Assembly: GCF_001244545.1 (NCBI RefSeq)
Contig: NZ_LN852696.1
Coordinates: 682,001 to 746,000 of the forward strand
Length of the DNA: 64,000 bases
Direction: 5' to 3'
From: Candidatus Stoquefichus sp. SB1
GTDB lineage: Bacteria > Bacillota_I > Bacilli_A > Erysipelotrichales > Coprobacillaceae
Shown here: positions 1-64,000 of the stretch, piece after piece
Numbering within the stretch: position 1 is the first letter of the stretch
How the letters are laid out: each line of letters begins with the position of its first letter
Made by a program: the position numbers and the translations under genes
The notes under the pieces: model-generated
The model's database searches: none
What the model was told of the DNA's origin: nothing
Seen by the model: the letters and a program-made list of their open reading frames with translations, nothing else

Positions 1-1
1 G

Positions 2-406
2 GGATGGATTATTGATCCAGATGGTTTCTATTATCAATTAATGGAAATTTATCATCGTTATCAATTACCAATCTTAATTCTTGAAAATGGTATGGGTGCT
101 ACAGAAGAATTAGATGAAAATCATAAAGTACATGATGATTATCGTATTGATTATTTAGCAAAACATATTCAATGTATGAAAGAAGCAGTGGCTGATGGGG
201 TTGAGTTATTAGGCTATTTAACTTGGTCTGCTCATGATTTACATTCTACAAGAGAAGGATTTGTAAAACGTTATGGATTTATTTATGTTGATAGATATGA
301 ACATACAATCAAATCGATGAAACGTTATCCAAAGAAATCTTTCTACTGGTATAAAAAAGTGATTGCTAGTCATGGTGAAGATTTAGCAAATGATATTAAA
401 TATTAG
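2..406 (+). CDS. 6-phospho-beta-glucosidase, GH1, C-terminal part (cut by window start)
   Basis: Open reading frame runs in from the window edge; 134 residues of a glycoside hydrolase family 1 enzyme are visible. The catalytic nucleophile Glu sits in ILENGMG (visible residue 28), and the KRYGFIYVD and SFYWYKKVIAS blocks are the usual GH1 C-terminus. In this family Lys and Tyr of the K-R-Y segment help bind the 6-phosphate of PTS-delivered substrates, so hydrolysis of a phosphorylated beta-glycoside in the cytoplasm is likely. It is the first visible gene of a sugar operon whose PTS IIC/IIA genes are presumably upstream of the window. Family call is secure; substrate is not. Confidence 0.9.
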   Translation, partial: GWIIDPDGFYYQLMEIYHRYQLPILILENGMGATEELDENHKVHDDYRIDYLAKHIQCMKEAVADGVELLGYLTWSAHDLHSTREGFVKRYGFIYVDRYEHTIKSMKRYPKKSFYWYKKVIASHGEDLANDIKY

Positions 407-471
407 AGATAAAGGTGAAAACCTTTATTTCTTCAATCGATGAGTAAACGTTTTACCGAGGGGAGAGAATT

Positions 472-1122
472 ATGGAAAAGTTATTATGCCCATCAATGAT
501 GTGTGCACATTTTGGAAATTTGGAAAAAGAAGTCAATGAATTAGATGAAGCTGGTGTAGATATTTTCCATCTAGATGTTATGGATGGAAATTTTGTACCA
601 AACTTTGGTATGGGATTACAAGATATAGAGTATATCATTCAAGCAACTCAAAAACCATGTGATGTCCATTTAATGGTGAATAAAGCCAGTGATTATATAC
701 AAAAATTTGCAGATTTGGGGGTTGAAATTATTTATGTTCATGCTGAAAATGATCCCCATATTACCAGAACATTACAAATGATTAAAGATGCTGGTGTTCA
801 CCCTGGACTTGCAGTGAATCCTGGAACATCGATTGAATCTATCAAAGAAACATTGAGCTTAGTCGATTATGTTCTTGTTATGAGTGTTAACCCAGGATTT
901 GCTGGACAAAAATATTTAGGATTTGTTGATCATAAATTTGATCAGTTTTGTGAATTGAAAAAACAATATGGTTTTAAAGTCATGATTGATGGAGCATGTT
1001 CACCAGAAAGAATTCAAACTTTATCACAAAAAGGGGTGGATGGATTTATCTTAGGAACATCGGCATTGTTTGGCAAGGGAAAAAGTTATCAGGAAATTAT
1101 CAAAACACTAAGACAATTATAA
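472..1122 (+). CDS. AlsE-like D-allulose-6-phosphate 3-epimerase (RPE family)
   Basis: A 216-residue TIM barrel of the ribulose-phosphate 3-epimerase family. Metal ligands are visible as H33, D35 (FHLDVMDG), H66 (VHLMV) and D173 (MIDGAC). Three details resemble AlsE more than Rpe as I recall the E. coli proteins: a CPSMMC N-terminus like AlsE PSLMC, a DGAC segment like DGSC, and GTSALF near the end like GTSGLF. AlsE converts D-allulose 6-phosphate to fructose 6-phosphate. The ATG follows GGGGAGAG. An RpiB-family isomerase lies downstream in the operon, as in the E. coli allose system. A pentose-specific Rpe paralogue cannot be excluded. Confidence 0.75.
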   Translation: MEKLLCPSMMCAHFGNLEKEVNELDEAGVDIFHLDVMDGNFVPNFGMGLQDIEYIIQATQKPCDVHLMVNKASDYIQKFADLGVEIIYVHAENDPHITRTLQMIKDAGVHPGLAVNPGTSIESIKETLSLVDYVLVMSVNPGFAGQKYLGFVDHKFDQFCELKKQYGFKVMIDGACSPERIQTLSQKGVDGFILGTSALFGKGKSYQEIIKTLRQL

Positions 1123-1135
1123 GGAGGAAAAAAGT

Positions 1136-1435
1136 ATGAATATTTTATTAGTATGTGCCGCTGGTATGTCAACAAGTCTGTTAGTCAATCGTATGAATGA
1201 AGCAGCTACGAAAAAAGGGATAACAGTTCATATTGAAGCTCATCCAGTTGGTTCAGTTGCATCATATGGTGACAAAGCAGAAGTTATTTTATTAGGACCA
1301 CAAGTTCGTTATGAATTGAATAAAATCAAAGGAATGTACCCTGATAAACCTGTTGAAGTTATTAATATGCAAGATTATGGAATGATGAATGGTCAAAAAG
1401 TTTTAGACCATGCGATTGCATTATTAGGAAAGTAG
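1136..1435 (+). CDS. PTS lactose/cellobiose-family IIB component
   Basis: A 99-residue cytoplasmic IIB domain. The phosphorylated cysteine is C7 in LLVCAAGMSTS, the P-loop-like signature of the Lac/chitobiose family, and the ending MNGQKVLDHAIALL is also typical. It passes phosphate from IIA to the sugar carried by IIC. No IIA or IIC of this family lies in the window, so partners are probably upstream of base 1. RBS GGAGG lies 7 bases before the ATG. A phosphosugar product agrees with the GH1 genes around it. Confidence 0.92.
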   Translation: MNILLVCAAGMSTSLLVNRMNEAATKKGITVHIEAHPVGSVASYGDKAEVILLGPQVRYELNKIKGMYPDKPVEVINMQDYGMMNGQKVLDHAIALLGK

Positions 1436-1444
1436 GAGAGAATT

Positions 1445-2419
1445 ATGCCAAGAAGATTAATAAGTTCAACGCGTAGTGAAATACGCACAATGACTGCTAA
1501 ACAACTGAAAGATTCTATTCGTGCATGTGAAGGACGTGTCATTTTATCACAGAATTATGTTGGACATTCACCTTTGCTAGAAGGCACAACAAATGCTGAA
1601 TTAGCTGAATCTATGGGTGCTGATATGGTTTTCTTTAATGGGTATCCAATGGATGAAACAATTGAAATCCCAGCTTTTCAAGTCGATGTTTATAAAGATG
1701 GACAATATGTTCATGAATCTTATCGTTTAAAAGAGATGAAAACATTAACCAAAGGACCTTTAGGTGTTTATTTAGAATGTGGTGTGGGTGATGATCCTTC
1801 TGCTTCAACGTCAACCCAGGCAGGAACTTCATTAATTAGAAGAGAAAGAGTTGCAAGTGATGAAAATCTTAAGAAACTCATTGATGAAGATGTAGATTTT
1901 GTTGTTTTAGCTGGCAATCCAGGAACAGGAACATCAATGGAAACAATTATTGATGCAACGAAACGTGCAAAGGCCATTTTAGGTGATCAAGTGATGATTT
2001 GGGCTGGAAAATGGGAAGATGGTGTTAAAGAAAAGGTATTAGGTGATCCCCTTCGTAAGGATAGCAAGGAAGTGATTGCTAAGTTAATTGATGCTGGAGC
2101 TGATGTTATCTGTTTACCGATGCCAGGTTCAAGAACTGGAGTGACTGTTGAAAGCATGAGAGAACTTGTGACATTTGTTCATGAATATGGTGATAAGTCT
2201 ACTTTAGCTATGTCATTTTTAGATGGTTCTGTAGAAGGTTCTGATGAAGGAACCGTGAGATTATGCGGCTTAATGTCTAAACAAACAGGAGCAGATATTC
2301 ATGCGATTGGTGATGCCGGTTGTAGTGGCATGTCAACACCAGAAGATATTTATCAACTGGCGATGACTATTAAGGGGCGTCGTTTAACTTGGTTAAAAAC
2401 AGCAGCAGGATTTAGATAA
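1445..2419 (+). CDS. TIM-barrel-like protein of unknown function (DUF7916-like), copy 1
   Basis: A 324-residue protein that I associate with the family often labelled 'haloacid dehalogenase-like hydrolase' or DUF7916 in PTS operons; its real activity is unknown to me. Visible blocks: GRVILSQNY near residue 31, LAGNPGTGTS in the middle, AGKWEDG followed by EKVLGDPL, DAGADVICLPMPGSRTG, and a C-terminal GADIHAIGDAGCSG. The glycine-rich loops GNPGTGT and GDAGCSG look like phosphate-binding loops of a TIM barrel; no HAD DxDxT motif is present. The next gene is a diverged paralogue 23 bases downstream. A role as lyase, aldolase or isomerase on the operon's phosphosugar is a guess. Confidence 0.7.
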   Translation: MPRRLISSTRSEIRTMTAKQLKDSIRACEGRVILSQNYVGHSPLLEGTTNAELAESMGADMVFFNGYPMDETIEIPAFQVDVYKDGQYVHESYRLKEMKTLTKGPLGVYLECGVGDDPSASTSTQAGTSLIRRERVASDENLKKLIDEDVDFVVLAGNPGTGTSMETIIDATKRAKAILGDQVMIWAGKWEDGVKEKVLGDPLRKDSKEVIAKLIDAGADVICLPMPGSRTGVTVESMRELVTFVHEYGDKSTLAMSFLDGSVEGSDEGTVRLCGLMSKQTGADIHAIGDAGCSGMSTPEDIYQLAMTIKGRRLTWLKTAAGFR

Positions 2420-2442
2420 ATAAGAAGGAATAAGGAGAAATT

Positions 2443-3387
2443 ATGAAATTAGATTATCGTATTACAAGATTAATTACTGCTAAAGCAAGTGAAGTTGCTC
2501 AATACACACCAATGCAATTAAAAGAAGCAATTTTAAAATCAGAAGGTCGTGTCATTATGGGACAAACATATTTAAATAATCCAATATTAATTCCTGATTG
2601 TACAAGTACAGAACTGATGTTTGCATTTGGTGGTGATATGGTGATGCTTAATGGTTTTCATTTTGAAAATCCTCAAGAAGCAGCTGGGATGCAAGGTTTA
2701 ACTTTAAAAGAGTTAAGAGCGAAAGTCGCTCAAAAACCAGTAGGAATTTATATGGGATGTCCAAAAGCCAATGATGATTTGGATTTAGATCCTAAAAAAG
2801 CTGAAATGAAAAGTATGCTTTATTCAAAAGAAAATGCTTTAAAAGCTAAAGAACTTGGGGCATCCTTCATAGTTTTAGGTGGTAATCCAGGAAGTGGAAC
2901 ATCTATATATGATGTTATTCGTGCAACCAAAGAAGCGAGAGAAACATTGGGTGAAGATATGTTAATTTTTGCTGGAAAATGGGAAGATGGTATTGTTGAA
3001 AAAGTTTTAGGTGATCCACTTGCTGATTATGATGCCAAAGCAGTGATTAAAGAATTAATTGATGCTGGAGCTGATGTGATTGATTTACCAGCACCAGGTT
3101 CAAGACATGGTATTACAGTTGAAATGATTAGAGAATTAACAGAATATACACATCGATATAAACCTGGAACTTTAGTTATGTGCTTCTTAGATAGTAATGT
3201 TGAAATTGCTGATCAAGATACAATTAGACAAATTGCTATTTTAATGAAACAAACAGGGGCAGATATACATGCGATTGGTGATGGTGGTTTTGGTGGTGGA
3301 ACATGGCCAGAAAACATTTATCAGCTTGCTATTACAATGAAGGGAAAAGCTTATACTTGGGCGAAGATGGCAACTCCACTAAGATAA
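2443..3387 (+). CDS. TIM-barrel-like protein of unknown function (DUF7916-like), copy 2
   Basis: A 314-residue paralogue of the preceding gene. Shared blocks are GRVIMGQTY, LGGNPGSGTS, FAGKWEDG, EKVLGDPL, DAGADVIDLPAPGSRHG, TGADIHAIGDGGFGGG and a TWxK ending. The N-terminal third differs more (PILIPDCTSTEL against PLLEGTTNAEL), and the mid-region lacks the GVGDDPSAS stretch of copy 1. Both copies keep the glycine loops, so both may be catalytic or they may form a heteromer. RBS AAGGAG precedes the ATG. Product unknown; operon context says sugar catabolism. Confidence 0.7.
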   Translation: MKLDYRITRLITAKASEVAQYTPMQLKEAILKSEGRVIMGQTYLNNPILIPDCTSTELMFAFGGDMVMLNGFHFENPQEAAGMQGLTLKELRAKVAQKPVGIYMGCPKANDDLDLDPKKAEMKSMLYSKENALKAKELGASFIVLGGNPGSGTSIYDVIRATKEARETLGEDMLIFAGKWEDGIVEKVLGDPLADYDAKAVIKELIDAGADVIDLPAPGSRHGITVEMIRELTEYTHRYKPGTLVMCFLDSNVEIADQDTIRQIAILMKQTGADIHAIGDGGFGGGTWPENIYQLAITMKGKAYTWAKMATPLR

Positions 3388-3407
3388 AAAAGATGAGGAG
3401 AGAGGTT

Positions 3408-3857
3408 ATGAAAATAGGAATAGGAAATGATCATGTGGCTGTTGAATATAAAAAAGAAATAACAAAATATATTCAAGAAAAATATGGCTATGAAGTGATC
3501 AATTATGGAACAGATAGTACAGATAGATTTAATTATCCGGTAGCTGGTGAGGCAGTTGCCAATGCTGTTATTGCAGGTGTTGTAGATAAAGGAATTGTGA
3601 TTTGTGGAACAGGTGTTGGTATTTCATTAGCAGCCAATAAGGTCAATGGTATTCGTTGTGTGACGTGTAGTGAACCTTATTCAGCTAAACTTTCAAGAGA
3701 ACATAATAATACCAATATGTTGGCTTTTGGAGCCAGAGTTGTGGGGATAGAACTTGCAAAAATGATAGTTGATGCATGGCTAACTGGTGAATATGAAGGT
3801 GGTCGACATCAAGTCAGAATTGATATGTTGAAAGATATTGAAGAAAGACAAAAATAG
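3408..3857 (+). CDS. rpiB: RpiB/LacAB-family sugar-phosphate isomerase
   Basis: A 149-residue aldose-ketose isomerase. Visible active-site features: GNDH at residues 6-9, catalytic cysteine C66 in VICGTGVGIS, and H99 in SREHNNTN, matching ribose-5-phosphate isomerase B. E. coli RpiB also isomerises D-allose 6-phosphate, and LacA/LacB act on galactose 6-phosphate. Beside an AlsE-like epimerase, an allose-6-phosphate role is attractive but inferred. The start is the ATG at 3408, which has GAGGAGAGAGG upstream and matches the family N-terminus; an in-frame upstream extension is overlap with the previous gene. Confidence 0.85.
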   Translation: MKIGIGNDHVAVEYKKEITKYIQEKYGYEVINYGTDSTDRFNYPVAGEAVANAVIAGVVDKGIVICGTGVGISLAANKVNGIRCVTCSEPYSAKLSREHNNTNMLAFGARVVGIELAKMIVDAWLTGEYEGGRHQVRIDMLKDIEERQK

Positions 3858-3861
3858 TAAT

Positions 3862-4512
3862 ATGGATTTAAAGACTTTACAGGGGCTCAATCCCCATTAC
3901 TCTATAAAAAGTATTGATGATGAAAGTTTCCAGACTTTTGGAAAACGAATTGATGAAGATGTCAATGATGTGATTGCTTATGTATCAACAAACGTCCATC
4001 CTCCCAAACTTGGAACTTGTTACCAACCAAGCGTCTTAGCAATTGAGCAATTTTCATCAATCCAAAAAATTTCACAAAAGGTTTATGGATATATGGATGT
4101 TATGGCTGGTGTCGTTTCTGGTCATAATGATGTATTAAACGGCGTTGAATATCATCAGGGCAGCGAGACGATTATCGCTGCCACTGATTATATTCTGGTA
4201 GTAGGTCATATTTGGGATATGAAAGGAAATACATATGATTCTCAAATGTGTGAAATCTTTTATGTACCTAAAGGAACAATTGTAGAATGTTATAGTACAA
4301 CGCTTCATTACACACCCATCTGTGTAAGTGATGAAGGATTTTTAACAATCTGCCTGTTATTAAAAGGAACAGGCGATGTTTTAAAGCAAAGAGAGGGTAT
4401 TTTAAAAAAGAAAAATAAATGGTTTATCGCTCATTTAGAAAATCAGGAAAAAATTAAATCGGGTGATTTCCCAGGACTTATGGGAAATCTGATAAGAATA
4501 AAATATAAATAA
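3862..4512 (+). CDS. DUF4867 family protein (cupin-like), function unknown
   Basis: A 216-residue protein that I recognise as DUF4867-like. It has no signal peptide or membrane segment. A beta-rich core with VGHIWDMKGNTYDSQMCEIF, YVPKGTIVECYSTTLHYTP and HxxxxE-type spacing suggests a cupin barrel, a fold common in sugar isomerases. The ATG at 3862, four bases after the rpiB stop, is preferred; a TTG at 3838 inside rpiB is possible. No strong RBS is seen, so translation is probably coupled to rpiB. It may act on the same phosphosugar as RpiB; this is inferred from position. Confidence 0.6.
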   Translation: MDLKTLQGLNPHYSIKSIDDESFQTFGKRIDEDVNDVIAYVSTNVHPPKLGTCYQPSVLAIEQFSSIQKISQKVYGYMDVMAGVVSGHNDVLNGVEYHQGSETIIAATDYILVVGHIWDMKGNTYDSQMCEIFYVPKGTIVECYSTTLHYTPICVSDEGFLTICLLLKGTGDVLKQREGILKKKNKWFIAHLENQEKIKSGDFPGLMGNLIRIKYK

Positions 4513-4525
4513 TGAGGTTAAGAAA

Positions 4526-5222
4526 ATGGAAAAAACAAAGTGTTTTTCTCAAAGTGATTTAGCAAGTTATATTGATCATGCTGTTTTAGATCCTCAACTT
4601 ACAATTGAACAGCTCAAAGAGAAAATGATGATAGGTGTTCATTATGGTTGTCAAAGTATATGTGTTAATCCAGGAGCAATTGATATTGCAAAAGAATGTA
4701 TTCAAAATTCAAAGACAAAACTTTGTGTTGTTTGTGATTTTCCTTTTGGAGCAAGTCATACACAATCTAAATTAATGCAGGCTCAGATGATTATTGAAAA
4801 AGGGGATATCTTTGAAATTGATATGGTTATGAATTATGGATTATTAAAGAGCCAAAAATATGATCAGGTCATTGATGAAATTTCACTGATAAGTGAAATG
4901 TGTCATCAACATCATGTCGGCTTAAAAGTGATTATAGAAACTGATGCTTTAACAGATGAAGAAATAAAAATAGCTGTTGATTGTTGTGTGAAAGGACAAG
5001 CAGATTTTGTCAAAACATCAACAGGTTATTTGAAAAGTGATCATTTACAGGGTGCCTCACCTGAAGTTATTGCTTTAATAATCAAAGCAGCTCAAGGAAA
5101 AATAAAAGTAAAAGGGTCTGGGTGTGTGCGTACACGTGAAAGATTAATCGAACTGATTCAATTAGGAGTTGATCGTGTAGGTGTAGGATGTTCATCGATT
5201 GCTCAGATACTAGGAGAAGATT

Positions 5223-5230
<8 letters not shown>
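4526..5230 (+). CDS. deoC: DeoC-like deoxyribose-phosphate aldolase
   Basis: A 234-residue class I aldolase. The Schiff-base lysine is K163 in DFVKTSTGY, the second lysine is K196 in KVKGSG, and D99 lies in EIDMVMNYG; these match the DERA catalytic triad. DERA cleaves 2-deoxyribose 5-phosphate to glyceraldehyde 3-phosphate and acetaldehyde. No nucleoside genes accompany it here, so it may cleave a different phosphosugar made by this operon. RBS GAGG lies ahead of the ATG. The next gene overlaps its stop by 8 bases. Confidence 0.82.
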
Positions 5231-7551
<2,321 letters not shown>

Positions 7552-7636
7552 TGAATCAATTGAATATTTAAGGAGAGGGGTCTGAGTTTTATCAGAACGA
7601 TAAAATATATCAGTTGAAAAATGGAGGATAATGATA

Positions 7637-8143
7637 ATGAAATTTAATGAAGTTATGCATCTTTCGTTTTATACAGATCAAATAGATGAAATGAGAGATT
7701 TCTATGAAAATAAGTTAGGATTAAAAGCAAAAATTATTATGCGTTATGAAGCATATAAAGGAAAAAAAGAAAGAGGAGCATGGGCAGCAAGAGCTGAGAC
7801 ACGCCCACATGATATTGCTTATATATTTATCGAATTAGCACCTGGACAGTATTTAGAACTTTTTCCAAAAGGTGATGGACAATTAGAACATGAATCTCCA
7901 GATACAAGATTAGGTTATTCACATTTTGCATTAATGGTTGATGATATTCATGAAGCAAGAGAAGAATTAGTCAAAGCTGGTGTAGAGATTGATATCGAAC
8001 CAAATAAAGGTCAATCAGAAACATGGCAAATGTGGGTTCATGATCCTGATGGCAATAAATTTGAAATTATGCAGTATACTGAAAAGTCTTTACAGCATAA
8101 AGGAAATATTGAAGACGATAGAAAAAAATATGGTCATGAATAA
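7637..8143 (+). CDS. VOC family (glyoxalase/dioxygenase-like) protein
   Basis: A 168-residue vicinal oxygen chelate protein with paired beta-alpha-beta modules: HLSFYTDQIDEMRDFYENKLGL at the start, YLELFPKG in the middle, YSHFALMVDD opening module two, and the C-terminal VHDPDGNKFEIMQY signature. Candidate metal ligands are H6, E in LELF, H in SHFAL and E in FEIMQ. VOC proteins isomerise or cleave small carbonyl compounds. The ATG at 7637 is chosen because GGAGG ends 9 bases upstream; an ATG at 7631 is too near. It closes the sugar operon before a strong terminator. Confidence 0.85.
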   Translation: MKFNEVMHLSFYTDQIDEMRDFYENKLGLKAKIIMRYEAYKGKKERGAWAARAETRPHDIAYIFIELAPGQYLELFPKGDGQLEHESPDTRLGYSHFALMVDDIHEAREELVKAGVEIDIEPNKGQSETWQMWVHDPDGNKFEIMQYTEKSLQHKGNIEDDRKKYGHE

Positions 8144-8155
8144 ATGATTCAAAAT

Positions 8156-8203
8156 AAGATAGCATTGAATAGCGTGTTAAGAAGCATTCAATACTATCTT
8201 TTA
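8156..8203. terminator. Terminator after the first sugar operon
   Basis: Fifteen-base arms AAGATAGCATTGAAT and ATTCAATACTATCTT pair with one internal mismatch around a 15-base loop, followed by TTATT on the plus strand. It lies 12 bases after the VOC stop and also covers the end of the reverse ORF at 8194-8370, so it may act in both directions. Confidence 0.8.
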
Positions 8204-8370
8204 TTGGACTGGTCATTTTCTAGGATGTCATGAGACAAATGAATAAACTGTCTTTTAGAATAACTGGTAAGAATAGATAAATGATCATAGTAAAGATTTA
8301 AATCATCATTTATTTTTTGGGATAACAGATCAAAAACCTCTTCTTTTTCAATAAGAAAAATCTCCTTCAT
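8194..8370 (-). CDS. Small hypothetical protein, 58 residues
   Basis: An uninterrupted 58-codon reverse-strand frame fills most of the 430-base gap. Translation starts MKEIFLIEKEEVFDLL and ends NDQSNKR. It is mostly helical and charged, with no membrane segment. AAGGA lies close upstream of the ATG (2-3 bases), which is tighter than ideal, and a stop codon blocks upstream extension. The pattern INDDLNLYY...FIHLSHDIL faintly recalls Spo0E-like phosphatases, but the SQELD signature is not kept. Real gene status is uncertain. Confidence 0.4.
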   Translation of the reverse strand: MKEIFLIEKEEVFDLLSQKINDDLNLYYDHLSILTSYSKRQFIHLSHDILENDQSNKR

Positions 8371-8440
8371 AATCCTTATAAAGGAGTATTAAAAACATGA
8401 TAACATTATCGCTGAATTTTAACAATTTTTTGATTTATAG

Positions 8441-8469
8441 TTGACATCTTAAAAAAGGAATGATAAGAT
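8441..8469 (+). promoter_or_regulatory. SigA promoter of the LicT-controlled PTS operon
   Basis: TTGACA at 8441-8446 and TAAGAT at 8464-8469 are separated by 17 bases. It stands directly before the RAT/terminator leader. Confidence 0.8.
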
Positions 8470-8493
8470 TTATCTAGAAAAAGAAATTAAATA

Positions 8494-8523
8494 GGAAATG
8501 TCACTGGTAATGCAGGCTAAACC
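8494..8523 (+). promoter_or_regulatory. RAT antiterminator site 1 (LicT/BglG target)
   Basis: The leader contains a match to LicT/SacY-type ribonucleic antiterminator sequences: GGAAATGTCACTGGTAATG followed by CAGGCTAAACC. Its 3' end overlaps the left arm of the following terminator, the hallmark of mutually exclusive structures. Confidence 0.8.
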
Positions 8524-8552
8524 AAAATTAACATTGTTAGTTTTGGTTTTTA
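8520..8552 (+). terminator. Conditional terminator in the PTS operon leader
   Basis: AACCAAAATTAAC pairs with GTTAGTTTTGGTT (13 pairs with one G-U) over a 3-base loop, then TTTTATAT. RAT1 folding would disrupt it. Confidence 0.85.
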
Positions 8553-8573
8553 TATTTATAGGAGGATATTGGA

Positions 8574-9065
8574 ATGTTTTTTAAAAAGAGTATAAATATA
8601 CATGATGATGGTCAAACAATTTATGCACCAATTAATGGTCAGATCATACCTTTAGAGGAAGTAAATGATGAAGTCTTTCGTCAAAAGATGATGGGGGATG
8701 GAGTGGCTATAGAACCTCATGATGGAAAGATTTATGCACCTGCTACTGGAGTTATTACTGTTGTTTTTCCGACACGACATGTTATTGCAATGACTTCTGT
8801 AGACGGAATGAATATCATTGTTCATGTAGGTATTGATACTGTTGAATTAAATGGAAATGGATTCCATCCTCTTGTAAAAGTTGGAGATTATGTTAAAGCA
8901 GGAGAGCAAATAATGACATTCCAACTTCATAAAATAAAACAGAATTACCAAGCAACAACGATGATTGTTATTGAAAATTCCGCAGAATATCAACTATTAA
9001 AAAGTTCTGCAGATTATGTACAGGTTGGAGAAGAATTAATGAAAGTGAAGAAGGTGAAAATATGA
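8574..9065 (+). CDS. PTS glucose-family IIA component
   Basis: A 163-residue free-standing IIA-Glc type domain. H84 in IIVHVGIDTV is the phosphorylated histidine and H69 in PTRHVIAM is its partner. The LVKVGDYVKAGEQIM segment is typical. It donates phosphate to the IIB domain of the IIBC protein encoded two genes on; in many relatives IIA is fused to the C-terminus of that protein. RBS AGGAGG precedes the ATG. The gene overlaps the antiterminator gene by 4 bases. Confidence 0.93.
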   Translation: MFFKKSINIHDDGQTIYAPINGQIIPLEEVNDEVFRQKMMGDGVAIEPHDGKIYAPATGVITVVFPTRHVIAMTSVDGMNIIVHVGIDTVELNGNGFHPLVKVGDYVKAGEQIMTFQLHKIKQNYQATTMIVIENSAEYQLLKSSADYVQVGEELMKVKKVKI

Positions 9066-9889
9066 TTATAACAAAACCACTTAATAATAATGTTGTTATG
9101 GCTAAAGATCAACAACAAGAAGAGGTTATTGTTGTGGGAACAGGTATTGGATTTCATAAAAAGGCTGGAGATATTATTGATGAACAAAAAATACAAAAAG
9201 TTTTTTCAGTTGCTGATAATAATAAATTAGCAGAGTTAATATCACAAATTCCAGGACAATATATTGAATTAACTGAAAAAATAGTTCAATATGCGAAAAG
9301 AAAATATAATTTGATATTAAATGAAAACATATATTTAGGACTTACTGATCATATATATTTTGCTTTACAAAGAATTCAAGAGGGTATTGATTTAGAAAAT
9401 CCCTTTCTTATAGATATTCAGCAATTCTATCAACAAGAATATAAAATTGGTCTGTATGCTAAAGAAATGATTAATCGTATGTTTCACATTCAAATTCCTA
9501 ATGATGAGGTAGGATATATAGCCATGCATATTATTGAGAATAGTTTTCAACAGAAGCGAGAAGATTTTGATGCAATTTTCAAAGTTGTCAATGAAAGTGT
9601 TTCTTTTATAAGGAAATATTATCTCAAAGATGTAAAAGAAAATTCATTGGCATATACAAGATTGGTTAATCATGTTAAATATTTTGCTAAACGATTTATA
9701 GAAGGAAAAGAGAATCAATCACAGAATCGTTTGTTAAAAGAAACAATACAAGGAGTTTTTAAAGAAGAACAAGAATGTATTGACCAATTATCAAAATATT
9801 TAGAAGATAAGTTTGATAAAGAAATGAGTGATTCTGAAAAGAATTATTTGGTTTTACATTTACGAAATTGTCAGGAGTTAAATGAATAG
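9062..9889 (+). CDS. licT: BglG/LicT-family transcription antiterminator
   Basis: A 275-residue antiterminator. Residues 1-55 form the CAT RNA-binding domain (ITKPLNNNVVMAKD, GTGIGFHKKAGD). Two PRD domains follow, with histidines in LTDHIYFAL, YIAMHIIENS, LVNHVKYF and LVLHLRN as phosphorylation candidates. The protein would bind the RAT sites at 8494 and 9889 when its PTS substrate is present. It overlaps the IIA gene by 4 bases. Gene symbol is by family resemblance. Confidence 0.93.
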   Translation: MIITKPLNNNVVMAKDQQQEEVIVVGTGIGFHKKAGDIIDEQKIQKVFSVADNNKLAELISQIPGQYIELTEKIVQYAKRKYNLILNENIYLGLTDHIYFALQRIQEGIDLENPFLIDIQQFYQQEYKIGLYAKEMINRMFHIQIPNDEVGYIAMHIIENSFQQKREDFDAIFKVVNESVSFIRKYYLKDVKENSLAYTRLVNHVKYFAKRFIEGKENQSQNRLLKETIQGVFKEEQECIDQLSKYLEDKFDKEMSDSEKNYLVLHLRNCQELNE

Positions 9890-9918
9890 AGGTAGTCACT
9901 ATTAAATTAGGCTAAACT
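9889..9918 (+). promoter_or_regulatory. RAT antiterminator site 2
   Basis: GAGGTAGTCACTATTAAATT then AGGCTAAACTC resembles site 1 (GTCACT and AGGCTAAAC are identical) and again overlaps the left arm of a terminator. It lies between the antiterminator gene and the IIBC gene. Confidence 0.75.
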
Positions 9919-9957
9919 CAGGAGGATCAGTGCACGGATTTTCTTGAGTTTTTTATT
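9914..9957 (+). terminator. Conditional terminator before the IIBC gene
   Basis: A 15-pair stem starts AAACTCA and closes with TGAGTTT, with G-U pairs inside and loop AGTGCACG, followed by a T tract. It would stop transcription of IIBC and the ene-reductase unless the antiterminator is active. Confidence 0.85.
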
Positions 9958-10014
9958 TACAAGGAGGGATGCTTGAATAAAAAAATTTGTTTTGAAAATA
10001 AGGAGGAAAGAAAG

Positions 10015-11355
10015 ATGAATTATGATGAAATTGCAAGAAGTATTTTAGAAAATGTAGGTGGAAATGAGAATATTATAAGTATTATGAGTTGTTTTACACG
10101 TGTTCGTATAGAAGTAAAAGAAAAAGATAAAGTGAATGAGGATATGATTAAGAAGCTAGATGGTGTTAAAGGGGCAACCTTCTTTAACAATACTTATCAA
10201 ATTATTTTTGGTGGAAAATGTAATGATGTTTATGATGCTTTGGCAAAGATTGTTACAATTAAGGAAGAACAAATTCCAGTAAAACAAAATGAAAAATTTG
10301 GTTGGAGAACAGTATTTGATTATATTACTGGTTCAATTCAGCCTATTATTCCTGTGTTAATTGGATGTGGACTCATCCAAGGAATCCTTGCATTGATGTC
10401 GTATATTGAAATAGATGCAACAACATATGGATATCAACTTATTAATGCGGCTGGAACTGCGGGATATTACTTTTTACCTATATTGTTAGGATTTAGTGCT
10501 GCTAAGAAATTGGGAGTAAATCCATATATTGGAGCAACTTTGGGAGGAATATTAGTTTATCCTACTGTTATTGAATTAGCAGGACAAGGAGCAACTGCAT
10601 CCTTTTATGGATTACCAGTAAAACTTGTGACTTATTCTTCTACAATGACACCAATCCTTTTAACGATGCCAATCGTTTATTGGGTAGAAAAATTTGCTAA
10701 AAAGATTTCTCCAACACTGTTAAAGTCTGTATTGATTCCAGCAATTACAATTATTGTGAGTTTACCAATAATGGTTGTTGTAACGGCTCCAATTGCTCAA
10801 GTGATTTCAGAAGTTTTAGGTCAAGGGATTCAATATATCTATAGTCATTTTGCGATTCTAGGAGGTCTTATTATTGGTGCAACATGTCCATATTTTGTTT
10901 TAACAGGAATTCATCAAGCAACAGCTATTCCAATTGTTTTAAATGAATTAGCAACTGTTGGATATTCAGTTGTCTTCCCAATCTTAGGTTTTGGAAATGC
11001 TGCAGTTGCTGGTTCCGCCTTGGGGGTTGCTTTAAAAACAAAGAATAAAAGTTTAAGAAGTGAGGCATTCAGTTCTACAATTATTGGTGCGATTGGAATT
11101 ACAGAGCCAGCTTTATATGGTGTATTATTACCAACAAAAAAATCTTTAATTGCTCCTGGAATTATGTCAGGTATTTGTGGTGCCCTTTCTTTAACATTTG
11201 TTGTTAAAGCAATGGGACTGGGATTATGTGGTTTAGGTGGTATTCCATTATTTTTAGGTGAGACATTCTTTATTTGGTGTATCTTAATGGTTGTTGCTTA
11301 TTTAGGTGCAGCTGCTATCACTTATTTTATTGGTTTTGATGATATCCCAGAATAA
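10015..11355 (+). CDS. PTS beta-glucoside-type IIBC transporter
   Basis: A 446-residue membrane permease. Residues 1-80 are the IIB domain, with the phosphorylated cysteine C26 in SIMSCFTRVR. The remainder is a multi-helix IIC domain of the glucose superfamily with GAIGITEPALYG, a family signature near the sugar site. The IIA domain usual at the C-terminus is absent and encoded separately at 8574. The ATG at 10015 follows AAGGAGGAAAG and matches family N-termini; an upstream TTG at 9973 with its own AAGGAGGG would add 14 residues. Confidence 0.93.
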   Translation: MNYDEIARSILENVGGNENIISIMSCFTRVRIEVKEKDKVNEDMIKKLDGVKGATFFNNTYQIIFGGKCNDVYDALAKIVTIKEEQIPVKQNEKFGWRTVFDYITGSIQPIIPVLIGCGLIQGILALMSYIEIDATTYGYQLINAAGTAGYYFLPILLGFSAAKKLGVNPYIGATLGGILVYPTVIELAGQGATASFYGLPVKLVTYSSTMTPILLTMPIVYWVEKFAKKISPTLLKSVLIPAITIIVSLPIMVVVTAPIAQVISEVLGQGIQYIYSHFAILGGLIIGATCPYFVLTGIHQATAIPIVLNELATVGYSVVFPILGFGNAAVAGSALGVALKTKNKSLRSEAFSSTIIGAIGITEPALYGVLLPTKKSLIAPGIMSGICGALSLTFVVKAMGLGLCGLGGIPLFLGETFFIWCILMVVAYLGAAAITYFIGFDDIPE

Positions 11356-11367
11356 AAGGGGGAATAC

Positions 11368-13293
11368 ATGATGAGTTTTTCTAAACAATATCCACATCTT
11401 TTTGAACCATTGCAAGTCAATCAGATGATGATACCAAATCGTATTATATCAGCTCCATTAGGGAGTTTAACAGATAAATCATTAAGTGGAATTGGGATGA
11501 TTATTCGTGGAACGAGTGGTTCAGTACCTGGACCACGAACACGAATGGCACCAGGACCATATTGTTTTGCCAATATGAATGAGAGTCAGAAAGTTCGTGA
11601 ACAAGTTGTGACAATTCAACAAAGAGGAGCAAAGGCTGAATTTGAACTTTGTCATGTTGGACAATATGCTTATGTTGAGTCAGGTGATTATGCTATTGGA
11701 CCAGTTGGATTTATTCGTGAAGATGGGGTTGAAGTCAAAGCGATGGATGAAGAAATGATGAATGAAGTTGCTGATGCTTTTGCAAAAGGTGCAGTAGATG
11801 CCAAAGAGTATGGATTTGATATGGTCATGTTACATTTTGGACATGGTTGGTTGCCCACACAATTTCTTTCACCGCATTTTAATAAACGTACTGATGAATA
11901 TGGTGGGTGTTTTGAAAATCGAGTGAAATTCCCAATACAAATTATTGAAAGAGTAAGGCAGGCAGTTGGAGAAAATTATCCATTAGATATGCGTATTAGT
12001 GCTTTTGAATATATTGAAGATGGGACACCTCCAGAGGAAATCATTCGTTTTATTCAACTTGTAGAAGATAAAATTGATATGGTTCATATATCATGTGGAT
12101 TAGAAAGAGAACTGAAAGCCATGACCAAAATGTCTTCAACACCATATTTTGATCATAAAATAAATGTCAAATGGTCACAAAAGATTAAAGAAAAGGTTCA
12201 TATTCCAGTAGCTGTTGTAGGAGCTATTATGACACCTGAGGAAGCAGAAGGTATTCTAGCAAGTCAACAGGCAGATGCAGTCGTGATTGGACGACAAATT
12301 ATTGCTGATCCATTTTGGACAACAAAAGCAAAACAGGAAAAGAGTGAAGATATTGTTCCCTGCTTGCGATGTATGAATTGCTATAATCAATACGCTAGAA
12401 ATAAGGATATGCATTATGGTATGAAAAGTATTACCTGTTGTGCTGTGAATCCTAGATATTTACATGAAGATTATGTTCCTGTCCACTTGGATAAAAGTGA
12501 AACTGTAAAGAAAGTCTATATTATAGGAGGAGGACCAGCGGGTTGTAAAGCTGCTTTGACCGCTTATGAACGAGGACACAAGGTTATTTTGATGGAAAAA
12601 AACAATTATTTAGGGGGGCAATTGTATTGTTCTGAGTTTGATGAAAGTAAACAGGATTTAAAAAGATATAAAGATTATTTGATAACGCAAATCCAAAAGT
12701 CAGATATTGAAGTGAGATTACAATGTGATGCACTTGAGTGTAAAGAAGAAATAAAAACTGGTGATAGTTTAATAATTGCAGTTGGAGCGAAACCAGTACC
12801 ATTAAATATTGAAGGTATTCAGCAAGAACATGTTATGGATGCATTGTATGCATATGAACATCAAGATGAAATTGCTCATCATGTTTTAATTGTAGGTGGT
12901 GGTTCTATTGGTGCTGAATTAGCAAAATTATTATGTCATTTAGATAAGCAAGTGGCTATTGTGGAAAAGAGTAATCAATTATGTTCCAATGTTAATGAAC
13001 ATATTCAAACAGGGTTACTTGAAAAATTATCTGAATGTGAAAATTTAAAAGTTCTTATAAATTCTGAATGCCTTTCTATTCAAAATGAGACAGTTACTGT
13101 TAAAAATGGTAAAGTACAGCAGGAAATAAAAGCACAAAGTGTGATTATTGCAGTTGGTATGCAATCAAGGCTAGATATTGTTAATCAGTTTTATGGTCTT
13201 GTTTCAGATATTAATGTTATTGGTGATGCAAAACGTCCTGGAACAGTTGCACAAGCAACACATGATGGTTATTATGCGAGTGCATCTTTATAA
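11368..13293 (+). CDS. FAD/FMN/4Fe-4S NADH:flavin ene-reductase (FadH/BaiCD-like)
   Basis: A 641-residue old-yellow-enzyme-type flavoprotein. Residues 1-320 form the FMN TIM barrel with HFGHGWL and QFLSPHFNKRTDEYGG. Cysteines C332, C335, C338 and C357/C358 are placed for a 4Fe-4S cluster. FAD and NADH domains follow, with IIGGGPAG near 378 and IVGGGSIGAE near 495. Relatives reduce C=C bonds in dienoyl-CoA, bile acids or plant enones. Lying 12 bases after a beta-glucoside PTS gene, it may reduce the aglycone released from the imported glycoside; this is inferred. Confidence 0.9.
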   Translation: MMSFSKQYPHLFEPLQVNQMMIPNRIISAPLGSLTDKSLSGIGMIIRGTSGSVPGPRTRMAPGPYCFANMNESQKVREQVVTIQQRGAKAEFELCHVGQYAYVESGDYAIGPVGFIREDGVEVKAMDEEMMNEVADAFAKGAVDAKEYGFDMVMLHFGHGWLPTQFLSPHFNKRTDEYGGCFENRVKFPIQIIERVRQAVGENYPLDMRISAFEYIEDGTPPEEIIRFIQLVEDKIDMVHISCGLERELKAMTKMSSTPYFDHKINVKWSQKIKEKVHIPVAVVGAIMTPEEAEGILASQQADAVVIGRQIIADPFWTTKAKQEKSEDIVPCLRCMNCYNQYARNKDMHYGMKSITCCAVNPRYLHEDYVPVHLDKSETVKKVYIIGGGPAGCKAALTAYERGHKVILMEKNNYLGGQLYCSEFDESKQDLKRYKDYLITQIQKSDIEVRLQCDALECKEEIKTGDSLIIAVGAKPVPLNIEGIQQEHVMDALYAYEHQDEIAHHVLIVGGGSIGAELAKLLCHLDKQVAIVEKSNQLCSNVNEHIQTGLLEKLSECENLKVLINSECLSIQNETVTVKNGKVQQEIKAQSVIIAVGMQSRLDIVNQFYGLVSDINVIGDAKRPGTVAQATHDGYYASASL

Positions 13294-13326
13294 ACCTTTT
13301 ACCAAATAAATATGATTTATTTTGAT

Positions 13327-13354
13327 TTGTAATTATATATTTTATTATTATAAT
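13327..13354 (+). promoter_or_regulatory. Putative promoter of the RpiR-linked GH1 operon
   Basis: TTGTAA at 13327-13332 and TATAAT at 13349-13354 have 16 bases between them. The first operator palindrome starts 4 bases after the -10 box and would overlap the transcription start. Confidence 0.6.
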
Positions 13355-13357
13355 CAA

Positions 13358-13382
13358 GTTAATGAAATCGAATTTCATTAAC
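13358..13382. promoter_or_regulatory. Operator palindrome 1 (GAAAT-N3-ATTTC)
   Basis: A perfect 25-base palindrome: arms GTTAATGAAAT and ATTTCATTAAC around CGA. The core GAAAT-CGA-ATTTC recurs 32 bases downstream and, with a different centre, before the RpiR-family gene at 20421. Confidence 0.75.
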
Positions 13383-13394
13383 TTTTTGTTTTAA

Positions 13395-13409
13395 TGAAAT
13401 CGAATTTCA
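13395..13409. promoter_or_regulatory. Operator palindrome 2 (GAAAT-N3-ATTTC)
   Basis: TGAAATCGAATTTCA repeats the core of operator 1, including the left flank TTAA, with centres 32 bases apart (about three helical turns), which would suit cooperative binding by an RpiR-type dimer. Confidence 0.72.
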
Positions 13410-13425
13410 AAACGCAATAATCATG

Positions 13426-13439
13426 TGTAATCGTTTTCT
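13426..13439. promoter_or_regulatory. Putative cre site (CcpA)
   Basis: TGTAATCGTTTTCT matches the catabolite-responsive element consensus TGWAANCGNTNWCA at all but the last base. It lies between the operators and the RBS of the GH1 operon. Confidence 0.55.
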
Positions 13440-13480
13440 CAAATCGTATAAAATGAGAGTATCAAAAGGAGGAAATGAAT

Positions 13481-14506
13481 ATGTTAGTTGTTGCGTATAT
13501 TGGATTTGGGAATAGTGTGTGTCGTTACCATTTGCCATATGTTGAAAGAAGAAAAGACACAATCAAGGTCAAATATATTTATCGAAGAAAGGAGGATAGA
13601 GTAGGGGATGAAGAAAGAGAAACATGGTATCCAAATATAACATTTACATCAGATATTGATAAAGTAATGAATGATTCAGAAGTGAATTTAATTGTTGTGA
13701 ATACACCTGATGCTTTCCATGTAAGTTATACAATGCAGGCATTAGAACATGGCAAAAATGTTTTATGTGAGAAACCATTTGCGATGACAGCCAAAGAAGC
13801 AAAAGAAGTCTTTGCATATGCAAAATCAAAAGGCTTGGTTGCCATGTCTAATCAAAATAGACGTTATGATGCAGATATGAGAACGGTCAGAAAAGTGATT
13901 GAATCTGGTGTGTTAGGAGATATTGTGGAAGTAGAATCACATTATGATTATTATCGCCCTAGCATTGTGGAACATCAAGGATTTGGAATTCTATATGGTT
14001 TAGCAGTTCATCCAATTGATCAGATCATCGGACAATTTGGTCAACCTAAAAAAGTTGTTTATGATTGTCGTAGTATTGATAATCCTGGTCTTTCTGATGA
14101 TTACTATGATATTGATTTCTTTTATGAAAATGGCATGAAAGCAATTGTCAAAACAAGTTATTATGTGAAATTAGATTATCCTAGATTTATTGTTCATGGT
14201 AAAAAAGGAAGTTTCTTAATGCCTGCTTTAGGACATCAAAGTGCATTGAAACCAAAACCTGGACCAATTGAAATTAGTTTTGATCCATTACCAGAAGAAA
14301 AATGGGGAACATTATCTTATATTGATGATGAAGGAAATGATGTAACTAAAAAAGTGCCTACTGAAATTGGAGATTATGGCATTATTTATGATAATTTATA
14401 TGATGTTATTTTTAATAATGGAGAAAAGATTGTTAAAGATGAAGAAGTGGTAGAAGTCTTAAAAATTATTGAAGAAGCAACCAAGATAGCAAAGGAGGCT
14501 AAATAA
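13481..14506 (+). CDS. Gfo/Idh/MocA oxidoreductase, E. coli YhhX-like
   Basis: A 341-residue oxidoreductase. The start VAYIGFGNSVCRYHLPYV closely resembles YhhX (AFIGFGKSTTRYHLPYV), as do QNRRYDAD, VESHYDYYRP, YPRFIVHGKKGSF and the EIGDYG block. The catalytic lysine is in CEKPFAM. The Rossmann glycines are intact. The ATG at 13481 is 8 bases after AAAGGAGG; the ATG at 13475 is too close. YhhX-group substrates are not established to my knowledge. It opens an operon with another Gfo/Idh gene and a GH1 gene. Confidence 0.9.
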   Translation: MLVVAYIGFGNSVCRYHLPYVERRKDTIKVKYIYRRKEDRVGDEERETWYPNITFTSDIDKVMNDSEVNLIVVNTPDAFHVSYTMQALEHGKNVLCEKPFAMTAKEAKEVFAYAKSKGLVAMSNQNRRYDADMRTVRKVIESGVLGDIVEVESHYDYYRPSIVEHQGFGILYGLAVHPIDQIIGQFGQPKKVVYDCRSIDNPGLSDDYYDIDFFYENGMKAIVKTSYYVKLDYPRFIVHGKKGSFLMPALGHQSALKPKPGPIEISFDPLPEEKWGTLSYIDDEGNDVTKKVPTEIGDYGIIYDNLYDVIFNNGEKIVKDEEVVEVLKIIEEATKIAKEAK

Positions 14507-14507
14507 T

Positions 14508-15509
14508 ATGAAATTAGGAATTACAGGATGTGGGATGATTGTTCATGATTTGTTTCGTTTTATACATGATGTCGAAGGTGTTGAATTAACAGCGATGGCT
14601 TCTATTCCTGCTGAATATGAAAAAGTACAAGCATTAGCAAAAGAAAATCATGTTCAAAAAACTTATGAATGTTATGAAGATATGTTAAAAGATGATGAAA
14701 TAGAAGTGATTTATTTAGGTGTTCCTAATCATTTACATTATGTAATGTGTAAACAGGCATTAGAAGCACATAAACATGTGATTTGTGAAAAACCATTCAC
14801 ATCACATATTCAAGAATTAGAAGAATTAAATCAATTAGCTAAAGACAATCACTTACTTTTATTAGAAGCCATTTCAACACAATATTTACCTAATGTTTTA
14901 AAGATGAAAGAACTTTTAAATGAAGTCGGTAATGTTAAAATTGTAAGTGCTAATTATTCTCAATATTCATCACGTTATAATGCATTTAAAGAAGGAAATA
15001 TTTTACCAGCTTTTGATTATACAAAATCTGGTGGTGCTTTAATGGATTTAAATATCTATAATATTCATTTATTAGTTGCTTTATTTGGAGAACCACAAAA
15101 TGTTCAATATCAAGCTAATATTGAAAAAGGTATTGATACTTCTGGAATCATCACCTTAGATTATGGTCACTTTAAAGCAGTCTTAATTGGTGCAAAAGAT
15201 TGTAAAGCACCTATTATGACAAGTATTCAAGGTGATCAAGGATGTATACTTGTGACGACACCGGCTAATGGTATTACTGATTTTAAAGTGATTAAAAATG
15301 ATAATACTGAGACCCTTTATAATGAACAAAATGGGCAACATCGTATGTATTTTGAATTTGTTGAATTTGTTAAGATTATTGAAAATAAAGATTATCAAAA
15401 AGCTGATGAAATGATGAAGAAGAGTTTAGCAGCTATGAAAATTGCGACTAATGCAAGAAAGTCAGCAGGAGTTGTCTTTTTAGCAGATCAAAATATAAAT
15501 AATGATTAA
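14508..15509 (+). CDS. Gfo/Idh/MocA oxidoreductase
   Basis: A 333-residue member of the same superfamily but not a close copy of its neighbour. It starts KLGITGCGMIVHD (Rossmann GxGxxx), has the catalytic lysine in CEKPFTS and the substrate segment GGALMDLNIYNIH. It resembles the gene at 5223 (GGALYDVAIYN) more than the YhhX-like gene. One base separates it from the upstream stop, with AAAGGAGG in the end of that gene. Two distinct sugar dehydrogenases beside a glycosidase suggest oxidation and re-reduction of the sugar. Confidence 0.88.
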   Translation: MKLGITGCGMIVHDLFRFIHDVEGVELTAMASIPAEYEKVQALAKENHVQKTYECYEDMLKDDEIEVIYLGVPNHLHYVMCKQALEAHKHVICEKPFTSHIQELEELNQLAKDNHLLLLEAISTQYLPNVLKMKELLNEVGNVKIVSANYSQYSSRYNAFKEGNILPAFDYTKSGGALMDLNIYNIHLLVALFGEPQNVQYQANIEKGIDTSGIITLDYGHFKAVLIGAKDCKAPIMTSIQGDQGCILVTTPANGITDFKVIKNDNTETLYNEQNGQHRMYFEFVEFVKIIENKDYQKADEMMKKSLAAMKIATNARKSAGVVFLADQNINND

Positions 15510-15627
15510 AAGTATGTTTTAAAATACGATTAAGGAAATAAATGGAGTTACATGAAGACATTCATGACAAGGAATAGATTTAAAAAGAAAACAATATTAA
15601 CAAATATGTAAAAAGGGAGTGGATGAA

Positions 15628-17100
15628 ATGAGTTTTCCTAATAATTTTTTATGGGGTGGAGATATAAGTGCTACACAGATTGAAGGAGGCTGGAATGAAG
15701 GTGGAAAATCACCAGTTGAACCGGATTATTATTTAGGTGGAAATAAGAATAAGTTAAGATATGCTTATTATCAAACAGAAGATGGTCAAATTGGTCAAGT
15801 GATGCAGTATAGTGGACAATTGCCTAAAGGTGCTAAGTATATATTAAAAGAGGGTGAAAATTATCCTAATCATTATGCATCAGATTTTTATCATCATTAT
15901 AAAGAAGATATTGCAATGCTTGCTGAAATGGGATTTAAAGCACTCAATTTAACGATTTCATGGGCAAGAATCTTGCCTCATGGTATAGATGGTGGTGTCA
16001 ATCAAGAAGGCATTGAATATTATCGAGATGTATTTAAAGAGTTAAAAAAATATCAAATTGAACCTATTGTCACAATGTATAAATATGATATGCCAGCATT
16101 TTATGTTACTGATTTAGGCGGTTGGTCAAATCGTTTATTAATTGATGAATTTGTTGAATTTAATCGTATTTGTCTTCAAGAATATCAGGGATTGGTTAAA
16201 TATTGGATTACATTTAATGAATTAAATGTCTTAAAGATGTTTATGGATGGGAATCCTAAAATGACTCAAGATGATAAACAACGTATTTTTGAAGAATCAC
16301 ACAATCAAATGGTTGCTGCTGCAAAGGTTGTGAAAATGGCTCATGAAATTAATCAAACTTATAAAGTTGGTTGTATGATTGCTGGTCAATGTGTTTATCC
16401 TTTTACATGTGATCCTCAAGATGTCCATCTAGCACAAAAGAAAATGCAAGATAATTTTTATTTCTTTGGAGATACTATGGCAAGAGGAAAGTATCCATCA
16501 TTTAGTCAAAGAGTTTTTGATGAATATGGTGTTCAACTTCATGTATCTCAAGAAGATAAAAAGATATTAAATGAAGGAAAAGCAGATTTCTTTGCTTTCT
16601 CGTATTATATGTCAAGTTGTGCAACAACACATCAGGATAAAACAGAACTAACTAATGGAAATTTATCATTAGGAGCAAAAAATCCATATTTAGATGCTAC
16701 AGAATGGGGATGGCAAATTGATCCAACTGGATTAAAGTTCTATTTGCATGAATTGTATGATCGTTATCAGATCCCATTATTGATTGTTGAAAACGGTATG
16801 GGAGCGATTGATCAATTAGAAGAAGATGGAACAATTCATGATCCATATAGAATAGAATATCATCAAAAACATATACAAAAGATGAAAGAAGCAATTGAAG
16901 AAGGTGTTGATTTAATAGGATATACAATGTGGAGTTGTATTGATTTGGTTTCTTTTTCAACAGGTGAACTGCGTAAACGATATGGATTTATTTATGTAGA
17001 TGTTAATGATGAAGGACAAGGAAGTATGAAGAGATATCGTAAAGATTCTTTCTATTGGTATCAAAAAGTTATTGCTTCTAATGGTGAGAATTTGGATTAA
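15628..17100 (+). CDS. 6-phospho-beta-glycosidase, GH1, with His-to-Lys change
   Basis: A 490-residue GH1 enzyme. Acid/base E198 is in ITFNELN and nucleophile E388 in LIVENGMG; the C-terminal phosphate-binding KRYGFIYVD and SFYWYQKVIAS blocks are present. The segment TMYKYDMP has Lys where GH1 enzymes carry the sugar-binding His (usual form H-W/F-D-L/M-P), an unusual change near O3 of the -1 sugar. The ATG at 15628 is 8 bases after GGGAG; the GTG at 15619 is less likely. It ends the operon before a strong terminator. Confidence 0.9.
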   Translation: MSFPNNFLWGGDISATQIEGGWNEGGKSPVEPDYYLGGNKNKLRYAYYQTEDGQIGQVMQYSGQLPKGAKYILKEGENYPNHYASDFYHHYKEDIAMLAEMGFKALNLTISWARILPHGIDGGVNQEGIEYYRDVFKELKKYQIEPIVTMYKYDMPAFYVTDLGGWSNRLLIDEFVEFNRICLQEYQGLVKYWITFNELNVLKMFMDGNPKMTQDDKQRIFEESHNQMVAAAKVVKMAHEINQTYKVGCMIAGQCVYPFTCDPQDVHLAQKKMQDNFYFFGDTMARGKYPSFSQRVFDEYGVQLHVSQEDKKILNEGKADFFAFSYYMSSCATTHQDKTELTNGNLSLGAKNPYLDATEWGWQIDPTGLKFYLHELYDRYQIPLLIVENGMGAIDQLEEDGTIHDPYRIEYHQKHIQKMKEAIEEGVDLIGYTMWSCIDLVSFSTGELRKRYGFIYVDVNDEGQGSMKRYRKDSFYWYQKVIASNGENLD

Positions 17101-17150
17101 GATAAATAATTATAGAGAATATATTGTTATGTATATAAAAGATAAAAATA

Positions 17151-17197
17151 AACAAAGAAGCTGTACACTTGCAAAGTGACAGTTTCTTTGTTTTATA
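17151..17197 (+). terminator. Terminator after the RpiR-linked GH1 operon
   Basis: A long stem: AACAAAGAA pairs with TTCTTTGTT, CTGT with ACAG and CACTT with AAGTG, followed by TTTATAATT. It lies 50 bases after the stop. Confidence 0.85.
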
Positions 17198-17260
17198 ATT
17201 AATATTGATAATTTGACATTGGTATAATCATAAGAGAGAAAATATTTTGTTAAGCATTTT

Positions 17261-18367
<1,107 letters not shown>

Positions 18368-18396
18368 TGTTTTCACCTCCTTTCATTGTTCTAAAA

Positions 18397-18405
18397 TAAT
18401 ATATG
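18397..18405 (-). promoter_or_regulatory. SigE/SigK-like -10 element before the long collagen gene
   Basis: On the minus strand CATATATTA fits the sporulation sigma CATAnnnTA -10 pattern, about 30 bases before the ATG. I see no matching -35 at normal spacing. Confidence 0.45.
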
Positions 18406-18473
18406 CACAAATAAAAAGGTGCTCTATGGATTTATCACTCCTCATGTGCATCATTTTTAATAAAAGAAATGAT

Positions 18474-18519
18474 ATATAAAAAAACCTATATTTTGATAAT
18501 GAGTATCAAAAATAGGTTT
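18474..18519 (-). terminator. Terminator of the RpiR-glycosyltransferase operon
   Basis: AAACCTAT and TTTTGATA pair with TATCAAAA and ATAGGTTT around ATGAG. On the minus strand it begins just after the glycosyltransferase stop and is followed by a T run. Confidence 0.85.
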
Positions 18520-18527
18520 AAAATATC

Positions 18528-19595
18528 CTAAAGGATTTTATTGAAATATTGCTTGTTATAGAGGTAAGCTTTATCATTAGGTTTACATTGACCAGCCATT
18601 TCATTATAAAAACGGGCTGTTTCATGATCGCCAATTGCATCATAGCATAAGCATAACTGTATATAAGGAATATAATCATAACATTCAGGCAATATAAATG
18701 CTCCAGATTGATCATTTCTTTGGCATGATAGAGCAGTTATATACCAAAATATAGCTTGTTCATAACATTTGAGTTCGAAAAAATATTTGCCAAGGTCACA
18801 ACATATTTCAGCACGGGGAAGATCGTAGCATAGACTCGTTAATAGCCAACGAATGGCTTCCTGCATTTCTCTTTTATGATAATAACAGTATCCTAAAAAC
18901 TGACAGGCAGAAATAGCATTTTCTTTCCAGCCTTTTTGTGAATTTAAAAATCTTTTGAATTCAGCAATAGCCTCATCAAAGTATTCATGGTTATACAATT
19001 CTCTTGCATAATAGAACATTTCACGGGGAGAAAATAAAACACCTTCAGCTTGCTTCTTTTGGAATATTTTTAAGTTACGATGAGGATTAGATTTCATTTT
19101 AAGATGTGTAATAGCAATTTCGCTATATACAATTTTTCCGCTGGGACTGATAACCTCATGAACAAATCCAACCCATTGAAAACAATCTATTCTTCTTAAC
19201 AGTCTTTCACGATAATAAGTAAAAGTAGGTTGACCATTTTCATTAAAATTTGTATTATATCTCATCATAACAACAGACGTATCAGGAGACAATGTTGCTT
19301 TCAATTTTCTCAATTCATTTTGATCATCCTCTAATAGGACATCATCAGCATCTAACCACATACAGTAATCTTGAGTTGCTTTAGAAAAAGAATAATTTCT
19401 TGCTTTAGAAAAATCATCACACCATTCAAAATCATAAATCTTTTGTGTATACTTTTTAGCAATTGATTTCGTATTATCAGTTGAACCTGTATCAACAATA
19501 ATGATTTCATCAGCAATATCTTGAATAGAAGAAAGTGCTCTTTCTAATACATCTTCTTCATTTTTGACAATCATACAAACACTTATTGTTATCAT
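18528..19595 (-). CDS. GT2 glycosyltransferase with C-terminal TPR-like repeats
   Basis: A 355-residue protein. Residues 1-230 are a GT-A glycosyltransferase 2 domain: ISVCMIVKNEEDVLERAL, the nucleotide-binding VDTGSTDNT, and MWLDADD with the metal-binding DxD. The second half shows TPR-like helices (AREL-YNHEYFDEAIAEFKRF, QFLGYCYYHKREMQEAIRWL, LGKYFFELKCYEQAIFWY). C. difficile has a glycosyltransferase gene (sgtA) next to a bclA gene, so it may glycosylate the flanking collagen proteins. The ATG at 19595 gives the normal GT2 start; a TTG at 19625 would add ten residues. The start codon lies inside a 16-base inverted repeat. Confidence 0.88.
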   Translation of the reverse strand: MITISVCMIVKNEEDVLERALSSIQDIADEIIIVDTGSTDNTKSIAKKYTQKIYDFEWCDDFSKARNYSFSKATQDYCMWLDADDVLLEDDQNELRKLKATLSPDTSVVMMRYNTNFNENGQPTFTYYRERLLRRIDCFQWVGFVHEVISPSGKIVYSEIAITHLKMKSNPHRNLKIFQKKQAEGVLFSPREMFYYARELYNHEYFDEAIAEFKRFLNSQKGWKENAISACQFLGYCYYHKREMQEAIRWLLTSLCYDLPRAEICCDLGKYFFELKCYEQAIFWYITALSCQRNDQSGAFILPECYDYIPYIQLCLCYDAIGDHETARFYNEMAGQCKPNDKAYLYNKQYFNKIL

Positions 19596-19626
19596 ATATT
19601 TCACCAATATAATATATGATAACAAT
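19585..19626 (-). repeat. Perfect 16-base inverted repeat over the glycosyltransferase start
   Basis: Arms ATTGTTATCATATATT (19585-19600) and AATATATGATAACAAT (19611-19626) flank a 10-base loop. In the minus-strand mRNA the loop carries the GGTGA ribosome binding site and one arm contains the start codon. It could be an operator or a translation-controlling hairpin. Confidence 0.65.
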
Positions 19627-19641
19627 TCATTTGTGTTCTTA

Positions 19642-20421
19642 TTAATATGGGAGTTTTATCTTTTTTTGCATGAGTGTAATAATTAATATATCTAGTATGT
19701 AATGAATAGATAACCCATATAACATGATACTACTAGGCAAATGATGCAAAGAAGCATCAATATATAAACTTTCATTACAGATCAATGATAATGTTGGATC
19801 AAGAATTCCAGTAATCGCAATGACTCTTGATCTCTTTTTTCGTAAATAATAAGCAGCATCAACCATTGTCTGGTTTTTACCTGAATGACTCACAACAAAT
19901 GATAAAACATCTTGAGCTTTAAATGTTTCAACATAATGTTGACTAAGAGTATTAAAAGCTTGAGCATGTATCCCAATCGTATTTAATTTTAAACAGGCAG
20001 ATTGAACTTCAGAATAATTATTATCATTAGCATAAAAATCAATCTGTTTTGCCTGTAACATATAATTAATTGTTCTTATAAATGTTTCTTTTTTCATTAA
20101 TTGTTGTGTTTCTATAAATACATGATTATATATTTGTGGTAGAGCCTGAATAATATCATCAATGGAGCTATCTTGTGATAATTGAATATTACTTTGATGA
20201 TGTAAATTATATTCTTTAACATAAGTTAATTGAAAATCTAGATATCCATCAAAACCAAGTTTTTTCGTTAATCTGATAATTGTTGGTGAACTCACAGAAG
20301 TAAGTTCTGCTAATTCTTTAGCATTATGATTAATAATACATTCAGGAAATTGTTGAATATATTCAACAATACGTTTTTCTTGATTTGTTAATGGGGTTGT
20401 TTCAAATAATTCTTTAATCAT
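19642..20421 (-). CDS. RpiR/MurR-family transcription regulator (HTH-SIS)
   Basis: A 259-residue regulator. Residues 1-75 form the HTH_6 domain (TNQEKRIVEYIQQFPE, AELTSVSSPTIIRLTKKLGFDGY). Residues 105-250 are an SIS domain that senses phosphosugars (FYANDNNYSEV, VLSFVVSHSGKN, AIAITGILDPTLSLI-like). AAAGGAG lies 9 bases before the ATG. Its promoter region holds a GAAAT-TAG-ATTTC palindrome like the two before the GH1 operon at 13481, so it probably controls itself and that operon. The glycosyltransferase gene follows at 46 bases and is probably co-transcribed. Confidence 0.92.
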   Translation of the reverse strand: MIKELFETTPLTNQEKRIVEYIQQFPECIINHNAKELAELTSVSSPTIIRLTKKLGFDGYLDFQLTYVKEYNLHHQSNIQLSQDSSIDDIIQALPQIYNHVFIETQQLMKKETFIRTINYMLQAKQIDFYANDNNYSEVQSACLKLNTIGIHAQAFNTLSQHYVETFKAQDVLSFVVSHSGKNQTMVDAAYYLRKKRSRVIAITGILDPTLSLICNESLYIDASLHHLPSSIMLYGLSIHYILDILIITLMQKKIKLPY

Positions 20422-20455
20422 CCATCATCACTCCTTTTGTTTTATTTTATCATGT

Positions 20456-20483
20456 ATTTCATATGAATGAAATTAGATTTCAT
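20456..20483. promoter_or_regulatory. RpiR-type operator cluster before the regulator gene
   Basis: Three half-sites in a row: ATTTCAT (20456-20462), ATGAAAT (20467-20473) and ATTTCAT (20477-20483). The last two form ATGAAAT-TAG-ATTTCAT, the palindrome found twice before 13481. This suggests autoregulation. Confidence 0.68.
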
Positions 20484-20521
20484 ATATTGTTTTGGGGAAT
20501 GTAATGATTCATCACTCATTT

Positions 20522-20554
20522 TAAAAATGAGATGATATCATGCAATATCATCTC
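20522..20554 (-). terminator. Terminator of the short collagen gene
   Basis: GAGATGATAT pairs with ATATCATCTC over a 6-base loop; minus-strand reading continues into ATTTTTAAAA just after the stop at 20561. Confidence 0.8.
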
Positions 20555-20560
20555 TGTTGT

Positions 20561-21214
20561 TTAAGTGTTTTCGAGTTTGAGAATTGTGAGAGTGACTTGT
20601 CCTTCAGTATGAGAAGTATTTGAACTAAAAGTGAGACTAAAAACTGTTGGTGTCTCTACTTGAATCATGAAAGTACAACTTCCCTCAGCTGTTTCTTTAG
20701 CTAATCCTGTACGTGAATATATCCCAAATTCAATATGAGCTGCTGAAAGGTAATAAGGGGTTATTTGCATATAACCATCAGTAGCTAAAAGTGCACTTGC
20801 TTCATAATTAATGAGATAATATCCAGGTTGTAATTGGATTCTTTTGATATCAAGTGGAGAAATATTTTGGGTTGGATCTACAATTGAAGGATATAAGGGG
20901 ATTGTCTCATTGTTTGCAAATTGCATTGCATAATTGGCAAACGATGCAAATGACTGATTCGTTATTCCAGAGGAACCAGTTGGACCTGTGGCACCAGGAA
21001 TTCCTTGAGGACCAGTAGGCCCAGTTGGACCTGTTGCTCCCGTTGCTCCCGTTGCTCCTGTAACGCCAGGAATTCCCTGAGGTCCTGTAGGACCGACTGG
21101 TCCTGTTGCACAGTTAACAATAATAGGAGGACAACAATTGTTTTTTGGATACCAACAATGACAAGCATCACAATTTCTATTTTGTTGTGAATTATTTTCA
21201 AAGAAACTATTCAT
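20561..21214 (-). CDS. BclA-like collagen-repeat spore surface protein, short form
   Basis: A 217-residue protein. The N-terminus MNSFFEN...[20 protein letters not shown] parallels that of the long form (MNNFFEN...[11 protein letters not shown]). Fifteen Gly-X-X triplets follow (residues 38-82). The C-terminal 130 residues form a different beta-rich domain ([25 protein letters not shown]). The shared leader probably directs assembly on the same spore layer, while the tips differ. A CATATACTA element lies upstream. Expression in late sporulation is inferred. Confidence 0.86.
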
Positions 21215-21243
21215 ATTATCACTTCCTTTACATAGTTTCTATT

Positions 21244-21252
21244 TAGTATATG
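21244..21252 (-). promoter_or_regulatory. SigE/SigK-like -10 element before the short collagen gene
   Basis: CATATACTA on the minus strand fits CATAnnnTA and stands 30 bases before the ATG, the same position as the element of the long collagen gene. No clear -35 is visible. Confidence 0.45.
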
Positions 21253-21379
21253 ATATATTGTCTTAAACGAATAGATAAAAAGCCTCTTATCCCTTATGAT
21301 TTGAGGTTTCTCATGAACCCATGCAATTATAGATGTATTTTAGATAGTTGATTATATATAATAGAAAATAATGTATTTA

Positions 21380-21424
21380 AAAAGCATTTCAAAATCATAC
21401 AAATGTATATATGAAATGCTTTTC
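21380..21424. terminator. Terminator hairpin, AAAAGCATTTCA family
   Basis: AAAAGCATTTCA (21380-) pairs with TGAAATGCTTTT. It ends the small-protein operon on the minus strand. Similar stems occur at 24837 and 25925. Confidence 0.75.
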
Positions 21425-21461
21425 TTTAAATTTTGGTGCAAACTTATAGATATTGATTAAT

Positions 21462-21683
21462 TTAAGTTTTTTTTAATAATTTTTTTGTTTCTTGGAAAAT
21501 AATTATGCATAAAAAGATTATTGTGAAAAATAGTAGTAATGCAGATAATTGTATTAATAGATTAGATTCATTTTCTAAAAAATAGAAATATCCAGAAATT
21601 GTCGTTATTTCTTTATTTGAAAATCCTAGACAAAGAATAAATGAAATGAGTGAAACAGAAAAATAAAAATCTGATCTTTTCAT
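21462..21683 (-). CDS. Small membrane protein, 73 residues, two helices
   Basis: A 73-residue protein with predicted membrane segments at about residues 7-20 (FYFSVSLISFILCLGF) and 42-64 (LIQLSALLLFFTIIFLCIII), joined by a short loop, and a lysine-rich tail. Family not recognised. Its ATGA overlaps the stop of the upstream 79-residue gene, so translation is coupled. Third gene of a small-protein operon; a holin-, immunity- or transport-like role cannot be decided. Confidence 0.6.
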   Translation of the reverse strand: MKRSDFYFSVSLISFILCLGFSNKEITTISGYFYFLENESNLLIQLSALLLFFTIIFLCIIIFQETKKLLKKT

Positions 21684-21919
21684 ATGAAATTCAATATATC
21701 CAGTTGATAATGTTGAATTAATTTTATTTTTAAAATTTGTTTCACTAGAAAAATTCTTTGTTTTATTGCTTTATTATATCTGATTATTAAATTACTATGA
21801 CTTTGTACTAATTGACTAGTAATATAATATTTTAAATTATCTGTTGTTGTTGGATACAAACCAAAACTCGATATAAATAACCTTGGTAAAATAGTTACAG
21901 AAATTTTTTTGTTTTTCAT
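21680..21919 (-). CDS. Small hypothetical protein, 79 residues
   Basis: A basic 79-residue protein beginning MKNKKISVTILPRLF with a helical, lysine-rich second half (KQRIFLVKQILKIKLI). Family not recognised. GGGAGGAG lies 8 bases before the ATG, a strong RBS that supports real translation. It is flanked by a 30-residue membrane peptide 17 bases upstream and overlaps the 73-residue membrane protein gene. Confidence 0.5.
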   Translation of the reverse strand: MKNKKISVTILPRLFISSFGLYPTTTDNLKYYITSQLVQSHSNLIIRYNKAIKQRIFLVKQILKIKLIQHYQLDILNFI

Positions 21920-21935
21920 AAATAAAACTCCTCCC

Positions 21936-22028
21936 TTATTTTTTCTTTTTAATTAATATACCTATAAGCAATAGAAAAACAACAACTAAAATAATCACAC
22001 CTATCCAAATATAAATAAAATTAGGCAT
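21936..22028 (-). CDS. 30-residue single-helix membrane peptide
   Basis: A 31-codon frame encodes MPNFIYIWIGVIILVV... with one hydrophobic helix over residues 4-26 and a KKKK C-terminus, which would place the tail in the cytoplasm. AAAGGAGAG lies 7 bases before the ATG. It is the first gene of the small-protein operon. Function unknown; size and shape suit a membrane-active peptide or a small regulatory subunit. Confidence 0.6.
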   Translation of the reverse strand: MPNFIYIWIGVIILVVVFLLLIGILIKKKK

Positions 22029-22113
22029 AAATGAGCTCTCCTTTCAAACGATTTTCTAAAAGTCTATTTCACCTGGTTAAAAAGACTTATTAATAACACA
22101 TCAAGCAATCTAT

Positions 22114-22127
22114 TGTAAACGCTTTCT
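22114..22127. promoter_or_regulatory. Putative cre site (CcpA)
   Basis: TGTAAACGCTTTCT matches TGWAANCGNTNWCA except at the last base. On the minus strand it overlaps a TTTACA that could be the -35 box of the small-protein operon, so catabolite repression is possible. Confidence 0.5.
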
Positions 22128-22190
22128 TATCTATTTTTAGTATATATGATTTTCGTACGTTTGTAAATAATTACATTTTAATTCTATGTA

Positions 22191-22219
22191 TTGAAATTAA
22201 AATTATATATATTTATAAT
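22191..22219 (+). promoter_or_regulatory. Promoter of the PadR operon
   Basis: TTGAAA (22191-22196), 17-base spacer, TATAAT (22214-22219), directly before the AGGAGG of the padR-like gene; the leader is therefore very short. Confidence 0.7.
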
Positions 22220-22237
22220 AAGAAATAGGAGGTGCAT

Positions 22238-22579
22238 ATGTCTAGACCAGCAAATAATTTCTTTAAATTAGAAATGTTGTTATTAAAAATTATAGATCAA
22301 CAAGATTGCTATGGTTATCAAATTACACAATTAATCAGTCAATTATCCAATAAAAAAATAGAGATTAAAGAAGGAACTATGTATCCTGTTTTATATAGAT
22401 TAATGGATAATGGATATATCAGTGATAAAAAGGTATTAGTTGGGAAGAGATTAACACGTGTATATTATCATATTGAACCTGAAGGTAAAAAATATCTTCA
22501 AGACTTATATGAAGAATATCTTCAAACAATTGATAATATTAATAGCATTATGCTGTGGGAGGGGAAATATGATGAATAA
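22238..22579 (+). CDS. PadR-family transcription regulator
   Basis: A 113-residue winged-helix regulator: LEMLLLKIIDQQDCYGYQI, the recognition region KEGTMYPVLYRLMDNGYI and wing RVYYHIEPEGKKYL are all typical. PadR proteins are dimeric repressors with varied ligands. The ATG at 22238 is 5 bases after AGGAGG; a GTG six bases earlier lies inside the RBS. The following gene overlaps its end, a common pairing of PadR with a membrane HAAS-type protein. It may also control the divergent small-protein operon. Confidence 0.9.
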   Translation: MSRPANNFFKLEMLLLKIIDQQDCYGYQITQLISQLSNKKIEIKEGTMYPVLYRLMDNGYISDKKVLVGKRLTRVYYHIEPEGKKYLQDLYEEYLQTIDNINSIMLWEGKYDE

Positions 22580-22952
22580 TGATGTTACAAAATATTTAAA
22601 GGATTGTAAGAAAGTATTTCCATTTATTGGAGATAAAGAAAAAGAGTTTTTGAAAAGATTTCAGAATAGTGTTGAAAGTCATTTGGTTGAAAATGAAAAT
22701 TTAACTTATGAAGATTTAGTGAAACAAATGGGATTACCAAAAGATGTCATGATTTCATATATTCAAGATTGTGATAATGAATACATTATTAATAAGATGA
22801 ATACTAAAAAAGTCCTAAAAAGAGTATCTATTATTGTTTGTACTCTATTAATTATTGGTTTATCTATTATATCTGTTTTAGAATTAATCACTATTCAAAA
22901 GGTTCAAGAACAAAAAATCATTACTGAAGAAGTTATCATAGAACAAGATTAG
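22569..22952 (+). CDS. PadR-partner membrane protein (HAAS-like domain plus one helix)
   Basis: A 127-residue protein. Residues 1-75 are helical (VTKYLKDCKKVFP, LTYEDLVKQMGLPKDVMISYI), like the HAAS/DUF1700 domain that accompanies PadR regulators. One membrane helix follows (RVSIIVCTLLIIGLSIISVL) and a short charged tail. Adjacent ATG codons at 22569 and 22572 both suit the GGAGGGG RBS. It overlaps padR by 11 bases. A role in PadR signalling or in anchoring is inferred. Confidence 0.7.
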   Translation: MMNNDVTKYLKDCKKVFPFIGDKEKEFLKRFQNSVESHLVENENLTYEDLVKQMGLPKDVMISYIQDCDNEYIINKMNTKKVLKRVSIIVCTLLIIGLSIISVLELITIQKVQEQKIITEEVIIEQD

Positions 22953-22961
22953 GAGTAGAAT

Positions 22962-23431
22962 ATGAAGAAATAATAATAAGTATAGTTGTAGTGTAGTATG
23001 TCTTATCAAATATAAATACTTTATTTGCATATGAAACAACAGTAATAAATGATGGTTATATTGACACTATTTATGATGATGGATCATATATCGAGATAAG
23101 TTTAGAACAAGATAGTCATTTTACAAGAGCATCATCAACAAGTGGTAAAAAAACAAGTACTTATAAAGATTCAAATGGTAAGATTTTACGGAGTGTTCAA
23201 GTTGAGGGGAGTTTTACATACACAGGAAGTAGTGCTACTTGTACAAGTTCATCTATTACAACAACTTGTCCAGCAAGTAATTGGAAATTAAGTAATAAAA
23301 CAAGTTCTAGCTCTGGTGCTACAGCTATTGCGTCAACTACAGCTAAAGAGTATACTTTTTTAGGAATATGTACGAAGACTATTAACGAAACTGTCAGATT
23401 AACATGTAGTTCTAATGGTAGATTGTCATAA
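22962..23431 (+). pseudogene. Secreted Cys-containing protein, broken in its signal peptide
   Basis: AGGAG stands 6 bases before ATG AAG AAA TAA. A shift of one base at that point opens a frame (from 22964) that continues to the stop at 23429-23431. It reads a hydrophobic signal-peptide-like stretch (IIISIVVV), one TAG, then NTLFAYETTV and about 130 clean residues. Four cysteines occur as TCTSSSITTTC and ICTKTINETVRLTC, suggesting disulfides in an extracellular Ser/Thr-rich domain. Both lesions fall in the export signal and the mature part is intact, so decay is recent or the sequence has errors. Last gene of the PadR operon. Confidence 0.65.
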
Positions 23432-23485
23432 TAAAAATATATAAGTTGATTTCTTTAATGGTTTCTTATTTTTGTATAATAATGA

Positions 23486-23541
23486 AAAAGGAAGAATTAA
23501 TGTTATTGATAAACTCAATACTTTTAAATCTTCCTTGTTTT
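23486..23541 (+). terminator. Terminator of the PadR operon
   Basis: AAGGAAGA pairs with TCTTCCTT around a long loop with further weak pairing, followed by GTTTTTATT. It lies about 55 bases after the broken secreted-protein gene. Confidence 0.65.
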
Positions 23542-23629
23542 TATTATATATATTAATGAATTGTATGAAAATTTAGTAATCATTAACTATTATGATATAT
23601 CATTTTATTGTACTATAGATATGAAAATA

Positions 23630-23658
23630 TAAAAAAACCCATGCTGTTACAAGGGTTT
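23630..23658 (-). terminator. Terminator of tRNA-His
   Basis: Minus-strand AAACCC and GGGTTT arms around a 12-base loop, then TTTTTTT, 12 bases after the tRNA CCA end. Confidence 0.75.
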
Positions 23659-23669
23659 GATTAACTATA

Positions 23670-23746
23670 TGGGGCGGTCGATGGGAATCGAACCCACGAA
23701 TGCCAGAGCCACAATCTGGTGTGTTAACCACTTCACCACGACCGCC
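23670..23746 (-). tRNA. tRNA-His (anticodon GTG)
   Basis: The minus strand folds as a full cloverleaf. The acceptor stem is GCGGTCG/CGACCGC with an extra 5' G(-1) opposite discriminator C73, the tRNA-His hallmark. The anticodon loop is TTGTGGC in stem CCAGA/TCTGG, the T arm has GTTCGATTC, and CCA is encoded. Confidence 0.96.
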
Positions 23747-23772
23747 ATATCTACCTTAATTAGGCAAGTAAG

Positions 23773-23801
23773 ATTATATAAGATTTGCATGTTTTTGTAA
23801 A
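23773..23801 (-). promoter_or_regulatory. Promoter of tRNA-His
   Basis: On the minus strand TTTACA, a 17-base spacer and TATAAT, ending 27 bases before the tRNA. Confidence 0.75.
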
Positions 23802-23858
23802 GATATTTTTTCAAAAATTTATAAATTTGTTAAAGAATGTTTTTACATAAAGTATTTA

Positions 23859-23887
23859 TTTACAAACATACCTACCAATATTATACT
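23859..23887 (+). promoter_or_regulatory. Promoter of the exported 270-residue protein gene
   Basis: TTTACA (23859-23864), 17 bases, TATACT (23882-23887); a leader of about 80 bases follows. Confidence 0.7.
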
Positions 23888-23975
23888 ATAAATGAATAAA
23901 GATGCTTATAATGATATGATTTCTAATACTGTCTTAAATTAACTTATCAGGTGTAAAAAATTATAGGAGGAGAGC

Positions 23976-24788
23976 ATGAAAAAATATTTAAAAATTTTAA
24001 TATGTTTTATAGTTTTTATCTTTATTGGTTCAATGATACTACATTCATTCAATCAAAAATCTTTTCCAGACAAATATGAAAGCATATGTAATTCTTTCTT
24101 TGAAGATTGGAAAATAGAAGAAATTGTACATGATGATATTGCCTTTCCTAAGAAATATCTTTCAAAGGTATGGAAAATAAATTTTGATGCTCAATTGAGT
24201 AAAGAGACTTTTATAGAAGATGAAATGGGGTTCTTCTTAGCATTACAAAAGACATATGTTCAACAAAATATGAAATATATTCAAGAAGAACTTGGCGATA
24301 AAAATATAAGAATAGATTTAAGAAATGCCTATGATCGTTTGCTTGATAAAACGTATGACAATGAGTATATTGCTGAAAATGATAATCAAATAATGAATAA
24401 GTATACACAATATTATCCAAAGAAATTTAATGTATATGAAGAAAATACAATTTTAAACTTATTTGAACAAGGGAATACTCCTCTCTATTATGTATTTATA
24501 TGTAACAACCAGGAAACTGCGAATAAATTCATGAGTCAATGTAAAAATTTAAATGCGATTATTAGGATTATAGGAGAAAATGAAGATATTGATAGTATAC
24601 AGATAGAAGATGCATATTTGGCAGATAATCCCAATGATTATATCTTTATATACAATGGGCAAATAATTAACAATGCAAGTACAATTATGTCTGTAAATTA
24701 TGATGAAAAAGATGATAATGATAGTTACCAACATGGAACGATTATGTATAATTTTAATAAATTTATACAAGATCAATTAGAAAAATAA
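23976..24788 (+). CDS. Exported or membrane-anchored hypothetical protein, 270 residues
   Basis: Residues 1-26 (MKKYLKILICFIVFIFIGSM) form an uncleaved signal or anchor; there is no lipobox with a following Cys. The remaining 240 residues are hydrophilic, acidic and soluble-looking, facing outside. I do not recognise a family or catalytic motif. GGAGGAG precedes the ATG. It stands alone between its promoter and a terminator, in an accessory region next to a tRNA gene. Could be a sporulation or envelope protein; not determinable here. Confidence 0.75.
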   Translation: MKKYLKILICFIVFIFIGSMILHSFNQKSFPDKYESICNSFFEDWKIEEIVHDDIAFPKKYLSKVWKINFDAQLSKETFIEDEMGFFLALQKTYVQQNMKYIQEELGDKNIRIDLRNAYDRLLDKTYDNEYIAENDNQIMNKYTQYYPKKFNVYEENTILNLFEQGNTPLYYVFICNNQETANKFMSQCKNLNAIIRIIGENEDIDSIQIEDAYLADNPNDYIFIYNGQIINNASTIMSVNYDEKDDNDSYQHGTIMYNFNKFIQDQLEK

Positions 24789-24836
24789 TCATTGCTGTTA
24801 AAAATGATTGACGAGATTCCCACCTAAGTCTAAACA

Positions 24837-24881
24837 AAAGCATATCATTATATATATTTGTATATCGTGATATGCTTTTTA
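24837..24881 (+). terminator. Terminator hairpin, AAAAGCATATCA family
   Basis: AAAAGCATATCA pairs with TGATATGCTTTT, then TTAAAT; inner bases TATA can extend the stem. It is nearly identical in its arms to the hairpin at 25925. Confidence 0.75.
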
Positions 24882-25042
24882 AATAACTTAAATATGTTAT
24901 ATTATATATAATTGACTATTTCAAATAATCAATCATGCTTTTACAATTCATTAGTAATAAGAGACTGATTTTATGTGTTTGATAGTGTTTTAATATTTTT
25001 AAATATATTATTTAATATTTTTTTAATATTGTTAAAGTTATA

Positions 25043-25071
25043 TTGAATAATATTAAATACGATGATATAAT
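25043..25071 (+). promoter_or_regulatory. Promoter of the DUF2089-like gene
   Basis: TTGAAT (25043-25048), 17-base spacer, TATAAT (25066-25071). Confidence 0.7.
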
Positions 25072-25077
25072 AAAAAT

Positions 25078-25247
25078 AGAAAAAGGTTAGCACGATAAGG
25101 TAATTATATGAACTTCATATAAGAATAAATTGGTAGTACCAATCAAGGGGGTATAACTTTTTTACATAAGTATTGTTATTTTGCTTTCTTACAATTTGAG
25201 ATAAAACATTGGCATTAATAAGGCAAAGAGATTGGAGGTTTTAATAA
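25078..25247 (+). promoter_or_regulatory. Long structured leader of unknown type
   Basis: Two close hairpins follow the promoter: TTATATGAA-C-TTCATATAA (25105-25123) and ATTGGT-AGT-ACCAAT (25130-25144). GGGGG and a T6 run come next. It does not match a riboswitch class that I can recognise. It could be an attenuator or a protein-binding leader. Confidence 0.4.
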
Positions 25248-25547
25248 TTGAAAACTGAATATAATAGTGAATTACCTCAATGGGTGTTAAATATTGAAAA
25301 AGAAGATTTAGAATTTATTAAAGAATTTGTACTTGCATCTGGTTCACTTAAAGATATTGCAAAGTTTTATGATGTTTCTTATCCAACGGTTCGTTTAAGG
25401 TTAGATAGACTAATTGAAAAGATTAAATTAGTTGATCAAGAAAAAGATGATTCGCTGATTTCTTTAATTAAATATTTAGCTATAGAAGAAAAAATAGATA
25501 TCACTGTAGCAAAATTATTGATAGATACATACAGAAAGGAGAAATAG
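25248..25547 (+). CDS. DUF2089-like helix-turn-helix regulator
   Basis: A 99-residue protein. LPQWVLNIEKEDLEFIKEF is followed by VLASGSLKDIAKFYDVSYP and TVRLRLDRLIEKI, a helix-turn-helix that I associate with the DUF2089 group of putative regulators. The usual N-terminal zinc ribbon is absent. It starts with TTG, 9 bases after GGAGG; no ATG is available near. The membrane protein gene follows at 6 bases. Targets unknown; possibly its own leader region. Confidence 0.7.
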   Translation: MKTEYNSELPQWVLNIEKEDLEFIKEFVLASGSLKDIAKFYDVSYPTVRLRLDRLIEKIKLVDQEKDDSLISLIKYLAIEEKIDITVAKLLIDTYRKEK

Positions 25548-25553
25548 AAAATT

Positions 25554-25886
25554 ATGTTTTATACATTTGAAAATTTAATGATGATACTTATTATTTCATT
25601 GATTATTATAATATTGATGTCTCTTTTAAGACGGTCTTTTCAGAAATATTTAAGGTTTATTGTTATAGCGAGTATTCTTATCTCAATAGTTTTTCTGCTT
25701 AAAAATTTAAATGTTATGAATATATTATTTGATTCGAAGATGACTATTGAATTTATTGCAATATTTATGATTAATATATTCATTTCTTTGATTCCCATTG
25801 TTGTTTCTTTATTATTTTATTATCAGTATAAAAAGGACAATCAATATAAAAATGAATATAGTAAAATGAAAATTAAAGATTTATAA
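25554..25886 (+). CDS. Small membrane protein, 110 residues
   Basis: About three hydrophobic segments are visible: residues 7-25 (LMMILIISLIIIILMSLL), 32-50 (YLRFIVIASILISIVFLL) and 64-88 (IEFIAIFMINIFISLIPIVVSLLF), with a charged cytoplasmic-like tail (YKKDNQYKNEYSKMKIKDL). Family not recognised. AAAGGAG overlaps the end of the DUF2089-like gene, so both are one operon. It may be the sensor or effector of that regulator. Confidence 0.65.
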   Translation: MFYTFENLMMILIISLIIIILMSLLRRSFQKYLRFIVIASILISIVFLLKNLNVMNILFDSKMTIEFIAIFMINIFISLIPIVVSLLFYYQYKKDNQYKNEYSKMKIKDL

Positions 25887-25924
25887 ATCACATTTATTTC
25901 TTCTTTTTTATAAAAAAATGAAAC

Positions 25925-25969
25925 AAAAGCATATCATGGTATACAAATCTGTATAATGATATGCTTTTT
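25925..25969. terminator. Bidirectional terminator, AAAAGCATATCAT family
   Basis: AAAAGCATATCAT pairs with ATGATATGCTTTT, and inner TATAC pairs with GTATA. It lies between convergent genes ending at 25886 and 25971 and has T runs on both outer sides. Confidence 0.8.
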
Positions 25970-25970
25970 A

Positions 25971-26249
25971 TTATATATGATGTTTGACACGATCATGTTC
26001 TTCAGCTTTTTTAGCGTCATTGAAACGATCAAGTGTTCCTACTAAATAACCAGTAATACGACGTATTCTTTCAATTGGTTGAGGTTTAAGATGATAATGC
26101 ATATCTACATAATCTCCATCAATTGTTAATGTTAAAGAGAGGAGGGTTTCATCTGGATATTGTTCCTTGACATGGGAAATATAAGCTTTGATTTCTTCTT
26201 CATCCATCTCTCCATTTAAAACGTCTACATCTACATTGTCTATTCTCAT
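25971..26249 (-). CDS. Small protein resembling the tail region of anaerobic ribonucleotide reductase
   Basis: A 92-residue protein. Its second half, IERIRRITGYLVGTLDRFNDAKK then AEEHDRVKHH, strongly resembles the ERxTRxTGYLVGxLDRFNxAKxAEExDRVKH region near the C-terminus of class III reductase NrdD. The glycyl-radical site and zinc cysteines are absent. The first half (DVLNGEMDEEEIKAYISHVKEQYP) is helical and acidic. Such short proteins are annotated in gut Firmicutes as an NrdD component. AGAGGTGAAC precedes the ATG. It could bind NrdD or be a relic of it. Confidence 0.65.
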   Translation of the reverse strand: MRIDNVDVDVLNGEMDEEEIKAYISHVKEQYPDETLLSLTLTIDGDYVDMHYHLKPQPIERIRRITGYLVGTLDRFNDAKKAEEHDRVKHHI

Positions 26250-26399
26250 AATTTGTTCACCTCTATTTCATTATAAAGAAAAGTAGGAATTAAGCAAATG
26301 ATATGTATGATTCATGGTGATGAATGTATATCAAAAAATAATGGTTGATTTTATTGCTGGAGTGATTGGTAAAAAAGTTAGATTCTTTTATAATATATG

Positions 26400-26430
26400 A
26401 AAAATAACAGTCATAATGACCGTTATTTTT
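26400..26430. terminator. Terminator of the 29-residue peptide gene
   Basis: AAAAATAAC and GTCA pair with TGAC and GTTATTTTT around TAA with one mismatch. It begins at the stop codon of the minus-strand peptide gene. Confidence 0.75.
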
Positions 26431-26518
26431 AGTAAAGATGATAATGTAAAATCATTAATAAAATGGTTAATAATAAAATCGAGAGAACACGATTTACTCT
26501 TTTAAACATATATTTCAT
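26429..26518 (-). CDS. 29-residue single-helix membrane peptide
   Basis: Minus-strand codons read MKYMFKRVNRVLSILL... and end HYHLY. A basic N-terminus is followed by one hydrophobic helix (about residues 11-25). AGGTGATC lies 4-5 bases before the ATG and a terminator begins at the stop, so the unit looks complete. No family recognised. It is divergent from dapF. Confidence 0.5.
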   Translation of the reverse strand: MKYMFKRVNRVLSILLLTILLMILHYHLY

Positions 26519-26611
26519 CTGATCACCTATTTTCATTATATGCAAATGATGCAAAACTCTTTTCATCGTGATGAAAAAATGTTAATATATTGCAAGTGAT
26601 GAGGTGATATC

Positions 26612-27454
26612 ATGTTGAAATTGACTAAAATGGAAGGAATTGGCAATGATTATATCTATTTTGATGGAATTCATCAAAATATTCCTATGGATAAAACATT
26701 TATTTCTCGATTAAGTGATCGTCATTATGGAGTTGGCAGTGATGGTATGATTGTCATTTTGCCTTCAGAAAAATATGATTTTAAGATGCGTATGTTTAAT
26801 TTAGATGGCAGCGAAGGAAAAATGTGTGGTAATGGGATTCGCTGTTTTGCAAAATTTGTTTATGATCATCATTTAACTGATAAAACTTATTTAGAGATTG
26901 AAACAATGGGTGGTATAAAAAAAGTATGGCTAACACTAAAAAATCATCAAGTTCAAAGTGTTAGGGTAGATATGGGAAAACCAATTGTAGAAACAGCATT
27001 GATTCCTTGTCTTTTTGAAAAGCAACAAATGATTAATGAGCCTATTGTTGTGAGGGGACAAACATATAATCTAACATCTTTGTCAATGGGAAATCCTCAT
27101 ACTGTTATGTATGTTGATCATCTTGATTTTGATATTTCTAAGATTGGTCCCTATTTTGAACATCATCCACTGTTTCCTGATTTAGTCAATACTGAATTTG
27201 TTGAAGTTGTGAATCGACAATATTTGAAAATGCGTGTTTGGGAACGTGGTTCAGGGGAAACGATGGCTTGTGGCACAGGTGCTTGTGCAGTGATGTATGC
27301 GAGTTATCTTAATGGATTATGTGATGAACATGTTAAAGTAGAATTATGTGGTGGTATTTTGGATATAAGTTATGAAAATGGTCATATTTATATGGAAGGA
27401 CCAGCACGTACAATTTTTGAAGGAACAATCAATGAGGAGGATTTTTATGGATAA
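26612..27454 (+). CDS. dapF: Diaminopimelate epimerase
   Basis: A 280-residue enzyme that interconverts LL- and meso-diaminopimelate for lysine and peptidoglycan. The two catalytic cysteines are in [17 protein letters not shown] and [13 protein letters not shown], each in its conserved block. The N-terminus [12 protein letters not shown] is typical. Its stop overlaps the dapH start by 8 bases. First gene of a four-gene dap operon that uses N-acetylated intermediates. Confidence 0.97.
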
Positions 27455-28151
27455 AACAGCTCAAGAGATTATTGAATATATTGGTAATGCGAAAAAACAA
27501 ACCCCTGTTAAGGTTTATGTGAAAGGTCATGATTTACCAGAAAGTGATGAATTTAAATCATTTGGTGATGCATCGACGAAAGTATTAATTGGTGATTTAA
27601 CAGTGATTCAAAAATATTTAGAAGATCATCAACAATTGATTATCGATTCTTATTTAGAACAAGATCGTCGTCATAGTGCAATTCCAATGTTGGATTTAAC
27701 GAATATTAATGCACGTATTGAACCAGGCGCATTGATTCGTGATAATGTTGAAATTGGAGATAATGCAGTGGTGATGATGGGAGCGATTATTAATATTGGT
27801 GCCAAAATAGGTGAAGGTTCAATGATTGATATGGGAGCCATCTTAGGTGGACGTGCGCAAGTTGGTAAACGATGTCATGTTGGAGCAGGTGCTGTTTTAG
27901 CAGGTGTTATTGAACCACCAAGTGCAATGCCTGTTATTTTGGAAGATGATGTTTTAGTTGGTGCTAATGCAGTGATTGTTGAAGGTGTACATATTGGTCA
28001 GGGAGCAGTCATTGGCGCTGGAAGTATCGTTTTAAAAGATGTTCCAGCCGGGGCAGTTGTGGCTGGAAATCCAGCAAAAATTATTAAAACGGAAAAATCT
28101 GATCAAACCAAAGAAAAGACACAATTAATGGATGATTTAAGAAAATTATAA
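27447..28151 (+). CDS. dapH: Tetrahydrodipicolinate N-acetyltransferase
   Basis: A 234-residue left-handed beta-helix acyltransferase. An N-terminal helical domain ([20 protein letters not shown]) is followed by hexapeptide repeats ([19 protein letters not shown]-like, [26 protein letters not shown]). DapH acetylates tetrahydrodipicolinate. The ATG at 27447 has GAGGAGG 6 bases upstream; a longer frame from 27372 overlaps dapF and is rejected. The enzyme commits the pathway to the acetyl branch. Confidence 0.96.
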
Positions 28152-28160
28152 GGTGAGAAT

Positions 28161-29282
28161 ATGGAAGAGTTAAAAAAATGGCGAAGAGATTTACATCAGA
28201 TTCCTGAACTCGGTTTACAGGAGTATCAAACGGCTGCCTATATACGTCATGAATTAGAGATAATGGGTTATCAATGGGAAGCCATTGTGGAAACTGGTAC
28301 AGTTGTTTATATTGATTGTCATCAAAAGGAAACAATTGCATTTCGAAGTGATATTGATGGTTTGGCTATTCATGAACAAAATCAGATTGATTTTATATCC
28401 AAATATCCAGGTTATATGCATGCTTGTGGTCATGATGGTCATATGAGTGCTTTATTGGGACTGGCGAAACGTATTCAGGAATCCCATTTTAACTTTTCCT
28501 ATAATATTCTGCTTATTTTTCAGCCGGCAGAAGAATCACCCGGGGCAGCACGACAAGTTGTGGCATCAGGGTTATTTGAAAAATATCATGTGAAAGCTAT
28601 TTTTGGTATGCATTTAATGCCTTTTATTGAGGAAGGCAAAATTGCCTGTAAGAAAGGTCCACTAATGGCTATGTGTGGAGAAATAGATGTGCGTATTCAA
28701 GGAAAAGGGGCTCATGCTGGGTTGCCACAGGAAGGTATTGATAGTATTGTCATCGCAAGTGATGCCATTCATCAATATCAATCATTATTAACCCGACAAG
28801 TTTCACCTTTTGCACCAGTTGTTCTGAATATTGGCAGTATTCATGGTGGAACAGCGCGTAATAGTGTTGCGAGTGAAACGGTGATGCATGGGACATTGCG
28901 TTGCTATGATGAGCAGTTGTTTAAAGATATCACAGCGAAAATGGATGCTATTCATTTTGGTTTAGAGAAGAATTATGGCTGTCAGATTGAATGGTCTTGT
29001 CCGCCACTATATCCACCTGTTATTAATGATGAACATTTGTACCATAATTTTTGTTCATTGGTCAAAAAAGAAGATTTTATTTCATTAAAAGAACCATTCA
29101 TGTTAGCAGAAGATTTTTCATTTTATCAAAAAGAAATACCAGGAATTTTCTTTTTCTTAGGTACCAAATGTCAGGACTATCAAAGTGGTTTACATACAGA
29201 AACATTTAATTTTCATGAAGAAGTATTAGAAAAAGCAGTGGATTTGTATTATACTATTGCATGTCATATGAAGGGAGTGTAA
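28161..29282 (+). CDS. N-acetyldiaminopimelate deacetylase (M20 family)
   Basis: A 373-residue metallo-amidohydrolase. Metal-binding blocks are visible as HACGHDGHMSALLG, QPAEESPGAARQ and the C-terminal LHTETFNFHEE. It starts LKKWRRDLHQIPELGLQE, the M20D signature. Related enzymes include hippurate and aminoacyl hydrolases, but position between dapH and an aminotransferase identifies it as the deacetylase (B. subtilis YkuR type). AAGGTGAG precedes the ATG. Confidence 0.92.
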   Translation: MEELKKWRRDLHQIPELGLQEYQTAAYIRHELEIMGYQWEAIVETGTVVYIDCHQKETIAFRSDIDGLAIHEQNQIDFISKYPGYMHACGHDGHMSALLGLAKRIQESHFNFSYNILLIFQPAEESPGAARQVVASGLFEKYHVKAIFGMHLMPFIEEGKIACKKGPLMAMCGEIDVRIQGKGAHAGLPQEGIDSIVIASDAIHQYQSLLTRQVSPFAPVVLNIGSIHGGTARNSVASETVMHGTLRCYDEQLFKDITAKMDAIHFGLEKNYGCQIEWSCPPLYPPVINDEHLYHNFCSLVKKEDFISLKEPFMLAEDFSFYQKEIPGIFFFLGTKCQDYQSGLHTETFNFHEEVLEKAVDLYYTIACHMKGV

Positions 29283-29285
29283 ATG

Positions 29286-30470
29286 ATGGATTTATATACA
29301 AGAGGGGAAAATGCTTTTTTAAAAGCTTATGGTAGATATGATATTCTTTTAGAAAAAGGTGAAGGTGTCTATTTATATGATACGAATGGTAAAAAATATT
29401 TAGATTTTTATTCTGGAATTGGGGTTAATTCCTTAGGACATGGGTATCCACCTTATGTCAAGGCATTACAAAAACAAATAGAAACACTTATGCATGTTTC
29501 TAATTATTTTTATACACCTGTTTCTATTGAAGCAGCAGAAGCGGTCAAAAAAGCAACTCAGTTAGATGCTGTATTTTTCTGTAATTCTGGTGCAGAAGCA
29601 ACAGAAGGTGCATTAAAATTGGCAAGAAAATATTACTATTTAAAACATGGAAAAGCTGATAGTGAAATTATTTCATTTCATCATTCTTTCCATGGACGTT
29701 CTACAGGTTCCGTGAAATTAACAGGGAATCCTCATTATCAGGAAGCTTTTGGTCCTTTGATAGAAGGTGTTCAGTATGCTACGCTTAATGATTTACAAAG
29801 TGTTGAAGCACTACTTAATGAGCGTACATGTGCTATTATTGTTGAACCATTACAGGGTGAGGGTGGTTTAAATCCTTGTCAGCAAGACTTTTTAAAAGGT
29901 CTAAGACAACTATGTGATCAACATGATATTTGTCTGATATTAGATGAAGTGCAATGTGGAATGGGCAGAACAGGAACAATCATGACTTATTTCCAGTATG
30001 ATATTTTACCTGATATTGTTTGTTTAGCAAAAGGAATCGGTTGTGGGGTACCCGTTGGTGCTTTTGTAGCCAATAAAAAATTTGCTGCAGCCATGCAGCC
30101 AGGTGATCATGGCAGTACTTATGGTGGAAATCCACTTGTTTGTGCAGCAGTTAAAACTGTTTTTGACATTATTGAAAAAGAAAACTTATTAGATCATGTT
30201 CAAAAAATGTCTCAATATTTATTAAAAAGGTTAGATGAACTGGTTAATGAATTTGATATCATTCAAGAACATCGTGGATTAGGTTTAATGCAAGGATTGG
30301 TTTTTGATCAAGATGTCAAACCGATTGTGAAAGCATTATTAGATGATGGTGTGATTGTGGTGACTGCAGGAACAAATGTTTTAAGAATGTTGCCTCCATT
30401 TATCATTAATGAGGCTAATATTGATGAATTTATTGATAAATTGAAAAAAATATTAAAAAATTACAAATAA
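29286..30470 (+). CDS. N-acetyl-LL-diaminopimelate/acetylornithine aminotransferase (class III)
   Basis: A 394-residue PLP enzyme. The PLP lysine is in CLAKGIGCGVPVGAF, the aspartate in LILDEVQCGMGRTG, and CNSGAEATEGALKLAR binds the phosphate. By sequence it is ArgD-like; by operon it should make N-acetyl-LL-diaminopimelate. Two adjacent ATG codons (29283, 29286) are possible; the RBS GGGAG lies just inside the previous gene. It closes the dap operon. Confidence 0.92.
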   Translation: MDLYTRGENAFLKAYGRYDILLEKGEGVYLYDTNGKKYLDFYSGIGVNSLGHGYPPYVKALQKQIETLMHVSNYFYTPVSIEAAEAVKKATQLDAVFFCNSGAEATEGALKLARKYYYLKHGKADSEIISFHHSFHGRSTGSVKLTGNPHYQEAFGPLIEGVQYATLNDLQSVEALLNERTCAIIVEPLQGEGGLNPCQQDFLKGLRQLCDQHDICLILDEVQCGMGRTGTIMTYFQYDILPDIVCLAKGIGCGVPVGAFVANKKFAAAMQPGDHGSTYGGNPLVCAAVKTVFDIIEKENLLDHVQKMSQYLLKRLDELVNEFDIIQEHRGLGLMQGLVFDQDVKPIVKALLDDGVIVVTAGTNVLRMLPPFIINEANIDEFIDKLKKILKNYK

Positions 30471-30478
30471 AAAAAGAA

Positions 30479-30520
30479 AATCCTCTTATTTTTTCGTATA
30501 TAGAAGTAAGGGGGTTTTTA
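30479..30520 (+). terminator. Terminator of the dap operon overlapping the next RBS
   Basis: AATCCTCTTA (30479-30488) pairs with TAAGGGGGTT (30507-30516) using G-U pairs, then TTTTAT. The right arm holds the AAGGGGG that must serve as RBS for the ATG at 30522. Confidence 0.7.
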
Positions 30521-30521
30521 T

Positions 30522-32555
30522 ATGCACAAATATCCAATAGAATTACAAGATGAAGAAAAGGCATGTGGAGCTTATTGTATTTTAATGTTATTAAAGTATT
30601 ATGGTTTTAAAGAAGAAATCAAAACCATTAAACAAAAAGCAAGATTAAATCAAAATGGTATTTCCATCAAAGGAATGCTGGAATGTTTAAAAAGTTATCA
30701 GATAGAAGCCAAAGCCTATCAGGCTTCTTTAGATGACATTTCAAAAGAAGTCAAATATCCATGTATTCTTTATATGGTTTATGATGGCATTGGTCATTTT
30801 GTTGTTTTGTATGAAAGAAATGATGATGAATATGTGATTGGTGATCCAGCACGTGGGTTAATCACTATTTATCAGGAAGAAATGGATGAACACTATGCTT
30901 TAAGAATGATTGCGATTAAACATGTAGGGCGTGTTCCAGAACTTTCTTATAAATCTTATTATGATTTTTTAAAAGACACATTTTTAGCGTATCGTCAACA
31001 TTTTATAATATTGCTTTATAAAGGCTTAGGAATTTCTATGTTGGGTTATTTAAGTAGTTATTTTTTTCAAATCTTTATTGATGATATTCAAAGAGAAACA
31101 CAGTTTTTTTATATGGTTGTTTTATGTGTTGGTTATTGTTTGATTGAATTTATGAAAACAAAAATGGAAAAACAAAAAACAAAGGCTGTTATTCATCTTC
31201 AAAAGGCGATTGATGAAGATTATGTCTTTGATTCATCAATGAAAATGCTTCAACAACCCTATCAGTTTTTTTATCAGGATATGGGTTCACTGCAAAGTCA
31301 ATTGTTAAGTTTATTTGATTTAAGTGAAATGAGTATTGCTTGTTTTGAAAGATTATTTCTTGATGGTTTGTCTTTGGTTGTGTTTTTAGCAGGAATGGCT
31401 ATTTTAAATATTTATATGACGATGATTGTGATTATCATGTTATGTATTATCATGCTTTTTTCTTATCATCGCTTTACAGCATTACAAGACATTCATAAGA
31501 ATTATTTAGAAGCCCATTTTATTTATCAGCATCATGTTTTAGAATTGATTGAAAATCAATTCTTGATTAAAACATTTTGTCTATATCAAAAAATGCGTGA
31601 AAGAAGTTATCATATCTATTTAGATGAAGCTTTATTGAAAGAAAAGCAGGCATTGTTTTTAAATCAATTACAAAGTACGATCCAATATATTATTTATTTT
31701 TTCTATGGAACAGTCTTACTTTTTGGTTTTTTCTTTTATCAGCAAAGTGTTTTATCCGTTGGACAGCTGATGATGTTTTATATGCTTGTGTCTTATTGTA
31801 TTCAACCTGTTTTAAATATGGTGACATTAGTAAGTCAGTATAAGCAAATGAGTATTATTTATGAAAAATATAAGGCTTTTGAATTAGAACCAGAATTAGA
31901 AAAAACACCATTTCAAGAACAGATTACATCTATCACCTTTGATAACGTGACTTATGCTTATGGATATCAGCAACCAGTTATAGAGCATTTAGATTTATCG
32001 ATTCAACAGCATCTTTTCTTAAAAGGTGAAACGGGGAGTGGCAAATCGACTTTACTCCGATTATTAATGGGCGTAGATATGAATTATCAGGGTGATATAT
32101 ATATGAATCAGCATGAGTTAAGAACCTTGGATTTAAAGTCTTTATATCAGCATATTGGTTATACAAATGAAACACCATCATTTTTACATATGAGTTTATG
32201 GAATAATTTTTTATGTCAGGATGAGAAACGCGTGAAAAAGTATTTAAAGCTGTTTGGTCAAAGTCATTTAGAAGATATGTTTTCTGTTGTTTTAAATGAA
32301 GAAGGAAATCCTTTGTCACTTGGACAAAGACAGGTTGTTGCGATTATTCGTTTATTGTGTCAGGATTATGATGTTCTTGTATTGGATGAAGCATTTTCAC
32401 ATATGGACAGTAAATTGGCGAATAAAATGATTCGATATTTGTTGAAAAATGATGAAGGAAAGATTTATATTATTGTGAATCATCAAACAAAAATAGTGAA
32501 CAAGAATGTTGCTTGTGCTATAATTAATAAAGGAAAACTAGAAAGTAAGGGATAA
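30522..32555 (+). CDS. Peptidase C39-containing ABC exporter (bacteriocin-type)
   Basis: A 677-residue transporter. Residues 1-140 are a C39 protease: Cys in DEEKACGAYCILMLLKYYG, His in GIGHFVVLYE and Asp in VIGDPARG. Several membrane helices (160-440) follow, then an ATPase domain with Walker A GETGSGKST, signature LSLGQRQ and Walker B DVLVLDEA. Such exporters cut a double-glycine leader and export the peptide. No precursor or immunity gene is seen nearby. Five bases separate it from ybeY, so it is fused into a housekeeping operon. Confidence 0.93.
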   Translation: MHKYPIELQDEEKACGAYCILMLLKYYGFKEEIKTIKQKARLNQNGISIKGMLECLKSYQIEAKAYQASLDDISKEVKYPCILYMVYDGIGHFVVLYERNDDEYVIGDPARGLITIYQEEMDEHYALRMIAIKHVGRVPELSYKSYYDFLKDTFLAYRQHFIILLYKGLGISMLGYLSSYFFQIFIDDIQRETQFFYMVVLCVGYCLIEFMKTKMEKQKTKAVIHLQKAIDEDYVFDSSMKMLQQPYQFFYQDMGSLQSQLLSLFDLSEMSIACFERLFLDGLSLVVFLAGMAILNIYMTMIVIIMLCIIMLFSYHRFTALQDIHKNYLEAHFIYQHHVLELIENQFLIKTFCLYQKMRERSYHIYLDEALLKEKQALFLNQLQSTIQYIIYFFYGTVLLFGFFFYQQSVLSVGQLMMFYMLVSYCIQPVLNMVTLVSQYKQMSIIYEKYKAFELEPELEKTPFQEQITSITFDNVTYAYGYQQPVIEHLDLSIQQHLFLKGETGSGKSTLLRLLMGVDMNYQGDIYMNQHELRTLDLKSLYQHIGYTNETPSFLHMSLWNNFLCQDEKRVKKYLKLFGQSHLEDMFSVVLNEEGNPLSLGQRQVVAIIRLLCQDYDVLVLDEAFSHMDSKLANKMIRYLLKNDEGKIYIIVNHQTKIVNKNVACAIINKGKLESKG

Positions 32556-32559
32556 TAAT

Positions 32560-33021
32560 ATGACGATTGATTTTGTATATGAAGATGAAAAGAATTTAAG
32601 TGCAGTCAATTATGAAAGACAGTTTGTTGAAATTATTGAAACTGCGTTTGATTATTTAAAGATTACAGATGATGTGGAACTTTCATGTGTAATTATAGAT
32701 GATGATGAGATTCATGCTATGAATCGTGATTATCGTCAGATTGATCGTTCAACTGATGTGATTAGTTTTGCTTTGGAAGATAATGATCAGTTTTATGTGC
32801 CGGGGATGCCAAGAAGCTTAGGTGATATTTTTATATCGTATGATCATGCACTTGCTCAAGCACAGGAGTATGGTCATTCCATTGAACGAGAAATGTGTTT
32901 TTTATTCACACATGGATTACTTCATTTGTTGGGATATGATCATATGAATGAAGAGGATGAAAAAGAAATGTTTGCTTTACAAAAAGCCATTTTAAATGAA
33001 TTGGGAATAGAAAGAGGTTAG
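32560..33021 (+). CDS. ybeY: Endoribonuclease YbeY
   Basis: A 153-residue metal-dependent RNase for 16S rRNA maturation and quality control. The zinc site is HGLLHLLGYDH. Other family blocks are MNRDYRQIDRSTDVISFAL and LGDIFIS. It is normally next to era, as here (ybeY-cdd-era). It begins 5 bases after the ABC exporter. Confidence 0.96.
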   Translation: MTIDFVYEDEKNLSAVNYERQFVEIIETAFDYLKITDDVELSCVIIDDDEIHAMNRDYRQIDRSTDVISFALEDNDQFYVPGMPRSLGDIFISYDHALAQAQEYGHSIEREMCFLFTHGLLHLLGYDHMNEEDEKEMFALQKAILNELGIERG

Positions 33022-33024
33022 ATT

Positions 33025-33420
33025 ATGGATTATCAAAAATTAGTTGACGAAGCTTTTAAAGCCAGTCAAAATGCTTATGTCCCTTATTCACATTTTAAAG
33101 TAGGGGCATGTATATTATTGAAAAATGGTCAGTTGATACATGGGACAAATATTGAAAATGCAGCTTATGGTTCGACAATGTGTGCTGAAAGAAATGCGAT
33201 TTATCAAGCTTATTGTCAGGGATATCGTCAAGATGATATTGAAGCTTTAGCAATTGTTGGTGATTGTACACCATTGATTTCACCTTGTGGTGCCTGTCGT
33301 CAGGTATTGGCAGAACTTTTAGATCCTTATACACCGATTGTATTAGGGTGTAAAGATTATTTTGAAGTGACAAATATGCAGGAATTAATGCCACGTGCAT
33401 TTACAGGAGAAAGTTTATGA
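33025..33420 (+). CDS. cdd: Cytidine deaminase
   Basis: A 131-residue tetrameric enzyme that deaminates cytidine and deoxycytidine. Zinc ligands are in TMCAERNAI (C and catalytic E) and PCGACRQVL (two Cys). YVPYSHFKVGACI is the usual N-terminal block. It overlaps era by 4 bases and is 4 bases from ybeY. Confidence 0.96.
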   Translation: MDYQKLVDEAFKASQNAYVPYSHFKVGACILLKNGQLIHGTNIENAAYGSTMCAERNAIYQAYCQGYRQDDIEALAIVGDCTPLISPCGACRQVLAELLDPYTPIVLGCKDYFEVTNMQELMPRAFTGESL

Positions 33421-34310
33421 CATTTAAATCAGGTTTTGTAAGCATTGTTGGTCGTCCTAATGTTGGAAAATCAACATTATTAAATTATATTTTACAGACA
33501 AAATTGGCGATTACATCAGCAACTGCTCAAACGACACGTAATACGATTCAAGGAATTTATACTGATGATGAAGCTCAGATTATTTTTATGGATACACCTG
33601 GTATTCATAAACCACAAGATGGCTTGGGTTCATTTATGAATACCAATGCGTTAAATAGTATTTATGGGGTTGATCTGGTTTTATTGATTGCACCAGCTGA
33701 TGAAAAGATTGGTAAGGGAGATCGCTTTATTGTTGAAAGATTAAAAGATGCTGATGGTCCTGTTTATTTAATTTTAAATAAGATAGATTTATTAAGTAAA
33801 GATCAGTTGATTATGAAATTAAATGAATGGAAGGAATTGTTTGATTTTAAGGAGATTATTCCAATTAGTGCAATCAATGGTGATAATGTTCAGGATTTAA
33901 TCACAACAATTAAAAATGATTTATCTGAAGGAGTTATGTATTATCCTAAAGATCATTTGACAGATCATCCTGAAAGATTTATCATGGCTGAATTTATTCG
34001 TGAAAAAATTCTTTATTTTACACATGAAGAAGTTCCTCATAGTGTTGCTATTGTCATTGAAAAAATGACAGAAGATGAAGAGGGAGTTCATATTATGGCA
34101 GCTATTGTTGTTGATCGTCCAAGTCAAAAATCTATTTTGATAGGAAAACAGGGGAGTATGATTAAAAAGATTAGACTCAATGCCAGAAAAGAGATGAAAC
34201 GTTTCTTACAAGTTCCAGTGGAATTAGAATTGTTTGTAAAGGTAGAAAAAGATTGGCGTAATAAACAGAAGTATCTCAAGGAGTTTGGATACGATGAAAA
34301 CGACTATTAA
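33417..34310 (+). CDS. era: GTPase Era
   Basis: A 297-residue ribosome-assembly GTPase. G1 is GRPNVGKST, G3 is DTPGI, G4 is NKID. The C-terminal KH domain is visible as SILIGKQGSMIKKI with the GKxG loop. It binds 16S rRNA near its 3' end and the membrane. It overlaps the recO start by 17 bases. Confidence 0.97.
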   Translation: MTFKSGFVSIVGRPNVGKSTLLNYILQTKLAITSATAQTTRNTIQGIYTDDEAQIIFMDTPGIHKPQDGLGSFMNTNALNSIYGVDLVLLIAPADEKIGKGDRFIVERLKDADGPVYLILNKIDLLSKDQLIMKLNEWKELFDFKEIIPISAINGDNVQDLITTIKNDLSEGVMYYPKDHLTDHPERFIMAEFIREKILYFTHEEVPHSVAIVIEKMTEDEEGVHIMAAIVVDRPSQKSILIGKQGSMIKKIRLNARKEMKRFLQVPVELELFVKVEKDWRNKQKYLKEFGYDENDY

Positions 34311-35031
34311 TGAAGTCGTTGTGACAGGAATTATTTTAAAAACAACACCGTATAAAGAAAATGATATGATTTTACATATTTATACACGTGATTATGGCAA
34401 AATAGGTGTCATTGCAAGAGGCGTAAAAAAAATAACAAGCAAAAATGCCCGTGCTTGTCAGCAATTAATGATAAGTGAACTAACGATTCATTTAAAAAAA
34501 GGATTGAGTTCGTTAATGAAAGCAACTCCTATTGATTATCTTAGACATATTAAAGAGCGTCTTGAAAGTGAGATTGTGGCTGATTATATATTAGAATATT
34601 TTTATCGTTATATTGAGGAAAATGCACCTATAGAAAAAGAATATGATATTTTATATGATTGTTTAAAAGCTATTGACAATGGCTATGATCCTCTTGTTGT
34701 TTATCTTTTATTTAATGTTTTTATTTTAGACCATAATGGTGTCTCTTTAGATGTGGAAGGATGTGTTCTTTGCGGAGCATCTCAAGTTGTTTCTATTTCA
34801 TTAGCTGATGGTGGCTTTTTATGTCAAGAACATATCAATGGACATCCGAAATATAGTGTTGAGGTGTTGAAAGGTTTTCGTCATATTCATAAAATTTCCA
34901 TACAATCAATAGATTGTTTGCATTTATCACAAGATGTTATTCATACATTAGTCCCTATTATGGATGGGTTTGTAGAAGAATATACTGGAGTGACATTAAA
35001 AACATCGACATTTATGAAACAAATTGTGTAG
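34294..35031 (+). CDS. recO: DNA repair protein RecO
   Basis: A 245-residue recombination mediator that loads RecA with RecR. The N-terminal OB fold has VVTGIILKTTPYKENDMIL and GKIGVIARGVKK. A zinc-finger-like region appears as CVLCGA with a later LCQEH. The ATG at 34294 follows AAGGAG by 10 bases; the TTG at 34285 sits directly at the RBS. Position after era is conserved in Firmicutes. Confidence 0.93.
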   Translation: MKTTINEVVVTGIILKTTPYKENDMILHIYTRDYGKIGVIARGVKKITSKNARACQQLMISELTIHLKKGLSSLMKATPIDYLRHIKERLESEIVADYILEYFYRYIEENAPIEKEYDILYDCLKAIDNGYDPLVVYLLFNVFILDHNGVSLDVEGCVLCGASQVVSISLADGGFLCQEHINGHPKYSVEVLKGFRHIHKISIQSIDCLHLSQDVIHTLVPIMDGFVEEYTGVTLKTSTFMKQIV

Positions 35032-35048
35032 ATTTCTGCACAATTTTA

Positions 35049-35077
35049 TTTTGCTTATGGAAAGTTTGGTGTATAAT
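35049..35077 (+). promoter_or_regulatory. Putative promoter of the YgiQ-family gene
   Basis: TATAAT at 35072-35077 with weak TTTTGC at 17 bases or TTGCTT at 15 bases upstream. Confidence 0.45.
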
Positions 35078-35100
35078 AGGTGCATAAAAGGGGAGACATT

Positions 35101-36915
35101 ATGGGAAATTTTTTACCAACAACAAGAGAAGAAATGTTAGAAAGAGGTTGGCAGCAACCTGATTTTGTTTATATTAGTGGTGATGCCTATGTGGATCATC
35201 CTTCATTTGGTGCAGCTATTATTACCAGAACTTTAGAAAGTCGTGGTTTTAAAGTTTGTTTTTTAGCACAACCAGATTGGCATCATTTAGATGATTTTAA
35301 ACGATTTGGTAAGCCAAAATTAGGTTTTATGATTTCAAGTGGAAATATTGATTCAATGGTGAATCATTACAGTGTTTCTAAGAAAAGAAGAAAAAAAGAT
35401 AGTTATTCTAATAATGGTGAAAGTGGTCATCGTCCTGATCGTGCGGTGATTGTTTATAGTCAAAAAGTGCGTGAAGCTTATAAAGATGCAACGATTCTTA
35501 TTGGTGGTATTGAAGCCAGTTTAAGACGTCTTTCGCATTATGATTATTGGGATGATAAAGTGAGAAAATCAATTTTAGTTGATGCTGGAGCTGATTTACT
35601 AATGTATGGAATGGGTGAAAATAGTGTTGTAGAAATTGCTGAAGCATTGGCAGCAGGAATTGATGCACAATATTTGACTTATCTTGATGGAACTGTTTTT
35701 AAAGTGAAAGATTTATCATTAATTCCTGAAGGATATGTGATGTTACCATCATTTGAAGAAGTATTGCAAGATAAACGTGCTTATGCTAAATCATTTGCCA
35801 TTCAATATCGTAATACTGATCATTTTAATGCAAAAGTATTGGTTGAACCTTATGATGGTTTCTATATTGTCCAAAATAGACCCAATCGTCCATTGACACA
35901 AATGGAGTTTGATGATACATATGCTTTACCTTATCAAAGAACATTTCATCCAATGTATGATTATATTCCAGCCATTGAAGAAGTTCGTTTTTCGCTTATT
36001 AGTAATCGTGGCTGCTTTGGAGCATGTAATTTCTGTGCACTTAATTTTCATCAGGGACGTATTATTCAAACCCGTTCTCATGAATCACTTGTGGACGAAG
36101 CAAAGTTGATGATTTCTGAACCAGATTTTAAAGGATATATTCATGATGTTGGGGGACCAACTGCTAATTTTAGGCAACCAAGCTGTGACAAGCAGGAAAA
36201 ACATGGAGCATGTCCAACAAAACAATGCTTATGGCCAAAGCCTTGTCAGAATTTAAAAGTTGATCATAGTGATTATTTATCACTGTTAAAAAAATTAAGA
36301 TCGCTTGATGGTGTCAAAAAAGTTTTTGTGAGATCAGGGATTAGATATGATTATTTAATGTATGATAAAAATGATCAGTTTTTTAAAGAACTTGTTCAAA
36401 ATCATATTAGTGGACAATTAAAAGTAGCACCTGAACATATCAGTGATCAGGTTTTAGATAAGATGGGGAAACCTCATCGTCAGCTTTATGAGAAATTTGT
36501 AGAGAAATATCAGAAACTCAATAAAGATTTAGGAAAAAATCAATATTTGGTTCCTTATTTAATGTCATCACATCCAGGCAGTGATTTACAAAGTGCGATT
36601 GAGTTGGCCGAATATTTGCGTGATATTCGCCATCAGCCTGAACAGGTTCAGGACTTTTATCCAACTCCAGGAACTCTTTCAACAGCAATGTATTATACAG
36701 AACTTGATCCTCGTGATATGACACCTGTTTATGTCGCAAAAACACCAAAAGAAAAAGCAATGCAAAGAGCACTTATGCAATATCGTCATCCTAAAAATTA
36801 TCATCTTGTTTATGAAGCTTTAATGCTTGCAAAACGTCAAGATTTGATAGGGTTTGATCAAAAATGCTTGATTAAACCAAAAGGACAATTTCGTCCACTA
36901 AAGAGGAGGTTATAG
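35101..36915 (+). CDS. YgiQ/UPF0313-family radical SAM protein
   Basis: A 604-residue protein. The N-terminal domain has FVYISGDAYVDHPSFGAAI, a cobalamin-binding-like Rossmann fold of the UPF0313 family. The radical SAM cluster is NRGCFGACNFCAL (CxxxCxxC). Four further cysteines around SCDKQEKHGACPTKQCLWP may hold a second cluster. Function is not established. The ATG at 35101 follows AAGGGGAG; a GTG at 35080 is less likely. The hydrolase gene follows by 2 bases. Confidence 0.93.
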   Translation: MGNFLPTTREEMLERGWQQPDFVYISGDAYVDHPSFGAAIITRTLESRGFKVCFLAQPDWHHLDDFKRFGKPKLGFMISSGNIDSMVNHYSVSKKRRKKDSYSNNGESGHRPDRAVIVYSQKVREAYKDATILIGGIEASLRRLSHYDYWDDKVRKSILVDAGADLLMYGMGENSVVEIAEALAAGIDAQYLTYLDGTVFKVKDLSLIPEGYVMLPSFEEVLQDKRAYAKSFAIQYRNTDHFNAKVLVEPYDGFYIVQNRPNRPLTQMEFDDTYALPYQRTFHPMYDYIPAIEEVRFSLISNRGCFGACNFCALNFHQGRIIQTRSHESLVDEAKLMISEPDFKGYIHDVGGPTANFRQPSCDKQEKHGACPTKQCLWPKPCQNLKVDHSDYLSLLKKLRSLDGVKKVFVRSGIRYDYLMYDKNDQFFKELVQNHISGQLKVAPEHISDQVLDKMGKPHRQLYEKFVEKYQKLNKDLGKNQYLVPYLMSSHPGSDLQSAIELAEYLRDIRHQPEQVQDFYPTPGTLSTAMYYTELDPRDMTPVYVAKTPKEKAMQRALMQYRHPKNYHLVYEALMLAKRQDLIGFDQKCLIKPKGQFRPLKRRL

Positions 36916-36917
36916 AT

Positions 36918-37835
36918 ATGAAGAGAACAGAGACATATACATCTTGCATGCATGTTCATGTTCGATATCATGTTTATGAGCCAAAAGTTGTTTTAAGAGT
37001 GAAAGGCGTTGTTCAGATCCATCATGGTATTGGAGAACATGCTGATCGTTATGAACATTTTGCTTCTTATCTTTTAAATCAGGGATTTGTTGTGGTTGTC
37101 AGCGATTTTGCAGGACATGGAAAATCATTAATTGATTTTGAACAGGGTTATTTTGGTAAAGAAAATGGACCAGAAAACTTGGTTAAAGATATGCATCATT
37201 TACAGCAAATCATGCGTCGCCGTTATCCAGACGTTCCTTATTTTATGTTAGGAAGTGATTTGGGATCTGTTTTGATTCGTAAATATGTAAGTGAATATGG
37301 TGATTTTATTGAAGGCATTATATTATTAGGAACCCAAACTGAAGTAGAACATCGATATCTTAAAAAGATTTATTTGCAGTTGCTTAAAATATGGAAAGGA
37401 CCATTATATAAAGCTAATCATTATTTTCGTTCTTTTCATCAGCGTTATAATCAAAGAATTCATCAGTCTGAAAGTGATGTTGATTGGTTGACGAGTGATG
37501 ATGAAGAAAAAAGAAAATTTTTAGCCGATCCAATGACTCATTTTTCATATACTGTTCAAGGTTATCGAGATATTATTCATACAATTAATGAAGTGAATGG
37601 TGAAGAATCTATTTGTAAAATTCCACAGTATCTTTCGATATATATTGGAGTTGGAGAATTAGATCCAATGTGTAAAAAAACACAAAAATTGGTTGATCAA
37701 TATAAAAAAATAGGGATTAGAGATTTAACAGTTCATGTTTTTAAAGGAAAAAGACATGCCTTGTTATTTGAAAAAGGGAAACAAGAGATTTATCAAAATA
37801 TATTAAATTGGTTAAATGAAAGAACATATTTGTAG
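36918..37835 (+). CDS. Alpha/beta hydrolase (monoacylglycerol-lipase-like) with Asp at the nucleophile
   Basis: A 305-residue Hydrolase_4-type protein. The oxyanion region HHGIGEHADRYEHFA and the segment DFAGHGKS are typical. The nucleophile elbow reads MLGSDLGS; relatives have GHSMGS, so Ser is replaced by Asp. The acid is expected in GELDPM and the histidine in KGKRHALLFE, both present. Either the enzyme uses an Asp nucleophile (as in dehalogenases and epoxide hydrolases) or it is inactive. Co-transcribed with the radical SAM gene. Confidence 0.85.
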   Translation: MKRTETYTSCMHVHVRYHVYEPKVVLRVKGVVQIHHGIGEHADRYEHFASYLLNQGFVVVVSDFAGHGKSLIDFEQGYFGKENGPENLVKDMHHLQQIMRRRYPDVPYFMLGSDLGSVLIRKYVSEYGDFIEGIILLGTQTEVEHRYLKKIYLQLLKIWKGPLYKANHYFRSFHQRYNQRIHQSESDVDWLTSDDEEKRKFLADPMTHFSYTVQGYRDIIHTINEVNGEESICKIPQYLSIYIGVGELDPMCKKTQKLVDQYKKIGIRDLTVHVFKGKRHALLFEKGKQEIYQNILNWLNERTYL

Positions 37836-37881
37836 TATACCCTTATTGTTGGTTGACAAATAACCACTATAAGGGTATAAC
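37836..37881 (+). promoter_or_regulatory. glyS promoter inside an 11-base inverted repeat
   Basis: TTGACA (37853-37858), 17 bases, TATAAC (37876-37881). Arms TATACCCTTAT (37836-37846) and ATAAGGGTATA (37869-37879) flank it perfectly, with an inner GGTT/AACC pair. No T tract follows, so it looks more like an operator than a terminator. Confidence 0.65.
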
Positions 37882-37914
37882 TACATACGATAATACATAT
37901 TATAGGGAGATTAT

Positions 37915-37936
37915 GACTTGGCGAATAGGCTAAGTC
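37915..37936 (+). promoter_or_regulatory. Leader hairpin before glyS
   Basis: GACTTGGC pairs with GCTAAGTC (8 pairs, one G-U) around GAATAG. There is no T-box TGGNACC element or terminator nearby. Confidence 0.4.
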
Positions 37937-37984
37937 TTTCATACTTTATATAAGTGTATAAAATTTGTAAAAAGGGGTATAAAT

Positions 37985-39355
37985 ATGGCAAATAAAGATA
38001 TGGATAAATTAATTGCACATGCAAAAAATTCAGGATTTGTATATCAAGGTTCTGAAATTTATGATGGTTTGGCAAACACATGGGATTATGGTCCTTTAGG
38101 TGTTGAAATGAAAAACAATATCAAAAAATTATGGTGGAAACGATTCATTCAGGAATCGCCTTATAATGTTGGATTGGATTCTGCTATATTTATGAATCCA
38201 CGTGTATGGGAAGCCAGTGGGCATGTTGGTGGATTTAGTGATCCTTTAATTGATTGTAAAAACTGTAAAACGAGACATCGTGCTGATAAGTTAATTGAAG
38301 CTTATGATCCAGATGTGCATAGTGATGGCTGGGAACCAGAAAAAATGATGAACTATATTAGAGAACATCATATTCAATGTCCTGACTGTGGCAGTGAAGA
38401 TTTTACAGATATTCGTGAATTTGAATTGATGTTTAAGACGTATATGGGAGTTGTTAAAGATGCAAAAAATACAGTGTATTTACGTCCAGAAACAGCTCAG
38501 GGAATATTTGTTAATTTTAAAAATATACAAAGAACATCACGTAAAAAAGTACCATTTGGAATTGGTCAAATTGGGAAATCTTTTAGAAATGAGATTACAC
38601 CAGGTAACTTTATTTTTAGAACAAGAGAATTTGAACAAATGGAATTGGAATTTTTCTGTAAACCAGATACAGATTTAGATTGGTTCCATTACTGGAAAGA
38701 TGGATGTATGCAATTCTTACTTGATCTTGGATTGTCAAAAGAAAATTTAAGATTTAGAGATCATGAAAAAGAAGAGTTATCTTTCTATTCTAAAGCAACA
38801 AGTGATATTGAATATTTATATCCATTTGGATGGGGTGAATTATGGGGAATTGCTGATAGAACTGATTATGATTTATCAAGACATCAGGAGTTTTCTAAAA
38901 AGAATTTGGAATATTTAGATCCAGAAACAAATCAAAAGTATATTCCATATGTTATTGAACCATCTGTAGGAGCTGATCGTTTATTCTTATCTGTTTTAGC
39001 AGATGCTTATGATGAAGAACAGTTAGAAAATGACACACGTACAGTCATGCATTTACATCCTGCTGTTGCACCTGTGAAAGCAGCTATTCTACCATTAACA
39101 AAGAAACAAAGTGATAAAGCAATGGAAATTTATACACTTTTAGCTCAAGAATTTAATGTTGAATTCGATGTGGCAGGACAAATTGGAAAACGTTATCGTC
39201 GTCAAGATGCTATTGGAACACCTTATTGTATTACTGTTGATTTTGATACAGATGCAAATCAATCAGTGACACTAAGAGATCGTGATACAATGGAACAAAT
39301 TCGTTTGCCAATTGATGAGTTAGTGGCTTATATTCAACAAAAAATTAAATTTTAG
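37985..39355 (+). CDS. glyS: Glycyl-tRNA synthetase, dimeric (alpha2) type
   Basis: A 456-residue class II synthetase that charges tRNA-Gly. Motif 2 is visible in [13 protein letters not shown] and motif 3 in [12 protein letters not shown]. The start [36 protein letters not shown] and a zinc-like C-x2-C pair (CKNC ... CPDCGS) fit the eukaryote-like form. AAAAGGGG precedes the ATG. Follows its own promoter; dnaG is 18 bases downstream. Confidence 0.96.
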
Positions 39356-39373
39356 TGAAAGGAGAGGACATTT

Positions 39374-41131
39374 ATGGCACGTCTATCACAAGAGAAAATC
39401 AATGAAATAAGACAGAGCGTTGATATTGTTGATGTGATTGGACAGTATCTTTCTTTAGAAAAAAAAGGAAGAAATTATATAGCTTTATGTCCTTTTCATG
39501 ATGATAGTCGACCTTCTATGTCGGTATCACCTGATAAACAGATATTTATGTGTTTTGTATGTGGAACTGGTGGAAATGTTTTTAGTTTTTTACAAAAATA
39601 TCTAAAGATATCATACATAGAAGCAGTTAAAAAAGTTGCTGAAATGGGTCGAGTGGATTTAAGTGAGTATCATTTAGATGTCGAAAAAAGACCGGAGAAC
39701 CCGCAACATGTCGCACTTTATCAAATGCACCAGGAAGCACAGAAAATTTATAGTTATTATTTAAATACAAAACTTGGTTTAGAAGCCAAGACATATCTTA
39801 TGAATCGTCATTTTACTGATGAATTGATCAAAGAATTTCAAATTGGTTATGCTCCCATTGATCCCGTTTTGCATACGGCTTTTTCAAAATTAGGATATCA
39901 TGAAATTGATATGGCTAAATCTGGACTGGTGATTGAGTCACAAAGTCATTTTGACCGCTTTAATGATCGTATCATGTTTCCTTTATATAATCAGCAAGGA
40001 CAAGTTGTTGGTTTTAGTGGACGTATTTATAAGCCGACGCAAAGTGATAGTAAGTATATGAACTCTCCAGAGTCAGAAATCTTTATTAAAGGACAAACAT
40101 TATATCACTATCATCAATGTCGTGAAGCAGTGAAACAAGCTGGCTTTGTATATCTGTTAGAAGGCTTTATGGATGTGATTGCAATGTATAAGGCTGGAAT
40201 TGAAAATACAGTTGCGATTATGGGAACGGCACTTACAAAAGGTCATATTCAAGCGTTGCGTCGTTTGACCAATACTGTTTATTTGTGTTTAGATGGAGAT
40301 CAAGCTGGACAGGCTGCAATGAGTAAAGCAGCCTATGAATTAGAAGCGGCTGGCTTTAAGGTTAAGATTATTATTTTACCTGATGGTCATGATCCTGATG
40401 AAATTTATGAAGAACATGGTAAGACAGGTCTTGAGGAAGCACTTCGTAGGACGTTAAAGCCAATTGAATTTTTAATGGAGTTTGAATATCGAATGGTTGA
40501 TCCTTTGAATTATGATGATCGAAAAAACTATTTAGAAAAAATGTGTTTTGAAATTACACAATTGAATGATGATATTGATCGTGATTATTATATGCACATT
40601 CTTTCGTCAAAATCAGGTTTTTCTTATGAGGTGATTTTACAGCATGTTGCTGGTATGAAGCCTAAACATCAGGAAGAATATATTCATCGTGAAGTGAAAA
40701 AAACAATTCAACTGGTAGATAAATATAAAAAAGCTGAACATGATCTGCTCTTTTATATGTTAAACAATAAAGCTGTTGCTTTAAAGTATGAGGCGAAAGC
40801 AGGTTTTATGTATAATGACCAATATCGTGTTTTGGCTTCTTATATTGTTGACTATTATCGTCATCATAATCATATTGAGGTGGCAGATTTAATTGATAGT
40901 ATACAAAAAGAAGAATTGATACAAACTGTGTTAGAAATATCACAATCAGCATTGCCATTACCTTGTGAAGAACAAGCGATTGATGATTATATTCAGACAA
41001 TTGCTAGCAATGCTAGAAAAATGAAAAAAGAACAACTATTAGAACAGTTTAATTATATTTTAGATCCGAGTCAGAAGGCTCAGATTTTAAGTGAGATAGT
41101 CAAATTAGAGAGTGAAAAGGAGTCTATATGA
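39374..41131 (+). CDS. dnaG: DNA primase
   Basis: A 585-residue primase. The CHC2 zinc finger is CPFHDD...[10 protein letters not shown]. The TOPRIM domain has [25 protein letters not shown] and the DGHDPDE block. The C-terminal helicase-binding region is less conserved. It overlaps rpoD by 4 bases in the classic macromolecular synthesis operon. Confidence 0.97.
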
Positions 41132-42405
41132 AAAAAGAAACAAAAAAGAAAGCAGCACCAGTCACATTTGAGGATTTAAAAAATCTTATAAAAGAAACTG
41201 CCGATGCCTTAGGGGGAACATTGTCGCAAGATGATTTAGATGCTTTTTTAACAAAGTATGATTTAGATGATGAATCAGCAGAAGAATTATTAGAATTTAT
41301 TACTGATAGTCATATTATTATCGAAGATGGTTTAGATGCCTTAGAAATTGATGATGAAGAATTATTAAAAGGTGTTGTTACTGACTTAGATGATTTAGAA
41401 GGACTTGAATCATTAGAAGGTTTAGAAGATCTTGAAGGGTTAGATGATGAACTTGGTGGTGATGTTCCTGAATTAGATTTCGTTGGTGATTTTGATATGT
41501 TGACTGGTGATACAGCTAATATGTATACAGATCATCATGATGACGATGAAAATCAATTAGGAAGCAATGTTAAGATTAATGATCCTGTTAAAATGTATCT
41601 TAAAGAAATAGGACGTGTTGAACTATTAAGTCATGATGAAGAAATTGATTTAGCAAAACGTATTCTTGATGGGGATGAAGAAGCAAAGAAGAAATTGGCA
41701 GCAGCCAATTTACGTCTGGTTGTTTCTATTGCCAAAAGATATGTAGGACGTGGAATGTTATTTTTAGATTTAATTCAAGAAGGAAATATGGGGTTAATTA
41801 AAGCTGTTGAAAAGTTTGATTATACAAAAGGATTTAAATTTTCTACATATGCGACTTGGTGGATTAGACAGGCGATTACACGTGCGATTGCTGATCAGGC
41901 AAGAACAATTCGTATTCCAGTTCACATGGTTGAAACGATTAATAAGTTAACACGTGTTCAAAGACAATTGATACAAGAACTTGGAAGAGAACCATCTGCT
42001 GAAGAAATTTCTGAAAAAATGGATGGTATGACACCAGATAAAGTAAGAGAAATCCAAAAGATTTCATTAGAACCTGTTTCATTAGAAACACCAATTGGAG
42101 AAGAAGATGATTCTCATTTAGGTGATTTCATTGAAGATGAAGGCGCAATGTCACCAGATGATTATGCTGCTAATGAATTATTAAAAGATGAGTTAAATGA
42201 AGTTTTATTAGAATTAACAGACCGTGAAGAAAAAGTTTTGCGTTTACGTTTTGGATTAGATGATGGTCGTACAAGAACATTGGAAGAAGTCGGAAAAGAA
42301 TTTAATGTGACACGTGAACGTATTCGTCAAATTGAAGCCAAGGCTTTAAGAAAATTAAAACATCCTTCACGTTCAAAACGTTTGAAAGATTTCTTAGATC
42401 GTTAA
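41128..42405 (+). CDS. sigA: Primary sigma factor SigA (RpoD)
   Basis: A 425-residue housekeeping sigma factor. Region 1.2 begins [17 protein letters not shown]; region 2 has [23 protein letters not shown] and [17 protein letters not shown]; region 4 has [27 protein letters not shown]. An acidic Leu/Glu repeat lies between regions 1.1 and 1.2 (about residues 88-115, [16 protein letters not shown] type), longer than in Bacillus as far as I recall. Overlaps dnaG by 4 bases. Confidence 0.97.
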
Positions 42406-42406
42406 T

Positions 42407-43090
42407 ATGAAACTATCAAAAAGATTACAAGCCATTGCTGACTTGATTATCAAATATAAAAAAGGGGAAATTTTAGCTGATATTGGTACTGATCATGCAT
42501 ATTTACCATGTTATTTGGTGAAAGAAGGTATCATTGAAAAAGCCTATGCTTGTGATATTGCCAGTGGACCGATTAATGCATCCATTGAAACTATTCAATA
42601 TTATGAATTAGAAAAACAAGTCATACCACTTTTAGGAAGTGGTATGACACCTATTATTGATAAATCAATTGATATGATTAGTATTTGTGGAATGGGTGGT
42701 AAGTTAACTGTTGATATTTTAAATGAGCATCAGGAATTTTTAAATGGACATCGTTTTATTTTACAGGCTAATATTGGAATAGAAGTATTACGTGAGTATC
42801 TTTATCAACAAAATATGAAAATTATTGATGAAGCCATTGTTAAAGATGCTCATCATATTTATGAAATTATTGTTTGTGAAAAAACATCAGATGATGTTAC
42901 TTATGATGAACGTGATATTTATTTTGGACCTTGTTTAAGAAAACATAAAAACGGTTTGTTTTATGAAAAATGGCACAGACAATTAGCGATTCAAAAGAAA
43001 ATCTTAACTTCTTTAGAAGAGAATCATCCTAAAAGTCTGGAAGTGAAACATATGATAGCATTGATAGAAGGTGAAATAGATGCTGGCTAA
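42407..43090 (+). CDS. trmK: tRNA (adenine(22)-N1)-methyltransferase
   Basis: A 227-residue SAM-dependent methyltransferase. ILADIGTDHAYLPCYLVKEG is motif I, ACDIASGPINAS motif II, and ISICGMGGKLTVDIL motif IV of the TrmK family. The order sigA-trmK-yqfO is the same in Bacillus. One base separates it from sigA and it overlaps the next gene by 11 bases. Confidence 0.94.
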   Translation: MKLSKRLQAIADLIIKYKKGEILADIGTDHAYLPCYLVKEGIIEKAYACDIASGPINASIETIQYYELEKQVIPLLGSGMTPIIDKSIDMISICGMGGKLTVDILNEHQEFLNGHRFILQANIGIEVLREYLYQQNMKIIDEAIVKDAHHIYEIIVCEKTSDDVTYDERDIYFGPCLRKHKNGLFYEKWHRQLAIQKKILTSLEENHPKSLEVKHMIALIEGEIDAG

Positions 43091-43826
43091 AGATATTATA
43101 ACTATTATGGAAAAATATTATCCCTTATCAAAACAAGAAGAATGGGATAAATGTGGATTACAAATTGGTGATACTCATACAGATGTTCAAAAAGTCATGA
43201 TATCACTCAATGCTGATATTCCTACTTTAGATGAGGCGATAGAAAAAGGATGCCAAATGTTAATTACTCATCATCCTTTTTTATTAGATCCAATCGTTAA
43301 TATTGATAGAGATGATTTTATGGGTGAATTTATATTTAAAGCGATTGAAAATCATGTTGTGGTCTATAGTTCGCATACTGCTTTAGATAATGTGTCTATG
43401 AATAGATGGTTAATTGAGGCATTGGGTGTCCATGATTTACAGGTCGCTGATCAATCAGGGATTAGTCAGATGGCAACGCTTAATAAAGCGATGCCTATGG
43501 ATGAGTTTATTGATCATGTTGAGCAAACTTATCATTTGGAACATTTTAAATATGCTGGTCAAGTTGATACTGTTAGAAAAATAGCAGTATGTGGTGGAAG
43601 TGGTGCAGGATTTATGGATGAAATTTATGGCAAAGTTGATGCTTATTTGACTGGTGATACGAAATATCATCAAGCCAAAGCTGCTATAGATCATCATCTA
43701 TTATTAATTGATATTAATCATCATGCAGAAAATATAATGATTGAAAAATTAAAAGAATTGTTAGAAAAGGAGTTAGATGTAGAAATCATTGCTGGAAGTT
43801 CACCTGATTACTACATGTATCGATAA
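43080..43826 (+). CDS. Nif3-like dinuclear metal protein (YqfO)
   Basis: A 248-residue NIF3 protein. Metal ligands appear in LITHHPFLLDP, SSHTALDN and DINHHAENIMIEKL. The central Bacillus YqfO domain is absent, giving the short form. It overlaps trmK and is one base from the nudix gene. Possible GTP cyclohydrolase-like activity is reported for homologues; biological role not settled. Confidence 0.93.
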   Translation: MLAKDIITIMEKYYPLSKQEEWDKCGLQIGDTHTDVQKVMISLNADIPTLDEAIEKGCQMLITHHPFLLDPIVNIDRDDFMGEFIFKAIENHVVVYSSHTALDNVSMNRWLIEALGVHDLQVADQSGISQMATLNKAMPMDEFIDHVEQTYHLEHFKYAGQVDTVRKIAVCGGSGAGFMDEIYGKVDAYLTGDTKYHQAKAAIDHHLLLIDINHHAENIMIEKLKELLEKELDVEIIAGSSPDYYMYR

Positions 43827-43827
43827 T

Positions 43828-44286
43828 ATGATTTTAACGACAATGTGTTATTTAAAAAGACAGCATCAAACACTCATGTTGCATCGTACAAAAAAAGCTA
43901 ATGATATCAATAGTGGTAAATGGATCGGTGTTGGTGGAAAGTTTGAAGCTGGAGAAAGTGCTGAAGAGTGTATGAAAAGGGAGATTTATGAAGAGACAGG
44001 TTTCATTGCACATGATTTAAAATTACATGGTTTTGTAATGTTTCCACAACTTTATCATGGTGAAGATGAGGGTATGTTTGTTTATACTTGTGATGATTTT
44101 AGTGGTCAGATGCATGAATGTGATGAAGGTGTTTTACAGTGGATTGATGATGAGGCTATTGCGTCTTTACCAATGTGGGAAGGCGATTATCATTTTTTTG
44201 ACTGGATTAAGGATGGTCGTTTCCATAGTGCTAAAATATTTTATCAGGATGATCATGTTGTTGAATATCAGGATTGTGCATATTAG
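43828..44286 (+). CDS. Nudix hydrolase (8-oxo-dGTP diphosphatase-like)
   Basis: A 152-residue protein with a complete nudix box, GGKFEAGESAEECMKREIYE then ETG. LTTMCYLKRQHQTLMLHR and GKWIGVGGK resemble MutT/YtkD-type enzymes that sanitise oxidised nucleotides. The ATG at 43828 follows the Nif3 stop; a longer frame overlapping that gene is rejected. A terminator starts at the stop codon. Confidence 0.92.
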   Translation: MILTTMCYLKRQHQTLMLHRTKKANDINSGKWIGVGGKFEAGESAEECMKREIYEETGFIAHDLKLHGFVMFPQLYHGEDEGMFVYTCDDFSGQMHECDEGVLQWIDDEAIASLPMWEGDYHFFDWIKDGRFHSAKIFYQDDHVVEYQDCAY

Positions 44287-44312
44287 GATTTATCTTCGGA
44301 TAAATCCTTTTT
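44286..44312 (+). terminator. Terminator of the glyS-to-nudix gene run
   Basis: GGATTTATC-TTCG-GATAAATCC followed by TTTTT; a perfect stem with a UUCG tetraloop. Confidence 0.92.
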
Positions 44313-44401
44313 GTTAAAGAAATTGGCGTGATTGCCAAAAGATTTTGGTAGATAAAAGATATGTTTTCCTTTATACTAAAAATACAAAGGAGTGAATTTT
44401 C

Positions 44402-44863
44402 ATGATTGGTGATAACTTAATTAAATTACGTAAAAAACAAGGCATGAGTCAATCGGAAGTTGCTGATTTATTAAAAGTCAGTCGACAAACGATTTCTAAT
44501 TGGGAATTAAATCAGGGAGCCCCTACAATTGATAAAGCAAAAGAACTTGCTCAATTGTATGATGTGAGCTTAGATGATTTGGTAGGGCATAATGTTGAGA
44601 TTATTAGTTCAAAAGAAAAACAAAGTTCAGAGATTTTAAAAAGATTAATTGGAAAGATTTGTAAGATAGATTGTAAAGAAAAATCACTTTATTTGGATTC
44701 GCCAACAAAAGAACAGTTTGTTATTTTGGATGTGAACAATCAATGGATAAAAGTGAAGTATTTTAGACGAACAGGGATCAGATTGAAAAAAGAGGAAGTT
44801 ATTAAATTAATAGATTTAGATGATATTAATGGCTTTGAAGTGGTAGGTGAGAGTGATGAGTGA
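44402..44863 (+). CDS. XRE-family helix-turn-helix regulator with C-terminal domain
   Basis: A 153-residue protein. Residues 5-60 are an HTH_3 domain (LIKLRKKQGMSQSEVADLL, VSRQTISNWELNQG). The last 80 residues hold a small beta-rich domain (LYLDSPTKEQFVILDVNNQWIKV), possibly a sensor; not recognised. It overlaps the next membrane-protein gene by 8 bases, and the partner has a similar beta-rich part (SGVITDVDDEWLVIE). The pair looks like a regulator with membrane partner. Confidence 0.85.
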   Translation: MIGDNLIKLRKKQGMSQSEVADLLKVSRQTISNWELNQGAPTIDKAKELAQLYDVSLDDLVGHNVEIISSKEKQSSEILKRLIGKICKIDCKEKSLYLDSPTKEQFVILDVNNQWIKVKYFRRTGIRLKKEEVIKLIDLDDINGFEVVGESDE

Positions 44864-45167
44864 TTTTTGGTTAGTGTTTATAGTTGGATTGTTAGTTTAT
44901 CTCGTCTATGATCGGGAAAAAGAAAAAAGAACATCAGAAAAGAAAACCTTTGTGACTGACTCATTGCAAGATATGATTCATAAATATTGTGAAATTTCTT
45001 TAAAAGAATGGTTAGTTTATATTGATGGAGATTATATTCTATCTGGAGTTATTACTGATGTTGATGATGAATGGTTGGTTATCGAAACAGTCAAGAAAGA
45101 TAAAAAAAGAACAAGAATCATTCGTAAAACACTGATTACTGGAGTTAAAGAAATTAAACAAAAATAA
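44856..45167 (+). CDS. Membrane-anchored partner of the XRE regulator
   Basis: A 103-residue protein. One helix at residues 3-19 (DFWLVFIVGLLVYLVYD) is followed by a basic stretch and a cytoplasmic domain with DGDYILSGVITDVDDEWLVIETVKKDKKRTR, an Sm- or SH3-like beta fold by eye. The ATG at 44856 sits in an ATGAG overlap with the upstream stop. Family not recognised. GGGTT/AACCC weak stem with T4 follows at 45172. Confidence 0.7.
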   Translation: MSDFWLVFIVGLLVYLVYDREKEKRTSEKKTFVTDSLQDMIHKYCEISLKEWLVYIDGDYILSGVITDVDDEWLVIETVKKDKKRTRIIRKTLITGVKEIKQK

Positions 45168-45340
45168 TAGGGTTTGTCTATTGGGCAACCCTTTTCAATT
45201 TTAACCATTGAAAAGTGGAGTGTAATATATTTTTTTAAAAGATTGCATTAATAGTATGATGAATAAATATCTAAAAGCATTAAAAATAATTTCCTTTCTT
45301 GTATAATTATGAGTTATAATTGAACTATGGAGGGGATTTC

Positions 45341-46948
45341 ATGGATATTGTAAAGCAAAATAAAAAGTGGCTGATTATAGCATTGATAGGAGTCATATTC
45401 ATTGGTGCTATTATTTTCTGGTTCTTCTTACGTCCTGACGATAAAGAAGATCCGACAATAGATACAACTCTAGTTGGTGATGCAGCCATTGATCCAGAAA
45501 ATATGGATGAGATGGAAGAAGGAACGGCTATTAATGCTAATCAATTAAATAATGTTCAAGGAAAAAGTAATGGAATTGATGTTTCTAAGTGGCAAGGGAA
45601 GATTGATTGGAATCAAGTTAAGAAGGATCAAATTGATTTTGCCTTTATAAGAATTGGTTATCGTGGTGAAAATGGTGTCATATATAAGGATGATAATGCG
45701 GATTATAATATTCAGCAAGCTAGCAAAGCAGGAATATTGGTAGGTGTTTATTTTTATTCAACTGCACTCAATGAAAAGGAGGCTATTGAAGAGGCAAAAT
45801 GGACATTGCAGAGTATTAAAAGTTACAGTATATCATATCCCGTTGTTTATGATTGTGAAGGCTATAAACATTCATCAAGTCGTACATATCAATTGAATAC
45901 AAATGAACGTACACAAAATGCAAAAGCTTTTTTAGATACAATTGCTAAAGAAAAGTATGAAACAATGTTTTATACATCATTAAGTGATATGGAATCACAT
46001 TGGAATATGGATCAAATACAAGACAAACACAAAATTTGGATTGCCCAATATTCTTCATCAATTTATCCGCAGAAACAAAAACCAGATTATAATGGTCAAT
46101 GCCATGCATGGCAATATACAAATAAAGGACAAGTGAAAGGTATTGAAGGTAATGTAGATATGGTTGTTTGTTATTTTAAAAATAACAAGGCATCACCTAA
46201 GGATACTCATGCAACATTACCTAAAACATCTGTTCCTTTAACAGAGGAAGATAAAATTTATTCATCAGTTAATGAGCAGGTTACAGCGAAAGATGAAACC
46301 AATTTAAGAGCATTAGCGACAACAAAAAGTGATATTGTGACAACTCTTAAAAATGGTGAAAAATTAACCCGTATTGGAATCGGAACAAATGGCTGGTCAA
46401 AACTGCGTTATAAAAATAAAACAGTTTATGCTATTACAAGTTATCTCACAACAGATTTATCAGTTAAAGAAAAAGAAACTGAAGATATTGTTTCTGGTCA
46501 AAAATTTTCACCTCAAAAAGATAAAGTCACTGCAAAAGATGAAGTTAATTTACGTTCATTGCCAACAACCTCAGGAGATATTGTTGGTACATTAAAGAGT
46601 GGGACATTTCTTGAACGTACTGCCGTCAGTGAACAAGGCTGGTCACGATTAACTTATAAGGGGAAGAGTGTTTATGCAATTAGTAGTTATTTAAGTCAGA
46701 AGGTTATTGATAAACCGGCAACAACAGAGCCTACGCAAACGGATGGCTTTGTCGCAGTTGATGAAAAAGTCACAGCAAAATCTGAAACCAATTTACGTGA
46801 TCAACCTGTAATAGAAGGAAGTCAGGTGATTTATACACTTAAAAATGGTGAATATGTGAGACGAGTTGGTATTCATAACAATGGCTGGTCAAAAATAGAA
46901 TATAATGGTCAAATTGTTTATGCTATATCTTCTTATTTAGAGAATTAA
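45341..46948 (+). CDS. GH25 lysozyme-like cell wall hydrolase with three SH3 domains
   Basis: A 535-residue type II membrane protein. A helix at about residues 10-32 anchors it. Residues 78-285 are a GH25 muramidase: GIDVSKWQGKIDW, FAFIRIGYRGENG and catalytic VVYDCEGY. Three SH3b repeats follow, each with VTAKxETNLR and NGWSKL/RLxYxGK blocks, for wall binding. The ATG at 45341 has GGAGGGG 5 bases upstream. It probably remodels peptidoglycan outside the cell. It is single-gene with its own terminator. Confidence 0.93.
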   Translation: MDIVKQNKKWLIIALIGVIFIGAIIFWFFLRPDDKEDPTIDTTLVGDAAIDPENMDEMEEGTAINANQLNNVQGKSNGIDVSKWQGKIDWNQVKKDQIDFAFIRIGYRGENGVIYKDDNADYNIQQASKAGILVGVYFYSTALNEKEAIEEAKWTLQSIKSYSISYPVVYDCEGYKHSSSRTYQLNTNERTQNAKAFLDTIAKEKYETMFYTSLSDMESHWNMDQIQDKHKIWIAQYSSSIYPQKQKPDYNGQCHAWQYTNKGQVKGIEGNVDMVVCYFKNNKASPKDTHATLPKTSVPLTEEDKIYSSVNEQVTAKDETNLRALATTKSDIVTTLKNGEKLTRIGIGTNGWSKLRYKNKTVYAITSYLTTDLSVKEKETEDIVSGQKFSPQKDKVTAKDEVNLRSLPTTSGDIVGTLKSGTFLERTAVSEQGWSRLTYKGKSVYAISSYLSQKVIDKPATTEPTQTDGFVAVDEKVTAKSETNLRDQPVIEGSQVIYTLKNGEYVRRVGIHNNGWSKIEYNGQIVYAISSYLEN

Positions 46949-46949
46949 T

Positions 46950-46980
46950 AAGATTATCAGAATTATGATAATCTTTTTTG
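46950..46980 (+). terminator. Terminator of the GH25 gene
   Basis: AAGATTATC pairs with GATAATCTT over an 8-base loop, then TTTTT. Confidence 0.88.
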
Positions 46981-47038
46981 TGTTTTTTTTGTTATTTTTA
47001 TGTGATACGATTGTTATAAGAATAGGAGAGGATCAAAT

Positions 47039-47530
47039 ATGAAGAAAGATGAACTAGAAATTGCATATCGTAAGTACTATCGTTCTTTATTCTTATTTGC
47101 ATTTTCTCTTACCCAAAATCGTGAAGATGCTGAGGATTTGGTAGAAAATGCTTTTGTCAAAGCAATTTTCAGCTTTCAAGAAGGTAACTTCCACGCATGG
47201 ATGTATGTAGTTTTAAAAAATGAATTTTATAATGAATATAAAAAACGGCGAAGATTGGTTGATGAGGGAAAAATCAAACTTCATTCATTACCAAGTTCTT
47301 TAGATATCTTAAAAGATTATATTCATGATGATGAATTAAGATGGATATATGAACAAATCTACCACCTCAAACAGCGTGAAAGAGATATCATGTTATTGTC
47401 TTTACAAGATGAGTTAGATGATCAAACGATTGCTAATCTATTGAATTTAAGTGTTGAAAATGTCAGGATGATTCGTTATCGTGTGAAAAAGAAATTAAAA
47501 GCATTATGTCAAAAGGAGGGCTATTTATGA
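47039..47530 (+). CDS. ECF-type RNA polymerase sigma factor
   Basis: A 163-residue sigma factor with regions 2 (YYRSLFLFAFSLTQNREDAEDLVENAFVKA pattern) and 4 (LKQRERDIMLLSL, TIANLLNLSVENVRMIRYRVKKKL). The missing 3.x region fits the ECF class. AGGAGAGG precedes the ATG. The ATGA overlap with the next gene implies co-translation with its regulator. Inducing signal unknown. Confidence 0.92.
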   Translation: MKKDELEIAYRKYYRSLFLFAFSLTQNREDAEDLVENAFVKAIFSFQEGNFHAWMYVVLKNEFYNEYKKRRRLVDEGKIKLHSLPSSLDILKDYIHDDELRWIYEQIYHLKQRERDIMLLSLQDELDDQTIANLLNLSVENVRMIRYRVKKKLKALCQKEGYL

Positions 47531-48600
47531 ATGAAAAAGATTTTGATGATCTATTTCAACAAAATGATGAATTAGAAGAAATCAATGGAAAAAAAATTCA
47601 ACAAGGTATTCGTAAGAATATTTATAAAAGAATTGTGATTTCTTTGATTGTGATTGCATTATTAGTAGCAGGTATGTATAAAGGGACATCTTATCTTTTG
47701 GATGTAATCTACTATAATCCTTTTCATGAGGAGAAATTGGTTGATGATAATGACAATTTTTCTAATGATGATGCAACGTTTCATATTGTTTTTCAGGCCT
47801 ATTGTGAAATGTTTTTTCCAGGTAAAAATTATTTGATGGTAGAAAATATGAAATCATTAGGTTTTGGGAATTATGAAACTAGAATAAAAATTCATGATTT
47901 ATTTGATCGATTATATATTGATGGTTTTAGTAATATGACTTTACAAATTCAACAATCGCATATGCACATGGAGACTAATGAAAATCATCTTTTTTCACTC
48001 ATAATAGATGAATTTGCAAATCGAAAATCTTCAGTGTTTGATAATTCATCATATCAAATAACAAAAAATACTCTTAAAGAAATTGAAGATTTACCTGATT
48101 CTTCAAGACTCAATGTATCTTTCTCTTTCCCTAGAAATTATAATTTGAAAGAAACATTTGATTTGATCAATAAATATCCTGATATGACTGCATTATGGTT
48201 AGCAACTGATAGTTTTTTACGTGATTCATCAATTGCTGATGGTATGACTCTTTGGAAATCAACAATGTATGATTTATCTCCAGAAGCCAAAAAAAAATAT
48301 CCTTATCTCTATATTGATAACAATACTCAACTCGATGATAAAACATTTCCACAGTATTATTTATCAAATCTCAAATTATTGTTAGATCATCCTAAGGAAG
48401 TCAATATGATTGCTGAAATAATGAATAGCACTGCAACAATTGAAAGTATTCAAAAAATTTATGATTATGTACAAAAAGGATTTCAAGTTGTTGGATTAAA
48501 AGTCAATATCTATAAAAAAGATTTATTAAAAATAATTGAGTTAGAAAATATTGATTATATGGTAATACATGATGTAAAGCTAAGTATATTACAAAAATAA
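47527..48600 (+). CDS. Membrane anti-sigma/sigma-regulator protein
   Basis: A 357-residue protein: a 40-residue cytoplasmic N-terminus (DFDDLFQQNDELEEINGKKIQQGI), one helix at about 42-62 (RIVISLIVIALLVAGMYKG) and a large extracellular domain. This matches the Sigma_reg_N/Sigma_reg_C architecture that controls ECF sigma factors. AAAAGGAGGG lies in the sigma gene end. It likely holds the sigma factor at the membrane until an envelope signal. Confidence 0.82.
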   Translation: MNEKDFDDLFQQNDELEEINGKKIQQGIRKNIYKRIVISLIVIALLVAGMYKGTSYLLDVIYYNPFHEEKLVDDNDNFSNDDATFHIVFQAYCEMFFPGKNYLMVENMKSLGFGNYETRIKIHDLFDRLYIDGFSNMTLQIQQSHMHMETNENHLFSLIIDEFANRKSSVFDNSSYQITKNTLKEIEDLPDSSRLNVSFSFPRNYNLKETFDLINKYPDMTALWLATDSFLRDSSIADGMTLWKSTMYDLSPEAKKKYPYLYIDNNTQLDDKTFPQYYLSNLKLLLDHPKEVNMIAEIMNSTATIESIQKIYDYVQKGFQVVGLKVNIYKKDLLKIIELENIDYMVIHDVKLSILQK

Positions 48601-48622
48601 AAAGAAGCTGCTGCTTCTTTTT
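48599..48622. terminator. Bidirectional terminator
   Basis: AAAGAAGC-TGCT-GCTTCTTT with A and T runs outside, between convergent genes; it covers the stop of the HAD gene. Confidence 0.88.
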
Positions 48623-49472
48623 AGATAAGTCCATGTTTTTTCATAGAATGATAAATGCCATCCTTTGCAATATCATCAGTCACTTCATCAGCGATAGCTT
48701 TGAGTTCATCTTTAGCATTTCCAACAGCAATTCCATATTGGCAATACTCTAACATATCAGCATCATTTAAACCATCACCATAAGCATAAGTATTTTCCTG
48801 AGGAATACCTAGATGTGTAATCAATTCATGGATAGCTGATGCTTTATTAACACCTGGAACAGATAATTCACCACTATTATCTCCAAAAATAGGAACAGTA
48901 CAGTGAATGACCTGAAATTCGTTTTCAAATTCTTTTTTGATAGTATCAAAAAGAATGCCTTCTTTTTCTAAAAAACAGATCTTATTGACATCATCACGAT
49001 GTAAATCACATCCCTCAATCAGTGATGGAATAAAATGACTTGGTTCTTCTTGCTTTTTCTGACGTGCAGCAGGATCGTTTTCTAAATCACCATACATAAT
49101 CATTTCTAGCCTTTTGACTAGCTGTGAACTTGCATAAAGTCCACCATTACTTTCAATATAATAATCAAATCCATGTTTTTCAAAATAGTCAACAACATGA
49201 TTGATAGCCTCACGAGAAACTTGTTTATGATATAACATTTCATTACCAATTTCAACAAATCCGCCGCCAGCACCAATCATTCCATCAAAACCAACCTCTA
49301 ATATATGTGAATAAATTTCTGCTTTACTTCTGCCAGTACATAAAAAACAAAGATGACCATTTTTCCTTGCTTCCTGAACTGCTTTGATTGTTGATTCTGG
49401 AATATATTCTCTTGCAGGTCTGACATCTACAAGAGTTCCATCGACATCAAAAAAAATAATTTTTCTTTCCAT
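48621..49472 (-). CDS. HAD-superfamily IIB (Cof-type) phosphatase
   Basis: A 283-residue cytoplasmic phosphatase. Motif I is FFDVDGTLVD, motif II FLCTGRSK, motif IV AYGDGLNDADMLEYC; a C2-type cap domain lies between. Cof proteins dephosphorylate sugar phosphates and nucleotides. The ATG at 49472 follows CGGAGG; the longer frame to 49529 has no RBS support. It is monocistronic and divergent from the MATE gene. Confidence 0.93.
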   Translation of the reverse strand: MERKIIFFDVDGTLVDVRPAREYIPESTIKAVQEARKNGHLCFLCTGRSKAEIYSHILEVGFDGMIGAGGGFVEIGNEMLYHKQVSREAINHVVDYFEKHGFDYYIESNGGLYASSQLVKRLEMIMYGDLENDPAARQKKQEEPSHFIPSLIEGCDLHRDDVNKICFLEKEGILFDTIKKEFENEFQVIHCTVPIFGDNSGELSVPGVNKASAIHELITHLGIPQENTYAYGDGLNDADMLEYCQYGIAVGNAKDELKAIADEVTDDIAKDGIYHSMKKHGLI

Positions 49473-49596
49473 AAATACCTCCGCTATTCCATTATATCGA
49501 AATATATATAAATCCAAAATAATTTTCATATTTTGGATTTATTCTTTTCTTTTTAAAGAATAGGAGTACAATATGCCTAGGTAAGGGGAAATGATT

Positions 49597-50940
49597 ATGG
49601 GAAAAAGTGAATCAAATGATTTAATACATGGAAGTATTGCAAAATCAATCTTTTGGTTTTCAATACCTCTTTTGGTTGGGAATTTATTTCAACAATTATA
49701 TAATACTGTTGATGCTTATGTTGTTGGTAATTATGTCGGCAAAGAAGCTTTGGCAGCGGTTGGCGCATCTTCACCAATTATCAATATGTTAATTGGTTTT
49801 TTCATGGGATTAGCCACTGGGGCAGGGGTTATTATTGCTCAATATTATGGTGCAGAAGATCATGGTCGTTTAAAAAAGGCTGTTCATAGTTCGGCTGCTT
49901 TAACATTGGTTATGTCTTTTTTATTAACAATTGTTGGATTAATAGGAACAAATCCGATGTTACATGCGGTAGGGATACCAGCAGATGTCTTTGGCGAATC
50001 ATCGACTTATTTATTGATTTATTTTGCTGGTATTACATTTAACTTAGTCTATAACATGGGTTCTGGTATTTTAAGGGCTATTGGAGATTCAAAACGCCCA
50101 CTTTATTTTTTAGTACTTGCTTGTGTTATCAATATTATTTTGGATTTTTTATTTGTTAAATATTTTCATTGGGGCGTAGCAGGGGCTGGATATGCAACAT
50201 TAATTGCCCAGGCAATAGCGGCTGCATTAGTTGTTTATGTTTTGGTGAAAGCAGACGGGGCTCACCAACTGATTATCAAACAGATTGGATTTGATTTTCC
50301 AATTCTTAAAAAAATTATAATGATTGGATTACCTACAGGTATTCAACAAAGTATTGTATCGTTATCTAATGTAATTGTTCAATCTTATGTCAATGCTTTT
50401 GGTTCCAATGTTGTTGCAGGATACTCAGCATCGATTCGTATTGATGGTTTTGTCAATTTACCATTACAAAGTTTTAATATGGCTATTACAACCTTTGTGG
50501 GACAAAACATTGGTGCAAAACAATATGATCGTGTGAAGAAGGGAAGCCGTGCAGCTTTATGGATGTCGGCAGTTGTTATTGGGGTAATGGCTGTATCATT
50601 ATTCTTCTTTGGAGAAGAGTTTATTGCTATATTTAATAGTGAACCAGCTGTTATTACAGCTGGAAGAACAATGCAGTTAGCATTTGTACCATTTTATATT
50701 GTATTACCTATTGTCCAAATTTATAATGGTGTTTTAAGGGGTGCAGGAAAATCATCTGTTCCAATGTATATTATGGTTTTTAATTTTGTTATTTTAAGAC
50801 AAATCTATCTCTTCTTTGTCACACAGATAACGAGTGAGGTTTTCTATGTTTTCATGGGATGGCCAGTGACATGGATAACATGTGCAATCATGTTTGTGAT
50901 TTATTATCATAAAGTGAAATGGTTACCTGATATATCATAA
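49597..50940 (+). CDS. MATE-family efflux transporter
   Basis: A 447-residue, twelve-helix membrane protein with two homologous halves. FSIPLLVGNLFQQLYNTVDAYVVGNYVG is the DinF/NorM N-terminal signature, and GLPTGIQQSIVSLSN opens the second half. It would export cationic compounds using an ion gradient. The ATG at 49597 is 8 bases after AAGGGG; the ATG at 49591 is too close. Confidence 0.93.
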   Translation: MGKSESNDLIHGSIAKSIFWFSIPLLVGNLFQQLYNTVDAYVVGNYVGKEALAAVGASSPIINMLIGFFMGLATGAGVIIAQYYGAEDHGRLKKAVHSSAALTLVMSFLLTIVGLIGTNPMLHAVGIPADVFGESSTYLLIYFAGITFNLVYNMGSGILRAIGDSKRPLYFLVLACVINIILDFLFVKYFHWGVAGAGYATLIAQAIAAALVVYVLVKADGAHQLIIKQIGFDFPILKKIIMIGLPTGIQQSIVSLSNVIVQSYVNAFGSNVVAGYSASIRIDGFVNLPLQSFNMAITTFVGQNIGAKQYDRVKKGSRAALWMSAVVIGVMAVSLFFFGEEFIAIFNSEPAVITAGRTMQLAFVPFYIVLPIVQIYNGVLRGAGKSSVPMYIMVFNFVILRQIYLFFVTQITSEVFYVFMGWPVTWITCAIMFVIYYHKVKWLPDIS

Positions 50941-50966
50941 AACGTAAAAAAAGAATAGAAAAATTT

Positions 50967-51878
50967 CTATCCTAATATTTTGTCTTTATCTATTGTCGGT
51001 TTTTGATAGGTTTGGGGTAATGTTTCATCAAACTGTTTTAAAAATTCAATGACTTGATTGGTTAAATAAGTAGGCGTTGAAGCACCTGACGATACGGCTG
51101 CACATTGTTTTCCTTTAAGACAGTTTAAATCTAAATCTTGTAGGCTTTCAATCATATAGACATCTTTTTTAAAACTTGCAATAGAAGCAAGTTTTTTTGT
51201 GTTATTGGAATGAGGATCACCAATAATAAAAACAATATCTACATCTTCATCAATGTTTTGAATGGCTTCTTGACGAACTTTTGTGGCTGTACATGTTTCT
51301 TTTGCAATCTCAACATAAGGGAGTGTTTTTTTAGCATATTCACATAAATCATAAACATCATATAAGGACATTGTTGTTTGATTTGTGATGACATAATGTT
51401 GCCTGTTATCCATTTGGTCAATATCACTTTGACTAGAAATTAAATGGATATGCTCAGGATCAATTGAAATAGCACCTTCTGCTTCAGGATGTCCACTTTT
51501 ACCAATATAGAGTATTTCATAACCATCTTGTCTTTTGGTCTGAATAAGTTGATGTGTTTTAATAACATCAGGACATGACGCATCAATGATATGAAGCCCT
51601 TTTTCTTTTGCTTTTTGAAAAACATTTTCACCAGCACCATGAGCTGTAATAATCACTGTACCATCATCAATTTCATCTAAAAGTTCTAATCTTGTTTTTC
51701 CTTTATGATCAATCGTGTGGACACCTAACTCTTCAAGAGCATTCACAATATATTGATTATGAACAATCATACCTAATATATAAACTGGCCCATTTTCTTG
51801 TGCGGCTTTTTTCGCAATTTCGATTGCTCTGACAACACCTTTACAATAACCTCTAGGAACAATTGCTTTGACTTCCAT
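50967..51878 (-). CDS. ispH: 4-hydroxy-3-methylbut-2-enyl diphosphate reductase
   Basis: A 303-residue Fe-S enzyme, last step of the MEP isoprenoid pathway. Cluster cysteines are in RGYCKGVVRAI, DASCPD and KETCTAT; the family motifs GHPEAEG and SSGASTP are present. GAGGTGA precedes the ATG at 51878; the longer frame is rejected. ispG lies 8 kb away in the same window. In Bacillus ispH also lies near yqfO. Confidence 0.95.
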   Translation of the reverse strand: MEVKAIVPRGYCKGVVRAIEIAKKAAQENGPVYILGMIVHNQYIVNALEELGVHTIDHKGKTRLELLDEIDDGTVIITAHGAGENVFQKAKEKGLHIIDASCPDVIKTHQLIQTKRQDGYEILYIGKSGHPEAEGAISIDPEHIHLISSQSDIDQMDNRQHYVITNQTTMSLYDVYDLCEYAKKTLPYVEIAKETCTATKVRQEAIQNIDEDVDIVFIIGDPHSNNTKKLASIASFKKDVYMIESLQDLDLNCLKGKQCAAVSSGASTPTYLTNQVIEFLKQFDETLPQTYQKPTIDKDKILG

Positions 51879-51918
51879 TATCTTCACCTCGTTACTTATT
51901 ATAACACATAAGTGAGGA

Positions 51919-51947
51919 TTGTTATTAAGAAAAAAATGGTATATAAT
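51919..51947 (+). promoter_or_regulatory. Promoter of the merR-like gene
   Basis: TTGTTA (51919-51924), 17-base spacer, TATAAT (51942-51947). Confidence 0.7.
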
Positions 51948-51975
51948 CAAAAACATAGAAAAGGATGATGATGTC

Positions 51976-52557
51976 ATGTATATTCAAGAAGTCACAAAAG
52001 CATTAAATATCACCAAAAAAGCTATCCATGTTTATGAAGAAAAAGGTTTGATTCATCCACAAAAAGATTCAAAAGGATATCGTGTCTATTCTCAAGAAGA
52101 ACAGCAAATGCTTTTAAAAATCAAACAATTAAGAACTCTGAATTTTAGTATTCAAGAAGTCAAAGCCATCTTAATTGATAAAGATTATCATTATTTTGAT
52201 TTCAAGAAAGAAGAATATCAAAAACAAATTTATGAATTAGATACTTCAATTCAATTTATTGATGATGTGAAAGATTGTATTATTCATGACAAAGATATGA
52301 TTAATTTATCTCAAGATTTAGAAAGAATAATGGCTTTAAAAAAAGTAACACCTGTTAAAAATTTATCTATTGATTTTGATAAAGTGATTATGTGTTTATT
52401 TTGTGGAGGATTTTTTTTCGCTTTAAAAGCTGAAAACAATATTATATTTGAAGGAATTGCAACAGTATTATTTATTTTAATATTGGTTCTTTATTATTCA
52501 TCTACAGTAAGATTATGGATTTTTAAATTTATTGAAAAGATGAAAAAAATCTCATAA
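51976..52557 (+). CDS. MerR-family regulator with C-terminal membrane helices
   Basis: A 193-residue protein. Residues 1-70 are a MerR winged helix (TKALNITKKAIHVYEEKGLI, GYRVYSQEEQQMLLKIKQL, LNFSIQEVKAIL). A coiled-coil dimer helix follows, then two hydrophobic helices at about 135-180 (VIMCLFCGGFFFAL, IATVLFILILVLYYSS) and a basic tail. Membrane anchoring is rare for MerR. The ATG at 51976 follows AAGGAT. A promoter with a 19-base spacer, typical of MerR targets, lies after the gene at 52701. Confidence 0.85.
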   Translation: MYIQEVTKALNITKKAIHVYEEKGLIHPQKDSKGYRVYSQEEQQMLLKIKQLRTLNFSIQEVKAILIDKDYHYFDFKKEEYQKQIYELDTSIQFIDDVKDCIIHDKDMINLSQDLERIMALKKVTPVKNLSIDFDKVIMCLFCGGFFFALKAENNIIFEGIATVLFILILVLYYSSTVRLWIFKFIEKMKKIS

Positions 52558-52594
52558 TTATTTTAACAATCATCTTTAGGTGTTTTGTCAAATT

Positions 52595-52618
52595 TAACTC
52601 ATTTTTCTTTTTGAGTTA
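52595..52618 (+). terminator. Possible terminator after the merR-like gene
   Basis: TAACTCA pairs with TGAGTTA over a pyrimidine-rich 10-base loop; the following T tract is poor. Confidence 0.35.
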
Positions 52619-52700
52619 TCTTATAGCATTATCAACACTTGATTTTTACTATTAACAATAAAATAAATGATGAAAAGATAAGAGGAAATGAAAAAAATTG

Positions 52701-52731
52701 TTGACAATCCCTAAGGGACTACCTCTAAGAT
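52701..52731 (+). promoter_or_regulatory. MerR-type promoter (19-base spacer) before the MutS-like gene
   Basis: TTGACA (52701-52706) and TAAGAT (52726-52731) are 19 bases apart, and the spacer contains the palindrome CCCTAAGGG. This geometry is characteristic of MerR-activated promoters. Confidence 0.6.
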
Positions 52732-52753
52732 GGCATTAAAGGGGGAAATAATA

Positions 52754-54332
52754 ATGGTTATTTTTATATTTGTTATTATTGTTGTTGGTTTTATGTTAGC
52801 GGTTATTTGTGCACGTTATGTTCATAAATGGATTGTTGTAAGAAGATTAACACGTCTTTTTGGTTATCCTATTAATGATGATTCATTTCATTATCTTAAT
52901 AAGGAGTACTATCATCAATTATCTCAAAAAGAGATTACATCGACAATTGTGGATGATTTTGAATTAGATCGTGTTTTTAATTTGATGAATAGAACTTATA
53001 GTGATGTTGGAAGAGAATATATGTATGCTCAGCTTTTTTCTTCGCAGCATCAACATGTTCTTTTAGAATCTATTATTTCAAACTTACAAGATCCAAAAAA
53101 ATTTAAAAAAACATTATATGAACTTTATCGTTTAAGTCAAACTTATAGTGAATCATTAGAATTATTTGAACACTTACAATTTTTATCTCGTTTTGATTTT
53201 TTCATTGTTATTGTGTCATCACTATGCCCTTTGCTTTTTTTAGGGGCTGGTTTGATATATAGTGTCCAAGTTTTTCAATATGTTATTTTATGGATTTCTT
53301 TACAAGGTATGCTTTATGCACATTATACTAAGAAAACCAACCATGCACTCACGCAGGCATCAAGTTATTGTTATTTGGCATCTACTTTAAATAAGTTAAA
53401 TAGATTGTCTATCTATCCACAGGCAGAAACAGAAAAAATTAAACGAATGACACATACAGCATTACGTTATACATGGATTAATAAGATTGATGATTTTGTT
53501 TCTGATATTGATGTGTTTTATATTATGGAACTGATAAAGGGAATCTTTTCTTTACCTATATATCAATGTTATTTTTTGAAAAAACATAGTGATGAATTGA
53601 TTGATGATTTTTTAAAAATGTATGAATATGTAGGGATTGTTGACATGGCAATTGCAATTATGTCTATACGTCAAAGTTATGCAACTTGTATCCCTGAAAT
53701 AAGAGTAGAAGAGGGAATATGCTTTCAGGAATGTTATCATCCTTTATTAGAAGAGCCAGTAAAGAATTCTTTTTCAACGCACTGTTCATGTCTGATTACA
53801 GGATCAAATGCATCTGGGAAATCAACTTTCTTAAAGACAATTGGAGTGAATATAATGATGGCAAAAGCCTATCATACATGTTTTGCTGATGAATTTTTCG
53901 TATTATCCCTACTATTTGTGTAGTTCGATTCATATGAAAGATGATATCGAATCAGGTGATAGTTATTATGTGAAGGAAATCAAAACATTAAAAACAATTT
54001 TAGATCATGTTAAGCAACAAAAATGTATTGTTTTTATTGATGAAATACTAAGAGGAACAAATGAAAAAGAAAGGGTAATGATTGCTAAAGCTATTTTACA
54101 GTTTCTATTTTCATCAGATTCATTGATTTTTGTGACAACCCATGATTTATCGATTGTTCAATCGTTTGATGATATTGATAAATATTGTTTTAATGATTAT
54201 ATTCACCATAATGAACTTTGTAGTGATTATAAAATTAAGCATGGTGTTTGTACAGTAGGTAATGCTATTGCATTATTGGAGGTCTATGGTTTTGATCAGG
54301 ATGTTATTAGTGAATTAAAAAAGCCTATCTAG
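52754..54332 (+). pseudogene. MutS-like ATPase with membrane N-terminus, interrupted by a frameshift
   Basis: Two frames together give a MutS-family protein of about 525 residues. An N-terminal helix (VIFIFVIIVVGFMLAVICA) and another hydrophobic pair near 160-185 place it in the membrane. The helical MutS core and ATPase follow: Walker A ITGSNASGKSTFLK in frame 1, Walker B CIVFIDEILRGTN and FVTTHD in frame 2. The switch is at the T5 run at 53894-53898; with four Ts the reading ADEFSYYPYYLCSSIHM continues. Frame 1 stops at 53923. Mismatch-recognition domains are absent. A real mutation, slippage or a read error are all possible. Confidence 0.8.
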
Positions 54333-54339
54333 GCTTTTT
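54318..54339. terminator. Bidirectional terminator between convergent genes
   Basis: AAAAAGCC-TATCTA-GGCTTTTT; it contains the stop codons of both the MutS-like and the yqfQ-like genes. Confidence 0.85.
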
Positions 54340-54685
54340 CTTGTGGCATCATATTTTCAAAAACTGGAGTTGATTCATTAACACTATTATCAATTTCTTG
54401 ATCGATATCATCAAAGTCAAATTGTTTTACTGCTTTTACAACTCTAAATGCTGTTTTTGCATTGTGTAAAACAGGTCTTAATTGATTAACAATGGGAATG
54501 ATTTGATTCATTGTATAAAGTGTTTTTTGAGCTGTTCGGATAGTAGATGACATTGACATTTGATTCATAGAGTATTTCATTGATTGTAGGAGTGATGGTT
54601 TTTGAGGCATCATTGACATAGGATACATTGGCTGTTGAGAATAAAAGGGATAAGAATAAGGATCATTAGGAAATTGTGGATACAT
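54329..54685 (-). CDS. YqfQ/VrrA-like protein
   Basis: A 118-residue protein with a Pro/Tyr/Met-rich N-terminus (YPQFPNDPYSYPFYSQQPMYP) and a helical middle (TLYTMNQIIPIVNQLRPVL) with an acidic tail. This layout and its place between ispH and cshB match YqfQ/VrrA of Bacillus; function unknown. The ATG at 54685 follows AGGAGGTG. It is transcribed against its neighbours. Confidence 0.65.
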   Translation of the reverse strand: MYPQFPNDPYSYPFYSQQPMYPMSMMPQKPSLLQSMKYSMNQMSMSSTIRTAQKTLYTMNQIIPIVNQLRPVLHNAKTAFRVVKAVKQFDFDDIDQEIDNSVNESTPVFENMMPQEKA

Positions 54686-54877
54686 TATAACACCTCCTAT
54701 TTTAATATATGTGATAATTATGAAAATGTTTATTGAAATGATTAATGAATAGATAATTGTCAATCATGAGAGTAATGATTTTATCTTAAATATGAAAAAA
54801 GTCACTATTCAAGCAAAGTATTTTGCAATTGTTCATGATTTATAGTATAATCATAAGGCTTGAAAGGAGGCGTTATT

Positions 54878-56251
54878 ATGAAATTATTTGAACAATATCA
54901 ATTTCATTCTTATGTTAAAAAAACATTAGAAGATTTAAAGTTTGAAATGCCTACAAAAATACAAAAAGAGATTATTCCACTCGTTTATAAACATCGAGAT
55001 GTGATAGGTATCTCACAGACAGGAACAGGAAAAACACATGCTTTTTTAATTCCAATTATGGATATGATAGATGTAGAAGCTGATCATGTCCAAGCTGTTA
55101 TTACAGCACCAACACGTGAATTAGCATCACAAATCTATGAACATGCAAAATTATTTGTTAAAAATAATGCAGACATTCGTGTTTCTTTAATTATTGGGGG
55201 TAGTGATAAACAAAAAGCAATTGATAAACTATCAGTACAACCTCATATTGTGATTGGAACACCTGGACGAATTAAAGACTTATCATTAGATGAACAGGCA
55301 TTGCAAATTACAACTGCTGATATCTTTGTGATTGATGAGGCAGATATGACATTAGAATTTGGTTATTTAGAAGATATAGATGCAGTTTTAGGGAAAATGA
55401 AAGAACATTTACAAATGATGGTCTTTTCAGCAACTATCCCTCAGATGTTAAGACCATTTTTACAAAAGTATATGGAAAATCCGAAGTTAGTTGAAATTGA
55501 TGAGAATCTATCAACTTCTCGTAATGTTTCTCATTATTTAGTTCCAACAAAACACCGTAATCGTTATCAAGTATTAAAAGATATTATGGGGATTATCGAT
55601 CCATATATTTGTCTGATTTTCTGTAATAGACGTACAGAAGTGGAAGAGATTTCTCGTCAACTAAGAGAAGATGGTTATAAAGTTGGAGAAATTCATGGAA
55701 ATCTTGAACCTAGAGAAAGACGTCAGATGATGCGTCGTATTAAGAACATGGAGTATCAATATATTGTTGCTACTGATATTGCAGCAAGGGGTATTGATAT
55801 TGATGGAGCGAGTCATATTATTAATATGGAATTTCCATCAGAATTAGATTTTTATATTCATCGTAGTGGACGTTGTGGACGTGGTAAATATACAGGTGAA
55901 TGTTACAGTATGTATGATACAACAAATCAAAATATTGTTCAGGCACTAGAGAAAAAAGGTATTCATTTTGAGATGAAAGAATTAAGAGGAAATCAGTTTG
56001 TTGATTCTAAAGAACGTGAAAAACGTAAATCAAGAGTCAAACATCAAACTGATTTAGAAAAAAAGATTAATTCAATTGTTCGAAAACCAAGCAAAGTGAA
56101 ACCGGGATATAAGAAAAAAAGAAAAAGAGTTATTGAAAAAATGGTAAAACAAGAAAAACGTTCAATGATTAAACAAGATATTAAACGTCAAAAGAAAGAA
56201 CGTGCAAAACAGGCACAGCGAGAAAAACGTGAAAGAGAGGCTCAAGATTAA
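54878..56251 (+). CDS. cshB: DEAD-box RNA helicase CshB-like
   Basis: A 457-residue helicase. Motifs: Q region [22 protein letters not shown], Ia PTRELA, II VIDEADM (a DEAD variant reading DEAD), [31 protein letters not shown]. The C-terminal 80 residues are very basic, for RNA binding. Involved in mRNA turnover or cold adaptation in relatives. AAAGGAGG precedes the ATG. It overlaps nfo by one base, as in Bacillus. Confidence 0.95.
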
Positions 56252-57114
56252 TGTTAAAAATTGGTAGTCATGTATCGATGAGTGGGAAAGAAATGATGCT
56301 TGGTTCAGTTAAAGAAGCATTATCATATCATTCAACAACTTTTATGTTTTATACAGGGGCACCACAAAATACAGCAAGAAAACCGATAGATCAATTACAT
56401 ATTGAAGAAGCAAAAGCATTGATGGCTGAAAATAATATTCATATTGATGATGTTGTTGTGCATGCTCCCTATATTATTAATTTAGCAAATACTATTAAAC
56501 CTGAAACATTTGAATTAGCAGTAAGTTTTTTAAAACAAGAAATCCAAAGATGCGAAGCGATTGGGATAACACGTCTTGTTTTGCATCCAGGAGCCCATGT
56601 TAAAGCAGGAGATGAAGCAGGATTACAACAAATTGTGAAAGGCTTAAATGAAGTCTTAACACCTCATCAAAGTGTTCATATAGCATTAGAAACAATGGCT
56701 GGTAAAGGCAGTGAACTAGGTAGGGATTTTGATCAAATTCAATATATCATTGATCATGTTGAATTGAATCATCTGCTTGGTGTTTGTTTAGATACTTGTC
56801 ATCTTCATGATGCTGGATATGATTTAACAAAATTTGATGAAATTTTAGATGAGTTTGATGAAAAAATTGGATTGGATCGTTTGTTAGTTGTCCATGTGAA
56901 TGATTCTAAAAATGTGAGAGGTGCTCATAAGGATAGACATGAGAATATTGGTTATGGTCATATTGGTTTTACAACTTTAAATAGAATCGTTCATCATCCC
57001 AAATTAAAAGATGTTCCTAAAATTTTAGAAACACCTTATATTGGTGATCATGCACCATATAAAGAAGAAATTGAAATGTTTGTTGATCAAACTTTCAATA
57101 GTGGTTTAAAATAA
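56251..57114 (+). CDS. nfo: Endonuclease IV
   Basis: A 287-residue zinc-dependent AP endonuclease of base excision repair. Metal blocks are [53 protein letters not shown] with [14 protein letters not shown] and the ILETPY end. The TAATG overlap with cshB implies coupled translation. It overlaps the convergent small gene by 28 bases. Confidence 0.96.
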
Positions 57115-57347
57115 TTATTTAATAAAACAACAATCTTTTGACAAGTGAAATCACTTGTCATTTTTTTTATATAGTTTTCTATAATAAACTGATATTGGTC
57201 ATGAACCAATGCAAATTGATTATTTTTAATAATAGATAACACCATTTCCTGTGTTTCATCATCTAGTTCAATATCAAATTCTTGTAATAGAATTTTAAAA
57301 TCATCAAGTTTTAATTTTGATATATATTCATTGTTTTGATCGCGCAT
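57087..57347 (-). CDS. Small helical protein, YqfT/DUF2624-like
   Basis: An 86-residue helical protein ([50 protein letters not shown]). It resembles DUF2624, whose Bacillus member yqfT follows nfo; here the gene has the opposite direction. AAGGAGG precedes the ATG. The 28-base overlap with nfo is in an antisense frame. Function unknown. Confidence 0.6.
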
Positions 57348-57427
57348 TATCTTTCCTCCTTACCTATAGAGTATGATAGAGAGTCATAAATAATGACTGA
57401 AAAGAAATAAATTTATAAAAATGATAT

Positions 57428-57477
57428 TTGACAACTGTACTTATATAGTATATACTGTACTTGTACAACAAGTACAG
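57428..57477 (+). promoter_or_regulatory. Promoter and operator of the GntR-ABC operon
   Basis: TTGACA (57428-57433), 17 bases, TATACT (57451-57456). A perfect palindrome, CTGTACTTGT-ACA-ACAAGTACAG (57455-57477), covers the transcription start; a TGTAC half-site also lies in the spacer. Fits autorepression by the adjacent YtrA-type regulator. Confidence 0.82.
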
Positions 57478-57491
57478 ATGGAGGTGCGCCC

Positions 57492-57866
57492 ATGGAGATA
57501 ATCTTGAGTAATAGTTCTCCAAAACCTATTTATGAGCAAATTACTTCACAGATTAAAGCGATGATTATGGATGGAACTTTAAAACCTGGTGATGCTTTAC
57601 CATCAATGCGAGCACTTGCTAAATCATTGCATATTAGTGTGATTACCTCACAACATGCATATGAAGATCTTGTAAGAGAAGGATTTATTGAAACAGTTGC
57701 CGGTAAAGGGACATTTGTATCTCATCAAAATATGGATTTTATTAAAGAAGAACAGTTACGAATCATTGAAGAAAAAATTGAGGAAGTTGTTGAACAGGCA
57801 AAAATGAATAGTATTGAATTATCTCAGTTAATTGATATTATGACAATGTTCTATAAGGGAGAATAG
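57492..57866 (+). CDS. GntR-family regulator, YtrA subgroup
   Basis: A 124-residue repressor. Residues 8-75 form the winged helix (PIYEQITSQIKAMIMDGTLK, LPSMRALAKSLHISVIT, GFIETVAGKGTFV). The short helical dimer tail is typical of YtrA, which controls ABC transporters induced by cell-wall antibiotics. GGAGG precedes the ATG. One base separates it from the ATPase gene. Confidence 0.93.
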   Translation: MEIILSNSSPKPIYEQITSQIKAMIMDGTLKPGDALPSMRALAKSLHISVITSQHAYEDLVREGFIETVAGKGTFVSHQNMDFIKEEQLRIIEEKIEEVVEQAKMNSIELSQLIDIMTMFYKGE

Positions 57867-57867
57867 T

Positions 57868-58728
57868 ATGGATGCGATTTTAGAGTTAAAAAATGTAAAT
57901 AAAGCGTTTGATGATTTTCAGTTAAGAAATGTTTCATTATCTTTACCAAAAGGATCTATTGTTGGTTTAATAGGTGAAAATGGGGCTGGAAAATCAACAA
58001 TTATTAATATTATTGAAGGGTTATTAAAAGAAGATAGTGGAGAAATCTATGTTTTTCATCAAAATATGAGAGAACATGAAAAAGAATTAAAGCAGGATAT
58101 TGGAATTATCTATGATACTTGTCATTATAATGAAAAATTCAAGGTCAAAGATGTAGGAAAGATGATGGGTCTTGTTTATCAAAATTGGGATCAGGATAAA
58201 TATTTAGAATATATTGAAAGATTTCAATTACCAAAACAGAAAACCTTAGATAAGTTTTCTAAAGGTATGAAAATGAAACTATGTTTTGCTGCAGAGTTAG
58301 CACATCAGCCTAAGTTGCTTATTTTAGATGAAGCAACAAGTGGATTGGATCCAATAGTTAGAGACGAAATACTTGAGATATTACAGGAATTTATTATGGA
58401 TGAAGAACATGGTGTATTGATTTCATCACATATCACAAGTGATTTAGATAAAATTGCTGATTATATTACTTTTATTCATAATGGTGAGATATTATTAACC
58501 AAAACATATGATGAAATTCATAATGATTATGGTATTATCAGATGTGGTCAAAAGATATTTGAAGCTTTGCCAAAAGATGAAATTTTGGCTTATAAAAAAG
58601 AAGAATTTGAATATAAGGTATTAGTTGCCAATCGACAGGATTTTGAAAAAGTTTATCAGGATGTTGTGATAGATAAAGCAACGATTGAGGATATTATGCT
58701 GTTATATGTAAGAGGGGTTAAACTATGA
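57868..58728 (+). CDS. ABC transporter ATP-binding protein
   Basis: A 286-residue ATPase. Walker A is GENGAGKST, the signature is FSKGMKMKL, Walker B LLILDEATSGLD, switch His in LISSHI. The C-terminal 70 residues are an accessory domain of the YtrB/EcsA-like type. It overlaps the permease gene by 4 bases. Probably exports or resists a membrane-active compound; substrate unknown. Confidence 0.94.
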   Translation: MDAILELKNVNKAFDDFQLRNVSLSLPKGSIVGLIGENGAGKSTIINIIEGLLKEDSGEIYVFHQNMREHEKELKQDIGIIYDTCHYNEKFKVKDVGKMMGLVYQNWDQDKYLEYIERFQLPKQKTLDKFSKGMKMKLCFAAELAHQPKLLILDEATSGLDPIVRDEILEILQEFIMDEEHGVLISSHITSDLDKIADYITFIHNGEILLTKTYDEIHNDYGIIRCGQKIFEALPKDEILAYKKEEFEYKVLVANRQDFEKVYQDVVIDKATIEDIMLLYVRGVKL

Positions 58729-59366
58729 AAGCATTAATTTATAAAGATATGTTTATATTAAAACAAAAGGGACAGATATTTTCATTACTATCTAATGTTA
58801 TTATGTCAATTGTGATTGGTCTTATATTTAAAAATCTCTATGGATTGGCTTTGATTGTTGTTTTGTCTATACCAGTTGGAGGAAGTGCATTTATCCAAGT
58901 TGTCATGGAGAAGGAAGAAAAAACAAATTTTGATAAAAGAATTATTTCTTTACCTGTTACAAAAAAAGAAATTGTTTTGGCAAGATTTATAACTTCTTTT
59001 ATCAATCTTATGTTAAATATGTTTATTGCACTTATTTATACATTGATACATGTTTATTTTAATATTGTCAGTCTTGATGTTGCTTTGCTCCTATGGGTGA
59101 TAGGTGTGTTAATTGGAATTTTCTTAATTGCTTTAAATTCCATTGGCTATCATTTATTAGGTGCTAAGAAAGGAACATTTGTCTATCTTGCAATTGCTGG
59201 TCTTTCTATTATTGTCTACTTATCTATCTTTCTGGGATTTGATGTAGAACAGTTTTTAAATCTTGGATCAACAATATTGTTAATGATTGGTTGTGTGTTT
59301 ACATTCTTATGCTTATTCATAAGTTATTTTGTATCGCTTAAAATCTTTGAAAGAAAATATTCGTAA
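58725..59366 (+). CDS. ABC-2 type permease
   Basis: A 213-residue membrane protein with about six helices (SLLSNVIMSIVIGLIF, ALIVVLSIPVGGSAF, LMLNMFIALIYTLIHVYF, LLLWVIGVLIGIFLIAL, FVYLAIAGLSIIVYLSIFLG, TILLMIGCVFTFLCLFISYF). EKEEKTNFDKRIISLPVTKKEIVLAR is the coupling region of ABC2_membrane_5-like permeases. It pairs with the ATPase as a homodimeric exporter. Confidence 0.9.
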   Translation: MKALIYKDMFILKQKGQIFSLLSNVIMSIVIGLIFKNLYGLALIVVLSIPVGGSAFIQVVMEKEEKTNFDKRIISLPVTKKEIVLARFITSFINLMLNMFIALIYTLIHVYFNIVSLDVALLLWVIGVLIGIFLIALNSIGYHLLGAKKGTFVYLAIAGLSIIVYLSIFLGFDVEQFLNLGSTILLMIGCVFTFLCLFISYFVSLKIFERKYS

Positions 59367-59369
59367 TGA

Positions 59370-59402
59370 AAAAATGACAAGGACTAATCCCTTGTCATTT
59401 TT
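59370..59402. terminator. Bidirectional terminator
   Basis: AAAAATGACAAGG pairs with CCTTGTCATTTTT over a 7-base loop; it overlaps the last codons of ispG on the minus strand. Confidence 0.88.
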
Positions 59403-60442
59403 ATAATTTCTTCTTTCAAGACTTTAACCATGTCTTCTTGTTTTACTTTTCTTACTATTTCACCTTTTTTTATTAACAAGCCTTCTTTAACACCTCCAGC
59501 AATACCAATATCAGCATGTTTTGCTTCACCAGGACCATTAACAGCACACCCCATAATAGCAACTGTAATATCAGCATGAATGGTATTTAAGAAGTCTTCT
59601 ATTTCACTAGCAATAGGAATTAAATCATATTGTATTCTTCCACAAGTTGGACATGAAACTAAAGTTGGCACATGATCGATGAGTTCCAGTTCTTTTAATA
59701 AAGTTTTTGCTACTTTGATTTCTTCAACGGGATCAGCACTTAATGAAACACGGATCGTATTACCAATTCCCTGATATAATAAAGTGCCAATACCTAAACT
59801 TGATTTGATTGTTCCACCTAGTTTTGTCCCTGCTTCAGTCACACCAATATGTAAAGGACAGTCAAAAGTTTGACTTGCTAGAGTATAAGCTTCAATAGTT
59901 AATAGTGTATTGGATGATTTTAATGAGATGGCATAATCATGAAAATCGAGAGACTCTAAAATATCTATATGTTTTTGAGCACTTTCAATCATTCCTTGGG
60001 CAGTAGGTTTTCCATATTTTTCTAAAATATCTTTTTCCAAAGAACCACCATTAACACCAATACGAATAGGAATATGTTTTTGTTTGCAAGCTTCAACAAC
60101 CGCTTTGACTTTATCAATCGAACCAATATTGCCTGGATTAATTCTAATTTTATCAATACCATTTTCAATTGCTGTTAATGCTAATTGATAATCAAAATGA
60201 ATATCCGCAATTAAAGGAATATGAATGGCTTTCTTAATTTGAGAAATTGCTTTTGCATCTTCAGCATTTAAGACTGCAACTCTCACCATTTCACAGCCAG
60301 ATTGTTCTAATTGTAAAATTTGCTTAACAGTCGCTTCCACATCTTTGGTTTTGGTATTACACATTGATTGGATAATTACATGATCATTTCCACCTAGTGT
60401 TAAGTTCCCGACTTGAAAAGAACGTGTTTGATTTCTTAACAT
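59384..60442 (-). CDS. ispG: 4-hydroxy-3-methylbut-2-en-1-yl diphosphate synthase
   Basis: A 352-residue Fe-S enzyme of the MEP pathway. The N-terminal TIM barrel ([41 protein letters not shown]) is followed by the cluster domain with cysteines in [12 protein letters not shown] and [12 protein letters not shown]. It acts two steps... directly before IspH. Monocistronic; the start at 60442 follows GAGGTTAT. Confidence 0.96.
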
Positions 60443-60557
60443 AATATAACCTCATTTCTGTCTTTATTATACTTGAAAAAAAAGTGAATGTATAGTGAAA
60501 TACCACGACAATCCAGAAACATATGTTATAATAAAAGTATCAAGGAGAGTGATAATT

Positions 60558-61685
60558 ATGATGAGAGAAAAATCCATGAGATCGGCGCTTCTATTTTTGA
60601 TAATTGGTTTTGCATTATCCTCTTTAACGATTAATATTGGCTTTATTGGGGAAATACAGGGATATCTGTCAGTATGGTGTTATTTATTAGGATTGTATTT
60701 ATTAAGGAAAGAGGATCATTATTTTCGTATTTGTTTTTTTATTCAAATTTATTTGGTTCTAACATTTTTATTTTCTAAAGTATTATTGTATAGTACGCCT
60801 ATTGAAGAAGTTGTGACATTAACGTGGATAAACTTTGCTGTAAAATCTATCCAGGATTTGTTGATTATTTATGCTTGTCATCAGTACTTTCAGGCTATGA
60901 ACTGGCCGTTAACAGTCTTATTGAAATCACTTTTAATTATGATGGTCATCTTTTTTAATGGCGTAGAAAGTAGTTTTGTGGTTATTATTGCTTTCATTGC
61001 TGGTGCTGGTGTTATTGTTTATCAATTGATAAATTGTTTAAAGGAAGCTGAAAATCATAAAATTCAAGGATCATTACAAAAAATTCCAATATTTAAAATG
61101 TTAACAATCTTTTTTGTGAGTGGATTGATTATAGGTATCATAACACTCTATGTTTGGCCTTATACAACTTATAATTATACAGGTGAAGTAGAGCCATTAC
61201 AAATCGATATGCCAATGCGTGATTCAATAGTACTATCAAATGGTTGTCAGGGTAATATTTATGAGTATGATGAAACCACAGACTTATATGTTATTCATTA
61301 TCAGGGAAAACTTTCCCAGAAATGTGCTTTTGTAGATGTGACATTACCTACTGATGTTTTTGGACGTTTAGAAATGAATCATATTATGTTTGGCAATGGG
61401 AAGCAGAAATATGATTATAAAGAATTAAATGATAATCAAGAGAATATGATGATATTTGGATATAGTCAACCTCGTTATCGTGTTTATTTAAATCCAGATG
61501 ATAGTGATTTTGAAATAACAATTCAGTTAACCAAACAAAATAATCAGGAAAATACTTTAGGTGAACTGGTTTTTAACTTGGTTTATTATCCATATGGAGA
61601 AATATACTCAGATGGTCGTGGGGAACTTCAACAGATTGTTTTTTCAGTCCAAGATGGGAAGTGGCTACCGGAAACAAAAGTATAA
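60558..61685 (+). CDS. Membrane protein with extracellular C-terminal domain, function unknown
   Basis: A 375-residue protein. The first 190 residues hold about six to seven helices (ALLFLIIGFALSSLTINIGF, IYLVLTFLFSKVLLY, SSFVVIIAFIAGAGVIVYQL, MLTIFFVSGLIIGIITLYVW). The last 170 residues are soluble and beta-rich (GCQGNIYEYDETTDLYVIHY). I do not recognise the family. AAGGAGAG lies 8 bases before the ATG; TATAAT is seen near 60530. Confidence 0.8.
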   Translation: MMREKSMRSALLFLIIGFALSSLTINIGFIGEIQGYLSVWCYLLGLYLLRKEDHYFRICFFIQIYLVLTFLFSKVLLYSTPIEEVVTLTWINFAVKSIQDLLIIYACHQYFQAMNWPLTVLLKSLLIMMVIFFNGVESSFVVIIAFIAGAGVIVYQLINCLKEAENHKIQGSLQKIPIFKMLTIFFVSGLIIGIITLYVWPYTTYNYTGEVEPLQIDMPMRDSIVLSNGCQGNIYEYDETTDLYVIHYQGKLSQKCAFVDVTLPTDVFGRLEMNHIMFGNGKQKYDYKELNDNQENMMIFGYSQPRYRVYLNPDDSDFEITIQLTKQNNQENTLGELVFNLVYYPYGEIYSDGRGELQQIVFSVQDGKWLPETKV

Positions 61686-61746
61686 ATAATGGTTTCATTT
61701 GTTATATTATGATTGTTTTTGTCATAATATGTATAGGTGATTGTAG

Positions 61747-62229
61747 ATGATTTGGATTGTAACTTTCATTGAATTTCTAATTGGGGCAATATTGCATTTT
61801 GGCTATGATATTTTTCCATCTGCTTTTATGGCGATTATTGCACCAGTGAATGAAAGTATTTTTGAACATTTGAAGCTGGTGTTATATCCGATGCTATTGA
61901 TTGATATTATTTTATGGTATCGCTATTATCATAAAGATAAGCGTCTTTTGACACCAATGTTGATTGGGATTGTGGTAGGAATGATGAGTGTTGTTTTGAT
62001 TTATTATTTTTATCATTATGGTTTAGGAATTGATAGTCTTATTGCTGATATTATTTTATTGTTTGTGGCTATTTTGATAGGGAATAAAGTGATGTTAGTT
62101 GCCAATCTTCATCATTGGCAAATTGATGAAAGGCAAGTTATTGTGCTTGTGCTTATCATGATTATTCTTTTTAGCATTTTGACTTTTTTACCACCAGATA
62201 TCCCAATTTTTATTGAAAAAAAGCAATGA
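61747..62229 (+). CDS. DUF6512-like membrane protein
   Basis: A 160-residue protein with five or so helices. The segment FMAIIAPVNESIFEHLKLVL (P-x-N-E-S-x-x-E-H-L-K) resembles the DUF6512 signature, whose charged residues lie at a membrane edge. RBS is weak (AGGTGATTGTAG). Function unknown. It is convergent with pepF and ends one base before the pepF stop. Confidence 0.72.
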   Translation: MIWIVTFIEFLIGAILHFGYDIFPSAFMAIIAPVNESIFEHLKLVLYPMLLIDIILWYRYYHKDKRLLTPMLIGIVVGMMSVVLIYYFYHYGLGIDSLIADIILLFVAILIGNKVMLVANLHHWQIDERQVIVLVLIMIILFSILTFLPPDIPIFIEKKQ

Positions 62230-62230
62230 T

Positions 62231-64000
62231 CTACATTGCTTTTGTTAAGTCTTCAAATTCATTTAATATTTTTTCAAAATAATGGAAAGCATCATCATAA
62301 AGCTGATCTTCTAATGGATCCACTAGAGCATCTTTTAAAAGGTCAACAGGATCTTTGCTACCACCTGATTTTAAGAAGCTAAGATAAGCTTCTTTTTGTT
62401 TTTGATCACCATTTAAAATACGAGAAACAATAGCTAATGCTACAGTCATACCTAGTGTGTATTTATAAACATAATAATTATAATAGAAGTGAGGAATATA
62501 GAAACAAGAATGTCCAACATATTCATCCATTGTAATATCTGGTCCATAATACTCAGCATTTTTTTGATAGTATAAATCTGTAATCATCTGAGCAGACATT
62601 GGTTTGCCTTCTTTAGCCCAAGTGTGTAATATATGTTCAAAATCTGCATAAAGAGGTTGTCTAAAAATTAAACCAACACAGTTTTCTAATAATTCATATA
62701 GGAAATAAGCTTTTTCTTCTTTTGAAGATGCATGGTCTAACATGTAATTAATCAATAATGTTTCATTCACTGTAGATGCAACTTCAGCAACAAAAATACG
62801 ATAATCACAATTGATAGGCGATTGATAATGACAAGATAAATAAGTATGGGCACTATGTCCCAATTCATGAATCATGGTAGATAATGAGTTATAGTCACCA
62901 ATAAAATTCATAAGGATATAAGGATTGGTATCATAACAGCCACTTGAATAAGCACCAATACGTTTACCAGCATGAGGATAATAATCAATCCATCTTTCAT
63001 CACGGGCTTTTTTGATGATATCAACATACTCATCTCCAAAAACCTTAACAACATCTAAAATAATATCAAAGCATTCTTCAATTGTATATTTTTTTGTTTG
63101 GTAGTGTAGTAAAGGAACATTGAGATCGTAATTATACATACAATCTAAATTGAGAATCTTTTTCTTTAAAGCATTGTATCGATGGAATAAAGGTCGATAT
63201 TCCTGATTAGCTTTTTCTAAAATCTTAAAGAATAATGATGTTGGAACATTATCATCAAAAAGACTGGCTTGTAAAGGATCATCAAATTTTTTAACATCAG
63301 CATAAAAAGCATCTTTTTTCATAACACCAGATAATGTGGCTGCAAAAACATTTTCAAATTTTTTATAGACTTTAAAGAAATGATGATAAGCTTCTTGTCT
63401 CACTTTTGGATCTTTATTTTTTAAGAATTCTGTTAATGTTGCACTATTTAAGAATTTTTCTTCACCATCAACATGAACTGGTTCATAGTCTAAACGTAAA
63501 GCATCAAAGACTTGTGATGAAATATCAGCAATTGGTGATGTTTTTGAAATCAATGTTTCCATTTCTTGTGAAAGGACATGTTTCTTTTGACGAAGAATTT
63601 CTGAAATTGAATAACGATAATCAGCAAATTCTTCTCCCTGGATATATTCTTGTACTTTTTCGCTTTCATCAATCATCATGACAGTATAGAAATCTAAAGA
63701 AGATGAGACCTGATCATAAAATGTGAGAATGGCAGAATACATTGTTTGATAATCTTGATTATTAGGTTCTACATCACAATGTAAATGTGCAAAACAATGT
63801 AACTTTTGAATATAACGAGAGAGTAAAAGATAGTCTTCATGAAATTTTAAGAAATTTTCTTTATTTTGTAAAAATAAATCTTTTTGTTGAATTAAATTTT
63901 TTAATAATTCTTTGGCTTTATCAAGGTCTTTATAAAAATCTTGTGAACATTTATAAATAAGAGATAAATCCCAAGTATCTTTTAAATCAATATTTTTTCT
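62231..64000 (-). CDS. pepF: Oligoendopeptidase F (N-terminus outside window)
   Basis: At least 590 residues of an M3B metallopeptidase are visible; the frame stays open to the last base (TWDLSLIYKC near the edge is a typical N-terminal block). Zinc site HEXXH is in STMIHELGHSAHTY, with the third ligand Glu in VAEVASTVNE. It degrades cytoplasmic peptides of about 7-17 residues in relatives. An internal ATG at 63742 is not the real start. Confidence 0.94.
   Translation of the reverse strand, partial: RKNIDLKDTWDLSLIYKCSQDFYKDLDKAKELLKNLIQQKDLFLQNKENFLKFHEDYLLLSRYIQKLHCFAHLHCDVEPNNQDYQTMYSAILTFYDQVSSSLDFYTVMMIDESEKVQEYIQGEEFADYRYSISEILRQKKHVLSQEMETLISKTSPIADISSQVFDALRLDYEPVHVDGEEKFLNSATLTEFLKNKDPKVRQEAYHHFFKVYKKFENVFAATLSGVMKKDAFYADVKKFDDPLQASLFDDNVPTSLFFKILEKANQEYRPLFHRYNALKKKILNLDCMYNYDLNVPLLHYQTKKYTIEECFDIILDVVKVFGDEYVDIIKKARDERWIDYYPHAGKRIGAYSSGCYDTNPYILMNFIGDYNSLSTMIHELGHSAHTYLSCHYQSPINCDYRIFVAEVASTVNETLLINYMLDHASSKEEKAYFLYELLENCVGLIFRQPLYADFEHILHTWAKEGKPMSAQMITDLYYQKNAEYYGPDITMDEYVGHSCFYIPHFYYNYYVYKYTLGMTVALAIVSRILNGDQKQKEAYLSFLKSGGSKDPVDLLKDALVDPLEDQLYDDAFHYFEKILNEFEDLTKAM

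Follow-up and report, generated by a model that had tools for sequence, protein, structure and literature searches.

Proteins of the monoglyceride lipase (Hydrolase_4) type are recognised by a Ser in a GxSxG elbow. The window analysed here, a stretch of 64,000 nucleotides from Candidatus Stoquefichus sp. SB1, holds a gene whose product resembles these enzymes and has an Asp in place of this Ser. The locus raises the question of whether the protein uses Asp as a nucleophile, carries out another chemistry or has kept the fold of a lipase and given up its reaction.

A monoglyceride-lipase-like protein with Asp at the nucleophile position

The ORF 36918-37835 on the forward strand starts with ATG and codes for 305 amino acid residues. 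The features of the locus are as follows (window coordinates, all on the forward strand).

34285..35031, forward: ORF that we take to be recO (context)
35080..36915, forward: radical SAM gene of the ygiQ family, immediately upstream (context; TIGR03904, E 1.2e-258)
36904..36909, forward: AGGAGG, putative ribosome-binding site within the 3' end of ygiQ, read in the sequence
36918..37835, forward: gene for an alpha/beta-hydrolase-fold protein (Hydrolase_4, monoglyceride-lipase-like) without the nucleophile Ser, based on ORF, Pfam, PDB search, AlphaFold2 model and superposition
37023..37028, forward: oxyanion loop H36-G37 (HG), read in the sequence; Asp replaces G37 in the branch with a Gly elbow
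37251..37268, forward: elbow GSDLGS (G112-S-D114-L-G-S117); the codon 37257-37259 is GAT, giving Asp114 where Ser is expected
37662..37664, forward: triad acid position Asp249, in GELDP, kept in 38/38 orthologues
37755..37757, forward: triad base position His280, in KRHAL, kept in 14/14 and 8/8 rows of two branches and in 4/16 of the third
37985..39355, forward: ORF that is presumably glyS, the glycyl-tRNA synthetase gene, downstream (context)

The hydrolase ORF follows the ygiQ stop codon at a distance of 2 nt and, with the AGGAGG inside the 3' end of that gene, is probably translationally coupled to it. A search of Rfam for positions 36000-39500 of the window found no RNA element. The ORFs presumed to be recO and glyS served as the RecO and GlyS queries in the genome comparisons described below.

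The protein matched the Pfam family Hydrolase_4 with an E value of 5.6e-39 and 134.3 bits, compared to a curated cut-off of 27. Its closest solved relatives were a Bacillus coagulans carboxylesterase and monoglyceride lipases, which agrees with the monoacylglycerol-lipase-like family named in the first-pass annotation. An AlphaFold2 model built from an alignment of 42 sequences had a mean pLDDT of 91.2 and a pTM of 0.91. When the model was superposed on the carboxylesterase structure 5o7g, 300 residues were matched with an rmsd of 2.1, a Z score of 39.7 and 26% identity, and monoglyceride lipases superposed as well. The elbow was predicted as a strand (residues 108-113) followed by a helix (115-130), the layout usual for this fold. 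With the carboxylesterase (5o7g/5olu) and with monoglyceride lipases of bacterial or human origin (6eic, 3hju) the window protein shares the fold, the cap, the positions of the acid and the His, and the HG and GHG motifs. As the same annotation had stated, Asp249 and His280 are in place. The elbow differs: 5o7g reads GHSMGS there, whereas the window protein and all its orthologues lack the Ser. The same genome has a second copy of the family (L002), with a GHSMGS elbow.

Two neighbouring serines were considered as replacement nucleophiles and rejected. Position 113, adjacent to the Asp, is S, T, V, I, Y or H in the subclade of the window protein, and Ser117 is equivalent to the Ser that follows GHSMG in the relatives.

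The gene has a fixed place in one bacterial family

A syntenic orthologue between recO or ygiQ and glyS was found in 39 of the 43 genomes of the bacterial family. The gene downstream was glyS in 38/39 cases, and recO or ygiQ lay upstream in 37/39. At the glyS locus of two genomes, G006 (ygiQ-glyS) and G018 (recO-glyS), the hydrolase gene was missing; the other two genomes without an orthologue were an incomplete one (G008) and one with glyS at a contig edge (G039). The reading frame was open in 38 of the 39 orthologues and interrupted near residue 204 in the remaining one (L094, G023:C19). In the alignment, the cap is shorter by about 15 residues in the orthologues L114 and L116, which come from two genomes of one genus (G031, G032). 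The orthologue of Longibaculum muris shares 76% identity with the window protein.

The other family of the order had no hydrolase gene beside glyS in 26 genomes, among which RecO was recognised in 20 and one upstream flank (L192) was ended by the contig end. A blastp match in that family (L173, 4.9e-4) lay on the strand opposite recO and was regarded as a chance match. When a profile of the orthologues was searched against a phylum sample of 392 genomes, matches above 251 bits came only from the family of the window. Because of the results with the 26 and the 392 genomes, the hydrolase gene at the recO/ygiQ-glyS place appears special to this family, as far as sampled.

All orthologues lack the elbow Ser, probably after a single loss

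The elbow codons of the 39 orthologues specified Asp in 17, Gly in 10, Glu in 7, Gln in 4 and Asn in 1, and Ser in none; in the 38 full-length rows the counts were D16, G10, E7, Q4 and N1. The reading of GSDLGS with Asp114 at the nucleophile position, made in the first-pass annotation, is confirmed. Since non-Ser residues occur in all 39 orthologues from 39 genomes, a sequencing error was rejected, and so was a mutation of a single strain with Ser in all close relatives, the case that the first-pass annotation had set against its own reading. Outside the clade, 118 of 121 relatives had Ser at the elbow, as had 60/60 further ones from outside the family (together 178/181). The three relatives without it were L013 (Asn), L072 (Asp) and L147 (Gly). 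In L013 (5001-5918, a Lachnospiraceae MAG) the elbow reads GHNMGS, and in L072 (5001-5840, a Ruminococcus MAG) GHDMGS. Both lack Ser at the same position as the clade but stand as isolated rows elsewhere in the tree and are independent losses. Further Asp variants, for which the first-pass annotation had proposed to look in a phylogeny, occur among the orthologues and in the separate L072.

For the tree, 108 rows were taken from the 160 in the alignment; the columns 114, 248 and 280 were omitted and the acid column 249 was kept in. The 38 full-length orthologues formed one clade with an SH-aLRT of 100 and a stem of 0.81. Over the whole tree, the replacement of Ser requires 4 changes, once for the clade and once for each of the three single rows, and the elbow letter changed at least 7 times within the clade. 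Three parts, A, B and C, make up the clade. The node of A has 91, and stars mark both the unity of B and the separation of C from the half with the window protein. Branch A, which includes the window protein, has 14 rows with Asp in 13 and Asn in one, and both the acid and His280 in 14/14. In branch B, all 8 rows have Gly at the elbow and keep His280. Branch C has 16 rows with E7, Q4, D3 and G2, and His280 is gone in 12 of them. Asp249 is therefore found in 38/38 and His280 in 26/38 of the full-length orthologues. The oxyanion residue Gly37 is replaced by Ala in 9 and by Asp in 8 of these rows.

The variability of column 114 was ranked by entropy among the columns of the alignment. It was at the 58th percentile in the clade and at the 28th within A, versus the 7th in the Ser-bearing relatives. 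Residues that are fixed or nearly so in the clade and differ in most relatives include Y20, R27, L71 and Y211 (each 38/38), E75 (37) and Q76 (36). For 10 pairs of orthologues the dN/dS was between 0.047 and 0.165, and for two pairs of Ser-bearing paralogues it was 0.118 and 0.279. We therefore conclude that the gene is maintained under purifying selection and is not decaying.

The clade is probably a folded pseudo-hydrolase

In the window protein the Hydrolase_4 profile is matched above its cut-off, the fold is of the monoglyceride lipase type and the triad Asp and His are present, whereas the Ser in GxSxG is replaced by Asp114 and is found in 0/39 orthologues. A fold that is kept and a nucleophile that is replaced throughout a conserved lineage are marks of a pseudoenzyme. 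We consider it probable that the clade is an ancient, maintained and folded pseudo-hydrolase without lipolytic activity, derived from an esterase of the monoglyceride lipase type. According to this proposal, a gene of the monoglyceride lipase/carboxylesterase type would have come between recO (or ygiQ) and glyS in the ancestor of the bacterial family, and the nucleophile Ser would have been lost before the living genera split. Afterwards the protein would have been kept as a folded, non-lipolytic pseudo-hydrolase that does not hydrolyse esters by a serine mechanism. The Asp of the window protein would then be one of several polar or small residues tolerated in the former active site, and not a nucleophile. 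The kept pocket, together with Y20, R27, L71, E75, Q76 and Y211, may serve to bind a ligand or another protein, as happens in other proteins of this fold that are not enzymes; judged from their conservation, these six residues are candidates for the binding surface.

Two observations on the alignment temper this proposal. Subclade A, with Asp in 13/14 rows, Asn in one and the acid and His in 14/14, could still be capable of chemistry. Likewise, the Asp37 that accompanies a Gly elbow with kept His (9/9) looks like the retention of a carboxylate in the pocket and not like free decay.

A known case for comparison is the NDRG proteins, which have an HD and a GxGxG pattern. The Gly elbow and the HD of branch B resemble this pattern. 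NDRG proteins are described in PMC7022630 as non-enzymatic, with the alpha/beta-hydrolase fold kept and the nucleophile replaced; in NDRG3 all three triad positions are replaced, according to the same source, whereas the clade has Asp249 in every row and His280 in 26/38. Kinship to this group was rejected, as NDRG3 matched the profile of branch B only with E values of 0.33-0.54. Neither the window protein nor 7 other proteins had an Ndr match in Pfam at E 0.001. In the literature, judged at the level of search results, we recognised no description of the clade or of a monoglyceride lipase with an Asp elbow.

By the family match alone, the protein would be annotated throughout a family of gut bacteria as an active lipase or lysophospholipase, and the sequences say that it probably is not. 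The 38 full-length orthologues are natural variants at one former active-site position, ordered on a tree, so that the route by which a serine hydrolase became a pseudo-hydrolase, or took up a new chemistry, can be tested directly. The gene's constant position in a housekeeping cluster, next to recO and glyS, leads one to ask what role a protein of lipase shape has there.

Alternative explanations

The chief alternative, which we hold to be unlikely, is that two of the three branches are still enzymes, with a new, non-covalent chemistry. Asp114, or Asp37 where the elbow is Gly, would act with His280-Asp249 as general acid/base or would bind a cationic ligand. This possibility draws on the pairing of the residues 114 and 37. 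Whenever a Gly elbow occurred together with a kept His280, position 37 was Asp (9/9 rows, namely the 8 of branch B and the unrelated paralogue L147). None of the 118 rows with Ser had Asp37, and the two branch C rows with Gly, both of which lack His280, did not have it either. The pairing arose independently in branch B and in L147 and, because there are two events only, cannot reach significance (sign test, p 0.5). The HD and GxGxG pattern is, moreover, shared with the NDRG proteins that are reported to be non-enzymatic, and in the third branch these positions have retained neither the His nor a constant carboxylate. L147 (G025:C47:5488-9297), which stands outside the clade, has a Gly elbow of its own, GQGMGA, with HD in the oxyanion loop and an intact acid and His.

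The same residues allow a broader statement, which we regard as quite unlikely: the clade might be reprogrammed and not dead, with a pocket carboxylate facing His280-Asp249 that was kept after the loss of the Ser, is Asp114 in A and was relocated to Asp37, with a Gly elbow, in the sister branch and again in L147. If true, a carboxylate for catalysis or ligand binding would have changed its place within the alpha/beta-hydrolase fold.

To a third possibility we give little probability, namely that in the 14 full-length rows of branch A Asp114 is a true nucleophile that forms an alkyl-ester intermediate hydrolysed by His280-Asp249, as in epoxide hydrolases and haloalkane dehalogenases. The parallel to these enzymes had been pointed out in the first-pass annotation. 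An elbow Asp with acid and His is common to them and to the window subclade, in which Asp was present in 13/14 rows and the two partners in 14/14, and the predicted elbow fits the fold. However, the Trp that follows the Asp nucleophile of haloalkane dehalogenases is their halide site, and in branch A the Asp (or Asn) is followed by L, I or M in 14/14 rows, with L in the window protein. In the haloalkane dehalogenase structure of PMC7034887 the two residues are D124 and W125. Epoxide hydrolases have an HGXP motif, and the two presented in PMC6198070 also have Trp after the Asp. The window protein reads HGIG and the loop in A is HG[ILMF][GS], so that position 39 is G or S and never P in 14/14 rows. 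Both the HGXP motif and the aromatic residue after the Asp are thus absent from this subclade. In addition, one row of A has Asn, the sister branch with Gly in 8/8 rows and the other sister branch show a drift of the elbow to residues unable to act as nucleophiles, and the PDB matches of the window protein in phmmer were esterases and lipases. For the clade as a whole, the idea of an Asp nucleophile is not supported: D, G, E, Q and N all occur at the elbow, whose column is no less variable than an ordinary one, and His280 is largely lost in one branch.

A pseudogene in decay, or an artefact of the assembly, is barely credible: one interrupted frame among 39 orthologues (L094) and the missing gene in G006 and G018 point that way, but the 38 open frames, the conserved synteny and the low dN/dS in all 10 orthologue pairs speak against it.

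Other features of the window

Two further observations were made outside the locus. A gene for a MutS-family ATPase at 52730-54332 on the forward strand is split into two overlapping ORFs in different frames, 52730-53923 and 53883-54332. As the two ORFs match consecutive parts of MutS2/KamC-like profiles, this indicates a frameshift, either real or from the assembly. On the reverse strand, the ORFs 17261-18376 and 20561-21214 are collagen-like and contain long Gly-X-Y repeats.
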